Positions 1 to 64,000 of a DNA stretch of 64,000 bases are shown here, in pieces. The position numbers were made by a program, and so were the translations under genes. Each line of letters opens with the position of its first letter. Positions within the stretch are counted from its first letter, which is position 1. Origin of the DNA: Opitutia bacterium (lineage in GTDB: Bacteria > Verrucomicrobiota > Verrucomicrobiia > Opitutales > UBA953); the NCBI GenBank assembly GCA_003569165.1, contig BGOI01000001.1:342001-406000 (forward strand), in the 5' to 3' direction. The notes below the pieces were generated by a model that worked only from the letters and a program-made list of their open reading frames with translations, made no database searches and was not told where the DNA came from.

Positions 1-28
1 GAAGTCGCCGACAGGTCAAGCGACGCCC

Positions 29-1027
29 TCAGGGCGTCGTGATGCGGATGACCTCCTCCGCCGCGTGCGTAACCTGTTGGGCGGTGATGCGGGCCAGGGC
101 CCGATCCATGCGCGCCAGATAGTCAGCGCGGAGTTCGCCTGCGAACATCGTGGTGTCGACGCGGACCACTCGATGGACCGTACCCCACGGACGGGCGCGG
201 GCGTAATCGGAGGGCCCGAAGACGCCCACCACCGGCGTGCCGACCGCGGCGGCGAGCTGCAAGACGGAGGAATCGGCGCCCAGGAAGAGCCGCGACTCCT
301 TAATGAGCCGAGCAAGTTGGGAAAACCGAAGGCGGCCGCCGGTCGACATCGCCACTGGCCCGATCAGGCCGCACAGCGCTTCGGCCATGATGCGTTCTGC
401 GCCACCGGGGCCAGCCGAGATGACGATACGCTCGACCGCCCGGGAAGCGATGAGTTCGCGGGCGACCGAGGCCCATTTGTCGATCTCGAGGATCCGATCA
501 GGACGCGTGGCGCCAGGGTGAATGACGGCGAAACGTCCTTCCTCCAGCATCATGCCGTGCTCCTGCATGCGCGACGGGGCGAACCACATCGCCGGCGTCT
601 CGGCATGGAAGCCTAGGACGCGCGACATCACCTCATGGTCGCGAGCGGCTTCATGCGGATCGACGACGGAGCCGAAGACCTGCTGGTGCATCAAAGGGCG
701 GAGATAGAACGGGGCGTGGCCACCGCAGGCGCGAACAGCTGCGCCGCTCAGCGCCACCAGACGATTCGCTAAAGAGTGACCGCCCAGAGCAACGGCGAAG
801 TCGAAGCGCTGGCGACGGAGCCGTGAAACAAGCGCCAAGACCGACCCCTCTTCGCCAAAGCCGATGGTCTCGACGACCGCGGGACAACCCTCGAGGGCAA
901 CCTCGGAACCGGGCGAGGTGACAAAGGTAATCTGAGCGCCAGGATGCCGTTCGCGGATGGTACGCAAACCCGCCGTCGTGGCCAACGCACCGCGCAGTCC
1001 CGTAAACTTAACGACCAGCAGGCGCAT
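29..1027 (-). CDS. Glycosyltransferase family 9 (heptosyltransferase-like)
   Basis: About 332 residues, reading from MRLLVVKFTGLRGAL. This start follows the ABC exporter stop by a few bases and matches the usual GT9 N-terminus; an in-frame ATG at 1132 would add 35 residues lying inside the exporter gene. The C-terminal half carries the ADP-heptose-binding type motifs: FAVIHPGA (start of the donor domain), SQLARLIKESRLFLGADSS and GTPVVGVFGPSD. GT9 enzymes transfer heptose or related sugars onto lipid A core on the cytoplasmic face. Its position directly behind an MsbA-like lipid flippase supports an LPS or envelope-glycan role. The acceptor cannot be told from sequence. The stop codon falls in the centre of a short perfect palindrome (21-39). 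Confidence 0.85.
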   Translation of the reverse strand: MRLLVVKFTGLRGALATTAGLRTIRERHPGAQITFVTSPGSEVALEGCPAVVETIGFGEEGSVLALVSRLRRQRFDFAVALGGHSLANRLVALSGAAVRACGGHAPFYLRPLMHQQVFGSVVDPHEAARDHEVMSRVLGFHAETPAMWFAPSRMQEHGMMLEEGRFAVIHPGATRPDRILEIDKWASVARELIASRAVERIVISAGPGGAERIMAEALCGLIGPVAMSTGGRLRFSQLARLIKESRLFLGADSSVLQLAAAVGTPVVGVFGPSDYARARPWGTVHRVVRVDTTMFAGELRADYLARMDRALARITAQQVTHAAEEVIRITTP

Positions 1028-1028
1028 C

Positions 1029-2834
1029 TCAGACGAGATTCTTGGCTTGGTTATCCCACAGACGGCGGAACAGCTCCGAGGAGGCGTAGACCGCCTCACG
1101 CGTGCCGTCGGCGACAATCCGCCCACCGTCAAAGACCAGCACGCGGTCCACGTCGCGAATCGTGCTAAAGCGATGCGCGACGATGAGCGTGGTCCGCCCC
1201 TTCATCAGAAGCGCCAGCGACTGCTGGATGCTGCGCTCGGTATCGGTATCGAGCGCGGAAGTGGCTTCATCGAGAATGAGGATGGGCGCGTCCTTCAGGA
1301 ATGCGCGGGCAATGGAGACACGCTGGCGCTGGCCGCCCGACAGTCGCCCACCGCGCTCTCCGACCTTGGTCAGGAAGCCTTCAGGCTGGGCCTCGATGAA
1401 CTCGAACGCGCCGGCCAGACGGGCGGCCGCGTGGACTTCTGCATCGGTGGCGGCGGGCCGACCGAGGCGAATATTCTCCAGGATTGATTCATTAAAGAGG
1501 ACAGGTTCCTGCGAAACCAAAGCGATATTGGCGCGCAGGTCAGCCTGACGCACCTGGCGGAGGTCATGTCCATCGATGAGAATCGAGCCTTGCTGCGGGT
1601 CGAAGAAACGCGGGACCAAGTTAACGAAGGTGCTCTTGCCGGCGCCACTGGGGCCGACAAGCGCGACAGACTGTCCAGCGGGGATTTTCAGGGTGACGTC
1701 CACGAGCACTGGGTCGGCGCCGTAGCTGAAGGAGACGCCGCTCATCTCTAGGTCGCCGCGGATACGGGCGAGCGGACGGGCGTCGGGCGCGTCATCCACT
1801 TCGACCTTCGCGAGGATAACCTCCTCCAGCCGGACGAGGCCGGGGGCGGCCATGCTCAGACGACTGCTCACATTGCCCAGCCGCTTGATCGGGCCGTACG
1901 CGAAATAGAAGGCGATGATGAGCGAAATCAATTCGCTCATCGAGAAGCCATTCATCGCGCCCACAGCGATGGCCGCAGAAATCCCCACGGCGGCGGTGAT
2001 CTCGACCAAGGGCGAAAGGGCTTTCTCGTAGCGCACCAGCTTGCCCTGAATACGCAGACCTTCCTGACTGGCCTGATTGAAGCGCTTTGCTTCGCGTTCC
2101 TGCAGTCCGTAAGCGCGGACCTCGCGGGCTGACTGGAGGTTCTCGACCGCGATGCTGTTCAGGTCGGAGGCGGATTCCATCCCCTGACGCATCCGGGTCT
2201 GGATTCGCACCGCAACACCGCGCACGAGCAAGACTGCAGCCGGGACGACCAAGAGGCAGGCTAGGAACCAGTAACCGCTGTCGTGGGAAAAGCAGATGAA
2301 CACCACATAGGCTAGGGCGAAGACCATCGACAAAGGCTGGACGATGAGGTCATTCGACACGTCGACCAGCACCAGCCGAACCGAGTTGGCGTCGGCGATC
2401 AGACGTGAAAGTAAGTCGCCAATCGAGAGCCGCCCGAAGAAGCCGAGATGAAGCTGCTGCAGTTTGGCGAACACATCGCGCCGCACGGCCTCGATGACGC
2501 GCAGGCCAGCGAGATTGAGCAGATAAGTGGAGAAGAATTCACCCAGACCACGGATCAGCATGACGACGGGCAGGAACGCGACGGCGAAGGCCATCTCGTA
2601 GCCCTTCGGCAGATAAAGCGCCGGCTGGCCACCCAGCCACTCCGGCCACGTCAGGAGAGGGGCGGCTCGCGCCGCAGCATCGCCGAAGACCGCTGGCAGG
2701 ACCTTGCCCACGAGAAACGGCAGACCGAAGGCGTTGGCGGCTGCGAAGACGATGGCCGCGAGCAATGACAGGAAGAGGAGCGTACGGCTTCCCTTCAGGT
2801 AGGGCAGGTAGAGCTTGTAGCGACCTCGGAACAC
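1029..2834 (-). CDS. ABC exporter, fused permease/ATPase (MsbA-like)
   Basis: 601 residues with the half-transporter layout of MsbA-type exporters: an N-terminal six-helix membrane domain (about residues 15-320) and a C-terminal nucleotide-binding domain. Walker A is GPSGAGKST, the signature is LSGGQRQR, Walker B is ILILDEATSALD and the switch histidine is in IVAHRFS. These are all intact, so an active ATPase is expected. The start is GTG. It ends two bases before the downstream glycosyltransferase start, so the two are probably cotranscribed and serve lipid A or polysaccharide-lipid export. MsbA is the best guess, but multidrug or other lipid exporters of this family look the same. Confidence 0.9.
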   Translation of the reverse strand: MFRGRYKLYLPYLKGSRTLLFLSLLAAIVFAAANAFGLPFLVGKVLPAVFGDAAARAAPLLTWPEWLGGQPALYLPKGYEMAFAVAFLPVVMLIRGLGEFFSTYLLNLAGLRVIEAVRRDVFAKLQQLHLGFFGRLSIGDLLSRLIADANSVRLVLVDVSNDLIVQPLSMVFALAYVVFICFSHDSGYWFLACLLVVPAAVLLVRGVAVRIQTRMRQGMESASDLNSIAVENLQSAREVRAYGLQEREAKRFNQASQEGLRIQGKLVRYEKALSPLVEITAAVGISAAIAVGAMNGFSMSELISLIIAFYFAYGPIKRLGNVSSRLSMAAPGLVRLEEVILAKVEVDDAPDARPLARIRGDLEMSGVSFSYGADPVLVDVTLKIPAGQSVALVGPSGAGKSTFVNLVPRFFDPQQGSILIDGHDLRQVRQADLRANIALVSQEPVLFNESILENIRLGRPAATDAEVHAAARLAGAFEFIEAQPEGFLTKVGERGGRLSGGQRQRVSIARAFLKDAPILILDEATSALDTDTERSIQQSLALLMKGRTTLIVAHRFSTIRDVDRVLVFDGGRIVADGTREAVYASSELFRRLWDNQAKNLV

Positions 2835-2882
2835 ACCACTATCGTGGCTGCGAGCCCCGCGGGTGGAAACATCAAATCTGTC

Positions 2883-3929
2883 CTATTTCTTCTTCGGGAA
2901 GGCGACCGAGAGGGCGATCGCAAGGGCCAGGACGAAACCGATGATTGAGAGGGAAACCGAGGTAGGGATATGCACCCGGCCATCATGCACGAGAGCCTGC
3001 GCCCAACCGGCGAACTGCCCTTCGGGCTCAGCCACGGTGGCCGCCCACGGCAGGATCATCTTAACGCCGATGAAGACCAGGATGAAGGACAGGGCTGGCT
3101 TGAGGAAGCGGAAGAGATGCATGAAGCCCGAGATGGCGAAGTACATCGAGCGAAGGCCCATGATGGCGAAAATGTTCGAGGTGAAGGCGATGAAACGCTT
3201 CTCCTCGATCGGCATCTGGACCGGCAGGATGCCGAGCACGGCGGGAATCGAGTCGATCGCGAAGAGCAGGTCGGTGCTCTCGATGACGACCAGCACCACA
3301 AAGAGCGGCGTGAAGACGCGGCGGCCATCCTCGCGAGCGATGAAAGCCTCTCCGTGTAGGCGATTCGTAACCGGCAAGAATCGCCGAATCATCCGCACCA
3401 CAAAGTTCTCATCGACGCCCTTCCCTTCGGTCTCGTCATGCGAAAAGGCCATCTTGAGGCCCGTGAAGAGCAAGAAGGCACCGAAGATTGGCAGCAGGAT
3501 GGTGAAGCGATCGACGGCGGCGATGCCGGCGATGATGAAGATCGCCCGCATGGCCACGGCACCGAGGATGCCCCAAAAGAGGACGCGATGCTGGAGATGC
3601 GGAGGGATGCTGAAGTGCGCGAAGACCAGGATGAAGATGAAGAGGTTGTCGACGGACAGAGCTAACTCTAGGACATAGCCCGCGGCGAAGAGCTCGGCGT
3701 CCTCCGGCCCGCGCCAAGCCGAGAGCAAGAAGGCGAAACCGACGGCCAGCGAAACCCAGACCACGCACCAGGCGACGGCCTCCTTGAAACTAGGCGCCTC
3801 ATTGGCCTTCTTCTTGAAGACGCCGAGGTCGAGTGCCAGCATGAAGCCGACGAACCCGAGGAAGGCCGCCCAAGCCCAGTTAGGAATCACCAAAGGAGCT
3901 TCGGTAACGGCGGACAGGAAGACAGTCAT
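2883..3929 (-). CDS. TerC/Alx family integral membrane protein
   Basis: 348 residues with about nine hydrophobic segments. Typical TerC family features are the acidic motif ELALSVDNLFIFILVF in the third helix and the second acidic segment VIESTDLLFAIDSIPAVLGI. TerC/Alx proteins are linked to tellurite resistance and more generally to manganese or calcium efflux and metalation of exported proteins. The C-terminus ends in Lys-Lys-Lys. It lies 48 bases upstream of the ABC exporter on the same strand and may be its first operon partner. There is no Shine-Dalgarno sequence before the ATG. Confidence 0.9.
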   Translation of the reverse strand: MTVFLSAVTEAPLVIPNWAWAAFLGFVGFMLALDLGVFKKKANEAPSFKEAVAWCVVWVSLAVGFAFLLSAWRGPEDAELFAAGYVLELALSVDNLFIFILVFAHFSIPPHLQHRVLFWGILGAVAMRAIFIIAGIAAVDRFTILLPIFGAFLLFTGLKMAFSHDETEGKGVDENFVVRMIRRFLPVTNRLHGEAFIAREDGRRVFTPLFVVLVVIESTDLLFAIDSIPAVLGILPVQMPIEEKRFIAFTSNIFAIMGLRSMYFAISGFMHLFRFLKPALSFILVFIGVKMILPWAATVAEPEGQFAGWAQALVHDGRVHIPTSVSLSIIGFVLALAIALSVAFPKKK

Positions 3930-4022
3930 GCCCTTGAAGTTAGCCCAAACGCCGGGGAGTCAAGCCCACCCCGCTGATGCGGGCTTGCCCGCCCACCCCT
4001 CCCCCGACTTACTACCCTTCGC

Positions 4023-4094
4023 GTTCCCGTAGTTCAACGGATAGAACATTGGTTTCCTAAACCGAGGATGTGGGTTCGATTCCCGCCGGGGACA
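4023..4094 (+). tRNA. tRNA-Arg(CCT)
   Basis: A 72-base cloverleaf. The 7-bp acceptor stem pairs GTTCCCG with CGGGGAC, with discriminator A. The D-stem is GTTC/GAAC. The anticodon stem TTGGT/ACCGA encloses loop TTCCTAA, giving anticodon CCT. The T-arm contains TTCGATT. The 3' CCA is not encoded. It reads the AGG arginine codon. Confidence 0.93.
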
Positions 4095-4112
4095 GCGACG
4101 CGAACCGGAGGA

Positions 4113-5282
4113 CTACTTCTTGAGCCGATAGGCCTGAATGCGGGTATTCGGAGTGCGACGATAGATCTCGTCGACATCTCGGAGCCTCATCAGGGTCCAC
4201 GGCGCCAGGATACTGTCGCCGTTCTTGGTCAGCACGATGTCATCCACGATATGGACGCAGGTGTGCAGGCCTTCACCATCGTCCAGGAAGCACAGCACGT
4301 CTCCATATCGGTAAGGCGCATCCGCTGCGACGTAGTCCTTCAGGAGATGCTCGGCGGCCTGGCGGGTATCGAGGTAGATATCCTTGGGCTCCTGATTGAA
4401 GAAATTCAGGGAGGTCCAATGGCAGTCCGGAAAGCGGCCCTTGAGACCCAGATCAAGTTCCGGGAAACTGTAGACTCGGAGCCGAAAAGCCGAAGGGAGG
4501 AAGTGGGTGACATCGATGAGCTGCTTGGCTCGACGTTGGGTCACCGCGCGGATGAACGCCAGACGCGGTGTCCCCACCTGATCGGCAGTCCAGTAATCAA
4601 TGAAAGCTTGGCGGTCCACGGTCAGCGGCAGACGGAGGCTGATAACCAGGCTACGCACACGGGTGATACTCCGAAAGACGGCGCTCACCTCCTCGGGGCC
4701 TTTGGCCAAGGCGAGCAAGGCCTGCACATCACTGAAGACGAGGGCGCTACCGCGGCGCCAAAGCAGCTGCCGGAACAAGGCGCGCTGCCCGGAAGTGAGC
4801 GGGACCTCTTCCAGCCAGTCGTCGACATCGCCACCGAGGATGAAGACCGGGTCGTGCTGGTATTCGTTCGCCGAGGACTTGGCGAGTTCCAGGTAAAGGG
4901 CGCTGCGCACCTCCATACTGAGGGCGACGAGGTCTTCCCGTTCAGGCAGAAGGATAATGCTGTTGCCGCTCTCCACGAGACGCACGGGGCTGAGGAGCCT
5001 CGCGATGGTCGCCTCCGGCACGCCGGCCTTAACCAGAATCGCCCGGACGCCGCCCAGCGTGTTCTGCTCGAAGGTCCAGCGGGTCACCGCCGACGGCTTA
5101 GCGATCACCGCCATCAAGGAATCCGGCGGCTCCAAATAAACGGAGTGGACTTCCAACTGCCCCCAAGGGCCGGACTTCGTCAGCCACATCGGCTCCACAA
5201 CAGCCCCGGGGACGGCGCCAGCCACAAGCCCCCAGCAAACGGCGGCCAAAAGGCCGAGGGAGCGAGGGAAACAGCGGTTCAC
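4113..5282 (-). CDS. Exported protein of unknown function, possible NlpC/P60-like C-terminus
   Basis: 389 residues starting at GTG, with an N-terminal signal peptide (hydrophobic stretch LGLLAAVCWGLVAGAVPGAV). I do not recognise the family with confidence. The last third contains DCHWTSLNFFN, then YRYGDVLCFLDDG, then LHTCVHIVDDIVLTKNG. This Cys...Gly-Asp...His order resembles the layout of NlpC/P60 or papain-like amidases, so a cell-wall or amide hydrolase is possible. The central region (GQRALFRQLLWRRGSALVF and the following YWTADQVGTPRLAF) has no familiar motif. It is divergent from the NYN gene, with about 130 bases between the two starts. Confidence 0.6.
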   Translation of the reverse strand: MNRCFPRSLGLLAAVCWGLVAGAVPGAVVEPMWLTKSGPWGQLEVHSVYLEPPDSLMAVIAKPSAVTRWTFEQNTLGGVRAILVKAGVPEATIARLLSPVRLVESGNSIILLPEREDLVALSMEVRSALYLELAKSSANEYQHDPVFILGGDVDDWLEEVPLTSGQRALFRQLLWRRGSALVFSDVQALLALAKGPEEVSAVFRSITRVRSLVISLRLPLTVDRQAFIDYWTADQVGTPRLAFIRAVTQRRAKQLIDVTHFLPSAFRLRVYSFPELDLGLKGRFPDCHWTSLNFFNQEPKDIYLDTRQAAEHLLKDYVAADAPYRYGDVLCFLDDGEGLHTCVHIVDDIVLTKNGDSILAPWTLMRLRDVDEIYRRTPNTRIQAYRLKK

Positions 5283-5416
5283 ATCTTTTTAACAACAGGG
5301 AAAACTGAAAGTTCCAATTAAAATATGACGATGGTTCACCGATGACCCGGAGCACCGCCGGCGTTTCGCATTGTAGCGGCGAGGCTTTCGTCGCACGGAT
5401 AGGGACCTTTTCCGCC

Positions 5417-6576
5417 GTGCCCAGACCCAAGCCCAAGAAAGCCGCCGCACCCGCGCGCGGTCGCTCCGCCAAACCTTCCGCCCGCCGCGCCGCCAAGCCG
5501 GCCCGCCGCCAGGCCGACGCCGCCTCCACCTCCACGCCCGAAGCCGCCAAGGCGCAGCCCAATCAGCGCATCGGCGTGCTGATCGACGCCGACAACGTCT
5601 CTCACCAGCATCTCCCCACCCTGCGCCGCTTTATCGGCGAGACGGAGATCTCCGCGGCTCGCGCCTACGGCGACTTCAACGGCCGCCTCAGTGGCTGGCG
5701 CGCCGCCGCCCAGGACTGGCCTGAACTCGACCTCGTCGACCAGCGGAGCTACACACCCGGCAAGAACGCCGCCGATATGCGCCTGACGATTGACGCCGTG
5801 AAGTTGATGGCTGGCCCCAATCCGCCCACGACGCTGATCTTCGTCACGAACGACAGCGACTTCACGCCGGTCGTTGAAGACGCCAAGCGCCTCGGCGTCC
5901 GCATCATCGTGATGGGCGAACGCACGCACAAGGCCCTCCGCTCCACGGCCCATCATTACCTGAACCTTTCCGAACTGCGCGCTCGCCTCGATGATGAACA
6001 GTCGGCCAAGTCCGACCCGCGCATCGCCCTGAGCCTTCTCGCCCAAGCCCTTCGAGCGCTGACGCCGAAAAACAAGGAAGTCGGCGCCCTGCTCGACCAG
6101 TTCGAGAAGATGCTCCCTGAACTCCGCTTCGCCGACGCCCCGCGCCCGCAACGCGAGCCCGGCCCCCGGCGCGAAGCCCGACCGGAACGTGCCCAACGTG
6201 AACCCCGCCCGGCCCGCGAACCCCGCGCCCCGCGCGAAGCTCGCCCAGCGCCCGATAACTCCGGCCAAGATTACCGCGACCGTCCGAACCTCTCATCCGC
6301 CAGCAGGCCCAAGGCAAGGCCGAGGCCGACCAGCGGCGCGCCCAGCTGCAGCAGCGACAGGATATCATCGAGGCCCTCGTCGACGTCGCCACGGGCCTCG
6401 CTCCCGAAGGCGAATGGCTGAAGGTCGAGGTCATCAAGAAATTCCTCCTGCAGGAACACCCCGGACTCGAAGCCAACGCCCCGCGCTATGCGAAGTTCTA
6501 TCGCATGCTCGAGGACACCAGCCGCTTCGACGTCCAGCTGCAGGGCTCGACGGTGATGGCCCGCCTGAAGGAGTAA
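5417..6576 (+). pseudogene. NYN-domain / LOTUS (OST-HTH) RNA-processing protein, frameshifted
   Basis: The N-terminus (probable GTG start at 5417; an in-frame ATG exists at 5342) is a basic Pro/Ala/Lys tail followed by a NYN ribonuclease domain. Its acidic residues are in IGVLIDADNV, AYGDFN, AADMRLTIDAV and VTNDSDFTPVV. This is the PIN-like fold of LabA/MARF1-type proteins. The first frame then runs into unrelated sequence and stops at 6421. The -1 frame from about 6290 continues as a Gln-rich helix and the sequence EGEWLKVEVIKKFL...YAKFYRMLEDTSRF...ARLKE, ending at TAA 6574. That tail looks like a LOTUS/OST-HTH domain. A net loss of one base between about 6230 and 6292 therefore breaks one gene, either as a real mutation or as a sequence error. 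NYN-LOTUS fusions bind and may cleave structured RNA. Confidence 0.7.
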
Positions 6577-6579
6577 GGA

Positions 6580-7578
6580 TTACTTGCCGATCGTCCGGGC
6601 GAGGAAATCTAAGGTGGCCTCGGTGAGGTCAGCCTTATCAGAGGAACTGGATACTTCGGCTCCAGCGACGACGCCCGTCCGCTTCCAGCCCTTGCCCTTG
6701 GGGTACAGGTCGAAGGTGTGCGGAGCGCCCTCGACGACGATGTATTCAAATGGCGTCTTCGCCGCGCGCAGCGCCTTGGCCATGTCATCCGATTGCGCGA
6801 TATCGACCGTGGTGTCGGCTGTTCCGTGCAGGATGAGCACCGCCGGATCCTGCGCGTCGCACTGGGACTCAGGTAGGTAAGCGGCCTGCTCCGCCGGCGA
6901 AGTCCCCGGGACAATGCCCTTACCATGCTTGGAGAAATTCACGACGCCGTACATGTCGATGACCGCGGAGACCTTGGCCGAATGCTTCGCGGCCGGATCG
7001 CCGCCAGGGCCGGTCTTATCGTCCGACAACCCGACCATCAGAGCGAGGTAGCCACCCGCCGAACCGCCGGCGACGGCGATCTTGTCCGGATTGACGCCAA
7101 GCTCCTTCGCATGCGCCCGCAACCAGCGGACGGCGTTGCGGCAATCAGCGATGTTCTGCGGCCAGACGCCCGGCTTGTCCTTCGGACCCAGCACATAGTT
7201 GCAGCTGACGACAACGTAGCCCGCGCGGCAGAGGTCGGCGCTGACGCTGGCGGAACGATACTCGGCCTTGTCGCCGCCCGTGAAGCCGCCGCCGTGGATG
7301 AAAACCACCGCGGGGCGATTGGAGCGAAAATCGCCTGACGGAAAATAAAGGTCGAGCTTCTCCTTTCGACCGGCACCGAGGAAAGGGACGTCGCTCAGAC
7401 GAAAGACCGGAGTGGGCGGCATGGTCATGTGCGGACTGCCATAGGCAGCGGCGGCCAGCGCCGAAATCTTGGCGACCTCGACGTTCTCACCCCGCTTCGC
7501 CATTTCGAAGATGTGGAGTTTGGCGAGGTCGGCGGCGAAGGTGGACGCGGCGACGAACAGGAGAATGAGCGAACGCAT
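6580..7578 (-). CDS. Exported alpha/beta-hydrolase esterase (BD-FAE/carboxylesterase type)
   Basis: 332 residues with a cleavable signal peptide (MRSLILLFVAASTFAADL). The oxyanion motif is FIHGGGF, the nucleophile elbow is VAGGSAGGYLALM, the acid is in LHGTADTTVD and the histidine in EGAPHTFDLYP. All triad positions are present. The family hydrolyses ester side groups, often acetyl or feruloyl groups on polysaccharides, which would suit this carbohydrate-rich neighbourhood. The substrate is not predictable. A GC-rich hairpin ends directly against the start codon. Confidence 0.85.
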   Translation of the reverse strand: MRSLILLFVAASTFAADLAKLHIFEMAKRGENVEVAKISALAAAAYGSPHMTMPPTPVFRLSDVPFLGAGRKEKLDLYFPSGDFRSNRPAVVFIHGGGFTGGDKAEYRSASVSADLCRAGYVVVSCNYVLGPKDKPGVWPQNIADCRNAVRWLRAHAKELGVNPDKIAVAGGSAGGYLALMVGLSDDKTGPGGDPAAKHSAKVSAVIDMYGVVNFSKHGKGIVPGTSPAEQAAYLPESQCDAQDPAVLILHGTADTTVDIAQSDDMAKALRAAKTPFEYIVVEGAPHTFDLYPKGKGWKRTGVVAGAEVSSSSDKADLTEATLDFLARTIGK

Positions 7579-7579
7579 A

Positions 7580-7612
7580 AAGGGCGGGATAGAAGATTTC
7601 TACCCCGCCCTT
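7580..7612 (-). terminator. Hairpin between cimA and the esterase gene
   Basis: AAGGGCGGG pairs with CCCGCCCTT around an additional AGAA/TTCT stem. It lies 26 bases beyond the cimA stop and ends one base before the esterase ATG. It may terminate cimA and also mask the esterase start. Confidence 0.55.
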
Positions 7613-7638
7613 GAAGGCAGTCAACGGTCAGACCGAGA

Positions 7639-9198
7639 TCAGGACAGCGCGTGGGCGTAACCGTCGACGATCGCCTGCAGGGAGGCTTCGACGAGGTTTT
7701 CGCTGACACCGACCGTACCCCAGGAGGCCTTGCCGTCGGAGGAGCGGATGACGACGCGGGTCTTGGCCGCGGTGCCGTCGGTACCGCCGAGAATGCGGAC
7801 CTTGTAGTCCACGAGGCTGACCTTCGCCAGTTTCGGGAAGGACTTCACGAGGGCGGAACGCAGGGCTTGGTCGAGGGCATGAACCGGTCCGTCGCCTTCG
7901 GCCACAGTGAGGGTCTCCTTGCCGGCGATGCTGATGCGCACCACGGCTTCGCAATAGGCGGAGCCCTTGGCGCCGCGCGCGGTGACGTGATAGGAAGCGA
8001 CCTCGAACGGCGCGGCCTTGCTCTTACCGATGTGGCGGCGGAGCAGAAGAGCGAGCGAGGCTTCGGCATCTTCGAAACTCCAACCGCCATGCTCGAGCTT
8101 CTTCAGCTCGTCGAGCGCGGTGGCGGTAGCGGGAGAATCGCGATCGAGGTCGATCCCGAGGGACTTCGCCTTGAGGACGATATTGCTGCGGCCAGACTGG
8201 TCGCTGACGAGGACGGTGCGCTCATTGCCGACGACGGTCGGATCGATATGCTCGTAGGCGGCGGAGAACTTCCGGACGGCGTCCACGTGCGTGCCGCCCT
8301 TATGGGCGAAGGCCGCGGTGCCGACCCACGGACGACGCGGATCGGGGGCGAGATTGGCGACGCCATCAACGAAGCGCGAAAGACCAGCGAGGCCCTTGAG
8401 CGAGGTCGAGGAGACGCACTTCCAGCCGAACTTCAGCTGGGCGCACGGGATAACCGCGGTGAGGTCGCAATTGCCGGTGCGCTCGCCAATACCGTTGACG
8501 GTGCCCTGGACATGCGAAGCGCCCGCTTCAAGCGAAGCGAGGGCGTTGGCGAGACCGAGGCCGGCGTCATCATGCGTATGGATGCCGACGGGGGTCTTCT
8601 TCAGCGCGGCGATGGCGGCGCGGGTGGCCGCAGCGACTTCAGCGGGCAAGGAGCCGCCGTTGGTATCGCAAAGGACGATGCGGTCAGCACCGCCGGCGAC
8701 GGCGGCGAGCATAGAAGCAATGGCGTAGGCCGGATCTTCCTTCCAGCCATCGATCGCGTGTTCGCAATCATAGACGACTTCGCGGCGATGGGACTTCAGG
8801 AAAGCGATCGTGTCGCGGATCATCTCGAGATTCTCCTCAGGGGAACAGCGGAGGACTTCACGGACGTGGAGGGCGGAGGTCTTGCCGTAGATGGTGACGA
8901 CCGGGGTATCGACCTCGAGGAGGCCACGAACCTGAGCGTCTTCGGAGGCGCGCACGCCCTTGCGGCGGGTCGACCCGAAGGCCGCCAGCTTGGCGTGCTT
9001 GAACTTGATCTTCTTGGCACGGGCGAAGAACTCGACGTCGCGGGGATTGGAGCCCGGCCAGCCGCCTTCGATGTAGGTCATGCCGAAGCGTTCGAGCTCG
9101 GCGGCGATGCGCAGCTTGTCATCAACGGAGAAATGAATGCCCTGCCCCTGCGAGCCGTCGCGGAGGGTGGTATCATAGATTTCGATGGAGCGTGCCAT
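7639..9198 (-). CDS. cimA: (R)-citramalate synthase (CimA type)
   Basis: 519 residues, the usual length of CimA of the TIGR00977 type. The alpha-isopropylmalate synthase-like TIM barrel opens with IEIYDTTLRDGSQGQG and contains the metal-binding histidines in GIHTHDDAGLGLAN and the glycine-rich HVQGTVNGIGERTGN. A C-terminal LeuA-dimer regulatory domain begins near residue 390 (KVRILGGTDGTAAKTRV). The enzyme condenses pyruvate and acetyl-CoA to citramalate, giving 2-oxobutyrate for isoleucine without threonine. The related activities (2-isopropylmalate or homocitrate synthase) are less likely because of the long C-terminal domain and DTTLRDGSQ opening. Confidence 0.9.
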   Translation of the reverse strand: MARSIEIYDTTLRDGSQGQGIHFSVDDKLRIAAELERFGMTYIEGGWPGSNPRDVEFFARAKKIKFKHAKLAAFGSTRRKGVRASEDAQVRGLLEVDTPVVTIYGKTSALHVREVLRCSPEENLEMIRDTIAFLKSHRREVVYDCEHAIDGWKEDPAYAIASMLAAVAGGADRIVLCDTNGGSLPAEVAAATRAAIAALKKTPVGIHTHDDAGLGLANALASLEAGASHVQGTVNGIGERTGNCDLTAVIPCAQLKFGWKCVSSTSLKGLAGLSRFVDGVANLAPDPRRPWVGTAAFAHKGGTHVDAVRKFSAAYEHIDPTVVGNERTVLVSDQSGRSNIVLKAKSLGIDLDRDSPATATALDELKKLEHGGWSFEDAEASLALLLRRHIGKSKAAPFEVASYHVTARGAKGSAYCEAVVRISIAGKETLTVAEGDGPVHALDQALRSALVKSFPKLAKVSLVDYKVRILGGTDGTAAKTRVVIRSSDGKASWGTVGVSENLVEASLQAIVDGYAHALS

Positions 9199-9488
9199 GG
9201 TGGTGTGGGTGGGGAAGAGGTGTAAAGGGAGGGGGCCGTTCCGGGCGCCGCGGAACGGGGAGTCGCCCGTCGGGCGTTCCGTTCAGCGGGCTTAGAGCCC
9301 GATGATGGTAATAATCGCCGGAATGATGGCACGACCAGCCGCGGAGCGGAGGGAGGTCGAAGACTGGGCCTGGGATTCCATGACGAAGACCCCGACTTCA
9401 AGGGCGGCGGCTTGGAGAGTCAAAGGCAAAGGAGCTTGAAGCGGGTCGATGCTCGCCAAAAGGCCCATAAATGCCCATTAATCAGCCC

Positions 9489-10241
9489 ATGCGCCGCCTC
9501 GCCGCCTTTCTCCTGCTCTTGGCGGGCGCCATCTCCTCGCCAGCCCAGTGGCAAATTTTCGCGGAGAAACTGCCCAAGCCCGGCACCTGGGCGCGCTACC
9601 AGTACGAAACGATCCGCGACGGCAAGGTCGTCTCGAAATCCGAACTGAGCCTCTCGATTCGCTCCGGCATGGACGTCAGCGGTAAGCCCCACGTCTGGTT
9701 CACCGTCGAACCCGTCGGCTGGCTGGGATCGCGTGAACAAGCCCCACTTCGCCTGCTCCTGAGCGCCGACATGAATCGCGAGCGTGCCGGCCGGCTCATC
9801 GAGAATGCGCAGGAGATTGTCTTCTCCAATCCCGTCAAAGGCGCCTACCACATGACTCGCGAGGATATCGCCTGGGTCTCGAAGTGGGCGAACCTGACCT
9901 ACGCCAGCGAGCTGAGCGCAGATACGCCTGCACAGGAAACGGTCGAAGCCAGCGGCAAGCCCTTCGCGTGCGAGCGGATGAAGATGCTTGCGAGTACCGT
10001 GACCGACCCGCCCGTGGTCCCGAAGCAGACCATCGAGTTCAAAGGCACCGTCTGGCGCTCCGATGTGACTCCCTTCGGCGTCGTGCGGGCGGAGTGGCTC
10101 GAGAAGACCACGAAGAAAGACCGTAACCGCGAGGAGACCCGCCGGCTGACCTTGCTGGCGAGCGGCTGGGAGACGCCGCCGACTGAGCCCGTCGACCGCG
10201 GCAAGGACTTCTCGGTCTGGCGCCTGATCTTCAATCGCTAA
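9489..10241 (+). CDS. Exported protein of unknown function
   Basis: About 250 residues beginning MRRLAAFLLLLAGAISSPAQ, a clear signal peptide; an ATG six codons upstream (9471) is also possible. The mature part (WARYQYETIRDGKVVSKSELSLSI..., then GKPHVWFTVEP) looks like an all-beta periplasmic domain with a Trp- and Thr-rich core. I recognise no catalytic motif. It is divergent from cimA and convergent with tRNA-Phe. Confidence 0.7.
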   Translation: MRRLAAFLLLLAGAISSPAQWQIFAEKLPKPGTWARYQYETIRDGKVVSKSELSLSIRSGMDVSGKPHVWFTVEPVGWLGSREQAPLRLLLSADMNRERAGRLIENAQEIVFSNPVKGAYHMTREDIAWVSKWANLTYASELSADTPAQETVEASGKPFACERMKMLASTVTDPPVVPKQTIEFKGTVWRSDVTPFGVVRAEWLEKTTKKDRNREETRRLTLLASGWETPPTEPVDRGKDFSVWRLIFNR

Positions 10242-10293
10242 GGCCTCAAAAGGACCAGCCCACCTGAGTTAAATCAGATGGGCTGGCGTTAAA

Positions 10294-10369
10294 TGGTGGC
10301 CTGAGTCGGAATCGAACCAACGACACGACGCTCTTCAGGCGTCTGCTCTACCAACTGAGCTATCAGGCC
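10294..10369 (-). tRNA. tRNA-Phe(GAA)
   Basis: A 76-base cloverleaf on the minus strand. The acceptor GGCCTGA pairs with TCAGGCC, with discriminator A and an encoded CCA. The D-stem is GCTC/GAGC. The anticodon stem GACGC/GCGTC holds loop CTGAAGA, anticodon GAA. The T-loop is TTCGATT. Confidence 0.95.
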
Positions 10370-10394
10370 AATTAACTGGACGTTCAGAAGGACA

Positions 10395-10435
10395 AAGCCC
10401 CCCTTCCCTGTCAATCCGACAAGAAAGGGAGGCTT
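10395..10435 (-). terminator. Hairpin downstream of dapL
   Basis: Imperfect stem with outer arms AAGCC and GGCTT and inner CCCTTCCCTGTC against GACAAGAAAGGG. It lies 11 bases past the dapL stop, between dapL and tRNA-Phe. The U-tract on the minus strand is short. Confidence 0.45.
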
Positions 10436-10445
10436 AAAAAGGCCT

Positions 10446-11690
10446 TCAGAAGCTGAATTTCCAAGCCGAGAGGCGGCGTTCCACCTCGGCGATGACTTCG
10501 GCTTCACCGGCTTCGCCCTGATCGGAAACGAAGGTCACGGAGAAGCGGACGAAGGAACCGCAATCATCCCACGGCACGGTGGAGATCAGGTGCTCGGTGA
10601 TCATCCACTGCGAGAAAGCTTCGCCGGAATCGAAGCTCACCGTACCGGACGGACCGGTGGCGGACTTCGGGGCGGGCATGTAGAGGAAGAAGCCAGCACC
10701 GGGCTTGCGCACCTGGAAGCCGAGCTGGGCGAGCACGCCGACGAGCTTGTCCATGCGGCGGGAATACTTGGCGGCGATGGCCTTCGGAATGGAGACCTCG
10801 TCGAGACCAGCGGCGCCGGCCTTCTGGATGCCGAGGAACTGGCCCGAGTCGGAATTGTCCTTCACATCGCCGTAGGCGCGGACGAGCAGCGCGTTGCCGG
10901 CGACGAAGCCGATGCGCCAGCCGGTCATGTTGTGGCTCTTGGAGAGCGTGTGCAGCTCGAGGGCGACGTCCTTCGCGCCAGGGACCTGTAGAATCGACAG
11001 CTGCTCGGCGCCGAAGTGCAGTGAGCCATAGGCAGCGTCCTGGATGACGACGAGGTTATGCTGCTTGGCGAAGGCGACGACTTCCTCGTAGAACTTGCGC
11101 GTGGCGCAGGCGCCGGTCGGGTTGTTCGGGAAGTTAAGCACCAGCACCTTGGCTTTGGCGAGAACGTCAGTGGGAATCGTTGTCAGGTCGGGCAGGAAAT
11201 TGTTCTCGGCGGTAAGCTTCAGGTTATGGACGTGGCCGCCGTAATACTTGGCGTGGGTGCCGAACACTGGGTACCCCGGAGTAGTCATGAGGACATAATC
11301 GCCGGGGTTGATCAGGCAGCCCGGCAGGATGGACAGTGCAGCCTTGGAGCCAATCGAGTGGAGGATTTCGGTATCGGCGTCGACGGTCACGCCAAAGAGA
11401 TTCTGCATGTAGCGTGCGGCGGCCTGTTTGAAATCGCTACCGCCATTATCGGAGTAGCCGCGGTTCTCGGGCTTGGCGGCTTCGGTCTGGAGCGCTTTCA
11501 CCACCATTGGGAAAGCCATCTCGTCGGGCTCGCCGACGCCTAGGTCGATCAGGGCGACGTCCGGCTTGGCTTTCTTGGCGGCAGCCTTGGCGCGCTTAAT
11601 CTTCTCGAACTTATAGATCGCGGTCGACTTGCCGTAATTGACGCCGCCGATGCGTTCGGCGAAGAGCTGCTGGATGTAAGAGTCGGACAT
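10446..11690 (-). CDS. dapL: LL-diaminopimelate aminotransferase
   Basis: 414 residues of the class I/II fold-type I PLP aminotransferases, at the DapL length. Visible features are VGEPDEMAF, the glycine-rich YSDNGGSDFKQAAARYM, IGSKAALSILPG, NFPNNPTGACA and the PLP lysine in HTLSKSHNMTGWRIGF. DapL converts tetrahydrodipicolinate directly to LL-diaminopimelate for lysine and peptidoglycan, bypassing DapD/C/E. It is the usual route in Chlamydiae and Verrucomicrobia, so the call fits the proposed lineage. It is divergent from the TspO gene across a region that carries an inverted repeat. Confidence 0.9.
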   Translation of the reverse strand: MSDSYIQQLFAERIGGVNYGKSTAIYKFEKIKRAKAAAKKAKPDVALIDLGVGEPDEMAFPMVVKALQTEAAKPENRGYSDNGGSDFKQAAARYMQNLFGVTVDADTEILHSIGSKAALSILPGCLINPGDYVLMTTPGYPVFGTHAKYYGGHVHNLKLTAENNFLPDLTTIPTDVLAKAKVLVLNFPNNPTGACATRKFYEEVVAFAKQHNLVVIQDAAYGSLHFGAEQLSILQVPGAKDVALELHTLSKSHNMTGWRIGFVAGNALLVRAYGDVKDNSDSGQFLGIQKAGAAGLDEVSIPKAIAAKYSRRMDKLVGVLAQLGFQVRKPGAGFFLYMPAPKSATGPSGTVSFDSGEAFSQWMITEHLISTVPWDDCGSFVRFSVTFVSDQGEAGEAEVIAEVERRLSAWKFSF

Positions 11691-11726
11691 GTTGATAAGG
11701 CCCTAAAAAGAGGGGGAAGACGGCGG

Positions 11727-11760
11727 ATGGCAAGCGGACTCCGCCCCTGGGCCTTGCCAT
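11727..11760. promoter_or_regulatory. Inverted repeat between dapL and tspO
   Basis: A perfect 8-bp inverted repeat, ATGGCAAG (11727-11734) and CTTGCCAT (11753-11760), centred between two divergent starts. It could be an operator for either gene. There is no experimental or comparative support here. Confidence 0.35.
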
Positions 11761-11787
11761 GAGGGACCTGAAGTTGAAAATGAAGCC

Positions 11788-12291
11788 ATGAAACCCAGCC
11801 TCGAAGACTTGGCCCGCGAACGGCATGCAAGGTGCAACCCGGGATTCCCTTGGCGCCTCATCGGCCTCATCGCCCTCTGCTTGGCCATCGGCGGGCTCGG
11901 CTCGGCTGCCACGATGCCGGAGATCAAGGGCTGGTACGCCGGCCTCATCAAGCCGCCCTTCAATCCGCCAAACTGGATCTTCGGCCCGGTCTGGTCGACA
12001 CTCTACGTCCTCATGGCCTGCTCGGCCAACGCCGCATGGACCGACCGCCAGGCCCGCCGGACGTTCTTCATCATCCTTCTGGTCAACTCGCTCTGGTCCC
12101 TGCTCTTCTTCGGGATGCATCGCCCGGACCTCGCGCTGATCGATATCCTCGGCTACCTGATCCTGCTCATCATCTGGATTCGCCAGCTCTGGCCGCAGCA
12201 TCGCGGCTACGCCCTGCTCCAGATTCCCCACCTGCTCTGGGTCAGCTTCGCCACCGTGCTCAACGTGAGCATCTGGTGGCTCAACAAATAA
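11788..12291 (+). CDS. tspO: TspO/MBR family membrane protein
   Basis: 167 residues with five hydrophobic segments. Family motifs are GWYAGLIKPPFNPPNWIFGPVW (interrupted here for brevity after PPFNPP), NSLWSLLFFG and a final helix ending SIWWLNK. TspO proteins bind porphyrins, haem intermediates and sterol-like ligands in the outer or cell membrane and modulate stress responses. There is an extended soluble N-terminus of about 25 residues. It shares a terminator with the convergent Gfo/Idh/MocA gene. Confidence 0.88.
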   Translation: MKPSLEDLARERHARCNPGFPWRLIGLIALCLAIGGLGSAATMPEIKGWYAGLIKPPFNPPNWIFGPVWSTLYVLMACSANAAWTDRQARRTFFIILLVNSLWSLLFFGMHRPDLALIDILGYLILLIIWIRQLWPQHRGYALLQIPHLLWVSFATVLNVSIWWLNK

Positions 12292-12292
12292 A

Positions 12293-12315
12293 AAGGCCCC
12301 GGAACCCGGGGCCTT
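12293..12315. terminator. Bidirectional Rho-independent terminator
   Basis: A 10-bp stem AAGGCCCCGG/CCGGGGCCTT with loop AAC. It is followed by a T-run on the minus strand and lies between the convergent tspO and the end of the xylose-type operon. Confidence 0.85.
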
Positions 12316-12336
12316 CGTGACGGACTGGCGCGCGCC

Positions 12337-13506
12337 TTAGTCGGCGAGCTTAGTCCAGCGGGCGTTGCCCTTCGAGGACTTCACCGCGGCTTCGATGAAC
12401 GCCATACCGGTGACGCCGTCGTCAATCGACGGGAAGTCGTAGCCGCCCTTCGGAGCCTTGCGGCCTTCGAGACGGTCGGTGATGGCTTCGGAGGCAGCGC
12501 GATAGATGTTCGCGAACGCTTCGATGAACGCTTCCGGGTGACCAAACGGCGTGCGGCTATACTTCTTGCAGGCTTCGCCGTTGTAAGAGTTACCACGACG
12601 GTGCGTCTGGCGGGGCTGGTCGAGATACTTCACAATCAGCTCATTCGGATGTTCCTGGTGCCACTCAAGGGAAGCCAGGGTTCCGTAGACACGGATATTG
12701 AGGTTGTTCTCGTCGCCGGTGGAGATCTGCGAGGCGTGCAGGACACCCTTCGCGCCGCCCTTGTAGCGGACGAGCATGTTGGCGTCGTCGTCGAGCAGAC
12801 GGCCGGGGATGTAGGTGCTGAGGTCGGCGGCGATCTCCTTGATCTCGAGGCCGGTGACGTACTGGACGAGGTTCTCGGCGTGCGTGCCGATGTCGCCCAC
12901 GCAGTTCGAGACGCCGGAGCAGTTCGGATCCATGCGCCAGTTGGCGATCTTCTGGATCTTGCCGGACTGCAGGGCGCCAATGGCGTAACCTTGCGGGTAT
13001 TCGACGAGGACCTTGTTGATTTTTCCGAGCTTACCGGCGGCCACGAAGTCGCGGGCCTCCTTGACCATCGGGTAGCCGGTGTAGTTATGCAGCAGCGCGA
13101 AGACCAAGCCGCTCTTCTTGACGATGGCGCGGAGCTTCTTGCCCTCGGCGAGGGAGAACGCGAGGGGCTTCTCGCAGATCACGTGGATGCCGGCTTCGAG
13201 GAAGGCCTTGGCCACGGGATAATGGAGATCATTACGCGCGACGATCGACACGAAGTCGATACGGTCTCCGAGCGGGCGCTTAGCTTCGGCCTTGGCCATC
13301 TCGGCATACGAAGCGTACACGCGGGCGGGATCAAGGCAGAGGTCCTGGCCGGAGAGGCGAGATTTCTCGGGATCCGAGGAGAACGCGCCGGCAACGAGGT
13401 CGATTTTGCCGTCGAGGGCCGCGGCCATGCGATGCACGCCGCCGATGAAGGCGCCGCGACCGCCGCCGACCATGCCCATGCGGAGTTTGCGATTAAGGGA
13501 TGCCAT
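12337..13506 (-). CDS. Gfo/Idh/MocA family oxidoreductase (last gene of the sugar operon)
   Basis: 389 residues. The N-terminal Rossmann fold has GMVGGGRGAFIGGVH, the conserved ICEKPLA loop near residue 110 and the catalytic DIGTHAENLVQYVTG. The C-terminal alpha/beta sheet domain includes GGYDFPSIDDGVTGMAFIEAA. Members oxidise or reduce ring hydroxyls of sugars and cyclitols with NAD(P), often at C3. It follows the second oxidoreductase by 11 bases, so the two probably act on consecutive or related substrates. Confidence 0.88.
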   Translation of the reverse strand: MASLNRKLRMGMVGGGRGAFIGGVHRMAAALDGKIDLVAGAFSSDPEKSRLSGQDLCLDPARVYASYAEMAKAEAKRPLGDRIDFVSIVARNDLHYPVAKAFLEAGIHVICEKPLAFSLAEGKKLRAIVKKSGLVFALLHNYTGYPMVKEARDFVAAGKLGKINKVLVEYPQGYAIGALQSGKIQKIANWRMDPNCSGVSNCVGDIGTHAENLVQYVTGLEIKEIAADLSTYIPGRLLDDDANMLVRYKGGAKGVLHASQISTGDENNLNIRVYGTLASLEWHQEHPNELIVKYLDQPRQTHRRGNSYNGEACKKYSRTPFGHPEAFIEAFANIYRAASEAITDRLEGRKAPKGGYDFPSIDDGVTGMAFIEAAVKSSKGNARWTKLAD

Positions 13507-13517
13507 AGGAGTAGTGA

Positions 13518-14600
13518 TTAGAGGGAGACCGGCTTACCGGACTTCGCCGACGCGTAGATGGCGTCGATGACCTGCATCAGGCGGTAGGCCTGCTCAGGGG
13601 TGTTCAGCGGCTTCGCGCGGCCTTCGATGGCCTCGATGAAGTTCGCGGCGGAAGCGATGCGGCCCATGTCTTCGCACGCAGGCGTGACAATCGAGCGGTT
13701 CACGCTGTTGCCGTTTTCCTGAACGTAGAGCTCGCAGGTATCAATCGCGGTGTTGTCGAGGCCGTCGATGCCGAAGAGGCGCTCGACCTTGCCGCCAGCC
13801 TTGGTGCCCTGGAAGACGACGGAGACTTCTTCGCGCTTGATCATCTCGGCCCAGGAGACCTGCAAGGTCAGCACCTGGCCGGTCTTGAAGGTCACGAAGC
13901 CGTGCGCGGCGTTTTCGACGTCGGTGACGCCGCCGACGCGATCCGGGATGCCCCACGGGCCCTTGAAGGACTTGTCTTCGATGAAGTCGTTGAAGGTCTG
14001 GCCGAGCACGTGCGCTGGCTCCGGGTAACCCATCAAATACATCGCGAGGTCGACCATGTGCAGCAGGTCGATGAGCGGACCGCCGCCGGAGAGTTCCTTG
14101 GTGGTGAACCAGCCACCGAAGCCCGGGATGCCAGTGCGACGGATCCACTTCGCCTGCGCGGAGTTGATCTTACCGACCTGACCCTGCTCGACATACTTGA
14201 TCATCGCCTGCGATTCAGGGCGGGCGCGGTTGTTGAAATTGAACATCACGTGCTTACCCGACTTCTTGGAAGCGGCGGTGATTTCGAGAACTTCCGGAGC
14301 GCTGAGCGCCGGGGGCTTCTCACAGAACACGTGCTTGCCGGCATTGAGGCACTGGATGGCGAGCGCAGCGTGGAACTTGTTCGGGACAATGACGCTGACG
14401 GCGTCGAGGTCCTTGTGGGCCGCGAGCATCGCGTCAACGGACTCGTAAGCATTCGGAATGCCCCACTTCGTAGCGGCCTTCTGGGCGGCGCCCGGTGCGG
14501 GATCCGCGACAGCGATGATTTCCGCGCCGGCCTGCTTGAAGCCAGCGGCGTGGTACTGGAGCATACCACCTGCTCCGATGACGCCTACTTTGGTTGCCAT
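13518..14600 (-). CDS. Gfo/Idh/MocA family oxidoreductase
   Basis: 360 residues with the nucleotide-binding loop VGVIGAGGMLQYHA, the FCEKPPALS loop, the Asn/Arg-rich NFNNRARPES and the catalytic GGPLIDLLHMVDLAMYLMG. It is only weakly similar to its neighbour, so it is a different subfamily and not a recent duplicate. It lies 24 bases after the isomerase/epimerase-like gene on the same strand. Probable role: dehydrogenation to, or reduction of, a 3-keto sugar. The substrate is inferred from context only. Confidence 0.88.
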   Translation of the reverse strand: MATKVGVIGAGGMLQYHAAGFKQAGAEIIAVADPAPGAAQKAATKWGIPNAYESVDAMLAAHKDLDAVSVIVPNKFHAALAIQCLNAGKHVFCEKPPALSAPEVLEITAASKKSGKHVMFNFNNRARPESQAMIKYVEQGQVGKINSAQAKWIRRTGIPGFGGWFTTKELSGGGPLIDLLHMVDLAMYLMGYPEPAHVLGQTFNDFIEDKSFKGPWGIPDRVGGVTDVENAAHGFVTFKTGQVLTLQVSWAEMIKREEVSVVFQGTKAGGKVERLFGIDGLDNTAIDTCELYVQENGNSVNRSIVTPACEDMGRIASAANFIEAIEGRAKPLNTPEQAYRLMQVIDAIYASAKSGKPVSL

Positions 14601-14624
14601 GAGATGTGTTCGGTTGAGAGGTGA

Positions 14625-15686
14625 TTACTTGCCCTGAGCGGACTTGTCGAAGGCGGCGTCGAAGGCGACCTTGTTACTCGGGAAGGCGAGCTTCTTGACG
14701 TAGGCGGCTGATTCGGCGGCGCCGAAGAAACGATCCATGCGTCCGTCTTCCCACTCGACGGAGAGCGGGCCGGCGTAGCCGACGTCATTGAGGGCGACAA
14801 TGACGTCCTCGAACTTGATGTCGCCGCGGCCGACGGAGCGGAAATCCCAGGCGCGACGAGGGTCGCAGAAATCCGTGTGGCCGCCGAACACGCCGACGGT
14901 GCCGTCGCCGTGACCCCACCAGACGTCCTTCATGTGGGCGTGGTGGATCTGCTTACCGAAGGTGCGGATGAACTTCACGTAATCGACGCCCTGGTAGCCG
15001 AGGTGGCTGGGGTCGTAGTTGAAGCCAAAGCGCTTGTGGTTGCCGACGGCGTCGAGCGCGCGCTGGGCGGAGGCAATATCGAAGGCGATCTCGGTCGGGT
15101 GCACTTCGAGGCCGAAGTAGACGTCGTGCTTCTCGAACGCTTCGAGGATGGGCTTCCAGCGCTTGGCGAAATCATCGAAGCCCTTCTGGAGGTAGGCCTG
15201 ATTGGTGGGCGGAAAGGCGTAGATCGCGTGCCAGATCGAGGAGCCGGTGAAGCCGTTCACGACGGTCTTGCCAGAACCCTTCGGCTTGTTGGCCATGTAA
15301 GCCTTACCGGCGTCGAAGAACTTGCGGGCGGCCTGCGCGGTCAGGGCCATCTCAGCACATGCGCGCTGGCGGACGCCTTCCGGATTACCGTCACCCCAGA
15401 CGTGAGCCGGGAGGATGCACTGGTGGCGTTCGTCGATATTATCGCAGGTGGCCTGGCCGACGAGGTGAGAGGAGATCGCCCAGCAGCCGAGGTCGTGATG
15501 CGCGAGGAGTTTCCAGATAGATTCGACGTAGCCCGGCTCGTTGACGGCGCGGACGACGTCGAAGTGGTCGCCCCAGCAGGCGAGCTCGACGCCTTCGTAG
15601 CCCATGGCTTTGACCTTGGGGAGAAGCTCGGCGATTTTGAGGTCGGCCCACTGGCCGGTGAAGAGGGTAACAGGGCGCTGTGACAT
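14625..15686 (-). CDS. Sugar phosphate isomerase/epimerase (xylose-isomerase-like TIM barrel)
   Basis: 353 residues from [17 protein letters not shown] more upstream ATG at 15719 would lie inside a hairpin. AP-endonuclease-2-type TIM-barrel features are [16 protein letters not shown], the metal ligands in [28 protein letters not shown] and IHHAHMKDV, and a late acidic [14 protein letters not shown]. Enzymes of this fold isomerise, epimerise or beta-eliminate keto sugars. It sits between xylB and two Gfo/Idh/MocA genes, the arrangement seen in 3-keto-glycoside and cyclitol pathways. Two hairpins fill the 76 bases between xylB and this gene. Confidence 0.85.
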
Positions 15687-15690
15687 GGTG

Positions 15691-15742
15691 AGTAGGGGTG
15701 AGTCCCTACTGTCAGCCAATCACCCCACTTTGTTCAAGTGGG
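15691..15742 (-). promoter_or_regulatory. Two consecutive hairpins in the xylB-to-isomerase gap
   Basis: AGTAGGG/CCCTACT (15691-15710) and CCCACTT/AAGTGGG (15724-15742) are two perfect 7-bp stems within 52 bases, inside the operon. They could be an attenuator, an RNA-processing site that sets unequal expression, or operators. Confidence 0.45.
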
Positions 15743-15762
15743 CAATGCTCACAGACCCCAAT

Positions 15763-17298
15763 TTATGCCTTACGCGACAGCGATTGGCCCAGTTCGGCCT
15801 CAAGCTTGTCGTAGGCCGCCCGGAGGGCTGGGTTCGGCTGGACGACACCCGGGGCCGGGGCGCAGAAAACGGGCTCCAGATCGGCCATCTTGGCCCCACA
15901 AGCCCCCTCGGCGGCACGCAGGGCGGCACCTAGGGCGGCGGAGTCAGAAACGGCCAGACGGAGCACCGGGGCGCCAAAGACGTCGGCGAAGATCTTGGCC
16001 ACAGAAGGGTTCTCGGAGGCCCCACCCGTCAGGAGCAACTGCGTGGTCGGCGTACCGACCCAGCGGCTGTGGAAACGGAGGCTGAGGGCCTGACCTTCGA
16101 CGGCGGCGCGCGGAAGCGTCGCTTGCGAGGTGGCGGCACCAAGGGCGATGCGGCCGGCAGCACGGCGAGGCGTGATCTCGGGCTCTTCCATCGGTAGCAC
16201 GGCGGAGACGGCGGCGGGAGAAGCGTCAACGGCGGCGGAGAACGCGGGCCAGTCGGCGTGACCACATTCGCGACGGATGGCTTCACGCGCGAGCGAGCCG
16301 TTACGGACGCAGACGAGGCTCATGCTGCCACCCATCGGATTACCGAAGGCGTGACCGAGGCCGGCTGAGTCGGTACGGATACCTTCGATCGCGGCGAAAA
16401 GCGTGTCGCTAGTGCCGAGACTGATCACGACCTTGCCCGGCTTCGAGGCCCCCATGCCGACAAGACTGGAAGGATTATCGCCGGTCCCGATGACGACCTG
16501 GCACTTCGGGGAGAAACCATATCGGGCGATGAAGTAAGCGGAGATGCCGCCGGCCACGGTCGAACCAGGGCGGACCGGCGGAAGCTTGGTGGCGAGATCG
16601 GGCGCGGTCGCGGCGAGCGCGGCCGGAGCCCAATCACCTTTGCGAATATCCATCAGGTTCATGCCCGCGCCATCGCCGGTATCGATCGCGGCATCCTTGC
16701 CAGCGAGCACCGACGCGAAGAAAGAAGAAACGAGATGGACGCGCTTCGTCTTGGCCCAAGCGGCAGGCTCGAGTTTGGCGAAGCGGCGGATCTGCGGGCC
16801 AGTGAAACGCTGCGTGGCCACCGAGCCGGTCAGGTCGCAGACGGCCTGGTCGCCACCGAGGACGGCGGCAATCTCGGCGCATTCGGCCGCGGTGGATGAA
16901 TCCATCCAGATTGGCGAAGAGCGACGAGAGAGGACCGGAGAAATCTTGGCCGAGAGCGACGTGGCGCGATTGCCGTCCGCGAGCGCGGCTTCATAGCCGG
17001 CGGCGAGGTAAACGCTGCCGTGCTGTTGGCCTGAGACGGAGACCGCGTCGACCTGCGAGAGGTCGGTCAGTTTAGCGAGACGGTCGAGTGCGAGCTCGAG
17101 GCCATCAAGCCAGAGGAGCGCATCAGCGTGCACTTCACCGCCCTGCCCTCCGCGGATAAATCCTTCCGGATGTCCGCGTTCAGGGAAGTCGGCGCCGAAC
17201 GCCGCGCGGGCGCGGGCGACCGTCGTGCCTTTCGCCGTGTCCAACACGAGCGCCGTTGCGCTCTGCGTGGACAGGTCAAGACCCAGGACGATCGCCAT
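15763..17298 (-). CDS. xylB: Xylulokinase (FGGY carbohydrate kinase)
   Basis: 511 residues. The FGGY fold is shown by IVLGLDLSTQSATALVLDT at the N-terminus, VSVSGQQHGSVYL, the DTGDGAGMNLMD segment, the catalytic-base region VIGTGDNPSSLVGMG and the ATP-binding LLLTGGASENPSVAKI. Xylulokinase phosphorylates D-xylulose to xylulose 5-phosphate for the pentose phosphate pathway. It begins four bases after xylA on the same strand, which settles the assignment over other FGGY kinases. Confidence 0.92.
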   Translation of the reverse strand: MAIVLGLDLSTQSATALVLDTAKGTTVARARAAFGADFPERGHPEGFIRGGQGGEVHADALLWLDGLELALDRLAKLTDLSQVDAVSVSGQQHGSVYLAAGYEAALADGNRATSLSAKISPVLSRRSSPIWMDSSTAAECAEIAAVLGGDQAVCDLTGSVATQRFTGPQIRRFAKLEPAAWAKTKRVHLVSSFFASVLAGKDAAIDTGDGAGMNLMDIRKGDWAPAALAATAPDLATKLPPVRPGSTVAGGISAYFIARYGFSPKCQVVIGTGDNPSSLVGMGASKPGKVVISLGTSDTLFAAIEGIRTDSAGLGHAFGNPMGGSMSLVCVRNGSLAREAIRRECGHADWPAFSAAVDASPAAVSAVLPMEEPEITPRRAAGRIALGAATSQATLPRAAVEGQALSLRFHSRWVGTPTTQLLLTGGASENPSVAKIFADVFGAPVLRLAVSDSAALGAALRAAEGACGAKMADLEPVFCAPAPGVVQPNPALRAAYDKLEAELGQSLSRKA

Positions 17299-17302
17299 AG
17301 CC

Positions 17303-18613
17303 TCAGCGAATGTACTCGTTGATCAGGTTCTCGAGCATCTCTTGGCGACCGGACGCGAGCGTCGGCGCCTTGATGCCCTGGGCGTAGGCGTCGAGCTGGG
17401 CGAGGGTGGCCTTGCCGGATTCGACCTTCTTGCCGATGCCACTGTCCCAGGAGGCGTAGCGATTCGAGACAAACTTATCCATCTTGCCGTCCTTGATAAT
17501 CGCGTGGGCAATCTTGAGGCCGCGGGCGAAGGCGTCCATGCCACCGATGTGGGCGTGGAAGAGGTCGACGGGCTCGTGCGACTCGCGACGACGCTTAGCG
17601 TCGAAGTTGAGGCCGCCCTTGGTGAAGCCACCCATCTTGAGGATGCGTAGCATGATGTTCGTCGTGAGGTAGAGGTCAGTCGGGAACTGGTCGGTGTCCC
17701 AGCCGACGAGCGTATCGCCACGGTTGGCGTCGACCGAGCCGAGGGCATCCGCGCCAATCGAGACTTCCATCTCATGCTCCATCGTGTGACCGGCGAGCGT
17801 GGCGTGGTTGGTCTCGAGGTTCAGCTTGAAGTACTTCAGTAGGCCGTATTCGCGGAGGAAGTTGAGGCAGGCGGCCGCATCGGAATCGTACTGGTGGGTC
17901 GAGGGTTCGCGCGGCTTGGGCTCGATGAGGAACTGGCCTTTGAAGCCGATCTTCTTGGCGTGGTCGACAGCGAGGTGCAGGAGCGCGGCGAGGTGATCGA
18001 GCTCACGCTTCATGTCGGTATTGATCAGCGTAGCGTAGCCTTCGCGGCCGCCCCAGAAGACGTAACCTTCACCGCCGAGGGCCTTGGTGGCCTCGAGCGC
18101 ATGGCGAACCTGGCTGGCGCCGTAGGCGAACACGTCGGCGTTGGGCGAGGTGCCCGCGCCCTGCGCATAGCGCGGGTGGGAGAAGAGGCAGGCCGTACCC
18201 CAGAGGAGCTTCTTGCCGGTGCCCTTCTGGTAGGCCTTCAGCTCCTTCGTCACGCGGGCGAGGTTCGCATGCGTCTCGGTGAGGGTCTTGCCTTCAGGAG
18301 AGATATCGCGGTCGTGGAAGCAGTAGAAGTCGATCTGGCACTTCTGGAGGAACTCGAAGAAGACCGGAATGCGGCGGAGGGCGTTGTCGAGGGAGTCGGA
18401 GCCATCATCCCAGGGCATGAGGGCGGTGCCGGCGCCGAACGGATCGGAGAGGCTGTTGCGCATCACGTGCCAGTAGGCCGCGGCGAAGCGCATGTGGTCT
18501 TTCATCTTCTTCCCGCCGATCTTCTCGTCCGGGTTGTAGTGCTTGAAGGCGAACGGGTTCTTGGACTTCGATCCTTCGAACTTGATGACTGGGACATTAG
18601 GGAAGTGCGACAT
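17303..18613 (-). CDS. xylA: Xylose isomerase
   Basis: 436 residues, the length of class II xylose isomerases. Landmarks are [12 protein letters not shown] (catalytic His and Asp), [25 protein letters not shown], the metal-site [16 protein letters not shown] and [19 protein letters not shown]. The enzyme converts D-xylose to D-xylulose in the cytoplasm. It is the first gene of a five-gene minus-strand operon (xylA, xylB, isomerase/epimerase, two Gfo/Idh/MocA). The start has no Shine-Dalgarno sequence; the bases just before it are pyrimidine-rich and complementary to an AGGAGG about 60 bases upstream. Confidence 0.96.
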
Positions 18614-18618
18614 GACTT

Positions 18619-18686
18619 ATAGGAGGGAGGGTTCTGACATTGGAGCCCGTCCCCTTGCTGCCAAGAAAGGAATAGGGCCCTCCTAT
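18619..18686 (-). promoter_or_regulatory. Inverted repeat in the xylA leader
   Basis: ATAGGAGGG (18619-18627) and CCCTCCTAT (18678-18686) form a perfect 9-bp inverted repeat around 50 bases, immediately upstream of xylA. In the xylA transcript, CCTCCTAT lies next to the start codon and can pair with the distal AGGAGG. It could be a regulator-binding dyad or a leader-RNA structure. Confidence 0.4.
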
Positions 18687-18760
18687 GAACAAAACGACAG
18701 GGTGGGAGTTCGCATACAACTGCGCCTTGCGCCTTTGCGGGCGCCGCATAGGTTGGCGGC

Positions 18761-19603
18761 ATGGAGGTCGTCCACACCATCCCCGAACTGCGCGCCGCGG
18801 TCGCCCGGGCCCGTCAGGCCGGCCAGGCCATCGGGTTCGTGCCGACGATGGGCTGCCTCCACGAAGGCCACCTCAGCCTGATCCGTCGGGCCAGGGAAGA
18901 GGCCGCCTTCGTCGTGGTCTCGATCTTTGTGAACCCGACCCAGTTCGGCCCCAACGAAGACTTCTCAAAATACCCGCGGACTTTCGCGGAAGATCGCGCT
19001 GGGTGCGAAGCCGCGGGCGCCAGTCTGATCTTCGCACCCGCCGCCGCGGATTTCTATCCGGCCGGCGCTTCAACCTGGGTCGACGTCGAGGGCATCTCCG
19101 CCAAGCTCTGCGGCGAATTCCGCCCCGGGCACTTCCGCGGCGTGGCCACCGTCGTCGCCATGCTCTTCAACGCCGCGCAGGCGGACGTCGGCGTCTTCGG
19201 ACGCAAGGACCTTCAGCAGCTCGCGGTGATTCGTCGCATGGTGCGCGACCTGCATATCCCCGTCCGGATCATCGCGCACGAGACCATCCGCGAACCTAAC
19301 GGGGTGGCGATGAGCTCACGTAACCGTTATCTCTCCGCTGAACAGTTAACGCAGGCTACGGCCATCCCCACCGCCATGGCCGCGGCCAAAGCCCTCGCGC
19401 AAGCCGGCGTCACCGACGCCGTACGCCTGCGGGATGCAGCGGTCGCCGTCCTGAGAACTCAGCCTGCGCTCCAGCTGCAGTACTGCGAGATTGTCGATCT
19501 CGAGACAATGGCACCCGTCGCCTCGACCTCCGGGCTCCGCTGTGCCATCGCGATAGCCTGTCATTTGGGCGCGACGCGCCTGATCGACAACGCCGACCTT
19601 TAA
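18761..19603 (+). CDS. panC: Pantothenate synthetase (pantoate-beta-alanine ligase)
   Basis: 280 residues. The adenylate-forming HIGH-type motif is in GFVPTMGCLHEGHLSLI. FVNPTQFGPNEDF, the ATP/pantoate loop CGEFRPGHFRGVATVV, FGRKDLQQLAVI and the KMSKS-equivalent NGVAMSSRNRYL are all present. It condenses pantoate and beta-alanine with ATP to give pantothenate for coenzyme A. The conserved Ala of PTMGALHEGH is Cys here. No panB or panD is adjacent. Its stop abuts the stop of the convergent transporter gene. Confidence 0.94.
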   Translation: MEVVHTIPELRAAVARARQAGQAIGFVPTMGCLHEGHLSLIRRAREEAAFVVVSIFVNPTQFGPNEDFSKYPRTFAEDRAGCEAAGASLIFAPAAADFYPAGASTWVDVEGISAKLCGEFRPGHFRGVATVVAMLFNAAQADVGVFGRKDLQQLAVIRRMVRDLHIPVRIIAHETIREPNGVAMSSRNRYLSAEQLTQATAIPTAMAAAKALAQAGVTDAVRLRDAAVAVLRTQPALQLQYCEIVDLETMAPVASTSGLRCAIAIACHLGATRLIDNADL

Positions 19604-20482
19604 TCAGGCTAGGCTGAGGTAAACCGCGGCCAATAGAATCAAGGCCCCGATCAATCGGCGGGTCATGATGCTCCGGCCTACGTGTTTCTCCGAATTAGAG
19701 AACCAATGCCCGACGACCCACACCAACGCGACGCTCCAAAGACCGCGGGTGTTGTAGAGGACGTTGGTGACGGTGACCTCGTGGTAGACCGCGATACAGT
19801 AGGCGATGCCCATGGCCTGAATGGTCAGCAGGAGCCCACCGCCGAAAGCCCAGACGACCATCGAGCGAGGCATCTGACTCAATGGCGCGGAGAAGAACGG
19901 AATGAGGGCGAACGACAAAGCTCCCACCGTCAAGAACATCACCGGGCCGAAATGGCCGAAACCGAAAGCCGGGACCCAAAGCTGCTGCATCACGTCCGTG
20001 GCCGCAAAAGCGACGGAGGCCAGAAAGGCGAAGCCAACGCTGACCAGCAGTCGCTCACGGTTGGCACGCCACTCGCCGCCCAACAAGGCCAGGGCCAACG
20101 TCGTCAGGAAAGTAGCCACCCAGAGTTTCCAGCCAAGTTCCTCGCCACCCGTCAAGAAGACCAAGAGCGCGACGAAGACGACCTTGGTGCCGAGCACTGG
20201 CGTCGCGATGGAGATGTCGCCCCGGCTAATCGCAATAAAGGTAAAGACCTGACCAATGAAGAAAGCCGTGCCCGCCAAGACCGCATGGGTGATGTTCGTC
20301 GCTGTGAAGGGCTCGCCCCCATGAAGCAACCAGGTCTGGAAAAGGACGGCCCCGATCAGGTTCACGATGAACAGGACCCGCCAAGGATGGCCGCCATCCA
20401 TGGCCCGCTTGAGGGCCATCGCGGCGAAGGTGTAGCCTACGGCCGAGCAAAGAGGGATGACGATGGAGGCGGAAGAACGCAT
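19604..20482 (-). CDS. EamA/DMT-superfamily transporter
   Basis: 292 residues from MRSSASIVIPLCSAVGYTFA; an ATG 39 codons further upstream adds only polar sequence and is unlikely. About ten transmembrane helices form two EamA repeats, the second starting near LLVSVGFAFLASVAFAATDV. The family exports or exchanges small metabolites such as amino acids and nucleotide sugars. The substrate cannot be assigned. The gene is convergent and directly abutting with panC. Confidence 0.82.
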   Translation of the reverse strand: MRSSASIVIPLCSAVGYTFAAMALKRAMDGGHPWRVLFIVNLIGAVLFQTWLLHGGEPFTATNITHAVLAGTAFFIGQVFTFIAISRGDISIATPVLGTKVVFVALLVFLTGGEELGWKLWVATFLTTLALALLGGEWRANRERLLVSVGFAFLASVAFAATDVMQQLWVPAFGFGHFGPVMFLTVGALSFALIPFFSAPLSQMPRSMVVWAFGGGLLLTIQAMGIAYCIAVYHEVTVTNVLYNTRGLWSVALVWVVGHWFSNSEKHVGRSIMTRRLIGALILLAAVYLSLA

Positions 20483-20597
20483 CAGGCAAGCCCGAACGAA
20501 CGCCCTTCCCTCCCCGCTGGCGAGACCGAAGCAAGAAAACCGCCCGCCGGGCCAGCCATGACCTTGCCCCGTGCCCACCAGTGGGTACGCTGGAGTC

Positions 20598-22424
20598 ATG
20601 GGGCAATTTTCTTACAAGAACGAGGCTGTCGATCCGCACCGGAAGATTCTCTCCGAGCAGCTTGTCATGGACCTAGAGCATGTCGCTGAGACCCCCTTGC
20701 TCGCCCTCGCCAAGCAGATTCCCGGCGGCTACATCCATCGCCGCCCCTTCCTCAAGGCCTCGAAATGGCTTTTCAAGAAACGCCTCGGGCATCTCGCCCA
20801 GGACGCCTCCGCGATCGCCGAACACCTCCCGTGGTTCGCCGAGGCGCTGAAGTGCGAGAAGGCGAAGCTGCTCGAACACCTCGACGAGATGGCCGCCGTC
20901 ATCGGCGGCCCGCGCGCCGCCCTGCTCTGCGTGCTCTGGAACAACCAGGTCGAACAGAAGGACGCCGCCTTGTCCGCCGACCTGCTCCCGCGCCTGCTTA
21001 CGGGCGCCAAGGCCCAGCCCAACAAGCCGGAAGCCAAGGCCTGGAAGGCGCTGCTCGCCAAGCTGGGAGGCGCGACGGAGAAGGAGCCGCTCGATTCCGT
21101 GGACGCCCTGGATTCGGCGGGCAAGACGCTCCGCCGCCTCCAGCAGGAAATCTCGCAAGGCAAGGCCGCCCGCGAGAACGAAGGCCGCGCGATCCGCCGG
21201 CAGCACGCCAACGAACTCGAGGCGAAGGACGCCGAGATCCGCAAGGCCCGCGAGGAGGCCGCGCGCCTTGTCCAAGAAGCCGCCAAACAGGGCGCGACCT
21301 ACGAGACGAACCTCGCGGCCGTGCAGGCGAGGCTGACCGCGGAAGAGGCCGAGGTGGCCCGCCTCCGCGGCGAGCTCGAGCGCGCCCGCGAGCACGTGGC
21401 CAAGAAAGCCCGGGAGATCGCCGAGGAACTGCTGTCCGAGGAGATCCGCCCCTGGCTGGCCGACGCCCGCACGCTGAAATCCGCCTCGGAGGAAGTCGCG
21501 AAGCTCCGCCAGCTGACCACCGAGACCGTCGACAAGATCCGCAAGGCCCAGCGCGACGCCGACCCGTTCCTCGCCAAGGAACATGAGCTCCGCCAGGCGA
21601 TCCCGCAGATGGAAGAGATGCTCAAGCTGCTCCGCCGTTACCTGCGCACCGCGGGCCAGGCCCTCCCTGAAGCGGTCGCCCTCGAGAAGCGGATCACCGA
21701 GCACATCGAGAAGGTGCGTTACGAGCTCGAGAAGCGCGACCAGCCTTCCGACCCCTTCCTGGAGCGCATCTCGGCCAAGATCAACGGGGCGGACGCGCGC
21801 GAGCTCAAGGCCATCGAAGGCGCCCTGGTGCTCGCCGAACTATCCGGCCTCGTCGACTCGCGTCACGCCGACCTCTACCGCCGCGACATCCATCGCCGCC
21901 GGTCCTACATGGCCGACGCCGCCTTCCACGTGCAGAAACAGTCCGGGCCGCTCGCGCTCCTCGAACGCGCCGTGGCCACCGGCGAGAAAGCCCGCCTGGC
22001 CCTGGACGCGAACAACTTCGCCTGCCTGCGCCAGGACTACCTCGGCCTGCGCCTCGCGACCAAGAAGAACGCCCAGGGCGAGAACCGCTACCTGCTCGAC
22101 GGGGCGGCCCGCCAGAAGGTCGTGCAGCTCGCCGAGAAGCTCGCGGACGACGCCCCCGGCCTGCACGTCTGGGTGAGCTTCGACGGCCAGCAAAGCGCCC
22201 TGAAGACCACGAACTCGCGGGTCCGGATCACCTTCAGCCGCGCGGGCGCCAAGGCCGACCACGACATCATGGACCTGGTGGCCAAGGACAAGACCGTGGA
22301 GGCTCCCTGGTTCGTCGTGAGCGACGATATCGAAGTGCGCGACGCCACCGCCCGCGAAGGCGCCTACATCATCTACAACGACGCACTGATCCAGCTCCTC
22401 GTGAATCGCGGGATTCGCGCCTAA
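20598..22424 (+). CDS. Coiled-coil protein with C-terminal YacP-like NYN domain
   Basis: 608 residues from MGQFSYKNEAVDP, with GGAG spacing close to the ATG. Residues about 1-160 form a helical N-terminal region. About 170-390 is a long charged coiled coil rich in Glu, Lys, Arg and Ala (KTLRRLQQEISQGKAAREN and on). The final part, from about 462, matches the YacP-like NYN/PIN-type ribonuclease layout: ARLALDANNFACLRQDY, LHVWVSFDGQQ, ITFSRAGAKADHDIMDLV and the acidic WFVVSDDIEVRDATAREGA. This predicts a metal-dependent RNA-acting domain carried on a scaffold that may oligomerise or contact the ribosome. The combination is not one I can name. It is monocistronic and has its own terminator. Confidence 0.7.
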   Translation: MGQFSYKNEAVDPHRKILSEQLVMDLEHVAETPLLALAKQIPGGYIHRRPFLKASKWLFKKRLGHLAQDASAIAEHLPWFAEALKCEKAKLLEHLDEMAAVIGGPRAALLCVLWNNQVEQKDAALSADLLPRLLTGAKAQPNKPEAKAWKALLAKLGGATEKEPLDSVDALDSAGKTLRRLQQEISQGKAARENEGRAIRRQHANELEAKDAEIRKAREEAARLVQEAAKQGATYETNLAAVQARLTAEEAEVARLRGELERAREHVAKKAREIAEELLSEEIRPWLADARTLKSASEEVAKLRQLTTETVDKIRKAQRDADPFLAKEHELRQAIPQMEEMLKLLRRYLRTAGQALPEAVALEKRITEHIEKVRYELEKRDQPSDPFLERISAKINGADARELKAIEGALVLAELSGLVDSRHADLYRRDIHRRRSYMADAAFHVQKQSGPLALLERAVATGEKARLALDANNFACLRQDYLGLRLATKKNAQGENRYLLDGAARQKVVQLAEKLADDAPGLHVWVSFDGQQSALKTTNSRVRITFSRAGAKADHDIMDLVAKDKTVEAPWFVVSDDIEVRDATAREGAYIIYNDALIQLLVNRGIRA

Positions 22425-22429
22425 ACAAG

Positions 22430-22455
22430 ACGGGCGCATCCTGCGATGCGCCCGT
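22430..22455. terminator. Hairpin between convergent coiled-coil/NYN and ThuA-like genes
   Basis: A perfect 11-bp stem ACGGGCGCATC/GATGCGCCCGT with loop CTGC, six bases after the plus-strand stop. Confidence 0.75.
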
Positions 22456-22480
22456 GCGGCAAAAGAAAGCAGCCGGCGGA

Positions 22481-23557
22481 TTATTTCTTCTTCTTGGCCG
22501 GAGCGGCCGTCAGGGGCGGAGGCAGCACGCCCGCGAAATCCTCGGCCTTCAGGCCAGGGTGGAACATGTTGAAGGAGTACTTGCTCGGCTTCCATTCCAC
22601 GACCGGCGTGACGTCGGCCTTGGCGGGCACCTCGAGGCCGAGACCCCAGAAGACGCCGTTGACGACGAGGCGGCGGAGCGATTCATCGGCGAGATCGCTG
22701 GCGGAGGCCATGGTGGTGGTAAACACGCGGTTCTTGGTGCCACCGGCATTGGGAACTTCGCGAGTCCAGGCCACGGCCATCGCGGGCGAATTGATGCCCT
22801 GCTCCTGCTTATCGGTGGCACGCTTCTTCGCACGTTCGCTCAGGGGATCTTGCGGATTCATGCCCTTAAGGACCAAGCCGCGGAGGAGAATCTGCGCATC
22901 GGCTGGCGGGTAAGCCTCGTAGACATCGGTATCACCGAAGATGACGCCGACACCATTGAGAATCGCGAGCTTCTCGGCACCAGGCTCGACGGCCGTACGG
23001 GTGGCCTCACCCTTGTGGTTGCCCCAGTGGCTGACCCAAGTCTCGCCGAGGACATTCTTACCGAAGCCACCTTTGTTGTTCCAGTTATAGGCGACGAAGG
23101 CGCTTTCCTTCGGGATGCCGGAGAAAGCGTGCGTGCTGGTGCGGGTAGCGACGATCGGCACGCCGCGCTTGATGGCGGCATCGAACTTCGCGAGCGCGCC
23201 ATCATTCCACTTACGGAAACGTAGGCCAAGCACGAGGGCGTCGGCAGTGTCGAGGGCCTCGGGCTTGCCCAGGGAGGCACCATTGTTCGGATTGATCACA
23301 CCGTCGTCATGGGAGAAAAGGACGGTGCATTTGAAGCCATGGCGCTCGGAGAGAATGCGGGCGAGCATCGGTAAGGCTTCTTCGGAGCGATATTCTTCGT
23401 CGCCGACGAGCAGCACGACGTGCTTGCCGGCGCCTGCGCCCTTGCTAGCGGGGAACTCGAGCCAACCTGGGCCGGAAGTAAAGGCCTCCGCAGCGACGGC
23501 CGGGAGAGCAAGGACAAGGGCAGCCAAGGCGGCCCAGAGATGGAGATGACGCTTCAT
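22481..23557 (-). CDS. Exported ThuA-like domain protein
   Basis: 358 residues from MKRHLHLWAALAALVLALPAVAA, a standard signal peptide; an earlier ATG at 23581 is unlikely. The mature protein has the flavodoxin/glutamine-amidotransferase-like fold of ThuA proteins, seen in KHVVLLVGDEEYRSEEALPM, ADALVLGLRFRKW, FDAAIKRGVPIVATRTSTHAF and the HWGNHKGEATR segment. In PVC bacteria such proteins accompany PSD1/DUF1501 and glycoside genes and are thought to act on carbohydrates. The biochemical role is unproven. The C-terminus is a Lys-rich tail. Confidence 0.75.
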   Translation of the reverse strand: MKRHLHLWAALAALVLALPAVAAEAFTSGPGWLEFPASKGAGAGKHVVLLVGDEEYRSEEALPMLARILSERHGFKCTVLFSHDDGVINPNNGASLGKPEALDTADALVLGLRFRKWNDGALAKFDAAIKRGVPIVATRTSTHAFSGIPKESAFVAYNWNNKGGFGKNVLGETWVSHWGNHKGEATRTAVEPGAEKLAILNGVGVIFGDTDVYEAYPPADAQILLRGLVLKGMNPQDPLSERAKKRATDKQEQGINSPAMAVAWTREVPNAGGTKNRVFTTTMASASDLADESLRRLVVNGVFWGLGLEVPAKADVTPVVEWKPSKYSFNMFHPGLKAEDFAGVLPPPLTAAPAKKKK

Positions 23558-23624
23558 GGGGTAAGACAGGGAAGACTGCACCGACGGGTGCGGGTTTCAA
23601 GCGCCCTGTTGGGCGGCACCCCTA

Positions 23625-24179
23625 TCATTTCCGCTCTTTCGACCCATCCTTCTTCGCCGGAGCGGAAGAAAACGGGTCGGGACGAATCGTCTCGCGGCGG
23701 CCATCGGAATAAGTCGTCACCTGATTTCCAAACGGGTCCGTGCGCGTCGTGGCACGAGTGCCGTCGCTGTAACTCGTCGTCGATCCGCCGAACGGATCAG
23801 GCCGCGTGGTCGCCGTCACCCCATTGCTGAAGCGAGTCGTTGAGCCACCGAAGGGGTCCGTCCGGGTCGAACCGGTGACGCCATTACTGTAGCGCGTGGA
23901 AGAGCCGCCGAAGGGGTCTGGCGTCGTCACGGCGGTCACTCCGTTATCATAGCGGGTCTGGGTGCGACCGAACGCATCGGTGCCCTTGACGCCGGACTTT
24001 GGAGCTTCGCCCGTGCGGGGCGCGACCTTCACTTCCGCCGATGGCTTGGCTTCGGGCTTCGTCGCTGATTTTGCTTCGACCCGGGTCGCCTCCTTACGGG
24101 CGGCATCTTTCTTCGGATCCGCCGGGGCGGCAAAGAGCATCGCGGGGCCAAGAACGCCAAGGAGGAGGAACGTCTTCAT
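23625..24179 (-). CDS. Exported protein built of 20-residue RHS/YD-like repeats
   Basis: About 184 residues from MKTFLLLGVLGPAMLFAAP (signal peptide); an ATG at 24224 is an alternative. After a Lys/Ala/Glu-rich linker come four full copies and one degenerate copy of a 20-residue unit of the form (R/S)(Y/F)SNGVTATTRPDPFGGSTT, each holding Tyr/Phe-x-Asn/Asp-Gly and Asp-Pro-Phe-Gly. The spacing and the Y..DG/PFG pattern recall YD (RHS) repeats but in miniature. I know no named family for it. It ends in a Lys-rich tail. A surface or cell-wall binding role is possible. It lies upstream of the ThuA-like gene on the same strand. Confidence 0.65.
   Translation of the reverse strand: MKTFLLLGVLGPAMLFAAPADPKKDAARKEATRVEAKSATKPEAKPSAEVKVAPRTGEAPKSGVKGTDAFGRTQTRYDNGVTAVTTPDPFGGSSTRYSNGVTGSTRTDPFGGSTTRFSNGVTATTRPDPFGGSTTSYSDGTRATTRTDPFGNQVTTYSDGRRETIRPDPFSSAPAKKDGSKERK
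23655..23954 (-). repeat. 60-bp tandem coding repeats (five units)
   Basis: Five consecutive 60-bp units, exactly 20 codons each. The central units are nearly identical at the protein level (SNGVT, DPFGGS) and the last is degenerate. An in-frame tandem array of this kind can gain or lose units by recombination without breaking the gene. Confidence 0.8.
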
Positions 24180-24240
24180 GGGGATGATTCTATTAGAAAA
24201 CAAAGGTGGCCGGACGCAAGCCACGGCCTCGTGAAAACAA

Positions 24241-24272
24241 GAAGGGCGGGCACTTCGCAGTGCCCGCCCTTC
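24241..24272 (-). terminator. Terminator downstream of the first DUF1501 gene
   Basis: A 14-bp perfect stem GAAGGGCGGGCACT/AGTGCCCGCCCTTC with loop TCGC, followed on the minus strand by a T-rich TTGTTTTC. Confidence 0.85.
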
Positions 24273-24293
24273 CGTTCGTGCGACCGAAGTCGC

Positions 24294-25682
24294 TTAGGCG
24301 ATGACCTTGTCGACAACCTTACCGAAGTTATCGGTGAGGCGGAAGTCGCGGCCGTTGTAGCGGAACGTGAGCTTGGTGTGATCGAAGCCGAGGAGACGGA
24401 GGATCGTGGCGTGCAGGTCGTGCACGTCGACGCCGTCCGCGGCGACCTGGGAGCCGATCTCGTCGGTCTCGCCGTAGTGCATGCCGCCCTTGACGCCGCC
24501 GCCGGCCATCCAGCAGCAGAAAGCCTTGGAATGGTGGTCGCGACCGGAAGCCTGGTTGACGCGGCCCGCGGTGGTCGGGGTGCGGCCGAACTCTCCGCCC
24601 CAGATGATGAGAGTCTGGTCGAGGAGACCGCGCTGCTTGAGGTCAGCGATGAGGGCGGCAGCCGGGCCGTCGATGGCTTCAGCCTTACCAGCGATCGCCG
24701 TGAAGAGGTTGGTGTGGTGGTCCCAGCCGCCGGCGTCGACCTGGACGAAGCGGACGCCGCGCTCGACGAGGCGGCGGGCGCAGAGGAGCTTGGCGCCGAG
24801 GTCGGACTTGCCGTACATCTCGCGGGTCTTCTCGGACTCCTTGGAGATGTCGAAGGCGTCGGTCGCGGCGGTCTGCATGCGGAACGCGAGCTCGAAGGAC
24901 TCGATGCGGGCCTCAAGCTGCTCGTCCTTCTGGACGGTCTGCATGTGGCGCTCGTTCAGCTGGCGGACGAGGTCGAGCTGCTTGCGCTGCGCGTCCTGCG
25001 TGGTGAATTCGCTCTGGAGGTTGGCGATGATCTTGTTCGCCGGGGCGCCCGGACGGAACGAGGTGTTCGCGCCCTGGAAGAGGGACGGAAGGAAGGCCGA
25101 GGCGCGGGCGTCGGAGCTGCCGCCGAGGGAGACGAAACCCGGGAGATCCTGGCTTTCGGTGCCGAGGCCGTAGAGGACCCAGGCGCCGAGGGAAGGCTTG
25201 GAGAGGATCGCCGAGCCGGTGTGCATCAGCTTGGCGGCCGGACCGTGGGCCGGGAGGTCCTGGTGGAGCGAACGGATGACGCACATCTCGTCGGCGACGC
25301 CCTGGAGCTTCGGGAAGATCTCGGAGATCTCGAGGCCGGACTTGCCGGACTTCTTGAACTCGAAGGGCGTCGGGAAGAGGACGCCGTTCATGCCGGCGGC
25401 CGACATGTCGGCGAGCTCCTTCATCTTCGGCTTCGGATCGAAGGTGTCGAGGTGCGAGGGAGCGCCGCCCGCGAAGATGTGGATGACGTGCTTCGCCTTG
25501 GCGGCGAGCGGGGCCTTGCGGGGCTTCAGGTTGGCCATCACTTCGGCCTGCGCGTCGCTGACCATGTAGTCGGCGACCATGGTGCCGAAGGCGAGGGCGC
25601 CCATGCCGAGGCCGGTCTGGCGGAGGAACTCGCGACGGGAGTTGGGGGTCGGCACGTAGTTGCCGCAGCTGGAGTCTTTCAT
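24294..25682 (-). CDS. DUF1501 family Tat-exported protein
   Basis: 462 residues. A twin-arginine signal SRREFLRQTGLGMGALAFG starts the protein. The DUF1501 alkaline-phosphatase/sulfatase-like core follows: HVIHIFAGGAPSHLDTFDPKP, RSLHQDLPAHGPAAKLMHTG, VQVDAGGWDHHTN, IIWGGEFGRTPTTAG, GRDHHSKAFCCWMAGGGVKGG and DLHATILRLLGFDHTKLTFRY. Asp and His residues of this set probably bind metal. It pairs with the PSD1 gene 69 bases upstream, the standard PVC arrangement. The substrate is unknown; a role in polysaccharide breakdown is an inference. Confidence 0.9.
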   Translation of the reverse strand: MKDSSCGNYVPTPNSRREFLRQTGLGMGALAFGTMVADYMVSDAQAEVMANLKPRKAPLAAKAKHVIHIFAGGAPSHLDTFDPKPKMKELADMSAAGMNGVLFPTPFEFKKSGKSGLEISEIFPKLQGVADEMCVIRSLHQDLPAHGPAAKLMHTGSAILSKPSLGAWVLYGLGTESQDLPGFVSLGGSSDARASAFLPSLFQGANTSFRPGAPANKIIANLQSEFTTQDAQRKQLDLVRQLNERHMQTVQKDEQLEARIESFELAFRMQTAATDAFDISKESEKTREMYGKSDLGAKLLCARRLVERGVRFVQVDAGGWDHHTNLFTAIAGKAEAIDGPAAALIADLKQRGLLDQTLIIWGGEFGRTPTTAGRVNQASGRDHHSKAFCCWMAGGGVKGGMHYGETDEIGSQVAADGVDVHDLHATILRLLGFDHTKLTFRYNGRDFRLTDNFGKVVDKVIA

Positions 25683-25751
25683 AGTGGGGATTTGGTTAGG
25701 GATAAATATGGGGGGTTATTTTGAATATTCAAACTCGATTGGTTGGGGTAA

Positions 25752-28700
25752 TCAATTCAGGTAGACGAACTCGTTGGAGCAGATCATCGACTGGGCCAGC
25801 ATGACCCAGGGGTTGGCGGGCACCTTGCGGTCCACTTTTTCGGTGTTATTCACGATTTTCCCGCCTTGAACCGAGGTTTCGATCTTCACCTCAGGGGCGG
25901 CCTTGGCGGTGGTGGCGGTGGCCGCCTTGGCCTTGGCGGCCTTTTCCGCCCGGGATTTGGCGAGCTTGTCGGCCTTGGGGGAGACCGGCGGTTCGTCGAT
26001 GTACCCGGCGATACGGGCCACGAATTCACGGGCGACCTGACGCTCCTGCACGGTCGGCGAGCGCTGGTACATGATGCGATAGAGCTGGGTCACGCGCTCG
26101 TCGTCGGACGACGCCTTGGCCATCTCGGGGCGGGCGGTGACATTGCGCGCGACCTCCACGGCCAGCGGATTGTTCATGAAGAACAGCGCCTGCTGCGGGA
26201 CGATGGTCGAACCGCGGGTCGAGTTGGCCATGTTGGGATCGGCGAAGTCGAACTGCGACTGGAACTCGCTGAGCTTGTCGCGATCGATGAAGCCGTAGAT
26301 GGTCCGGCGATAGCTGTAAGGCTCGTCGGTGATGTTCACCGCGCGGCCGCCCAGGGCGCGGTCGAGCTTGCCGGAGAGGAGCAGCATCGAGTCGCGGATC
26401 GACTCGAAGTCGAGACGACGGAGGTTGGCGTGCCAGAGGAACTTGTTGGCCGCGTCGACCTTCAGGGGGTCGACGCCGGACTTCTGCGCGACGAGGACGT
26501 TGTCGTTCGGATTGGCGGACTGGCGGTAGGTCGCGGAGAGCAGGATGCGCTTGTGCATCTTCTTGATGGACCAGCCGCCCTCGACGAAGGCCGTGGCCAT
26601 CCAGTCCAGGAGCTCGGGGTGGCTCGGCGCTTCGGACATGTTGCCGAAATCATCGGGCGAGGTGACGATGCCGACGCCGAAGTGGTGCATCCAGAGACGG
26701 TTCACGAGCACGCGGGCGGTGAGCGGGTTGGTGCGGCTGGCGATGGCCAGGGCGAGCTCGCGACGGCCGCTGCCTTCGTAGAACGGCAGCCGGTCGGGAC
26801 CGGCCAGGACCTCGAGGAACTGGCGGGGCGCCACGGGACCGCGCTTGTTGCGGTCGCCGCGGATGTAGACGTAGCTGTCGCGCGGCTTCTCGACGTCGGT
26901 GACCACCATCGCGGTGCCGGGACCGCCCGGGTGGGTGATGTCGAGGGCGTTGATGTCGGCGAACTTGAAGTACTTCGCGGGCTTGTTGTTGTTGACGAAG
27001 GTCGAGGCGATGGGGACCTGCCAGCTGTCGCAGAAATCGCGGCTCTCGGTCAGGCGCTCGAGGAGCGAGACGGTGGAGATGTCCTCGACGTTGGGGAGCG
27101 GCCAGGGGAAGGCGGCGAGCTGGGCGAGGGCGGGGTCGTCCTTGTCGCCCCTGCGACCCGGCTGGCTGCGCATCTGGATGTGCGCGACGATCTTGTCGCG
27201 GTGCTTCTTGAAGATGGCCTGGTAGGCGAACGCGACCTCGTCGAGGCTCTTGGGCTTGAGGCCGCGGAGGCCTTCGGCGACCAGCGGGTTCAGCGGGCTC
27301 TTCTTGTCGGCGAGGGCGGCCTCGATGATCGCGGGGGCCTGCTTCTCGAAGTTGTCGGCGCCGACGCGCTTGAGGCGGACCAGCAGGCCGGTGATCGGAT
27401 GGTCGGGGCGCGCGACGGAAGCGGCGAAGGACGGGTCGAGCTCGCGGCTCTGGCCGAGGTCGTACTTCTTCAGGATATCGAAGCCCGCGGTGCTGCGGAA
27501 GCCGCCGACCAGCGAAGCGAGGGCGCGGGGGGCGAACTCGCGGTGGAAGGCGGCCTGCATGCCGGCGAGGTGCTTGTAGTAGCCGCCGGCGGTGGTGTTG
27601 ATGAGCTCGGCGAGCTTCTTCTCATAGTCGGCGCGGTAGGCGTTGGTCGGGGCGTTCTTGCCGACGAGGAGCGGATCGCGGACGACCGGGTTCTGCTGCG
27701 GCTCGATGACGGAAGCGAAGATGCCGTGCAGGGAATAATAGTCGGCGGCCGGGATCGGGTCGAACTTATGGTCATGGCAGCGCGAGCAGGCGACGGTCAG
27801 GCCCAGGAAGCCCTTGGTCGTGGCGTCGATGCGCTCGTCGATCGTGTCGTCGGCGTTCTGGAAGCGCTTGCCGACGGTGATGAAGCCCAGGGCCGCGAGA
27901 CGCGGGTCGTCCTTGGCGAGGTCCGGCAGGCGGTCGGCGGCGAGCTGCTCGATGATGAACTGATCGTAAGGCTTGTCGGAGTTGAAGGCGTCGATGACGT
28001 AGTCGCGGTAGGTCCAGGAGGCGTCGAACGTCTCGATGGTGCCGTTGCGCTTGAGGCCCTTGGTGTCGGAGTAGCGGGCGGTGTCGAGCCAGTGGCGGGC
28101 CCAGCGTTCGCCGTAGTGCGGCGAGGCGAGCAGGCGGTCGACGGTGCGCTCGACGACGCCGGCGACGGCGCGGCCGGGCTGGCCCTTGCGGGCGGCCATG
28201 TTGTCCATGGCGAGGGCGGAATCGTATTCGCGGGAGAAGGCGTCGACCTCGACGCTGGTCGGCGGCAGGCCGATCAGGTCGTACGACAGGCGGCGCAGCA
28301 GCGCTTCGCCGTCGGCGGCGGGATTAGGCTTGAGCCCTTTCTCGTCGAGCTTCGCGAGCACGAACGCGTCGACTTCGTTCTGGCACCAGGCGGCGTTGCT
28401 GAGCTTGGTCGGGACGGCGAATTCGCGGACCGGTTGGAAGGCCCAGTGGCTGCGCGCCTTGTCGGAAAGACCGGTGAGTTTGGCGCCGCCGGCACCGGCG
28501 GGAGCCGGCGCACCCATCTTGATCCACTGCTCAAGGGACGCGATCTGCGCGTCGGAAAGCTTGGCGCCCTTCTTGCGCGGCGGCATCGAAAGATCAGGAT
28601 CCGTCTGATGGACGGCAAGGATCAGCATGGATTTCTTGATATCGCCCGGCACGACCGCCGGACCTAGATCGCCACCTGCCAGCAGGCCCGCGCGCGAGTC

Positions 28701-28913
28701 CATGATCAGGCCACCCTTGGAGACGCCCTTCTCCTTCGAGTGACATTCGTAACAACGTTCGGTGAAGATCGGACGGACGTTCTTCTCGAAGAATTCCAAG
28801 CCGGCCGGATCCATCTTCGGTTCGGCGGGAGCGTCGGCGGCGGAAAGCATGGCGGTCGATCCCAAGGCGGCGAGCACGGGGAGGAGACGAAGCATGTTCG
28901 GGTGGCGTTTCAT
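25752..28913 (-). CDS. PSD1 protein: cytochrome-like plus DUF1549/DUF1553
   Basis: 1053 residues with a signal peptide. A planctomycete-cytochrome-C-like N-terminus has the haem motif ERCYECHSKEKG. DUF1549 follows (AFVLAKLDEKGLKPNPAAD, YGERWARHWLDTARY, FIIEQLAADRLPDL) and contains a second CxxCH in VACSRCHDHKFDPIPAADYY. DUF1553 closes the protein (RRELALAIASRTNPLTARVLVNRLWM, FGNMSEAPSHPELLDWMA). An Ala/Lys-rich insertion lies near the C-terminus, before WVMLAQSMICSNEFVYLN. Such proteins are exported and may form redox or carbohydrate-active complexes with DUF1501; the activity is not known. Confidence 0.9.
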   Translation of the reverse strand: MKRHPNMLRLLPVLAALGSTAMLSAADAPAEPKMDPAGLEFFEKNVRPIFTERCYECHSKEKGVSKGGLIMDSRAGLLAGGDLGPAVVPGDIKKSMLILAVHQTDPDLSMPPRKKGAKLSDAQIASLEQWIKMGAPAPAGAGGAKLTGLSDKARSHWAFQPVREFAVPTKLSNAAWCQNEVDAFVLAKLDEKGLKPNPAADGEALLRRLSYDLIGLPPTSVEVDAFSREYDSALAMDNMAARKGQPGRAVAGVVERTVDRLLASPHYGERWARHWLDTARYSDTKGLKRNGTIETFDASWTYRDYVIDAFNSDKPYDQFIIEQLAADRLPDLAKDDPRLAALGFITVGKRFQNADDTIDERIDATTKGFLGLTVACSRCHDHKFDPIPAADYYSLHGIFASVIEPQQNPVVRDPLLVGKNAPTNAYRADYEKKLAELINTTAGGYYKHLAGMQAAFHREFAPRALASLVGGFRSTAGFDILKKYDLGQSRELDPSFAASVARPDHPITGLLVRLKRVGADNFEKQAPAIIEAALADKKSPLNPLVAEGLRGLKPKSLDEVAFAYQAIFKKHRDKIVAHIQMRSQPGRRGDKDDPALAQLAAFPWPLPNVEDISTVSLLERLTESRDFCDSWQVPIASTFVNNNKPAKYFKFADINALDITHPGGPGTAMVVTDVEKPRDSYVYIRGDRNKRGPVAPRQFLEVLAGPDRLPFYEGSGRRELALAIASRTNPLTARVLVNRLWMHHFGVGIVTSPDDFGNMSEAPSHPELLDWMATAFVEGGWSIKKMHKRILLSATYRQSANPNDNVLVAQKSGVDPLKVDAANKFLWHANLRRLDFESIRDSMLLLSGKLDRALGGRAVNITDEPYSYRRTIYGFIDRDKLSEFQSQFDFADPNMANSTRGSTIVPQQALFFMNNPLAVEVARNVTARPEMAKASSDDERVTQLYRIMYQRSPTVQERQVAREFVARIAGYIDEPPVSPKADKLAKSRAEKAAKAKAATATTAKAAPEVKIETSVQGGKIVNNTEKVDRKVPANPWVMLAQSMICSNEFVYLN

Positions 28914-29136
28914 AAGGGGGCGGGCGGATTTAAAGGGGGAGGATAGCCGGGGACGGCTGGGGGTTCCTACTAGGTGATAATTCTTATGTCTGGATGAAGG
29001 ACATCAACCTCTGGTTTGCCGTTGTCACCTCATACAACCCCGGCCAACGCCCTTTGGGCGATTTTTGTTAAGAATTTGTCAAAATCCCGCGGGCCGCGCC
29101 TCGGGTGCTGCCCTCCCCTTCAGCCATAAAAACAAG
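28914..29136. other. Intergenic region upstream of the first PSD1 gene
   Basis: About 220 bases without a credible ORF. It must hold the promoter of the PSD1-DUF1501 pair on the minus strand. It is locally AT-richer (around 28975-29085), but I see no convincing -35/-10 pair. Confidence 0.4.
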
Positions 29137-29160
29137 AAAGCCGGCCACATGGCCGGCTTT
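29137..29160 (-). terminator. Terminator downstream of the second PSD1 gene
   Basis: A 10-bp stem AAAGCCGGCC/GGCCGGCTTT with loop ACAT, followed on the minus strand by CTTGTTTTT. It lies 23 bases beyond the PSD1 stop. Confidence 0.85.
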
Positions 29161-29183
29161 CGGAGGAAGCAGTGGTGCTATCC

Positions 29184-32100
29184 TTAGTTCACGTAAACGA
29201 ACTCGTTCGAAAGCAGCAGGGCCTGGATGAGCAGTTCAGTCGGGGTCATCGGCGTGCGGGCGATGGACTCGCCGACGTTCTGCATCACGCTTTCGGCACC
29301 GCCACCCGTCACGGAGGTCATCATGCTCTCTTCGCCATCGGGAGCCTTGATCGCCACACCCTTGGAGGCAGGCGCCATGGTACGAGCCACCGGAGCCACG
29401 GCCTTGGTGCCGGCCTTGGTGCCAGCAACGGCGGCCTTGGTCGAAGGACGGAGGCCGGCGGTCGCAACAGTCATCTTGGCCTTGGCCAGGAATTCCTGAG
29501 CAACACGGATCTCATTGGCGGAGGGACGGCGCTGGAACATGCAGCGGAACATCGCGACGATGCGCTGGTCTTCCGACATCGCGTTGACCACGTCCTTGCG
29601 AGAGGAGACGGCACGGGCGACCTCGACGGAGAGCGCATTGTTCATGAAGTACAGGGCCTGCTGAGGCACGATGGTCGAATTGCGCTTCGAGTTCGGCTGA
29701 TCAGGGTCGCCGTAGTCGAACTGCGAGAGCGTGTCGCTGAGGCGGCTGCGATCGACGTAACCGTAAAGGCTGCGACGATAGCTGAAAGGCTCGTCCGTGA
29801 TGTTGGCGGGCTGGCCGCCGACCGCTGGGTTGAGCTTGCCGGTGAGGAGGATCATCGAATCGCGGATGGACTCGAAGTCGAGGCGACGGAGATTACCCCG
29901 CCAGAGCAGGCGATTACCGGCGTCGATCTTGAGCGGATCGATGAGTCCCTTCTTTTGCACGAGCGGATTGGCGGTCGGGTCGGAATCCAGGCGATAGACG
30001 TTGCTCATCACAATCATGCGATGGAGGCGCTTCATCGTCCAACCGTTCTCCATGAACTCGGAGGCGAGATAATCGAGGAGTTCCGGGTGCGAGGGCTTCT
30101 CGGACATATTGCCGAGATCGTCCACCGAGGAGACGAAGCCTTCGATGAAGTGCTTCATCCAGGTACGGTTGACGGCCACACGGGCGGTCATCGGGTTTTC
30201 CTTGGTAGCGATGGACTGGGCGAACTCATAGCGACCGCTGCCGTCGACGTACGGACGACGATCACCCTTGCTGAGGATCTCGAGGAACTGGCGGGGGACG
30301 ATCTCGCCCTTGTTGTTCTTGTCGCCGCGCTTGAACACGTAGCTGTCCTTGGGGGCTTCCGAGTCCTGGACGACCATGGCTTCGCCGGGGGCGCCGGGGT
30401 GCGAGAGGCGCAGTTCGTTGATGCGGGTATGGCGGAAGTAGGCGACCGGCTCGCGGTTGCCGATGCCGCCGTAGATCGGACGGTTCTGCCAGTCGGCGCA
30501 GAACTTACGGGTGCTGAAGAGCGAGATCATGTCTTCGTTGTCGAAGACCTCGTCGTAGCTCGGGATGGCCCAAGGATAGCCAGTCATCTCGGCGATGGCC
30601 GGAGAGGTCTTCTTCCAGTCTTCACCGGGTTTGGCGAGAAGGGCGAGGTGCGCGAGGATGGCGGCCTTGTTCTCATTGTACGCCTTCTGGTAAGCGGCGG
30701 CGACGTCATGGAGCGACTTCGGCTTCAGGCCACGGAGGGCGGCGGCGATGATCGGGTTGACCGGATGGTCGGGGTCGCTGATCGCTTCCTGAATCGCAAT
30801 CGGGGCGCGCTCGGCGAAATAGACGAGGGGCACTTGGGCGGCGGCGTAAAACGGACCGGTGATAGGCGAGTCCTTCTGGATGCGCATCGCGGCGAAATCG
30901 GTGTCTTCCTGGAGGCTGATCTTGTAACGCTCGGAGAAGTCACCGGCTTCAGAGGAACCGCCGCGGACGCTGGCGATCATCAGGCGACCAGCCATCTCGT
31001 TGTCGTAACGGGCGCGGGTCTCACGCATGTAACGGAAGAAGCCGGCGACCTGCTCGTCTTGGAGCTGGCCGAGTCGCTTGGTGAAGTCGGAGCGCGCGGC
31101 GGAGGCGGACTTAGAAGTGGCGGCAATCGTCGGGTGGTGCAGCGGCTCGACGGTCGAGGCGAAGATACCGTGCAGGGAGTAGTAATCCTTAATCGGAATC
31201 GGATCGAACTTATGGTCGTGACAGCGGGCGCAGGACACCGTGAGTCCGAGGAAGGCCTTGGTGCTCGTGTCGATGCGTTCGTCGATGATGTCGTTCGGGT
31301 CGTCGAAGCGCTTGCCGACGGTAAGGAAGCCGAGCGCGGCGAGACGCGGATCGTCAGGGGAGATGCCTGGGATGCGGTCGGCAGCGAGCTGCTCGACGAT
31401 GAACTTGTCGTAAGGCTTATCGTCGTTCAGCGCGTTGATGACGTAATCGCGATAGGTCCAAGCGTAGGCGAAACGGTAATCCTTGAAGAGGCTGTCACCC
31501 TGGTCGACCTGGAGGCCGCGGGTATCGGAGTAGCGGGCGGTATCGAGCCAGTGGCGAGCCCAGCGTTCGCCGTAGTGGGGCGAGGCGAGGAGGCTATCAA
31601 TCTGCTTGGCGTAGATCGCTTCGACGGCGACGGCGGGCTTGCCGGAGCGAAGCGCCATCGTGTCCGTGATCTGTGCGGCCTGAATGGCTTTTTCAAAGGC
31701 ATCGACCTGCTCAGAGGTGGGCGGAAGGCCGATTAGATCGTAGGAAACACGACGAAGGAAGGCTTCAGGATTGGCAGCCGGATTAGGCTGGAGACCTTTC
31801 TCTTCGAGTTTGGCCATGATGAACGCATCGATGGGCGTCTTAACCCAGGCGCGGTTCTTCACTTCGGGAACGGTCGGCTTCTTGACAGGCTGGAAGGCCC
31901 AGTGATCGCGAGCCTTACCCGTGAGACCAGTGAGCTTGGCAGCGCCGCCAGAAGGCATCGGCGCACCCATCTTCACCCACTCTTCGAGAATGGCGATTTT
32001 GTCGTCCGGCAGTTTGCCGCCCGTCTTCTTCGGGGGCATCGAGAACTCGGGATCGTTGTAACGGACGGCCTTGATGAGGAGAGACTTCTCGAGGTCGCCC

Positions 32101-32348
32101 GGGACAACCGAAGGGCCTTCGTCGCCGCCCTTGTAGGCGCCGTCCATGGAATCGAGGATGAGGCCACCTTTGGAGGAATTCTTCTCAGCCGAGTGGCACT
32201 CGTAGCAGCGATCGATGAGAATTGGGCGCACGTTCTTCTCGAAGAACTCGAGACCTTCCTTGGTAGCAGGCGTCGCCTCGGCGGAGGGAGCGACGGCGAG
32301 GGCAGCGAGGGCAGCGAACGCGAGGGCGGTATGACGGAGCGACAGCAT
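29184..32348 (-). CDS. PSD1 protein (second copy)
   Basis: 1054 residues starting at MLSLRHTALAFAALAALAVAPSAEA (signal peptide); an open frame reaches back to 32480 without sense. The haem motifs are DRCYECHSAEKN near the N-terminus and VSCARCHDHKFDPIPIKDYY in DUF1549. YGERWARHWLDTARYSDTRG, FIVEQLAADRIPG and the DUF1553 blocks YEFAQSIATKENPMTARVAVNRTWM, DLGNMSEKPSHPELLDYLA and NDLLIQALLLSNEFVYVN-like ends are conserved with the first copy, but divergence is high, so this is an old paralogue. A Gly/Ala-rich insertion precedes the C-terminus. It has no adjacent intact DUF1501 partner on its 3' side. Confidence 0.88.
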   Translation of the reverse strand: MLSLRHTALAFAALAALAVAPSAEATPATKEGLEFFEKNVRPILIDRCYECHSAEKNSSKGGLILDSMDGAYKGGDEGPSVVPGDLEKSLLIKAVRYNDPEFSMPPKKTGGKLPDDKIAILEEWVKMGAPMPSGGAAKLTGLTGKARDHWAFQPVKKPTVPEVKNRAWVKTPIDAFIMAKLEEKGLQPNPAANPEAFLRRVSYDLIGLPPTSEQVDAFEKAIQAAQITDTMALRSGKPAVAVEAIYAKQIDSLLASPHYGERWARHWLDTARYSDTRGLQVDQGDSLFKDYRFAYAWTYRDYVINALNDDKPYDKFIVEQLAADRIPGISPDDPRLAALGFLTVGKRFDDPNDIIDERIDTSTKAFLGLTVSCARCHDHKFDPIPIKDYYSLHGIFASTVEPLHHPTIAATSKSASAARSDFTKRLGQLQDEQVAGFFRYMRETRARYDNEMAGRLMIASVRGGSSEAGDFSERYKISLQEDTDFAAMRIQKDSPITGPFYAAAQVPLVYFAERAPIAIQEAISDPDHPVNPIIAAALRGLKPKSLHDVAAAYQKAYNENKAAILAHLALLAKPGEDWKKTSPAIAEMTGYPWAIPSYDEVFDNEDMISLFSTRKFCADWQNRPIYGGIGNREPVAYFRHTRINELRLSHPGAPGEAMVVQDSEAPKDSYVFKRGDKNNKGEIVPRQFLEILSKGDRRPYVDGSGRYEFAQSIATKENPMTARVAVNRTWMKHFIEGFVSSVDDLGNMSEKPSHPELLDYLASEFMENGWTMKRLHRMIVMSNVYRLDSDPTANPLVQKKGLIDPLKIDAGNRLLWRGNLRRLDFESIRDSMILLTGKLNPAVGGQPANITDEPFSYRRSLYGYVDRSRLSDTLSQFDYGDPDQPNSKRNSTIVPQQALYFMNNALSVEVARAVSSRKDVVNAMSEDQRIVAMFRCMFQRRPSANEIRVAQEFLAKAKMTVATAGLRPSTKAAVAGTKAGTKAVAPVARTMAPASKGVAIKAPDGEESMMTSVTGGGAESVMQNVGESIARTPMTPTELLIQALLLSNEFVYVN

Positions 32349-32503
32349 GAGCGTGTTTCTTAAGGTGGGATTAAGGTAAGGGGAAGCAGCCCGGGGGCGG
32401 ACTGACCTTAGTTTGAATGTAAGCCAAGGCCCCCGGAAATCAAGTGCGGTTCCCCATTCGGATTGTAAAGGAAGACCCACGGCGAGGATGGCCGGGCCGG
32501 ACG

Positions 32504-33615
32504 ATGCGCATCCTGATCGCCAACGACAAATTCAAGGGCTCCCTGCCGGCGGAAAAAGCCGGTTTTCATATTAAAAATAGCCTAGAAACGACCTTTCCAC
32601 AGGCCTCCTTCGACCTTTGCCCGATTGCGGACGGCGGCGAAGGCACCGCCCTAGCGATGACCACTGCCCTAGCCGGAGAATGGACCCGTGGCACCACCCA
32701 AGACGCCCAGGGAAGGCCGCTTGAAGCCCCCTTCGGCTGGGTAGCCAGTTCGGCCACGGCCATCATGGAAATGAGCGCGGCCAGCGGCCTGGCAATCGTC
32801 CAAGATTTAAACTTAACCCATTTACTGCCAGTACTTTAGGTACAGGAATTCTCATCCAATCCGCCCTCACCAAAGGCGCCCGCCGCATCCTCATCGGCAT
32901 CGGAGGAAGCGCCACCAACGATGGCGGCCTCGGGTTGGCCATCGCCCTTGGCTATACCTTTAAGAAAGCGGGGCACGCCTTCACCCCCACCCTCGAGACG
33001 ATTTTGGAGGCCGATCAGGTCGAGAAGCCAGCTTCCCTGCCCGCCTGCGAGCTCATCGTCGCCTGCGATGTGGACAATCCCCTGCTCGGCCCCCGTGGCG
33101 CCACGCGCGTCTACGGCCCGCAGAAAGGCGTCACGGATTTCATCTGGTTCGAACAGCGGCTCGCACACCTCGCCCACCTCGTGCGACGCGACCTCGGCAA
33201 CGATCCACGCGAAGTACCTGGCGCCGGCGCCGCGGGTGGACTCGGCTTCGACTCATGGCGTTCCTGGGTGGGAAGCTTGTCAGCGGTTTCGACATGGTCT
33301 CATCGCAGCTCGGCCTCGAGGCCCGCGTCGCCGCCGCCGACCTCGTCATCACTGGCGAAGGCCGCCTTGATGAACAAAGCCTGCAGGGCAAGGGTCCCGT
33401 CGGCGTCGCCCGACTTGCGCGGCGTCTCGGCAAGAAGGTCGTCGGCGTTGCCGGCTCGGTCGACGACTCAGCCGCACTGCACGCGCAGTTTCGACCTACT
33501 GATCCCGATCAAGCCCGACGAGATGCCGCTCGACGAAGCCATGCGGGCGCACGGGCGAGCTCATCGAGACCGCCGTCCGCGCCCACGCCGCACCGCTGCG
33601 CGCCTCAGCTCCTGA
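32504..33615 (+). pseudogene. Glycerate kinase, broken by about four frame changes
   Basis: The segments, put together, give a class I glycerate kinase: MRILIANDKFKGSLPAEKAG, CPIADGGEGTALAMTTAL, then GTGILIQSALTKGARRILIG followed by IGGSATNDGGLGLA, CDVDNPLLGPRGATRVYGPQKG, GGKLVSGFDMVSS and LVITGEGRLDEQSLQGKGPVGVARLA. The frame changes occur near 32805, 33255, 33480 and 33550. All catalytic blocks survive in pieces, so either the gene decayed very recently or the sequence here is faulty. Glycerate kinase phosphorylates D-glycerate into lower glycolysis, as used after glyoxylate or aldarate breakdown. The 3' end overlaps the convergent DUF1501 gene by about 10 bases. Confidence 0.75.
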
Positions 33616-35067
33616 AGATCGGGATCGGGACGCCCTTGCCGTCGACCGTCGCGTAGAACGGACGACCTTCGGATATCGAAAGCAGTCTTCGGGCTGATGC
33701 CCATGGCGCGGAAAATCGTGGCGTGCATGTCGGAAATCGACACGGGGTCCTTGATTGCGACGAGCGGACGCTCATCGGCGGTCGCACCGTAGACATGCCC
33801 TTCTTCACGCCTCCGCCGAACATGACAACGCTCGTGCCGCCGGTGAAGTGACGATGCAGGCCGTAGTGGTCAGGGCTCAGTCATAACGCCGGAGTTATTG
33901 AAGGCCTGATCCTTGGCCTTGGAGCCAGGGCGACCTTCGATCATGGCGTCGCGGCTGAACTCGCTGGCGATGATGACCAGCGTGCGGTCGAGCAAGCCAC
34001 GCTGCTCAAGGTCACGGATGAGGCGCGCGATCGGACGGTCGATCTCGGCGTGCATCTTCGCGACGGTCTCGTGGCCCTTGCCATGCGTGTCCCACTGGAA
34101 GAATGGCACGTACTCGGTGGTGACCTCGACGAAGCGGGCGCCGTTCTCGACCAAGCGTCGGGCGAGCAGGCAGCCACGGCCGAAGCGGCCAGTGTCATAA
34201 TCCTTCTGCACCTCGGGCGTCTCGAGCGTGATGTCGAAAGCGGAACGTTCCTTGGCGCTGAGCAGGCGATAGGCGTTATCCATGGAGCGCAGCATGGACT
34301 CATGCTGATGGTCGCTGAGCAGGTCGCGGCTGGGCGTCGCGTCAACGAGGCGACGGAACTCGCGGTCGCGGTTCACGAAACGCCCGGCATCCATGCCCTT
34401 CGGCGGGCGCACGGCGGCGGCGGCCTCCTCAGTGAAAACGGCCAGGTTCATCGGGCCGTATTCACCGCCAAAGAAACCGGCGGTGGTGAAGGACTTCAGC
34501 TCCTCGCTTTCGCCGACCCCTTCGAGGCGCTGGCCGATGTTGATAAAGGCGGGCATCACCGGATTGCGCGGGCCGAGCACCTGGGCCATCCAGGCACCGA
34601 TGTGCGGACAGGCGACCGTCTGCGGAGGGACGTAGCCGGTGTGCCAATGGAACTGGTGACGTGAATGCAGGATGCTACCGAGGTCGGGCTGTACCGCCGA
34701 ACGGATCAACGTCCCGCGATCCATGACCTGCGCGATGTTCTCGAGCCCTTGGCAGATCCGGACGCCATCGACAGAAGTGGGAATCGCCGGGAAGGTGCTG
34801 AGCACGCGCTCATACGAGAGTCCCTTCTCGTAGGGCGCGTAACGCTTCGGATCAAAGGTCTCCGGGGCGGCCATGCCGCCGGCGAGCCAGATGAGGATGC
34901 AGGAATCGGCCGTAGCGGCGGGGCTGCACGACCTTCTCGCTCTCGGCAAGGAGACGCGGCGCGCTCATCGATAGCGTCGCGGCGCCGGCGGCGGCGAGCA
35001 TGCGCAGGAATTCGCGACGGGCGAGCGGCTCGGGCAAGGAAGGATCTAGCGGCAGCGGGGAGTTCAT
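33605..35067 (-). pseudogene. DUF1501 family Tat-exported protein, broken by about four frame changes
   Basis: The parts reassemble as MNSPLPLDPSLPEPLARREF...LRMLAAAGAATLSM (Tat signal with ARREFLRML), then ADSCILIWLAGGMAAPETFD, LIRSAVQPDLGSILHSRHQ, GYVPPQTVACPHIGAWMAQV, RFVEVTTEYVPFFQWDTHGKG and IIASEFSRDAMIEGRPGSKA, then SISDMHATIFRAMGISPKTAFDI and a terminal GRPFYATVDGKGVPIP. The frame changes are at about 34920 (a C run), 33880, 33795 and 33680. It overlaps the PSD1 stop region by a few bases (ATG six bases after), so the two are translationally linked. Function as for other DUF1501 proteins: exported, metal-binding fold, substrate unknown. Confidence 0.75.
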
Positions 35068-35072
35068 GGCGA

Positions 35073-37526
35073 TCAACGGATGGTCTGGAATTCGGGGAGC
35101 ATGCACACAGCCCACAGGAGATCGGCGATGCCTTGTTCGGAAAGATCGGGGCCGACCATACCGGCGGCGACCTTGAGTTCGGCCGGGGCGGGTTCACGGC
35201 TCAACGCGGACACGTAGAGCCAGCGCGTGAGATCTTCGGGCGACGACCATTTTCGCTTCTTCAGCTTGGCCGCGCCGCGGCGAGGAGGCTCGTCAGCGCT
35301 TGGCCGTTGGAAAGGTCGATGGCCTCGAGCGTGCTGAGTTCATTCGGGCGCATTGAAACAATCTGCTCGCGGTTCGGACGGCCTAACGCCCGCTGCAGCA
35401 TATCGGACTTCATCAGACTCGCGCGCGCCGGGACGGCGCTGGAACCTTCGACACCTGCGAGCATCTCGGCCATGCGGGCTTCGGCCATACGCCAGGCGTC
35501 ACTCTTCACGAGCGCGACAGGCTGCCAAACGATCTCCGCGGCCTTGGCGGCGGCTTTGGGTTTGCCAGCGGCGGCAAAGGTGCCGCGGGCGTTGGGCACG
35601 CTCGTCGTCGACTCCCAGGCGGCGTCGGTGGCCAGCCGGACGCGCGCACCGCCCTTGAGCGACACGTTCACCTGGAAGAGCAACGCCGCCACATTGGGCG
35701 CCTTGCCGGCGTTATGGCCGACGACGACGATCTGATTGACTCCCTTCAGCAAGGAAGCCGAAAGGTCGAAGCTCTTCGGGTCGGCCCAATTGTCGCCACC
35801 GCCGATCTTCTTCCCGTTCACGTAGAGCTCGAAGCCGTTGTCGCAGGTCACGACGCAGGTCGCCGATTCCACGTCAGCGTCCAGCGCAAGTTGCCGGCGG
35901 AAGGAACGCGTCTCGCCCGCCGCTGGCAGACGGCCACCGGCGATGTCGCCGGACCAAATCGGTGCAGCGAGCAACGGCTCGATGACCGGCTTCTTCGCGG
36001 CGCCCACGATAGGCGCCGCCCGCGGCACCTGCGGTACGATCTTCGCCGGCGTGGTGCCGGTCAGGCGCCAGACGGCGTCGACAAACTGCTCGGCGGTGAG
36101 GCGCTTGGCGCGCGGACCGTGATACACGTAGTCTTTATCTTCGGCGTCGCGGGCGAGAACCTCGGCGCGCGACTGGTAGGCCTGCGAGGGTCGCGATGAA
36201 CTCGAGCACGGCCTTGAGGTCGTACTTGGATTCGACGAGGCGGTTGGCGAGGACATCGAGCAGATCCTGATTCCAAGGCTGCGATTGCATCGCGTCGACG
36301 GGATGCACGATGCCGCGGCCCATGAGGCGATGCCAGAGGCGGTTGACGATGGTGCGCTGGAAGCGGCCGTTCTCCGGATGGGTGATGAGTGCGGCGAGCT
36401 GGGCGAGGCGTTCATCGCGCGGCTTCGTGGCGTCGACCTGACCGAGTTCAGGGAAAGGCCAGGCGGCGGCGGCGGGCTTACCCGTCGGGATGTCGCAGCG
36501 CACGAGCTCCATCGGTTGGTCCGAGTAGATCGCGGCGAGGCCGTAGGCGTCGCGCAGCTTCCAGCGGTCGACGAAGCTGTCGTGGCAGGAGGCGCACTTC
36601 ATGTTGATGCCCAGAAACGTCTGCGAGACGCTCTGCGAATATTGGAGCTCGGGCATCTGAGCGGCGCTCACGGCGCCGCGCCAGATGATGCCCTTCGCAA
36701 ACCCTTCGCTATCCGAGGAAGGAGCGACGAGCTCACGCGTGAACCGGTCGTAAGGCTTATTAGCCAGCAGCGAAAGGTAGAGCCAGTTGGTGATCTGCTT
36801 ACGGCCGCCGTCGATGTAACCCGTGCCGGCGTAATCATTGCGCAGGAGGTCGTTCCAGAACGCCATCCAATGGTCGGCGTAGTCGACGTCGCGCGCGAGC
36901 AGCGCACGTACGAGCTGGACACGCTTGTCGGGACGGCGTTCGGCGGCGAAGGCCTGCGCCTCCTCGGCGGAAGGCAGCAGCATGCCGACGAGGTCCAGCG
37001 AAACGCGACGCTGGAAAGTCGCGTCGTCCGCCGCCGGCGGCGTCGGGGCGCCCTTCTCCGCGAGCCAACCATCGAGCACGCGGTCGATTGGGTGCGCGCG
37101 GCCAGCCTTCGCGGCTGGGAGCACAGGCTGACGCGGACGCAGCGGCGGCTCGTAGGCGGGTTGCTTAAAGGCGAAGCCTTCGGTCCACACGGCACCCTGC
37201 TCGATCCACGTGCGGAGCGTGGCGACTTCGGCCGGACTCAGCCGGTCGCCCTTGGGCGGCATGCGGATATCGGGATCGGCGCTGATAACTACTTCCAGGA
37301 GTTTACTCTTCTGCGCCTGGACCAAAGATACGACGGCACCGTTCTCGCCGCCTTCGAGCAGCGAGGCGCGTGTGTTCATGGAAAGGCCGCCCTTTTTCTT
37401 GTCGCCTGTGTGACACTCACTGCAGTGCTTGCGTAGGATCGGCACGACCTCGTGCGCGAAGTCGACCGGCACCGCGCCGAGGGAGGCCGACACGAGCAGG
37501 CCGACAAGAAAAGGACTACGACGCAT
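35073..37526 (-). pseudogene. PSD1 protein (third copy) with inserted beta-sandwich, two frame changes
   Basis: The N-terminus is MRRSPFLVGLLVSASLGAVP (signal), KHCSECHTGDKKKGG as first haem motif, WIEQGAVWTEGFAF linker, DUF1549 with ADHWMAFWNDLLRNDYAG and KCASCHDSFVDRWKL (second CxxCH). DUF1553 (RTIVNRLWHRLMGRGIVHPVD, PWNQDLLDVLANRLVESKYDL) is interrupted by a roughly 100-residue insertion with CDNGFELYVNGKKIGGGDNW, like a galactose-binding or laminin-type beta-sandwich. Frame changes occur at about 36190 (an extra C in a CCC run) and about 35275, after which the frame ends LLWAVCMLPEFQTIR. It is the third gene of the sulfatase operon. Confidence 0.78.
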
Positions 37527-37541
37527 GCAGGAACGGACGAA

Positions 37542-38699
37542 TCAGGGGACGAATACGATCGCCGCGGAGCCCGCGGCCTCAACCGACTGCTTGGTGTCGG
37601 TCAGCTTGCCGTCTTGGCCGATGCGGTAAGCGTTAAGCGTTCCGGACTTCTGGCCAGCGCACACGAGCCAGCGACCATCGGCGCTGAGGCCGAAGCCACG
37701 CGGGGTGGCTGGCGTGCCGAGCATGTGCTGGAGTAGCGTGAGCTTACCGTCCAGGGCGATGGCATAGACGGCGATGGAGTCATGCCCTCGATTGGAGACG
37801 TAGAGCGTCTTACCGTTGGCGCGGACGAAGATCTCCGCCGTGGAGACACCTTTCTTGTCCGCACCGGCCGGCAGCGTGGGCAGGCTCTGGATCTCATTGA
37901 GGCCACCGTTACCTGCGACCGCGAAGGCGACGACGTTGAGGCCCATCTCGGTATTCACGTAGGCGAACTTACCGCTGGGGTGGAAGGCCAAGTGACGGGG
38001 GCCTTCGCCGGCGGTGACGCGGCCTGACTTCGGCTTGTTCGGCGTGAGCAGCCCTTTCTCGGCGTCGAACCGGTAGATGAAGATATCATCCGTACCGAGA
38101 TCGGCGACGTAAGCGCGGCCGTTCTTCGGGTGGAAGTAGACGCCGTGGGCGTGCGGACCAGCCTGACGGCCAGCGTTCGGGCCCGAACCGACATGCTGAA
38201 TCGAAGAGGTCGCGGGCGCAAAGGAACCGTCGGCCTTGATCGGCAAGGCGGTCGTCGATCCAGAACCGTAATTCACCACGACCAGGTTGCGGCCGGCGGC
38301 GTCAACGACGAGGTGCGTCGGTCCTTTACCCTTGGAGGCTTCGGTATTGAGCAGGCGCAGCTTGTCGCCTTCGACGGCGTAGGCGGCGACGGCGCCTTCG
38401 GCGGCTTCAGCGGTGGCGTAGAGGAACTTGGCGTCAGGGCTGAGCGCGACGTAAGAAGCGGACTTGGCTTCGGCGGCGACGGTCGGGACCGAGATCTTGC
38501 CGGTCTTGCCGTCGAGCACACAGCGCAGGATGCCCGGCGCTTTAGCACCAGAAGTACCGACGTAGAAGACGTACTGCGCGGGGGCCGGCTTCGGCGCAGC
38601 CTTGGCGGCGGCCTTCGGCGCAGGGGCGGTGGTATCGGCGGTCTGGCAACCGACGAGCGCGGCGGCGAGCGCGGCGAGGAGGAGGCGGGTCGTGTTCAT
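37542..38699 (-). CDS. Lactonase family lipoprotein (seven-bladed propeller, Pgl-like)
   Basis: 385 residues from MNTTRLLLAALAAALVGCQT, a lipobox (LVGC) with cysteine at residue 18, so it is probably anchored in the outer membrane. An Ala/Pro/Lys linker is followed by a seven-bladed beta-propeller of the 6-phosphogluconolactonase type: YVFYVGTSGAKAPGI, THLVVDAAGRNLVVVNYGSG, HAHGVYFHPKNGRAYVADLG, GEGPRHLAFHPSGKFAYVNTE, AEIFVRANGKTLYVSNRGHDS and GTPATPRGFGLSADGRWL. Because it is exported, cytosolic 6-phosphogluconolactone is not its substrate; extracellular sugar lactones are more likely. It lies 15 bases before PSD1. Confidence 0.85.
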   Translation of the reverse strand: MNTTRLLLAALAAALVGCQTADTTAPAPKAAAKAAPKPAPAQYVFYVGTSGAKAPGILRCVLDGKTGKISVPTVAAEAKSASYVALSPDAKFLYATAEAAEGAVAAYAVEGDKLRLLNTEASKGKGPTHLVVDAAGRNLVVVNYGSGSTTALPIKADGSFAPATSSIQHVGSGPNAGRQAGPHAHGVYFHPKNGRAYVADLGTDDIFIYRFDAEKGLLTPNKPKSGRVTAGEGPRHLAFHPSGKFAYVNTEMGLNVVAFAVAGNGGLNEIQSLPTLPAGADKKGVSTAEIFVRANGKTLYVSNRGHDSIAVYAIALDGKLTLLQHMLGTPATPRGFGLSADGRWLVCAGQKSGTLNAYRIGQDGKLTDTKQSVEAAGSAAIVFVP

Positions 38700-38722
38700 G
38701 TGGTTGGAAATAAGGGAAGGAA

Positions 38723-40069
38723 TCAGCGGCCAGTCCACCAACCGTCGAGCTGGGTCGTCAGGCGCTTCACGTCATCAGGACGTTCGGCGGCGAGGTCGCG
38801 CAGTTCGTATGGATCGGCTTTGAGGTCGAAGAGGCGCGGCGGCTCGATGGCGTCAGTGGAACCGGACTGGGTCGTGCCGGTCTTGAGGCCGCTGGAGACA
38901 ATCAGCTTGAGGTCGCCGGCGACGAGCCAGCGGTAGCGCAGACTGGCCGCAGGGCGACCGAGATCGAGGATGTCGTGCGTCGAATTTTGACCCGCGACGA
39001 ACGGACGCGCCTTCAGGGCGGCGTCATCGAGCAAGTCGAGCCCGTCACCATCAGCGGGCACGGGGGCGCCGACGAGCTTGAGCAACGTCGGCAGGATATC
39101 CACCGCGCTGGCGGCCTCGGCCATAACCGTCGGCTTGATGCGTCCAGGCCAGCTCACGAAGATCGGCGTACGGACGCCGCCGTCGAAGGGCGACTGCTTG
39201 GAGCGTTCGAAATCGACCGACGGCTTGTCCGTGCGCGGAATCCATCCGTTGTCGGCGATGTAGACGATGATCGTGTCGCGGGTGAGGCCTTCCTTCTCCA
39301 GATGGGCACGAATATCGCCGATGGTCTCATCGAACCACTCCACCATCGCGTGGTATTTGGCGGCCTGCGGCGTCGGCGACTTGTCGCGATATTTAGCGAG
39401 CAGCCTTTCGGGCGGCGTGTGCGGGTCATGCGGCAACATCGGCGCATACCAGGCGAAGAACGGCTTACCGTCCTTCTTTGCACGGCTGATGAAATCCGTC
39501 AGCGGCGCCAAGGTCTTGCGGCCGATGTCGAGGCCATCGTCGCCGTGGCGTCCGCCCTTGGTCATGCCTTCGGTGAAGCCGCCGGTCTGATAGGGACCCA
39601 TCCACCACTTACCCGTCTGCAGGCTGACGTAGCCTTGCTCGCCGAGGAGGCGGGGCAAAATCGGTGACTGTTGGAAGAGCTTGATCATCTGGGCGCGCCC
39701 TTCGACGAAGGCCGCGCTCTTCTGTTTCGCCGCGGCGGCCTTGCCTGCGCCTTTCGCGCCTTCGACAGCCGGCATGCGCGGATCGTTGCCCGTGATACCG
39801 TGGCGATGCACGTGGCGGCCAGTCAGCATCGAAGCTAAGCTCGGACCGCAGAGGGAGTTGGTCACATAACCTCGCGGGAAGACACGCGATTCCGCCGCGA
39901 GCTTGTCGAGGTGCGGAGTGCTGACCGCCTTCGAACCCATGAACCCGTAATCAAACCAGGCATGGTCGTCGGAGACAATCATCAGGATATTCGGCGGACG
40001 GTCGGCGGCGGACAGCGACAGGCCCAGACAGGCGAGCACAGCGACGCAAAGGGATAAGAGGCGGGGCAT
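38723..40069 (-). CDS. Exported sulfatase-family hydrolase with altered maturation motif
   Basis: 448 residues with a signal peptide (MPRLLSLCVAVLACLGLSLSAA). The sulfatase/alkaline-phosphatase fold is shown by NILMIVSDDHAWFDYG (metal ligands), LTGRHVHRHGITGND and DTIIVYIADNGWI (second metal site). The maturation motif, normally Cys-x-Pro-Ser-Arg, reads Cys-Gly-Pro-Ser-Leu at NSLCGPSLASMLTGRH. The arginine is missing. It is the first gene of an operon with a lactonase, PSD1 and DUF1501 (gaps 23, 15 and 5 bases). The substrate is probably a sulfated polysaccharide, or a phosphate ester if the formylglycine is not made. Confidence 0.82.
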   Translation of the reverse strand: MPRLLSLCVAVLACLGLSLSAADRPPNILMIVSDDHAWFDYGFMGSKAVSTPHLDKLAAESRVFPRGYVTNSLCGPSLASMLTGRHVHRHGITGNDPRMPAVEGAKGAGKAAAAKQKSAAFVEGRAQMIKLFQQSPILPRLLGEQGYVSLQTGKWWMGPYQTGGFTEGMTKGGRHGDDGLDIGRKTLAPLTDFISRAKKDGKPFFAWYAPMLPHDPHTPPERLLAKYRDKSPTPQAAKYHAMVEWFDETIGDIRAHLEKEGLTRDTIIVYIADNGWIPRTDKPSVDFERSKQSPFDGGVRTPIFVSWPGRIKPTVMAEAASAVDILPTLLKLVGAPVPADGDGLDLLDDAALKARPFVAGQNSTHDILDLGRPAASLRYRWLVAGDLKLIVSSGLKTGTTQSGSTDAIEPPRLFDLKADPYELRDLAAERPDDVKRLTTQLDGWWTGR

Positions 40070-40357
40070 GCCTTATAGACTCCCCAAAGCGCCGACCGTT
40101 CCCACCCAAAAAGTCAGCCAATCACAGTCATTAAGTGCTCCAGCGGAGAAAAGCGTGCCCACCCCCTTTGACGAACCTGCGGACCTGGGCATAATGAGCC
40201 CCGTAGCGCCCCTTCAGGCCTCCCCGACCTGACCCAGTCGGCCCCTGTAGAAAATATTATACGTTTTTATCAAGTTGTCATTCAATGACTTGTGTAAATA
40301 CACCCCTCCGACCCCCCTTTTTTAGCCCTATATATACAGGCCCCTTTCTTTTTCCAC
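40070..40357. other. AT-rich divergent intergenic region between sulfatase operon and sigma factor
   Basis: About 290 bases without a gene. It has to carry the promoters of the sulfatase operon and the sigma-70 gene. It contains an imperfect dyad at 40271-40292 (TCATT-C-AATGA core, CAAG/CTTG arms), a TTGTCA at 40275 and TATATATA at 40328 close to the sigma start. These are possible promoter or operator elements, none certain. Confidence 0.4.
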
Positions 40358-41311
40358 ATGATCAACAACATCACCCCCCGCACCGCCAAGCCCGACGCCC
40401 TCACCTCCCTCCTCCGCTCCGACCTCCCCGACCTCGGTGAAATCCGGGTCAGCGTCGTCGAAACCTCCCCGGACCGCTCCGGCGAGGCCGACACCCTGAC
40501 GCGCTACCTGAACCAGATCGCCCGCTGGCCGCGCCTCGGCGCCGAAGAGGAACTCCGTCTCGGGCGCCTCATCAAAACCGGCAAGGACGCCGATGGCAGC
40601 CTCACCCTAGCGGGCCAGGCCGCTTTCGACGAACTCGTGAACCGCAACCTCCGTCTGCCCTACCACGCCGCCAAGCAGATGCGTGTCCCTCGCGAGGAGA
40701 TGATGGAGCTCGTCGCAGCTGGTAATTTCGCGCTCCTCGCCGCCGCCCGTGACTTCGACGCCGACCTCGGCCATCGCTTCAGCACCTACGCTTTCTGGGG
40801 CATCCGCAGCGCCGTCATGCGCGAACTGAATTTCCTCCGCCGCACCGTCCGCCTGCCGCGCAATCTGCACGAGCAGCTGTCGAAGCTGCGCAAGGCCGAG
40901 GCCGCGCTGATCCAGAAGCTCGGCCGCGAACCCGAGGAGGAAGAGGTCGCCGCCTTCCTGGAATGCTCCCCGGAGAAGATCATCGAGCTGCGCAGCTATC
41001 AGCAGCACAGCCAGTCGCTCGACGCGCCCCTGGGCGAAGAAAGCGACACCACCTTCGGCGACACGCTGAAGGATGATAACGCCACGACGCCGGCCGCGCA
41101 CGCGGAAGTCGCCGACTTCAAGGACGCGCTCCGCGAAGTCTTGGCGCAACTGACGCCTCGCGAACTGGAAGTGACGCGCCTCCGCCACGGGCTGGACGGC
41201 GAAGAGCTGACGCTCGACGCCATCGGCCAGCTCCAGGGAGTCTCCCGCGAGCGCATCCGCCAGATCGAGGCCGCCGCCCTACGCAAGTTGAACCAAGGCA
41301 TCCGCCGTTAA
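40358..41311 (+). CDS. RNA polymerase sigma-70 family factor (group 2-like)
   Basis: 317 residues. Region 1.2 (about 44-80: LTRYLNQIARWPRLGAEEELRL), region 2 (about 83-155: AFDELVNRNLRLPYHAAKQM, DFDADLGHRFSTYAFWGIRSAV), region 3 (about 160-235) and region 4 (about 255-315: LTPRELEVTRLRHGLDGEELTLDAIGQ cut here, then VSRERIRQIEAAALRKL) are all present. The core-binding and -10 recognition blocks look functional. Region 1.1 and the long spacer of housekeeping RpoD are missing, so it is most likely an RpoS-like alternative factor rather than the primary sigma. It has no Shine-Dalgarno sequence. Confidence 0.9.
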   Translation: MINNITPRTAKPDALTSLLRSDLPDLGEIRVSVVETSPDRSGEADTLTRYLNQIARWPRLGAEEELRLGRLIKTGKDADGSLTLAGQAAFDELVNRNLRLPYHAAKQMRVPREEMMELVAAGNFALLAAARDFDADLGHRFSTYAFWGIRSAVMRELNFLRRTVRLPRNLHEQLSKLRKAEAALIQKLGREPEEEEVAAFLECSPEKIIELRSYQQHSQSLDAPLGEESDTTFGDTLKDDNATTPAAHAEVADFKDALREVLAQLTPRELEVTRLRHGLDGEELTLDAIGQLQGVSRERIRQIEAAALRKLNQGIRR

Positions 41312-41349
41312 CCCCTTGTGCCAAGGGGCGGGTTGGCTATGATGAAGGC

Positions 41350-42651
41350 GTGCCCTCCCTCCTTCGCATCCTGCTTGTCGTCGGACTCATCGGTCCGCTG
41401 ACACCCAGTTCGCAAGGTCAGCAGGTCGAGCCATTCGAGGAGCCACCGATCAACTACTCGGCCACGCCAACGAACGATCGTGCGACGGCAATCAGCGCCA
41501 AGTTCCAGAGCCGCGCCATGGAGATTCGCTCCATGCCGGCGAAGAAGCGACTCCAGTGGCTGCTCGACGAGCTGGGCGTACCCGTCGAATCCCAGATCTT
41601 CGTCTTCAGCAAGACGAGCCTCCAGCGTGACCTCATCAATCCGGAGGCCCCCCGCGTACTCTACTTCTCCGACGAGGCCTACATCGGCTGGTCCCCGACC
41701 GGCGCCTTCGAGGTCGCAGTGTTCGACGCCAAATTAGGTGCCACTTTTTATGTCTTCGAGCCGCATGCCACCAAGGAAGAGCCGCTGCTCGCGCGCAGTG
41801 GCGACTGCCTGCTGTGCCATTCCCGGCATGAGCATACGCCCTCCCTGCGGACGCGCTCCGTCTTCCCCGATGCGAACGGTGAACCGCTGAGCGGCTCCGG
41901 CAGTTCCAATATCGCCCCTTCGACCCCGCTCGCCGAGCGCTGGGGCGGCTGGTATGTCACCGGCACCAAGGCGCCCTTCGAACATCGGGGCAATCTGACA
42001 GGCAAGAAGATCGACGACTTCGAAGGTCCTTCCGCCCAACCGACCCGTAATCTCCTAAGCCTCGAAGGCGTCGTGGATACCCGCCGCTACCTCCTCAAGA
42101 CAAGCGACGTCGTGCCACTACTGATGCACGACCATCAGGTGCACGTGCACAACGTCCTCTCGACGGCCAACCAAGACGCACGCATTGCGCTCCATCGCTG
42201 GCCCGCCATGCGCGAGATCCTCGGCCTGCCGAAGGACGCGCCGCCCCAGGGCTCGTGCGTCGTAGTCTTCGACAGCCAAGCCGAGAAGGTCATCGAGGCC
42301 CTGCTCTGCCGCGACGATGCCGCCTGGCCCGCCGGCGGCATCCAAGGCGACGGCGTCTTCGCCCCCGCCTACGCCAAGACGCGCAAGCCGGATGCGAAAG
42401 GTCGCTCACTGCGCGACCTCGATCTACAAACCCGGCTCTTCCGTTACCGCTGCAGCCCGTTGATCTACTCGGAGAGCTTCGCGACACTGCCGAAGGAACT
42501 GCACGACATCATCCTGCTCCGACTGTCCTCCGGTCTCCGCGCCTTCCCGCCATCGCCTTCCTTCGGACATCTCCCGGATGACGAGCGCGCCGCGATCCAC
42601 GAGATCCTGTCGGCGACACTCCCGAACCTACCAGCCGGCTGGGGCAAGTAA
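41350..42651 (+). CDS. Exported mono-haem (CxxCH) protein of unknown function
   Basis: 433 residues starting at GTG. A signal peptide (LLRILLVVGLIGPLTPSSQG) precedes an unfamiliar domain. A single CxxCH, ARSGDCLLCHSRHEH, lies near residue 150, followed by His-rich and Arg/Pro segments (VHVHNVLS, HDHQVH). The N-terminal FSKTSLQRDLINPEAPRVLYF and the late FSFRYRC-like SPLIYSESFATLP are conserved-looking. Covalent haem is probable, so a c-type cytochrome or peroxidase-like role is possible, but the family is not one I recognise. It follows the sigma factor by 38 bases and may be cotranscribed. Confidence 0.65.
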   Translation: MPSLLRILLVVGLIGPLTPSSQGQQVEPFEEPPINYSATPTNDRATAISAKFQSRAMEIRSMPAKKRLQWLLDELGVPVESQIFVFSKTSLQRDLINPEAPRVLYFSDEAYIGWSPTGAFEVAVFDAKLGATFYVFEPHATKEEPLLARSGDCLLCHSRHEHTPSLRTRSVFPDANGEPLSGSGSSNIAPSTPLAERWGGWYVTGTKAPFEHRGNLTGKKIDDFEGPSAQPTRNLLSLEGVVDTRRYLLKTSDVVPLLMHDHQVHVHNVLSTANQDARIALHRWPAMREILGLPKDAPPQGSCVVVFDSQAEKVIEALLCRDDAAWPAGGIQGDGVFAPAYAKTRKPDAKGRSLRDLDLQTRLFRYRCSPLIYSESFATLPKELHDIILLRLSSGLRAFPPSPSFGHLPDDERAAIHEILSATLPNLPAGWGK

Positions 42652-42664
42652 GGGCGGCGCAAAA

Positions 42665-42693
42665 AAGGCCGGCCCTCGGAGAGGACCGGCCTT
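42665..42693. terminator. Bidirectional terminator between haem protein and SGNH hydrolase
   Basis: Stem AAGGCCGG..CCTC pairing with GAGG..CCGGCCTT. It is flanked by a T-run on the minus strand and an A-run on the plus strand. Confidence 0.8.
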
Positions 42694-42713
42694 CGATTCA
42701 GCCGCGGGATGGC

Positions 42714-43496
42714 TTATTTGACGAGCGAAGCCAGCTTCTCGCGGATCGCGTCAGCTTCAATCTGGTAGCTGGCGGCGTTCAGATGCAGCAGGTCAGGCAT
42801 GACCGACTTCTCAAGCGTACCGTCGGCGGTCAGGAACTTGGCGCCGATGTCGAAGAAGTGGACCTTCTTGCCGTCGTCGAACTTGGCGATGATCGCATTG
42901 ACCTGGCTGTTCTTCACGCGAGGAGCGTCGGTCGGCTTGGCCGCACGGGGAAAGACCGCGAGGAGGAGCACCTTCGTGTCGGGCGAGCGCTGATGGATGG
43001 CGGCGATGATTTTCTTGATGCCGTTGGCAATCAGCTCCGGAGTGTGCGCCGGGTTACCGACGTTATTGGTGCCGATCATCAGGACGACAGCCTTGGGCTT
43101 GATGCCGTCGAACTCGCCGTTCTCGACGCGCCAGAGCACGTGCTGGACCTGGTCGCCACCGATGCCGAAGTTGGCGGCCTTATACTGGGCGTATTCTTTA
43201 TCGAAGAGAGCCTTCTGGCCGTTCCAGCCAGCGGTGATGGAGTCACCGAGGAACACGACCTGCGCTTCGCCCTTCTGGGCGATCGCGACGAAAGATTTAT
43301 GGGAATTGGCGAAGCCGGCCTGGATCTCGCCGGTCTTACCGTCGAACTTCGGAGCGGCGACGTCGGGCTGCTGCGCCGGTAGCTTCACGGCCGGAGCGGC
43401 GGCCTTCTTAGGGGCGTCTTTTTTAGCTTCCTGGGCGACGACGGAGGTCGCGGCGAACAGGGAAAGCCCGAGGAGGAGGGATAGGGTGCGTTTCAT
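42714..43496 (-). CDS. Exported SGNH/GDSL hydrolase (PAF-acetylhydrolase-like)
   Basis: 260 residues from MKRTLSLLLGLSLFAATSVVA (signal peptide); an upstream ATG at 43571 is not used in this reading. The SGNH blocks are complete: VVFLGDSITAGWNG (Ser nucleophile), NFGIGGDQVQ (Gly), VLMIGTNNVGNPAH (Asn) and DLLHLNAASYQI (Asp and His). These enzymes cleave acyl or acetyl esters; polysaccharide deacetylation is a fair guess from the neighbours. A Lys/Ala-rich linker of about 30 residues follows the signal. Confidence 0.88.
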   Translation of the reverse strand: MKRTLSLLLGLSLFAATSVVAQEAKKDAPKKAAAPAVKLPAQQPDVAAPKFDGKTGEIQAGFANSHKSFVAIAQKGEAQVVFLGDSITAGWNGQKALFDKEYAQYKAANFGIGGDQVQHVLWRVENGEFDGIKPKAVVLMIGTNNVGNPAHTPELIANGIKKIIAAIHQRSPDTKVLLLAVFPRAAKPTDAPRVKNSQVNAIIAKFDDGKKVHFFDIGAKFLTADGTLEKSVMPDLLHLNAASYQIEADAIREKLASLVK

Positions 43497-43598
43497 GGGG
43501 GTAACTTGGGGGACCTCCATTTCGTCTTTGGGTTCCCCCCTGTCAACGACCTCCCCCTCTGGCTTGCTCACAGGAGGCCAGCTGGCATAGGAACCAGC

Positions 43599-44009
43599 AT
43601 GAGCAAACCCCTGCGTTTCGTGACCAAGGCCGAGGCCATCAAGGAAGAGTACAAAGGCCGGACCAATTACTGGCTGACCCGACCCGAGCTGACCGGAGCC
43701 AAGGACCTGCAGGTCTGCGAAGCGACCCTACCGGCGGGCGAAGGCCACGCTTTCCACACGCACCCTGAACTCGAGGAGATGATCTACGTCCTCGCCGGCG
43801 AGGTGGAGCAGTGGGTCGAAGAGGAAAAACGCATCCTCAAGCCCGGCGACGCCGCGCACATCCCCGCGGGCATCGTGCACGCTACCTTCAACGTCTCGAA
43901 AGCGGACGCGACGATTCTCGCCATCCTTTCGCCCGGTGCGAGCAAAGGACCTTTCATGGTCGACGTGAGTGGCGAAGCCCCCTGGAACCAATTGCGCGGC
44001 CAGGCATGA
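43599..44009 (+). CDS. Cupin-domain protein
   Basis: 136 residues from MSKPLRFVTKAEAIKEE. A single cupin barrel has motif 1 in FHTHPELEEMIYVLAGEVEQW and motif 2 in LKPGDAAHIPAGIVHATFNVS. The His-x-His...Glu...His metal ligands are intact. The function is not predictable beyond metal-dependent small-molecule binding or isomerase/oxygenase action. The stop overlaps the next start (ATGA), so it is translationally coupled to the VTT membrane protein. Confidence 0.82.
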   Translation: MSKPLRFVTKAEAIKEEYKGRTNYWLTRPELTGAKDLQVCEATLPAGEGHAFHTHPELEEMIYVLAGEVEQWVEEEKRILKPGDAAHIPAGIVHATFNVSKADATILAILSPGASKGPFMVDVSGEAPWNQLRGQA

Positions 44010-44650
44010 AAGCGCTGCTCGGATCACGCGCGCTGATCGTCTCCGTCGTCCTCCTTCTCGCCGGGACAATCATCCCATTTATGATTTGGGGCGACGCGCT
44101 GGAAACGGCCTTCTCCGTGGAAGGCGCTCGCGTCTGGATGGCTAGCTTCGGTCCGGGAGCCGGCGTCGCCGGCATCGGCCTGCTCGTGGCGGACATCCTC
44201 CTGCCCATCCCGAGCACGCTCGTGATGTCGGCGCTGGGTCTGACCTACGGTCCACTCGTCGGCGGCCTCTATGCGGCGACCGGTTCGGCGCTCGCCGGAC
44301 TAATCGCTTACGGCCTCAGCCGCTGGCTCGGTCGTCCGCTGGCGCTGCGTCTCGCGGGCGAAGCCGGCCTGCACGAAGGCGAACGTTTCTTCGCGACGGG
44401 AGGAGCATGGGTCGTCGTATGCTCCCGCTGCCTCCCCATCCTACCCGAAGCGGTCGCCTGCCTGGCCGGCCTGAACCGCATGCCCTTCCGAACTTTCCTC
44501 CTCGCGGTACTCTGCGGCAGTTTGCCGATGGGCTTCATCTTCGCGGCGATTGGCGCACTAGGGCAGGACGACCCCGCCTGGGCGCTCGCGCTCAGCGTCG
44601 TGGTGCCCGCACTGCTCTGGCTAGGCGCGCGTCGCTGGATGCGACGCTGA
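44006..44650 (+). CDS. VTT-domain (DedA/SNARE-associated) membrane protein
   Basis: 214 residues, about six hydrophobic segments. The VTT core is seen in LLVADILLPIPSTLVMSALG, LGLTYGPLVGGLYAATGSALAG, GRPLALRLAGEAGLHEGERFF and RCLPILPEAVACLAGLNRM. DedA-family proteins move undecaprenyl phosphate or other lipids across the membrane. The ATG overlaps the cupin stop codon. It is convergent with the DUF1080 gene and directly abuts it. Confidence 0.85.
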   Translation: MKALLGSRALIVSVVLLLAGTIIPFMIWGDALETAFSVEGARVWMASFGPGAGVAGIGLLVADILLPIPSTLVMSALGLTYGPLVGGLYAATGSALAGLIAYGLSRWLGRPLALRLAGEAGLHEGERFFATGGAWVVVCSRCLPILPEAVACLAGLNRMPFRTFLLAVLCGSLPMGFIFAAIGALGQDDPAWALALSVVVPALLWLGARRWMRR

Positions 44651-45322
44651 TTAGCGCAGCTCCTTGATCCGGACGTTGCGGTACCAGACGTGCTTCGCCT
44701 CGTCTTGGAAACCGATATGTCCATCAACCGGACGGTCCTTCATCGGGGAAGTAGCGAGATCGAGGACAATCGTGCGTTCGCCGTTGAAGTCGACCGTCAG
44801 TTGGCGGTCCTTCAGCGTGAGCGTGTAGCGATTCCATTCGCCGGGCGCCTTCACCATGTTCTTCGAGGCGGCCATCGCGCGGATGATGCCGCCGCAGTCA
44901 TGATGGCCTGGCTTCGCGAGTCCGAAGGTATCGAGAATCTGTAGCTCGATGCCCTTGGCGACGGGGTCGAGCGGATCAGCGACGCAGAAGAAGACGCCCG
45001 AGTTGCCCGTCGGCTCCATCTTGAATTCCAGATCGAGGACGAAGTCGCGGTACTTACGCTCAGTGAAAATATAAGCGTCGAAACGCTTCCAGCCCGTCTC
45101 GCCGGGGCGCGGCTTCAGCGTCACGGTGCCGTCCGTGTCGTAGACCCAGTTACCCTTGGTCTTCCAACCGGCGAGGTCCTTGCCGTTGAAGAGCGGGGCG
45201 AAGCCCGGGGCATCGGCGGCCGGGTGCGGCACAGCAGCGGTCGCAGGGCTAACGGGATACGGGTCGGGCGCGGCGACGAGGGCGAGGGGCAACAGGGCGG
45301 CCAGGAGCAGGAAGCGGGGCAT
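44651..45322 (-). CDS. Exported DUF1080 (3-keto-disaccharide hydrolase) protein
   Basis: 223 residues from MPRFLLLAALLPLALVAAPD (signal peptide). The DUF1080 concanavalin-like beta-sandwich shows FAPLFNGKDLAGWKTKGNW, YRDFVLDLEFKMEPTGNSGVF, GIELQILDTFG, PGEWNRYTLTLKDRQLTVDF and a final GHIGFQDEAKHVWYRNVRI. Members hydrolyse or hydrate 3-keto-glycosides or bind polysaccharides. It sits alone, opposite the S9 peptidase, about 30 kb from the two Gfo/Idh/MocA genes. A functional link to those genes is an inference. Confidence 0.85.
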   Translation of the reverse strand: MPRFLLLAALLPLALVAAPDPYPVSPATAAVPHPAADAPGFAPLFNGKDLAGWKTKGNWVYDTDGTVTLKPRPGETGWKRFDAYIFTERKYRDFVLDLEFKMEPTGNSGVFFCVADPLDPVAKGIELQILDTFGLAKPGHHDCGGIIRAMAASKNMVKAPGEWNRYTLTLKDRQLTVDFNGERTIVLDLATSPMKDRPVDGHIGFQDEAKHVWYRNVRIKELR

Positions 45323-45406
45323 GCGAATGAAGTAACGCGCGGCGGAAAGAGGTCGAGCCACATATCAGGTTCGACTGCCCTCGGGTTGTCATAATAAATA
45401 TACGAC

Positions 45407-47326
45407 ATGGTCCGCCCCACCCTGTTCTCCGTCCTGCTCTGCGCCGCCGCCGTTCAGGCCGCGGTGCCGCCCAACATCGTCGCCGAAGGCGTCCCGCCTT
45501 TACCACCCACGCTCGCCGCCGAACTGGCGCCGTACCTCGGCCTCGGCGGTGCGAGTTTCCGCGGCTGGCACTCCACGCGACGGGCGGCGCTCGTGACCAC
45601 CCGCATCGGCGACGCATCGCACCTACATTTAATGGACGCGCCCCTGGCGAAACGCGCGGCCCTGACAGGCGGCGTCGAGCCGGTGAAGGGCGGCCAGATG
45701 CAGCCCGGCGGCACGCGGCTGCTGTATTCCAGCGACGTCGGGGGCGACGAAAACCACCAGCTCTTTCTCAAGGACACCGCCGATCTCAAGGCCCCACCGC
45801 GACGCCTGACCGACGGCAAGTCGCGCAACATCGAAGCCTGCTGGTCGCGCGATGGCCAGCGGATCGCGTTCTCCACCAACCGGCGCAACGGCAAGGACAG
45901 CGATATCGTGATCAAGGAAATCCAGGCGCCTTATGCCGAACGCATCGTGCACACCGGCACCTCCGCGGGCTGGGGGCCCCTCGAATGGTCGCCCGACGGG
46001 AAGCTGCTGCTACTGCGCCAATCGATGAGTCTGGCGGAATCGCGCCTGTGGACGATGGACGTCGCCACCGCGCAGAAGACCCAGATTACGCCGAAGACCG
46101 GCCGCACCTATTTCACGCAGGCGTCCTTCGGCGAAGGCGGCCGGGCCGTCTACGCCCTGGCGAACCTCGACTCCGACTTTCTGACGCCGACGCGGATCGA
46201 CGTCGCCACCGCGGAACTCCGTAAGCTCGCCGGCGGGCCGGCCTGGGACGGCGAAGAGCTCGTCGTCTCGGGCGACGGCACGCGGCTTGCCGTCACCTTC
46301 AACGTCGAGGGCTTCTCGGAGCTTCGTTGCTGGGACCTGGCCACCGGCCAGCTGCTACCCGCGCCGAAACTCAAGGCCGGCGTGCTCAGCAACCTCCAGT
46401 TCCGGCCCGGCAGTCATGAGGTCGGCTTCTCACTCAACAGCGAAGACTCCCCGAGCGACGCCTGGTCGGCCGACCTGGACAGCGCCGCCGTCACGCGTTG
46501 GACCAGCCGGACGAGCAAGCCGAAGCTAGAGATTCCCAGCCCGGAGCCAGTGATCAGCCGCACGCTAAGCTTCGACGGCGTCAGCATCCCTTCGCTCATC
46601 TATCACCCCGACCCGCGGAAGTTTCCCGGCAAGCGGCCCGTGCTGATGATCTTCCATGGCGGCCCCGAAGGCCAATCGCGGCCCGGCTTTCGGGGCAGCT
46701 CCCACTTCTACCTCAACGAACTCGGCGTCGCGCTCGTGTATCCGAACGTCCGCGGTTCCACCGGGTATGGCCGGAAATACCTCGCACTCGACGACGGCGT
46801 GAAACGCGAAGGCGCCATCCGCGACATCGGGGCGGTACTCGACTGGATTGTCCAGTCCGACCGGCTCGACGCCACCCGCGTGGCTTCCTACGGCGGCAGC
46901 TACGGCGGCTTCATGAGCCTCGCCTGCCTCGTCAACTATCCCGAGCGGTTCCGCTGCGGCGTTGACAACGTCGGCATCGCCAATTTCGCGACCTTCCTCC
47001 GGGATACCTCCGACTATCGACGCAACGCCCGGCGCATGGAGTATGGCGATGAACGCAAGCCAGAGATCAAGGCGTTCCTGGACCGGATCTCGCCGGCGAA
47101 CCATGCCGAGCGGATTCGCGCCCCGCTGCTAATCGTCCAGGGGAAGAACGACCCCCGGGTCCCGTTCACCGAAGCCGAGCAGATGCGCGACGCCGTGAAG
47201 GGCCAGGGCGGCACGGTCTGGTATATACTGGCCAAGGACGAAGGCCATGGCTTCGCCAAGAAGGTCAATGCGGATTACCAGTTCGCCACTACCATCCTCT
47301 TCCTCCGGACCCACCTGCTGAACTGA
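45407..47326 (+). CDS. Exported prolyl-oligopeptidase family S9 peptidase
   Basis: 639 residues with a signal peptide (MVRPTLFSVLLCAAAVQAAV). The N-terminal part is a WD40-like beta-propeller (LLYSSDVGGDENHQLFLKD, QRIAFSTNRRNGKDSDIV, PLEWSPDGKLLLLRQ). The C-terminal hydrolase has LMIFHGGPEGQSRPGF, YPNVRGSTGYGRKYL, nucleophile SYGGSYGGFMSLACLVNYP, Asp in VQGKNDPRVPFTEAE and His in DEGHGFAKKVN. The catalytic triad is complete. It most resembles dipeptidyl aminopeptidase/acylaminoacyl-peptidase enzymes and probably releases or trims peptides in the periplasm. Confidence 0.92.
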   Translation: MVRPTLFSVLLCAAAVQAAVPPNIVAEGVPPLPPTLAAELAPYLGLGGASFRGWHSTRRAALVTTRIGDASHLHLMDAPLAKRAALTGGVEPVKGGQMQPGGTRLLYSSDVGGDENHQLFLKDTADLKAPPRRLTDGKSRNIEACWSRDGQRIAFSTNRRNGKDSDIVIKEIQAPYAERIVHTGTSAGWGPLEWSPDGKLLLLRQSMSLAESRLWTMDVATAQKTQITPKTGRTYFTQASFGEGGRAVYALANLDSDFLTPTRIDVATAELRKLAGGPAWDGEELVVSGDGTRLAVTFNVEGFSELRCWDLATGQLLPAPKLKAGVLSNLQFRPGSHEVGFSLNSEDSPSDAWSADLDSAAVTRWTSRTSKPKLEIPSPEPVISRTLSFDGVSIPSLIYHPDPRKFPGKRPVLMIFHGGPEGQSRPGFRGSSHFYLNELGVALVYPNVRGSTGYGRKYLALDDGVKREGAIRDIGAVLDWIVQSDRLDATRVASYGGSYGGFMSLACLVNYPERFRCGVDNVGIANFATFLRDTSDYRRNARRMEYGDERKPEIKAFLDRISPANHAERIRAPLLIVQGKNDPRVPFTEAEQMRDAVKGQGGTVWYILAKDEGHGFAKKVNADYQFATTILFLRTHLLN

Positions 47327-47458
47327 CGGCGAAATCTTAAACGACTACAAATGATGGTGGGACGGTGACAGATTCCCCTCGCAGGCCGGCGGTGTATCGA
47401 CCAAAACGGAACTTCGACTGCACCCCGTGGTCGAAACCCCTACCCCCCCCCACTGACC

Positions 47459-49885
<2,427 letters not shown>

Positions 49886-49907
49886 GCCAGCCAGGCCAAC
49901 GGCCCCC

Positions 49908-49939
49908 AAGGGCTCCCCGACCGGGGAGCCCTTCTTTTT
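49908..49939 (+). terminator. Rho-independent terminator after hppA
   Basis: An 11-bp stem AAGGGCTCCCC/GGGGAGCCCTT with loop GACC, then CTTTTT on the plus strand. Confidence 0.93.
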
Positions 49940-50156
49940 ACCCATAAATCGAGGGGTTATATTATTTTTAGAAACCTCCGGCGCCCCGCTGGACAAGCTT
50001 CGGCGGCCGGGCATAGTAACGTCCTCGGCCAGTTCTCCGCCCACCCCGGCGTCCCTGTCCGATCCTTCCATTCCATTGCTCACCTTTCCAGCCGCGCGCC
50101 GTTTTCCCACGGACCGCACGGCAGGGACTCCCTCTCTTCTTTTTAAAAACCAAACC

Positions 50157-50966
50157 ATGAAACGCCACTCCCCCGCTCCTTCCCGCCCTCGCCCGCTGCT
50201 CCGACGTCGCCTCCGTACTCCCTTCCCCGCCATGAAACTCCGCGAACGCCTTGAGGCCCTCGGCGGCGCGGACGAAGGCCTGCCCACGTTCTTCGTGCTG
50301 CCGGCTTACGGCGACTGCGTCCGCCTGAGCGGACCGGAGCTCCATGGCGACATCGGCGTGCGCATCGCCGGTGACGACTCGGGGCCAACCGGCGTCGATG
50401 GCCGGACGAACGAAGTCACCTTCGACTTCCGCGCCGCGGACAAAGCGGTCGTCCAGGCGATCGTGGCCGGCCTTGGGCCGGAGGTGCGCGAGGAAAAAGT
50501 CCGCCGGCCGAAGCAGGAGATCCAAGGCCACCGCGTGCCCGGCCACCAGCCGAACGTGGGCCACTTCCTCGCCTGGGCGTGCTGCATGCCCAGCATGGAG
50601 GATCACGTCATCCTGGAGTCGGCTATCGACGCTGGCATGGCCTGTGAGTTCGATTGCTTCGAGCACATCCACTCGGCCATGCGCGCGCTCGACTTCATGC
50701 GCATGGTCCGCATGGAAGGCGGCCACGGCAGCGCTTGCGACGGCGACGAGATCCCCCCGCACCTGCGCCACCCAACCCGGCAGGGTCTCACCGGCAAGGC
50801 CGCGGTCCGCGTTACCCACCAAGGGCGGAAGGTCGCGCTGAACGCGACAATCGACACCAAGCCTAATCCAGCAGGCGAGCGCCTGAGGATTCACTACGGC
50901 TGGTCTGCTGAACGCCAACGCTACCTGGTCGGCTGGGTCAGCGACCTCGCGCCGAAGGCTCAGTGA
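50157..50966 (+). CDS. Protein of unknown function, Cys/His-rich centre
   Basis: 269 residues from MKRHSPAPSRPR; a start at 50232 (MKLRERLEALGG) gives 244 residues and may be the true one, since the first 25 residues are a bare Arg/Pro tail. No signal peptide. The central block HFLAWACCMPSMEDHVILES ... CEFDCFEHIHSAMRAL has three to four Cys and several His that could bind metal. I do not recognise it. It is convergent with the UPF0114 gene, the two stops overlapping by seven bases. The 220 bases between the hppA terminator and this gene hold only an AT-rich TTATATTATTTTT tract that may be its promoter. Confidence 0.55.
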   Translation: MKRHSPAPSRPRPLLRRRLRTPFPAMKLRERLEALGGADEGLPTFFVLPAYGDCVRLSGPELHGDIGVRIAGDDSGPTGVDGRTNEVTFDFRAADKAVVQAIVAGLGPEVREEKVRRPKQEIQGHRVPGHQPNVGHFLAWACCMPSMEDHVILESAIDAGMACEFDCFEHIHSAMRALDFMRMVRMEGGHGSACDGDEIPPHLRHPTRQGLTGKAAVRVTHQGRKVALNATIDTKPNPAGERLRIHYGWSAERQRYLVGWVSDLAPKAQ

Positions 50967-51529
50967 TCGCTGGGGTGGCGCTGCATCTTCTCGCCCCAGG
51001 CGAAAAGGATCATCGAGGCGAGGAACACGCCGTGGATGATGGCCTGCCAGAGGATTACCTTCTCATCGCCGGCGGTCATCGACTCTCCGGCGGCGGCAGC
51101 CGAGGTAATGTCGATGAAGCTCTTCAGGAGGTGGATGGCCGAGATACTCGCGAGGCTGCCGGCGAGTTTCACCTTCAGCGTGTTGGCGTTGATGTGGTCG
51201 AGCCAGTCGGGGCGGTCGCCGTTCTCGCCGAAGTCGATGCGGGAGACGAAGGTCACGTAGCCACCGACGACGACCATGTTGACGAGGTTGGCCACCATCG
51301 AGATGTCCACGAGCGAGAGGATGCCCAGCATGATTTTGCTCTCGGTGGCGGCGGGGAAGTCCTGCAAGAGATGCAGGAGTTCCTGTACGCTCTTCCAGGC
51401 GTAGGCGAAAGCGGCGAAGATCAGCGCGACGTAGATCGGCGCCTGCACCCAGCGGCTGGCGAAGATGAAATATTCCAGCCTGTGCTCGAGCTTCTTCAAG
51501 ATGCCTTCGTCCTTGGAGTCTTTGGCCAT
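50960..51529 (-). CDS. UPF0114 (YqhA-like) membrane protein
   Basis: 189 residues and four hydrophobic segments. Family signatures are ILKKLEHRLEYFIFASRWVQ, ILSLVDISMVANLVNMVVVGGY, WLDHINANTLKVKLAGSLAS and an acidic loop before IIHGVFLASMILFAWGEKM. YqhA/TIGR00645 proteins are small membrane proteins of unknown function, conserved in many Proteobacteria and PVC bacteria. The start follows a stretch of about 60 bases without a gene. Confidence 0.85.
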   Translation of the reverse strand: MAKDSKDEGILKKLEHRLEYFIFASRWVQAPIYVALIFAAFAYAWKSVQELLHLLQDFPAATESKIMLGILSLVDISMVANLVNMVVVGGYVTFVSRIDFGENGDRPDWLDHINANTLKVKLAGSLASISAIHLLKSFIDITSAAAAGESMTAGDEKVILWQAIIHGVFLASMILFAWGEKMQRHPSDH

Positions 51530-51679
51530 GCCCGGAGATTTACGATTTCAGGTCGACCGTCAAGCCGTCGGAACGCATGGGCTGTTACAGAATAAAGCCA
51601 GATGAAGGACGGACTGGCACTGTGCCTGCCCCTTCGCCTTCTGGCCAACTGATCAACCAATCAACGGGTCAACTTCCGA

Positions 51680-53170
51680 TCAGACCCCCGCGCTCGCCGC
51701 GGCCTCGCCGAGCGGGTCGGCGTTCGGCTCGCGCAGGTATGCGTCGGCCTTGGCGGAGACGATCACGCCGTAATTGATGGTACCTAGCCAACCCGACATG
51801 ATGATACCGACGCTGCCGGCATGGTAGAAGCCGCCGACCTGCTCGGGCAGGGCCATCGAGACCTTGAGGCCTTCGAATTTAGTGCCAAACGAGGTGCCAC
51901 CAATGTGACGGACGTAGCGCTGGACGGTGCGCGGCGTAGCGGCCTCGGCGTGGTCGACCTTGGAACGGATGTCGGGGATGAACTTCTCGAGGCCCTTGAA
52001 GGATTCCTCGATGACGCGCGCCTTGTGAATCGCGTAGTCGGCGGCGGAGAGCTGCGCCCAGTCCTCAAACTTCTGGTTGACCGACGTGACGATCGCATAG
52101 CGCGGCTTCTTGGTATGCGGACGAGTGTCCGGATAATAAACCGAGTAGGTACGTGACGTGGTGTGGAAGTCGACGAGCTCGTGGCTGGAGAACGGCTTGG
52201 CCTCGGAAGTGAAGACGAGGTCGCCAATGTGCGGGATGGTCTCGCCTTCGCGCACGCCCATGTAGACCTGGCAGGAGGAGGTGTTCACGCGCACTTTCTT
52301 GGCTTCCTCGAGGAACGGCGCCTCGAAGGCGTCCTCCCCGCCCATCTTGAGGACGGTATCTTTGATGTTAGCGTTCGAGACGACGGTCGCACAGGCGACC
52401 TCGGCTTCTTCGCCGAGACGCGTGCCGCGGAGCTTCACGCCCATGACGCGACGGCGGCCAGAAGCATCCTTCTCGACGAGGACCTTCTCGACGAGGACGT
52501 TGCGGCGGATATCGACGCCGTTGGCCTTCATCTCGGCGGTCATGAGGTTGATCATGGTGTCGGTGCCGCCCTGGAAGATGAACACGCCCTTCGACATGAA
52601 GTTCGAGAAGACGATGCCGAAAGTAATCGCGGGGTCGTCGAGGGTGGAGCCGTTGGCGTAGGCGATGGGTTCGAGGAGGAGGCGCTGGACGTCGGGACGG
52701 CCAGGGAAGAACTGCTCGAACAGCTGACGCGTGGTACGCGGGTCGTTGTCGTAGTAGTTCATCTCGCGCAGGTGCGCGAAGAAGGCTTCGACGGTCTCGG
52801 CGGAAAGCTTGAACTGCTCGATGAGGATGCGCGTGAAGTCGGCGCGGTCGAAAGTGGTGCGGACGTCGAAGTCAGGGTTGATGAAACGGACGTCGCTGAG
52901 CTGGTGGATACGATCCGAGATCTCCTTGGTCCAGTAGCGGCGCGTGGACTTAATCATCCCGTGCGGGAAGCCGTGCAGGGAGATGTCGAAGACGTGGCCG
53001 CCGGCGCGCTTGAAGAAGGTGGCGAGGCCGCCCAGCTGGTAATGGTGCTCGAGGAGGAGCACCTTACGGCCGAACTTCGCGAGGTTGTTCGCCGCGGTCA
53101 TCCCGCCGAGACCGGCGCCGATGACGACGGCGTCATAGCGGGGGAGGAGGTTGTCGAACGGCGAAGGCAT
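51680..53170 (-). CDS. FAD-dependent phytoene desaturase/carotenoid isomerase-like oxidoreductase
   Basis: 496 residues from [20 protein letters not shown]; the ATG 10 codons upstream is less likely. The FAD-binding Rossmann motif is [26 protein letters not shown]. The mid-region [20 protein letters not shown]-type block and the C-terminal [23 protein letters not shown] match the CrtI/CrtISO/amine-oxidase family. It may desaturate or isomerise carotenoids or process another polyprenoid. No crtB or other carotenoid gene is in view, so the substrate stays open. It is the first of two minus-strand genes with the ABC ATPase upstream. Confidence 0.82.
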
Positions 53171-53241
53171 TGCGAAGGAAGATGAAGTAGGACGAAGCAA
53201 GGGTTAAGGGGAAGTCGAAAGCGGTCAAACCGCCCTACCAC

Positions 53242-54045
53242 CTACTTACCGGCGACATCCAGCGACCATCCGGCCCGCCCTTTAGTCAGGCGCACCTTGC
53301 GTCCGAAAAGCTTCGATAGCGCGGCGGGCTTCAGGACGTCGGCCATCTTGCCGGCAGCGAGGGCGGCCCCGTTCCGCAGCAGCAGGACATGGGTGAAGGT
53401 CGGGAGAATCTCCTCCACGTGGTGCGTGACGAACACGATGGCCAAGCCCGGCTTCAGTTTTGGGAGGCGCTTCACCAAAGAGAGGAACTCGGCGCGGGCG
53501 ATGGGATCGAGGCCCGCGCAGGATTCGTCGAGGATCAGCAACGCCGGATCTGAGGCCAAGGCGCGGGCGATGAGCACGCGCTGGCGTTCGCCCTGGGAAA
53601 GGTGACCCCACGGGCGCGCGCCGAGTCCGCCGACCTTGAGCAAGCGTAGCAGACGGAGCGCGAGCGCGCGCGCCGCGGGCTTCGGACGACGCCAGAGATT
53701 GATGAGTCCGTCGACACCGCCGGCCACGACGGACAACGCGGGCTCGGAGGGCTGGATCATCGCCGCGACGGACGGACCCACGAGGCCGATGCGCCGTCGC
53801 AGTTCGCGCCAATCGCTGCGACCGAACGTCTCGCCGAGGACCGAAAGCGAACCGGAGGTCGGCGCGAAGTATCCCGTGAGCGCGGCGAGGAGCGAAGACT
53901 TACCCGAGCCGTTCGGTCCGAGCATCACCCAATGCTGCCCGGGCTCCACGCGCCAATCCAAGCCACGTAAGATGACCTTGTCTTCGCGTGCGATCCGCAG
54001 GCGGGAGACTTCGAGCACGGGAACTTGGACGACAGAACGGGGCAC
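53242..54045 (-). CDS. ABC transporter ATP-binding protein (stand-alone)
   Basis: 267 residues starting at GTG. Walker A is MLGPNGSGKSSLL, signature LSQGERQRVLIARAL, Walker B ALLILDESCAGLDP and the H-loop VFVTHHVEEI. It is a single nucleotide-binding domain without an adjacent permease, similar to the YlmA/ModF-like group. It could drive a membrane partner elsewhere or act as a soluble ATPase. It lies 71 bases upstream of the desaturase-like gene. Confidence 0.87.
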   Translation of the reverse strand: MPRSVVQVPVLEVSRLRIAREDKVILRGLDWRVEPGQHWVMLGPNGSGKSSLLAALTGYFAPTSGSLSVLGETFGRSDWRELRRRIGLVGPSVAAMIQPSEPALSVVAGGVDGLINLWRRPKPAARALALRLLRLLKVGGLGARPWGHLSQGERQRVLIARALASDPALLILDESCAGLDPIARAEFLSLVKRLPKLKPGLAIVFVTHHVEEILPTFTHVLLLRNGAALAAGKMADVLKPAALSKLFGRKVRLTKGRAGWSLDVAGK

Positions 54046-54130
54046 GGCGTAAGGCTATGGAGCAACCTGGGCGGGCTTCCAAGCCGCAACCACGCTTGCC
54101 CTCGGTACGGTTCGCGACTAGCCCTTCGTC

Positions 54131-54868
54131 ATGCGTCGGTACCCCGCCCTGCTCCTTGTCCTACTCTCCGCCGTCGTCGGCGCCGCCGAACCGGCGACCC
54201 CCGCCTCGCGGACGACCCCCGAGGGCCTCGTCGTCAAGGAAGGCGTCGAGACGCGCATCGCCTGCGACCACAATGGCGGCTACTCGAAATATTCCGGCGT
54301 CTACCACTACCGCGTCGTCTTGCCGAAGGGCTATCACGGTGATGCGACCAAGAGCTGGCCCGCAATCTTCGTCGCCTCGCCCGGCGGCAACGCCTCGATG
54401 GGCAACATGGCCGAGTGGATCAAGAAGCACGGCTACATCGCCATCCTCCTCGACGAATCCAAGAACGGCCCGTGGGACCCCAGCGTCGGCAATTTTCTCG
54501 CCGCCAATCAGGACGCCGAGAAGCGCTTCCGCATCGCCGCCGGCCGCAAGGTGTGCACGGGCTTTTCTGGAGGCGCGCGCGCGAGCTCGGTCTTCGCCAG
54601 CATTGGTGATGGTTTCGGCGGCGTGGTCTTGCAAGGCGCCGGCGCTGGCCAACTCGACAACGGCATCCAGGGACTGCGCGGCGTGCAGATCCCCGCGGTC
54701 GCCCTGACCATGGGCACCAAGGACGGCAACCGTGGCGAAATCAAGCAGCTGCGCGAGACGCAGGGCGATCGCCTGCAGGTCTTCGAGTTTGAAGGCGGCC
54801 ACCAGTGGGCCCCGAAGGCCGTGGTCGAGAAAGCCCTCGACTACGTGGATTCGAAGCTGCCGAAGTAA
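54131..54868 (+). CDS. Exported alpha/beta hydrolase
   Basis: 245 residues with a signal peptide (MRRYPALLLVLLSAVVGAAE). The alpha/beta-hydrolase core has RVVLPKGYHG, a nucleophile elbow CTGFSGGARASSVFA (Ser), an acid in TMGTKDGNRGE and a histidine in FEGGHQWAPKAVV. It is close to PHB depolymerase- and dienelactone-type enzymes. The substrate is unknown. It is tandem with the next exported hydrolase-like gene, 51 bases away. Confidence 0.78.
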   Translation: MRRYPALLLVLLSAVVGAAEPATPASRTTPEGLVVKEGVETRIACDHNGGYSKYSGVYHYRVVLPKGYHGDATKSWPAIFVASPGGNASMGNMAEWIKKHGYIAILLDESKNGPWDPSVGNFLAANQDAEKRFRIAAGRKVCTGFSGGARASSVFASIGDGFGGVVLQGAGAGQLDNGIQGLRGVQIPAVALTMGTKDGNRGEIKQLRETQGDRLQVFEFEGGHQWAPKAVVEKALDYVDSKLPK

Positions 54869-54919
54869 GCGGTCGGTCTTGCCATCCCTAGGCGGTGCGG
54901 GCATCTAGAGCGCAACCCC

Positions 54920-55990
54920 ATGCGTACCGTTCTCGCCTACCTGTCCCTCGGCTTCGTCGCTTCCATTGTCGACGCTGCCCCGGTGAAGTTCAACGACCCG
55001 AAGCCCCAGGCTTACCACCTCACGGTGCGCGCCAGCGAGGTCGACCCGTCCGCGAAGTCTTATCCCGACATCGAGTTCGGGCTGGAGAGCAAGGGCAAGC
55101 CGGCCGACGTGCAGACCGCCGATGTCGACACGCGCGTCGCGCCCCGCGGCCAGCTCGTCGTCTGGCTGATGGGCCACAACCCCGTCATCGCCGAGAAGGT
55201 CAACGGCTACGGCTACCATCATATCAGCGTCCATTACGCCCGCGGCTGGTTCGGCAAGCTCAACACCGTGCCCGCCGACACGCAGCACCTCGGCAACATC
55301 CGCCTCGAGGCCACCGCCGGCGTCGATGCTTCGAAGTCGGTCGAGATCGCCGAAGCCGATTCCGCCAAGGGACGCGCCACGCGGATGGTCCAGTGGCTCG
55401 TGAAGAAGCACCCTCAGGGCCGCTGGGAACAGTTCCTCATCGCCGGCGGCAAGGAACTCGACTGGACCAAGGTCGTCGTCGGCGGCTCTTCGCACGGCGC
55501 CACTTCCTCCGCGCGTTTCGCGATGCACCAGCAGGTCGCGCGCGTGATCATGTTCTGCGGCCCGCGCGACAACACCGAAGACTGGCAGGCCGGTCCGTCG
55601 GCGACGCCGCTCAACCGCTTCTTCGGTTACACCCACGTCCTCGACAGCGGCTGGACCGGCGACCATTACCAGCGCTCGTGGCTGATGCTGCGCCTCAACG
55701 CCTACGGACCCATCGTGAACGCCGAAACGGAGAAAGCTCCCTATGGTCATTCGCGCCGCCTCATCGCCGACGCTCCGATGAAGGGCGACGAAAAGAAGCA
55801 GGCCGGCGCCGCGCACGGCTACGTGACGCCGAGCAAAGGCTCGCCCAAGGACGCCCAAGGACGACCCCTGCAGGAAGACGTGTGGAAGTATCTGTTCACC
55901 TCCGACGTCGAGAAAGTCGGCAAGCCGGTGCCCGCAGAAGCCGGCGTGAAGATGGACCAGCGCTCCGAGGCCAAGCCGAAGAAGAAGTAA
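54920..55990 (+). CDS. Exported alpha/beta hydrolase-like protein (BPSS1187-type)
   Basis: 356 residues, signal peptide MRTVLAYLSLGFVASIVDAA. The mature part has LVVWLMGHNPVIAEK, VVVGGSSHGATSSARFAMH (serine nucleophile elbow, GGSSHG) and a long tail ending in Lys-Lys-Lys. The pattern fits the BPSS1187 group of alpha/beta hydrolases of PVC bacteria, a family without known substrate. It is preceded by another hydrolase in tandem; the two may be paralogous in function but not closely similar. Confidence 0.65.
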   Translation: MRTVLAYLSLGFVASIVDAAPVKFNDPKPQAYHLTVRASEVDPSAKSYPDIEFGLESKGKPADVQTADVDTRVAPRGQLVVWLMGHNPVIAEKVNGYGYHHISVHYARGWFGKLNTVPADTQHLGNIRLEATAGVDASKSVEIAEADSAKGRATRMVQWLVKKHPQGRWEQFLIAGGKELDWTKVVVGGSSHGATSSARFAMHQQVARVIMFCGPRDNTEDWQAGPSATPLNRFFGYTHVLDSGWTGDHYQRSWLMLRLNAYGPIVNAETEKAPYGHSRRLIADAPMKGDEKKQAGAAHGYVTPSKGSPKDAQGRPLQEDVWKYLFTSDVEKVGKPVPAEAGVKMDQRSEAKPKKK

Positions 55991-56035
55991 GCCGCCGGAA
56001 GGACGGCTTGCGCTCGGCGGCCTTTCGGCTGTTGG

Positions 56036-56743
56036 ATGACCGCGTTCACCGTGGCCATCCGCATCGACCTAGTCACCCTCTTCCCGGCCATGGCCGACGG
56101 CTTCCTCCAGGAGTCCGTCATCGGCAAGGCCATCGACAAGGGCCTGATCGAGTTTAAGGCCCATGACCTGCGCGCCTACTCCAAGGATAAGCACCGCAAG
56201 GTCGACGACATGCCCTACGGCGGCGGACCCGGTATGCTCATGAGCTGCCAACCCCTCTTCGACGCCGTCGACGCCCTGGCCACCCCGGACTGCGAAGTCA
56301 TCTATCTCTGCCCCGACGGTGAACAGTTGACTAACAAGCTGGCCAAGGAACTGGCCCAAAAGAGCCATTTGATTCTCATTTCGGGTCATTATGAGGGTAT
56401 CGACCAACGTTTCCGGGACCGGAAGGTCACCCGGGAGGTCTCAATCGGCGATTATGTGCTTACTAATGGCACTTTGCCCGCCTGCGTCCTGGTCGATTGC
56501 CTCGGCCGGCAGCTCCCCGGGGTGCTCGGGGAGGAAAACTCCTTGACGGGGGATAGTTACAACGGCAAGTTGCTCGCCTTTCCGCAGTTCACCCGACCCG
56601 CTGTTTACGATGGTCTCGAGGTGCCCCCCGTCCTCCTAGGAGGAAATCACGCCGAAATCGAAAAATGGCGTCGGGAAAGGCAAATAGAGAAGACAAAGCA
56701 ACGCAGACCGGACCTGATGAAAGACCAAGAACACCAGCCATGA
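56036..56743 (+). CDS. trmD: tRNA (guanosine(37)-N1)-methyltransferase
   Basis: 235 residues of the SPOUT knotted methyltransferase. Signatures are [57 protein letters not shown] (SAM-binding knot) and [19 protein letters not shown]. It methylates G37 in tRNAs that read CNN/Leu and Pro codons, preventing frameshifting. It overlaps the rplS start by four bases (ATGA). rimM and rpsP, its usual upstream neighbours, are not there. Confidence 0.95.
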
Positions 56744-57147
56744 GCAACCATCCCCTCATCCAATTTGCCACCCAGCCCCAGCTGAAGACCGCCCGCGGAG
56801 ACCATGATTTCAAGGTCGGCGACGGCGTCAAGGTAGCCACCAAGGTTCGCGAAGGCGACAAGGAGCGCACCCAGACCTTCTCCGGCATCGTCATTCAGCG
56901 TAAGGGCGGAGGCATCCACGCCACCTTCACCGTTCGCCGCATTTCCTTCGGCGAAGGCGTCGAGCGCACCTTCCCGGTCCACTCCCCGAACATCGAGAAG
57001 ATCGAAGTCGAACGCGTCTCGCAGGTCATGCGCGCCCGCCTCTTCTACCTCCGCGATCGCCAGGGCAAGTCGGCTACCAAGGTCAAAGAAAAGCGCTTCG
57101 ACCCGACCGAGCACGCTGCTGCTGCCGCGGCCGCTGCTGCCAAGTAA
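56740..57147 (+). CDS. rplS: 50S ribosomal protein L19
   Basis: 135 residues starting at the ATG that overlaps the trmD stop. Core features are [60 protein letters not shown] and [18 protein letters not shown]. It sits at the 30S-50S interface. It is about 15 residues longer than usual because of a poly-Ala tail ending in Lys. Confidence 0.97.
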
Positions 57148-57167
57148 GCCCCTCGAGGCTTCCCCGA

Positions 57168-57194
57168 AACCCCGCCAACTGGCGGGGTTTTTTG
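57168..57194 (+). terminator. Rho-independent terminator after rplS
   Basis: A 9-bp stem AACCCCGCC/GGCGGGGTT with loop AACT, then TTTTG. Confidence 0.93.
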
Positions 57195-57446
57195 TGCCCA
57201 GATTCGAAGCCAAGCCGGAAGCCGACCGAAAAGGCCTCCAAACCCCCTATACGCAAGATACAGCCTAACCCACTTATTAACAGTGGCTTGTTATGTGTGT
57301 TTTGACGATGGGCTCAGCGAGGGTGGGATGTTTTTTGCTAAAACCTTCGGGGGAAGGCTTGACTCTCCCCCTCCCTCCTGCGTTTTTGCACATCCGTCTT
57401 TTGAGAACTCTCCTGAGACGATAACTCGCCACCTTCTCCAAATCCA
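57195..57446 (+). promoter_or_regulatory. Upstream region of rpsP
   Basis: About 250 bases without a gene, transcribed toward rpsP. It is AT-richer than its surroundings and carries two small hairpins, CCAC/GTGG around 57271-57289 and a GGGG-loop hairpin CCTTC/GAAGG around 57345-57359. It is long for a leader and may carry the rpsP promoter and possibly autogenous control. No individual element is certain. Confidence 0.45.
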
Positions 57447-57713
57447 ATGCTACGCATCCGCCTCCAACGCTTCGGTACGAAAAACGAGCCGACCTATCGC
57501 CTCGTCGTCGCCGAACAAGCCATCCGCCGTGACGGCCGTTTTGTCGAAGTCCTCGGCAACTACAATCCCCGCGCCCGTGGTAAGACCCCGGGTCTGGTGA
57601 TCAACGTCGAGCGCGTCGACCATTGGGTCAAGCTCGGCGCCCAGCCGTCTGACACCGCGAAGTCGCTCGTGAAGCGTGCCCGCGAAGAAGCGGCGGCTCC
57701 GGCCAAGGCCTAA
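57447..57713 (+). CDS. rpsP: 30S ribosomal protein S16
   Basis: 88 residues: MLRIRLQRFGTKNEPTYRLV, RDGRFVEVLGNYNPRARGK and a lysine-rich end with DTAKSLVKRAREEAAAP. It assembles the 30S body and is usually first in rpsP-rimM-trmD-rplS. Here it stands behind rplS in its own transcription unit, with its own leader. No Shine-Dalgarno sequence. Confidence 0.97.
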   Translation: MLRIRLQRFGTKNEPTYRLVVAEQAIRRDGRFVEVLGNYNPRARGKTPGLVINVERVDHWVKLGAQPSDTAKSLVKRAREEAAAPAKA

Positions 57714-57809
57714 GTAAATTTACACGGCGGAAACGCCCACCCTGACGATGCTTCACCCCGCCACCCGGCGGGGTGATTCATTTGTAGAGGTCGCCGCGGG
57801 CCCGAGAAC

Positions 57810-58073
57810 TCAGTTGAGCTTATTCCAGCCGCCCTTGCCGTCCTTCTCCAAGCGCTGGAAGCCGGCCTGGGCGAGTCGCTTGTCGCTCAAGCCCTGCTTC
57901 ATGGCACCCTCCCCATACTTGGTCGTGAGCGTGGGCGACTCGAGCACCCGACGGCACGGCTCCTTGGTCACAGGGTGATGCGTGAAGTCGGGCGCCTCCG
58001 ACGGCAGATCGACTTCAAACTCATCCCCTTCGGCTCCGTCGGACTTGATGACGATATAGCGGCGCAACGTCAT
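57810..58073 (-). CDS. Small FmdB-like protein
   Basis: 87 residues: MTLRRYIVIKSDGAEGDEFE, HHPVTKEPCRRVLESPTLTT and a Lys/Gly-rich C-terminus (EKDGKGGWNK). It resembles FmdB-type regulatory proteins but has only one cysteine, so the zinc ribbon is missing. It starts three bases after the DppC stop, so it belongs to the permease operon. Function unknown. Confidence 0.55.
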   Translation of the reverse strand: MTLRRYIVIKSDGAEGDEFEVDLPSEAPDFTHHPVTKEPCRRVLESPTLTTKYGEGAMKQGLSDKRLAQAGFQRLEKDGKGGWNKLN

Positions 58074-58076
58074 GGC

Positions 58077-58940
58077 TTACTTGCGGGATGAGCGCGGATC
58101 GAAGGCATCGCGCAGGCCGTCGCCGAGGAAGTTCAGGGAAAGGAGTGTGAGCGCGAACACGACCGAAGGAGAGATGAGCAGCCAAGGGCATTCCTCCATG
58201 ATGTCAGCCCCCTCCTTGATCATCAGGCCCCACGAGGTCATCGGCGCCTTTACCCCGAGTCCCAGGAAGCTGACGAAGGCCTCGAGGAGCATAACTCCGG
58301 GGACAGTGAGCGTCGCGCACACGGCGATGGTGCCGGCGAGGTTGGGCAGGTAATGCCGACTGAAAATACCCCAGCGAGACTGCCCCAGTGATTCGGCGGC
58401 CTGGACGAACTGCGAGGCCTTTAGCTCGCGAGTCTGGTTACGGATGATGCGCGCCATGGTCAGCCAGGAGACGCCCCCCACGGCCAGGAAGATCATCGGC
58501 ATATTCTGGCCGAAGACGACCGTGCACAGGATGACGATAAGCGTCAGCGGTAAGGTGCTCACGATGTCCACGAAACGCATCAGGGCGTCTTCCGCCCGGC
58601 CGCCGACTTCCGCCGCGAGCACGCCGTAGCAGATCCCCACGGCCAGCGCGACAGCGGTAGCGATGAGGCCGACAAAGAGTGAAATCATGCCGCCTTGCAG
58701 CAGGCGCGAAAGGACGTCGCGACCGAGGAGATCCGTCCCGAGCCAATGCGCGAGGGAAGGTGCCTCCGCGCTGTGCGCGAGGTCCTGCGCCATATACGGA
58801 TACGGTGCAATGAGCGGCGACAGGAAGCAGACGGCGGTCACGGTGATCAAAAACCAACCGGACCAGACCGCGGCGCGGTCGCGCCGGAAACGCTGCCAGC
58901 CGCTTTCGGAGGCTAAGGACTCGACGACGGGCTCGCTCAT
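58077..58940 (-). CDS. ABC transporter permease, DppC/OppC type
   Basis: 287 residues with six hydrophobic segments. The N-terminus has the OppC_N block RFRRDRAAVWSGWFLITVTAV. The BPD_transp_1 signature follows in LGQSRWGIFSRHYLPNLAGTIA with the EAA-type loop. It is one half of a di/oligopeptide uptake channel with the adjacent DppB. ATG overlaps the DppB stop by four bases. Confidence 0.92.
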   Translation of the reverse strand: MSEPVVESLASESGWQRFRRDRAAVWSGWFLITVTAVCFLSPLIAPYPYMAQDLAHSAEAPSLAHWLGTDLLGRDVLSRLLQGGMISLFVGLIATAVALAVGICYGVLAAEVGGRAEDALMRFVDIVSTLPLTLIVILCTVVFGQNMPMIFLAVGGVSWLTMARIIRNQTRELKASQFVQAAESLGQSRWGIFSRHYLPNLAGTIAVCATLTVPGVMLLEAFVSFLGLGVKAPMTSWGLMIKEGADIMEECPWLLISPSVVFALTLLSLNFLGDGLRDAFDPRSSRK

Positions 58941-59854
58941 CGGCTCCGGGCTACCTTGGGGTTCAGCGCGGCGTTGGCCAGGTCGGCCGCGAGGTTCAGG
59001 AAGAGCAGCGCCACCGCGTAGACAACCGTCGTGCCCAGGATCAGCATGACGTCGCGGTTGATGATGGCGGTGACGAAGAGACGGCCCATGCCCGGGACGT
59101 CGAAGAGCGATTCGATGACGAAGGACCCCGAGACCAGGCCAGCCGCGGCGGGTCCCAGATAGGTGACGACCGGCAGGAGTGCGTTGCGCAGCGCGTGTAC
59201 GAACCAGACGCGCAGCGGCGGCACGCCCTTAGCGCGCGCGGTGCGGACGTAATCCAGCGAGCGTACCTCCATCAACGAACCGCGGGTCAGTCGCGCCAGC
59301 GGCGCGGCGGTGATCAAGCCGAGCGTACAGGCGGGCAGCACGAAGTGGATCGCCGAGCCCCAGCCGCAGGGCGGCAACCAACCCAAGCCCAGCGAAAAGA
59401 TCAAAGCCAGGATGGGGCCGAGCACGAACGACGGCACGCAGATGCCCACGAGCGTGAAGCCCATCGGGACGCGATCGAGCCAGCTATTCGGCCGCGACGC
59501 GGCGAGCACCCCGACGGGGACGCCGATGAGCACGGCGAGCAGTAAAGAAACCAAGCCCAGCGAGGCCGAGACACCGATACGCGAGCCGATGACTTCGCGC
59601 ACGGACCAGCCGGGGTATTTGATCGACGGACCAAGGTCACCCTGGGCGAGATTGACGACGTAGTTGCCGAGCTGGACGGGGAGCGGCTGATCGAGGCCGT
59701 AATACTGCTCGAGGCGTGCCTTCACTTCGGCTGGCAGCGGTCGGTCCTTATCGAAAGGCCCGCCCGGCACCGCGTGCGCCAGAAAGAAGGTCGCGGCGAC
59801 CACGATGAGCAACACCGGGATCATCTCCAGCAGGCGACGCAGGACGTAAGCCAT
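58937..59854 (-). CDS. ABC transporter permease, DppB/OppB type
   Basis: 305 residues: MAYVLRRLLEMIPVLLIVVAATFF start, PGGPFDKDRPLPAEVKARLEQYYGLD in the periplasmic loop and the EAA motif DYVRTARAKGVPPLRVWFVHALRNALLP. Six hydrophobic segments. It takes peptides or similar substrates inward with DppC. No solute-binding protein or ATPase genes are in the same operon here; the upstream gene is a small lipoprotein, whose stop codon shares one base with this start. Confidence 0.92.
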   Translation of the reverse strand: MAYVLRRLLEMIPVLLIVVAATFFLAHAVPGGPFDKDRPLPAEVKARLEQYYGLDQPLPVQLGNYVVNLAQGDLGPSIKYPGWSVREVIGSRIGVSASLGLVSLLLAVLIGVPVGVLAASRPNSWLDRVPMGFTLVGICVPSFVLGPILALIFSLGLGWLPPCGWGSAIHFVLPACTLGLITAAPLARLTRGSLMEVRSLDYVRTARAKGVPPLRVWFVHALRNALLPVVTYLGPAAAGLVSGSFVIESLFDVPGMGRLFVTAIINRDVMLILGTTVVYAVALLFLNLAADLANAALNPKVARSR

Positions 59855-60138
59855 CAGGGCGTCTTCTCGGCGGCCTTGACGCGCTTCTCGAGTTCTTCGG
59901 TCGTCGGCGGAGGCGGCAGACCCGGCGTGCCTTTGGTCGTCCAGCCCATCTTGATCGCCATGGCCTCGTATTCCTGCGGACTCAAGGTGCCGCGTGCGCG
60001 CAGGCGTGCCTTACGCTCATCGGTATCATCCAAGAGCCGCTCCTGCTGGGCGGCGGCGGTGCTCTTCGCATTAGGAAGCGAGCAACCCGCGCCGAGCAGC
60101 GCGCAGGCGAGCAGAAGAGCGCGGGGCAGTGACTTCAT
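59854..60138 (-). CDS. Small lipoprotein of the permease operon
   Basis: 94 residues. Signal and lipobox LLACALLGAGCSLPN put Cys at residue 19. The mature part is short, charged and helical (ERLLDDTDERKARLRARG) with a Pro-rich spacer (GLPPPPTTEELEKRVKAAEK). It stands where the substrate-binding protein gene would be expected, but is far too short for that. Its stop overlaps the DppB start by one base. Function unknown. Confidence 0.65.
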   Translation of the reverse strand: MKSLPRALLLACALLGAGCSLPNAKSTAAAQQERLLDDTDERKARLRARGTLSPQEYEAMAIKMGWTTKGTPGLPPPPTTEELEKRVKAAEKTP

Positions 60139-60148
60139 GGCATTGTTT

Positions 60149-60535
60149 CTATTCCGCGAGATGGTGCGGGCTCAAGCGCGTACAGGCGGCCGGACCCGTG
60201 AACCGATGGCGACGGCGCGCGACCTGGTCGTACAGGAAATCGCGCAAGGTGCCCGGGCAAAGGCAAGCCAACCAAGCCAGCAGTCGCCAGCCGCCGCCCA
60301 GCGTGCGCAAGAGAGCCAACACGGCGGCCGATCGCACCAGCCGACGGGACCCATCCCAAACGACGATCGTACCCATGTCGCCGCCCGCTGGTTCGCCGGC
60401 GATACGGGCGACCTCGCCCTGGTTCGTCGCGAAGACCATGGCGCCGGCGACGTCCCGGCAGGCCAGCCAAGCGGCGGTACCATTGCACAAGGCGCAGGAG
60501 CCATCGATGAGCACGACCAGAGGCGTTTTCCGCAT
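60149..60535 (-). CDS. DCC family thiol-disulfide protein (DUF393)
   Basis: 128 residues with the DCC motif VVLIDGSCALCNGTAAWL (Asp-x-x-Cys-x-x-Cys), FLYDQVARRRHRFTG and a C-terminal RLSPHH. DCC proteins are thioredoxin-like and presumed disulfide oxidoreductases. It is the first gene of the lipoprotein-DppB-DppC-FmdB-like operon, ten bases upstream of the lipoprotein gene. Confidence 0.85.
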   Translation of the reverse strand: MRKTPLVVLIDGSCALCNGTAAWLACRDVAGAMVFATNQGEVARIAGEPAGGDMGTIVVWDGSRRLVRSAAVLALLRTLGGGWRLLAWLACLCPGTLRDFLYDQVARRRHRFTGPAACTRLSPHHLAE

Positions 60536-60672
60536 AGGCGGAGCCTAAGCGGTGCCTCGCAGGTGTGAAGGGGCAAAAAGGCCCCCTCGGTGGCCAGATA
60601 AAGGGCCATTAAGTCCAGCGAAAGCGCTTGTCATGCGCCGACGGCACTGCCAAGTTGCCCATCCTGTTGGCC

Positions 60673-60759
60673 GGAAGGGTATCCAAGTGGCTAAAGGTCG
60701 CGGACTGTAAATCCGTTCAGCTTCGCTGTTCGTGGGTTCGAATCCCACCCCTTCCACCA
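60673..60759 (+). tRNA. tRNA-Tyr(GTA)
   Basis: An 87-base class II cloverleaf. Acceptor GGAAGGG pairs with CCCTTCC, discriminator A, CCA encoded. The anticodon stem carries GGACTGTAAATCC with anticodon GTA, and there is a long variable arm. T-loop TTCGAAT. Confidence 0.95.
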
Positions 60760-60770
60760 GCAGGACTCAT

Positions 60771-60793
60771 GAGGCCCCTCAAAAAGGGGCCTC
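60771..60793 (+). terminator. Hairpin between tRNA-Tyr and rpsT
   Basis: A perfect 9-bp stem GAGGCCCCT/AGGGGCCTC with loop CAAAA. No T-run follows, so it may be an RNA-processing or attenuation structure in a tRNA-Tyr-rpsT transcript rather than a full terminator. Confidence 0.5.
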
Positions 60794-60860
60794 TCCGTGG
60801 CCAGAACCCTCAAATCCGCGTTGACTCCGAGGGCCGCCCACGGCTTCCCTACTAACTCAC

Positions 60861-61106
60861 ATGGCCAACATCAAAGCTAACAAGAAGAGCATCCGCCAGA
60901 CCACCCGTCGCGCTGAGCATAACAAGATCGTCCGCACCCGTCTCAAGGGCCTCGTCAAGGGCCTGACCGGTGACAACGTCGTTGCTTCCGCCTCCCAGGT
61001 CGCTTCCGCCGCCGACAAGGCCGCGAAGACCGGCGTGATTCATCGCAACAAGGCGAACCGCATCAAGGCTCGCCTCGCGAAGAAGCTCGCTGCGGCCAAG
61101 AAGTAA
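60861..61106 (+). CDS. rpsT: 30S ribosomal protein S20
   Basis: 81 residues: MANIKANKKSIRQTTRRAEH, RLKGLVKGLTGD and an Ala/Lys-rich C-terminal helix (IHRNKANRIKARLAKKLAAAKK). It binds 16S rRNA early in assembly. The start has no Shine-Dalgarno sequence, only the pyrimidine-rich TACTAACTCAC. Confidence 0.96.
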   Translation: MANIKANKKSIRQTTRRAEHNKIVRTRLKGLVKGLTGDNVVASASQVASAADKAAKTGVIHRNKANRIKARLAKKLAAAKK

Positions 61107-61126
61107 TGCCGGCTGGCCTCCTCACC

Positions 61127-61157
61127 GACCCCGTCGCCTAGGCGCCGGGGTTTTTTT
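61127..61157 (+). terminator. Rho-independent terminator after rpsT
   Basis: A stem ACCCCG..CGCC/GGCG..CGGGGT with a run of seven Ts. It lies 11 bases upstream of the next ATG. Confidence 0.9.
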
Positions 61158-61167
61158 GTCCCCGGAA

Positions 61168-61971
61168 ATGTCCGACCTGCCTCCAGCCACCATCGGTTTC
61201 GCCGCCGGCCTGCTCGGCGAGGAAGCTATCCGCATGGCCGTCTTGGCCTACGGCCCGGGCTGGGTCGCGCTCGACAAGCCCAGCGGCGTCGCCCTGGAGG
61301 AACACCCTTGGCAGAAAGGTGCGCCCACCCTGCTCGGCCAGCTGCGCGCACAACTCGAAGCCGGCAAGTCGGAGATGGTCCGCCTCGGCCTCGCCGAACC
61401 CGCCGCGGTCTTCGGCCCCGAACCAGAATCCGCCGGTATCGCGATCATCGCCGACCGCGCGACCACGATGGCCGACTGGCGCGAAGCCCTCGGCTCCGGC
61501 GCCTTCCGTTTTGATTTCGAATTCATCGCGCGTACGGAAGACGCTCCTGAAGACGCCGGCATCTGCGACCTGCCCGTGGGCATGGACGACTCGCAGGAAC
61601 GCGCCTTTGTCTCGCAACGCAATGGCAAGCACGCCCAGACCCGCTTCGAGCCCGGTCGCGCCTGCGGCCGCTGGCGCATCTGGACCGCGCACACGCCCTT
61701 CCCTCGACGCGATCAAGTCCGCATCCACGCCACCGAATGCGGCATCCGCATCGCCGGTGAACTCAAGTACGGCCGCTCGGGCCGCGTGACGCTGACCGAC
61801 ACGACGCCGAAGGGGCGCCTTAACAAGGGCGAAGACAAGCCCTTGCACCGCGGGCTACTCCTGCGCATCGCCCGCGTCACCGGTAAGGTCGCTGGCAAGG
61901 AATTTGAAGTCATCGCACCCCGGCCGGATGACTTCGCGACGGTGGTGAAGCGCCTGTCGAAAGGAATCTAA
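61168..61971 (+). CDS. RluA-family pseudouridine synthase homologue lacking the catalytic Asp
   Basis: 267 residues from MSDLPPATIGFAAGLL (an upstream TTG is in the terminator). RluA-fold landmarks are AYGPGWVALDKPSGVALEEH (substrate loop), RNGKHAQTRFEP, DQVRIHATECGIRIAGELKYG and PLHRGLLLRIARV. The catalytic loop, normally HRLDxxTSG, reads FGPEPESAG, so the invariant Arg-Leu-Asp is Gly-Pro-Glu. It may therefore be an RNA-binding or chaperone-like member with no synthase activity. It is abutting and convergent with the flavin reductase gene. Confidence 0.75.
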   Translation: MSDLPPATIGFAAGLLGEEAIRMAVLAYGPGWVALDKPSGVALEEHPWQKGAPTLLGQLRAQLEAGKSEMVRLGLAEPAAVFGPEPESAGIAIIADRATTMADWREALGSGAFRFDFEFIARTEDAPEDAGICDLPVGMDDSQERAFVSQRNGKHAQTRFEPGRACGRWRIWTAHTPFPRRDQVRIHATECGIRIAGELKYGRSGRVTLTDTTPKGRLNKGEDKPLHRGLLLRIARVTGKVAGKEFEVIAPRPDDFATVVKRLSKGI

Positions 61972-62586
61972 TCAGCTTCCTGACGGGAACCGTAGCGTGA
62001 AACGATCCGTCGTGCGGGCATAACCGTCGGGGCTGTTGAGCCGGCCGATCGGCGCATACTGCGTATAGTCGACCTTCCAGGTCGCGGGGTCGGCGACGCC
62101 CTCGCGCACATGGGCGAGCAAGATTTCCACGACGACCAGTCGGTTTTCGCCGTACTTACGGATGTCCAGCAAGCGGCACTCCAGGGCCACCGGACATTCG
62201 ACCAGCCTCGGCACGCGCACGCGCTCCGACGGCGCCAGCGTGAAGCCTGCACGCGGCACCTCACTCACGCCGGGCGGCAACGAGCGGGCGCACTCGACCA
62301 TCTTCGCCGCGACGGCCTCGTCGCAGAGATGAATAACGCATTCGGCATTAGCCGTCAGGTTGGCGGCGGTATCCTTGAGGGTGCCGTCATCGCGATCCGC
62401 CGGCGCGAACACGGCGATGGCCGGCTCGGCGCCCATGACGTTGAAGAACGAGAATGGCGCGGCGTTGACCACGCCAGCGCCATCAATCGTGGTGACGAGC
62501 GCGATGGGGCGAGGGACGACGAGCCCAGCGAGAAGCTTGTACGCCAGGGCGCCCGGATGGGCGGCGACGTCGAAGCGCAGGCTCAT
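61972..62586 (-). CDS. Flavin reductase-like FMN-binding protein
   Basis: 204 residues with the split-barrel FMN fold: VVPRPIALVTTIDGAGVVNA, FSFFNVMGAEPAIAVFAPA, KDTAANLTANAECVIHL and PRLVECPVALECRLLDI. Such proteins reduce or bind free flavin. The start overlaps the lspA stop by four bases (ATGA), so translation is coupled. Confidence 0.85.
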   Translation of the reverse strand: MSLRFDVAAHPGALAYKLLAGLVVPRPIALVTTIDGAGVVNAAPFSFFNVMGAEPAIAVFAPADRDDGTLKDTAANLTANAECVIHLCDEAVAAKMVECARSLPPGVSEVPRAGFTLAPSERVRVPRLVECPVALECRLLDIRKYGENRLVVVEILLAHVREGVADPATWKVDYTQYAPIGRLNSPDGYARTTDRFTLRFPSGS

Positions 62587-63209
62587 CTGCCGGCGGGCGG
62601 ATCCTCGCCGCCGTGCGAGACGATGGCTTCGCGGAGCAGGCGATCATGCCGGTACGACATGATGATATAAAGACCCACCCCGACGCAGATGCAGGAGTCG
62701 GCCACATTGAAGGCCGGGAAACGATAACACGGCAGGTGCACATCGATGAAGTCGATGACGTGATCGCCGAACAGCCGGTCCCGGACGTTGCCCAGGGTGC
62801 CGCCGACGAAGAGGCCGAAGGCCAGCTGGCCGCCCTGCAGTTCGCGCAGGAGCTGCTTACGCCAGCGCCAGACGAGCGCGAGCACCGCGAGCGCGAGGAG
62901 AATCAGGAACGGGCGAACGTCATACTCGGCGCCCAGCCCCCAGGCGGCGCCTTTGTTGCCGACATGGACAATCCAGAACCAATCAAAGAGCATGATCGGC
63001 GGACGGGACAGATCCTGGGAGAAGTAGGTGCCGAACGGGATGTGCCGCACGACGAGTAACTTGGTGGCGATGTCCACGACAATCGCGGCCACGCAGATCA
63101 CCCAAAGGACCGATAGGCGCGGAGGCGGGACAGCATGAACCTCAGCTCGCTCAGGTGTCGCTAGGCTCGTCGTCGCCACCACCGCCGCCGGTACCAAAGC
63201 CGACTTCAT
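62583..63209 (-). CDS. lspA: Signal peptidase II (lipoprotein signal peptidase)
   Basis: 208 residues, the last 160 being a standard LspA: four membrane segments, HVGNKGAAWGLG, VGGTLGNVRDRLFGDHVIDFID with the first catalytic Asp, and RFPAFNVADSCICVG with the second. It cleaves prolipoprotein signals. The N-terminus is about 30 residues longer than usual. It overlaps the 3' end of the DksA-like gene by 59 bases, so the real start may be a downstream non-ATG codon. Confidence 0.92.
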   Translation of the reverse strand: MKSALVPAAVVATTSLATPERAEVHAVPPPRLSVLWVICVAAIVVDIATKLLVVRHIPFGTYFSQDLSRPPIMLFDWFWIVHVGNKGAAWGLGAEYDVRPFLILLALAVLALVWRWRKQLLRELQGGQLAFGLFVGGTLGNVRDRLFGDHVIDFIDVHLPCYRFPAFNVADSCICVGVGLYIIMSYRHDRLLREAIVSHGGEDPPAGR

Positions 63210-64000
63210 CGCCGATTTCGCCGAGCGGGTTGCCGCCGCGGCGCCGATGGGCGCGACGGTTGCGCTCGAGGTCTTTCTGGCCTTCGAGGGAATAGCGGGT
63301 GAAAGGAACGGCGATCAGGCGCGCGGCCGGGATCGGCTTGTTGGTGATTTCGCACGTGCCGTAGGAGCCCTTCTTCATGCGGTCGATTGCGTCGGCAATC
63401 TCCTTGAGGGCTTCCTGCTCGTTCGAGATGAGCGAGAGGGCGAAGTCGCGGTCGGCGGTGTCGGTGCCGGCGTCGGCGAGGTGCTGCGAGTAGCCAGAAA
63501 GGTCGCCGGCATCGTCTTTGCCCGACTTCTTGAGGGCTGACTCGGAATGGAAGGCGAGGCCCTTGTGCAGCGCATCGCGCATGTCGACCAACAGGCGGTA
63601 GTAGCGGCGGAACTTCTCGGGGACCTGCTTGGATTCGTCGACGAAGCCTTCGCCCTTGCGGAAGGGGTTGGAGCCGCCGAGGAGTTCGGAGATGGAAGCG
63701 GTGGCGATGTTGTTCGAACGGTTGCCCTGCGAGCGAGCGGCCGCGGCGGCCTTCTCGCGCGCCTTGCGCTCCTCGTCCGGAACCCAGACGTTGAGCTTGG
63801 TCTTGGTCTTGTTACGCTTCTCGAGGTAGACCTTCAGATCGTTGATCGTGTAGAATTGCAGCTTGGCCCGCGGCACGACCACCAGCGCATCGGACTGGTG
63901 ATGCTCGTCGCGGTGCTTGTTCAGCATCCCCTTCTGCAGGGCATGATCGACCTTGGGTGCCTTCGGAGCCTTGGCGGCTTTGACGGCCTTTCCAGGAACG
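63151..64000 (-). CDS. TraR/DksA-like protein, N-terminus beyond the window
   Basis: The frame is open to the right edge, with an Ala/Lys/Pro-rich stretch (KAVKAAKAPKAPK) upstream of the first internal ATG at 63927, so the gene is probably truncated here. The DksA-type coiled coil lies around FALSLISNEQEALKEIADAI and the finger region reads GSYGTCEITNKPIPAARLIAVPFTRYSLEGQKDLE. Only one of the four zinc cysteines remains. It may modulate RNA polymerase but without a normal zinc finger. It precedes lspA and probably shares its transcript. Confidence 0.75.
   Translation of the reverse strand, partial: VPGKAVKAAKAPKAPKVDHALQKGMLNKHRDEHHQSDALVVVPRAKLQFYTINDLKVYLEKRNKTKTKLNVWVPDEERKAREKAAAAARSQGNRSNNIATASISELLGGSNPFRKGEGFVDESKQVPEKFRRYYRLLVDMRDALHKGLAFHSESALKKSGKDDAGDLSGYSQHLADAGTDTADRDFALSLISNEQEALKEIADAIDRMKKGSYGTCEITNKPIPAARLIAVPFTRYSLEGQKDLERNRRAHRRRGGNPLGEIGDEVGFGTGGGGGDDEPSDT

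Follow-up and report, generated by a model that had tools for sequence, protein, structure and literature searches.

The window analysed here, a 64,000-nucleotide stretch of an Opitutia bacterium contig, encodes a 184-residue protein with an export-type start and five tandem 20-residue units, a number that is the same in every relative we aligned. By sequence and local structure, its closest known fold is the TCP10 (G-box) β-meander of CPAP/SAS-4. The protein looks like a fixed-length, open β-sheet strip that binds along its face, and not like a strain-variable relative of toxins.

A small exported protein with five 20-residue units

The original prediction placed in this region a protein of 20-residue repeats, four regular and one degenerate, behind a signal peptide and a basic linker. 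That description is accurate: the open reading frame, the export signal, the linker and the five units are all present, with units 2–5 regular and unit 1 degenerate (Table 1). The units begin at D68, D88, D108, D128 and D148, an exact 20-residue spacing that runs from D68 to P167, and they are followed by a DPFS cap at residues 168–171. The view that this is an exported β-hairpin protein was borne out by the export-type start and by the strands predicted below, and its small size, with neither toxin nor core domain, was likewise confirmed, as about 104 of the 184 residues are repeats and a 13-residue tail is all that lies past the cap. A possible cleavage site for the export signal, judged from the residues present, is APA-D; in repeat proteins of other clades the start is longer and anchor-like. 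The linker, which differs among relatives in length and kind, has pLDDT values below 50 across residues 6–47 of the AlphaFold model of the window protein.

Across 180 units, five from each of 36 aligned sequences (the window protein and 35 loci), the consensus is D-[PA]-[FL]-G-x-x-x-T-R-[YF]-S-[ND]-G-x-T-A-x-x-R-x. D1 (179/180), G4 (180/180) and G13 (180/180) are practically invariant, and further rows are formed by T8 in 161, Y or F at position 10 in 171 and R19 in 149 of the 180 units.

Table 1. Features of the repeat-protein gene and its surroundings (positions in the window)
Feature	Position	Strand	Comment
356-residue protein, downstream neighbour	22481–23551	−	Export-type start; no family match
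Repeat-protein gene, 184 aa + stop codon	23625–24179	−	ORF 24179 to 23625; relatives found
DPF cap and basic C-terminal tail	23628–23678	−	
Unit 5, DPFGNQVTTYSDGRRETIRP	23679–23738	−	
Unit 4, DPFGGSTTSYSDGTRATTRT	23739–23798	−	
Unit 3, DPFGGSTTRFSNGVTATTRP	23799–23858	−	
Unit 2, DPFGGSSTRYSNGVTGSTRT	23859–23918	−	
Unit 1, DAFGRTQTRYDNGVTAVTTP	23919–23978	−	
Lys/Ala/Pro linker, basic, residues 21–67	23979–24119	−	Mostly predicted disordered; length variable
N-terminal hydrophobic export signal, ~residues 1–20	24120–24179	−	Read from sequence
TTCTAATAGA, directly 5′ of start codon	24189–24198	−	Same place in many close relatives
Terminator-like hairpin between DUF1501 gene and repeat gene	24240–24273	−	
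DUF1501 protein with Tat signal, upstream neighbour	24294–25682	−	Pfam PF07394, E 9.8e-140; TIGR01409
PSCyt1-PSCyt2-PSD1 protein, same gene cluster	25752–28913	−	

The number of units is fixed and the units are old

It had been proposed that the repeat number can change by in-frame recombination, such that the protein may vary between strains, and a comparison of related genomes was suggested as a check. In that comparison the variability claim fell. All 36 aligned sequences have five units, with zero gaps over the 104 repeat columns, and full-length identity to the window protein drops as low as 43% in this set; L092 and L093, assessed by reading, also have five units each. We therefore rejected variation in repeat number. 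Selection on the gene is purifying, with a median dN/dS of 0.129 and values below 1 in all 234 usable pairs (those of 630 with dS between 0.1 and 1.2). The recurrence of the same 104 residues, gap-free, in every aligned sequence, together with dN/dS below 1, argues that the array is not a product of chance. Tandem Repeats Finder listed no array at the repeat gene, because the units are far diverged at the DNA level. Taken together, the gap-free columns, the dN/dS values and the lack of a listed array indicate that the repeats are old, that each unit is maintained by selection and that their number is fixed, a clear counter-example to the free variation of such tandem repeats.

In amino acid distances taken irrespective of how the genomes are related, the same unit in two species differs by 0.265, versus 0.464 for different units within one protein (all five units included); units 2 and 3, compared in the same manner, differ by 0.192 within a genome versus 0.292 between genomes (within smaller than between in 34 of 36), and their third positions by 0.488 versus 0.564 (23 of 36). 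Since, across all five units, a given unit is closer to its counterpart in another species than to other units of the same protein, the units have old, separate identities; units 2 and 3 show the opposite order. The D-x-x-G turn shifts jointly across units by clade (DPFG, DAIG, DALG, DVLG, DSLG), yet synonymous codons differ between units despite this joint change. Recent copying of whole units thus lacks support, and wide concerted evolution, which we had considered, is supported only in part.

The family is known from a single genus

Within the genomes searched, the family is known from one Opitutia genus only. With the window protein as query, 21 of the 25 genomes searched in the genus, its own included, proved to have it, against 0 of 13 from other families of the order. 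A search for other proteins with the same unit had been suggested as a further check. Among 286 genomes of the class, a family profile retrieved two genuine family members, each from this genus, and the remaining matches were three YD-repeat proteins at E 0.003–0.005 and one antisense artefact. The family profile found no member in one 99% complete genome of the genus or in three genomes of a sister genus. A scan of genome contigs yielded 35 loci, from records mostly labelled as Opitutia, Opitutae, Opitutus or Verrucomicrobia MAGs. One of them (L033, CALPIW020000027.1) shows the full Opitutia gene order under the name Polynucleobacter meluiroseus and is probably a mis-binned contig.

Viral contigs held no relative of the repeat protein, plasmids gave no match to it, and a search of PHROG with it found none; NCBIfam gave no convincing match. 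Two candidates were discarded. The first (G159/L095, E 1.8e-8) lies antisense to the gene of a different repeat protein; this frame also tops the decoys, which shows that periodic frames can fool the family profile. The second (L002, E 6.11) is a chance match.

Likeness to the TCP10 domain of CPAP/SAS-4

A β-ladder or β-helix had been envisaged at the outset, and AlphaFold returned eleven consecutive short strands for the window protein and for the most divergent member alike, with block-mean pLDDT of 93–94 over residues 61–170 of the former and 86–94 over residues 41–140 of the latter. When these models were compared with the PDB using Foldseek, CPAP/SAS-4 TCP10 structures were the best ten matches of the window model and the best eleven of the divergent member. 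Their E-values lay between about 1e-3 and 2e-2, the best being 1.3e-3 for the first model and 7.7e-4 for the second, and TM-scores to CPAP were at most 0.25 for both. Rhs, teneurin, OspA and designed sheets ranked below CPAP, and no enzyme was singled out in the fold lists.

Profile searches pointed to the same domain. Tcp10_C (PF07202) was the Pfam family most often matched: at E ≤ 1 it turned up in every one of 20 members, with a best value of 1.9e-6, and 3 reversed controls gave no match. The match on the window protein covers residues 133–165, the end of unit 4 and unit 5, and scores 16.6 bits; seven forward proteins score 13.9–26.8 bits. These values lie under the curated Pfam cut-off of 36 bits, which no Tcp10_C match reaches in any of 57 genomes. 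At E ≤ 1e-4, 0 of 288 genomes of the phylum have a Tcp10_C match, a result that does not imply absence as the controls were equally without a match. Weak Tcp10_C matches at L114 and L117 lie in unrelated proteins and were set aside. A separate 517-residue frame in the same genus (G039, L109:166–1716, minus strand) contains a short run of hairpins, YSDGTKTVVYRNGLITKVYRNGALTAVYEDG, with a Tcp10_C score of 20.2 bits. We found no paper linking Tcp10_C or this 20-residue unit with Verrucomicrobia.

Like the TCP10/G-box domain of CPAP, the repeat domain has tandem hairpins with x-D-G or x-N-G turns, consecutive predicted strands, no apparent hydrophobic core and a row of aromatics, and CPAP has TVYSDGRQETQYP where unit 5 has TTYSDGRRETIRP. 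Unlike the CPAP domain, it belongs to a bacterial, exported, stand-alone protein without a coiled coil, and it has eleven predicted strands compared with about 20. These similarities suggest that the protein may work like a short TCP10-type hairpin ladder; they do not establish membership in the TCP10 or the YD/RHS family.

We also considered whether the predicted sheet is open or closed. In VIA-align, which weighs overall shape, barrels and a designed protein (Z 7.0–5.1) scored above CPAP (Z 5.0, rmsd 4.2 over 62 residues). The designed protein had a Z of 7.0, followed by 6.5 for an anti-sigma factor and 5.7 for a luciferase, with all Z values in the range that the tool calls common; the placing of barrels and the designed protein above CPAP indicates that the model may be curled. 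A viral structure library gave two matches at E of about 1e-3 or better, one of which (TMt 0.61, rmsd 2.1) is a phage protein of 132 residues with the name YfaZ and hints at the same. The two faces, as we assigned them from strand alternation, contain 23% and 17% V/I/L/M/F/W/Y, and no hydrophobic core is apparent. The lack of a hydrophobic face in the residue pattern favours an open, wet sheet over a closed barrel, and we infer that the repeat domain would form an open single-layer sheet. Should the sheet prove to be open, like that of CPAP, the protein would be a small natural five-hairpin ladder in which coreless folding and length selection are open to study.

Other hairpin-repeat families

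The original prediction likened the units to YD/RHS repeats. Its own refuting condition paired a constant unit number with a lack of YD similarity in profile searches; on that standard variability is rejected and the YD claim survives as a weak analogy, in that both are hairpin repeats with similar spacing: the YD/RHS repeats and the teneurin YD shell share with the present unit a hairpin of about 20 residues, the D-x-[LF]-G motif and a Tyr before the turn. As a statement of kinship it fared less well than the TCP10 likeness. The core motif of YD/RHS repeats is Tyr-Asp-x-x-Gly, whereas our 20-residue unit has Y-x-[ND]-G; Y-D-x-x-G occurs in 0 of 180 units, and all 180 have Gly as the third residue past the aromatic. 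The hollow shell with an Rhs core domain and C-terminal cargo that characterizes YD/RHS proteins has no counterpart here, nor is there a toxin. Pfam RHS_repeat (PF05593) matched none of 20 members at E ≤ 1 and did not match the window protein at E ≤ 10, the own genome has no RHS_repeat match above the cut-off (best E 3.84), and when the family profile was run against the PDB, an Rhs core came no closer than E = 0.07.

The protein could nonetheless be a shortened and domesticated piece of a YD/RHS shell that retained the ladder of hairpins, and possibly an ability to bind glycans, without toxin or core. Such an origin would accord with the three true YD proteins reached by the family profile, with the recurrence of Rhs cores and teneurins in the fold lists and the PDB profile search, and with an hhalign comparison in which the repeats were aligned to YD segments from two of the three. 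This gave a probability of 94 and a score of 42.0, as opposed to 9.95 for the reversed control and at most 14.1 in 10 shuffles. However, the proteins that gave this score were selected by the family profile itself. When YD proteins were chosen through Pfam instead, the best of 12, searched together with 1306 decoy frames, had E 0.61, and hhalign gave 16.0, below the best of 30 shuffles (19.2), with three segments only. Since the likeness vanishes with unselected YD proteins, YD is the weaker analogy, and with the missing motif and the poor RHS_repeat result in the own genome also against it, we regard descent from a YD/RHS shell as unlikely.

MORN repeats (PF02493) are also short, Gly-rich β-hairpin repeats; an hhalign score of 16.8 against them fell within 30 shuffles (maximum 18.1), and there was no Pfam MORN match. 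The single-layer sheet of OspA, which sits between globular ends, and designed sheet proteins appear in the Foldseek lists, and we saw no sequence match of the repeat protein to either.

A fixed slot in a PSCyt/DUF1501 gene cluster

In all 35 loci the gene for the conserved 356-residue protein lies downstream of the repeat gene, and in 33 the DUF1501 gene lies upstream; the other two start at a contig end immediately ahead of the repeat gene. Starting from the downstream gene, the repeat gene was found in 27 of 30 loci, the other three stopping at a contig end, and it is present in 27 of 28 informative sites reached via neighbour genes. In G152, a near-complete genome of the genus that came up in the class-wide search, the DUF1501 and downstream genes lie about 140 bases apart without the repeat gene. 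The slot is therefore constant, and G152 either can do without the gene or belongs to a line outside the one that gained it; because G152 keeps the neighbours, the repeat gene is not essential to them. This empty but intact slot, and the restriction to one genus, would suit a dispensable orphan with a folded, non-binding role, such as an envelope spacer. We think this unlikely, given the strong conservation of single non-turn residues (R19, Y10, T8).

The downstream protein carries a Pro-rich tail in readable loci with the repeat gene. We dropped this tail as a signal of partnership, as it is also present in G152, and shorter Pro/Lys tails occur in paralogues. In the available text of He et al. 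(PMC5615132), context ties PSCyt genes to carbohydrate use and their function itself is unknown. The own genome (2.0 Mb) contains 16 matches to the DUF1501 protein of the window, a striking expansion. Positions 20571–22424 (plus strand) encode a 617-residue protein with a long charged stretch and then a C-terminal YacP-like NYN domain (E 3.1e-6).

A proposed binding strip

Two strands of a β-sheet span about 9.6 Å, near the periods of a polyproline II helix and of a β-1,4 glycan disaccharide. In our model, the only folded part would consist of five side-by-side 20-residue hairpins with eleven strands in total, a domain of constant length, which the signal and linker would set in the periplasm or on the envelope. 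One unit would correspond to a two-strand period, placing Thr8, Tyr/Phe10, Thr15/17 and Arg19 in rows on one face. We propose a polymer-binding strip with Tyr, Thr and Arg rows repeated at about 10 Å. The rows would hold a single polymer in extended form, either a glycan or a peptide rich in proline, much as TCP10 holds proline-rich STIL: the available text of PMC3776556 describes TCP10 as a coreless single-layer meander in which aromatics along one edge pack on STIL prolines in a polyproline II helix, and that of PMC4554922 gives the bound STIL motif as PRxxPxP. The strip would then serve the PSCyt and DUF1501 proteins encoded next to it as an adaptor of fixed length. That this five-hairpin open meander serves as a periplasmic or envelope binding strip and adaptor is the reading we prefer, a tentative one whose chances fall just short of even. 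A more specific version, a bacterial stand-alone, exported counterpart of the coreless open meander of centriolar CPAP that acts as a five-hairpin ruler with contacts every 10 Å or so for a periplasmic oxidative PSCyt/DUF1501 system, its unit turn residues changing together between species, is doubtful. The repeat protein would also offer a handle on PSCyt/DUF1501 gene sets, which are frequent in freshwater Verrucomicrobia.

Two other uses of such a sheet were weighed against the binding strip. Curlin has five repeats, and a short exported protein with five hairpin repeats and open sheet ends could similarly be the subunit of a functional amyloid or self-assembling fibre, its edges stacking end to end; head-to-tail assembly of the TCP10 sheet was indeed seen in crystals, according to the available text of PMC4554922. 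On the other hand, TCP10 is mainly monomeric in solution (available text of PMC3776556), the own genome (86.6% complete) has no CsgG at E ≤ 1, and Pfam gave no curlin match, which together make a fibre subunit very unlikely. Thr dominates one face (462 of 1080 cells), and many hosts are apparently lake bacteria, to judge from record titles, features that might suit a flat Thr-rich face binding ice or a mineral surface. In the most divergent member (L056), however, many Thr are lost while the aromatic and Arg positions are kept, and the flatness of a Thr lattice would be disrupted by Arg19 and Tyr10. We consider ice or mineral binding highly improbable.

The region upstream of the repeat gene

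Stems of at least 8 pairs are present in 17 of 34 upstream regions of relatives, one of them (L052) falling in coding sequence, and in 12 of the 17 the next 10 bases include four or more T. Among relatives (for example L023, L032, L054 and L055), the sequence of the hairpin changes and the stem stays. The position of this terminator-like hairpin after the DUF1501 gene suggests that the repeat gene may have its own transcript start. TTCTAATAGA occurs as one exact copy in the window, versus 0.02 expected; it is a candidate −10 element, in which case the transcript would possibly have a very short leader and be nearly leaderless.
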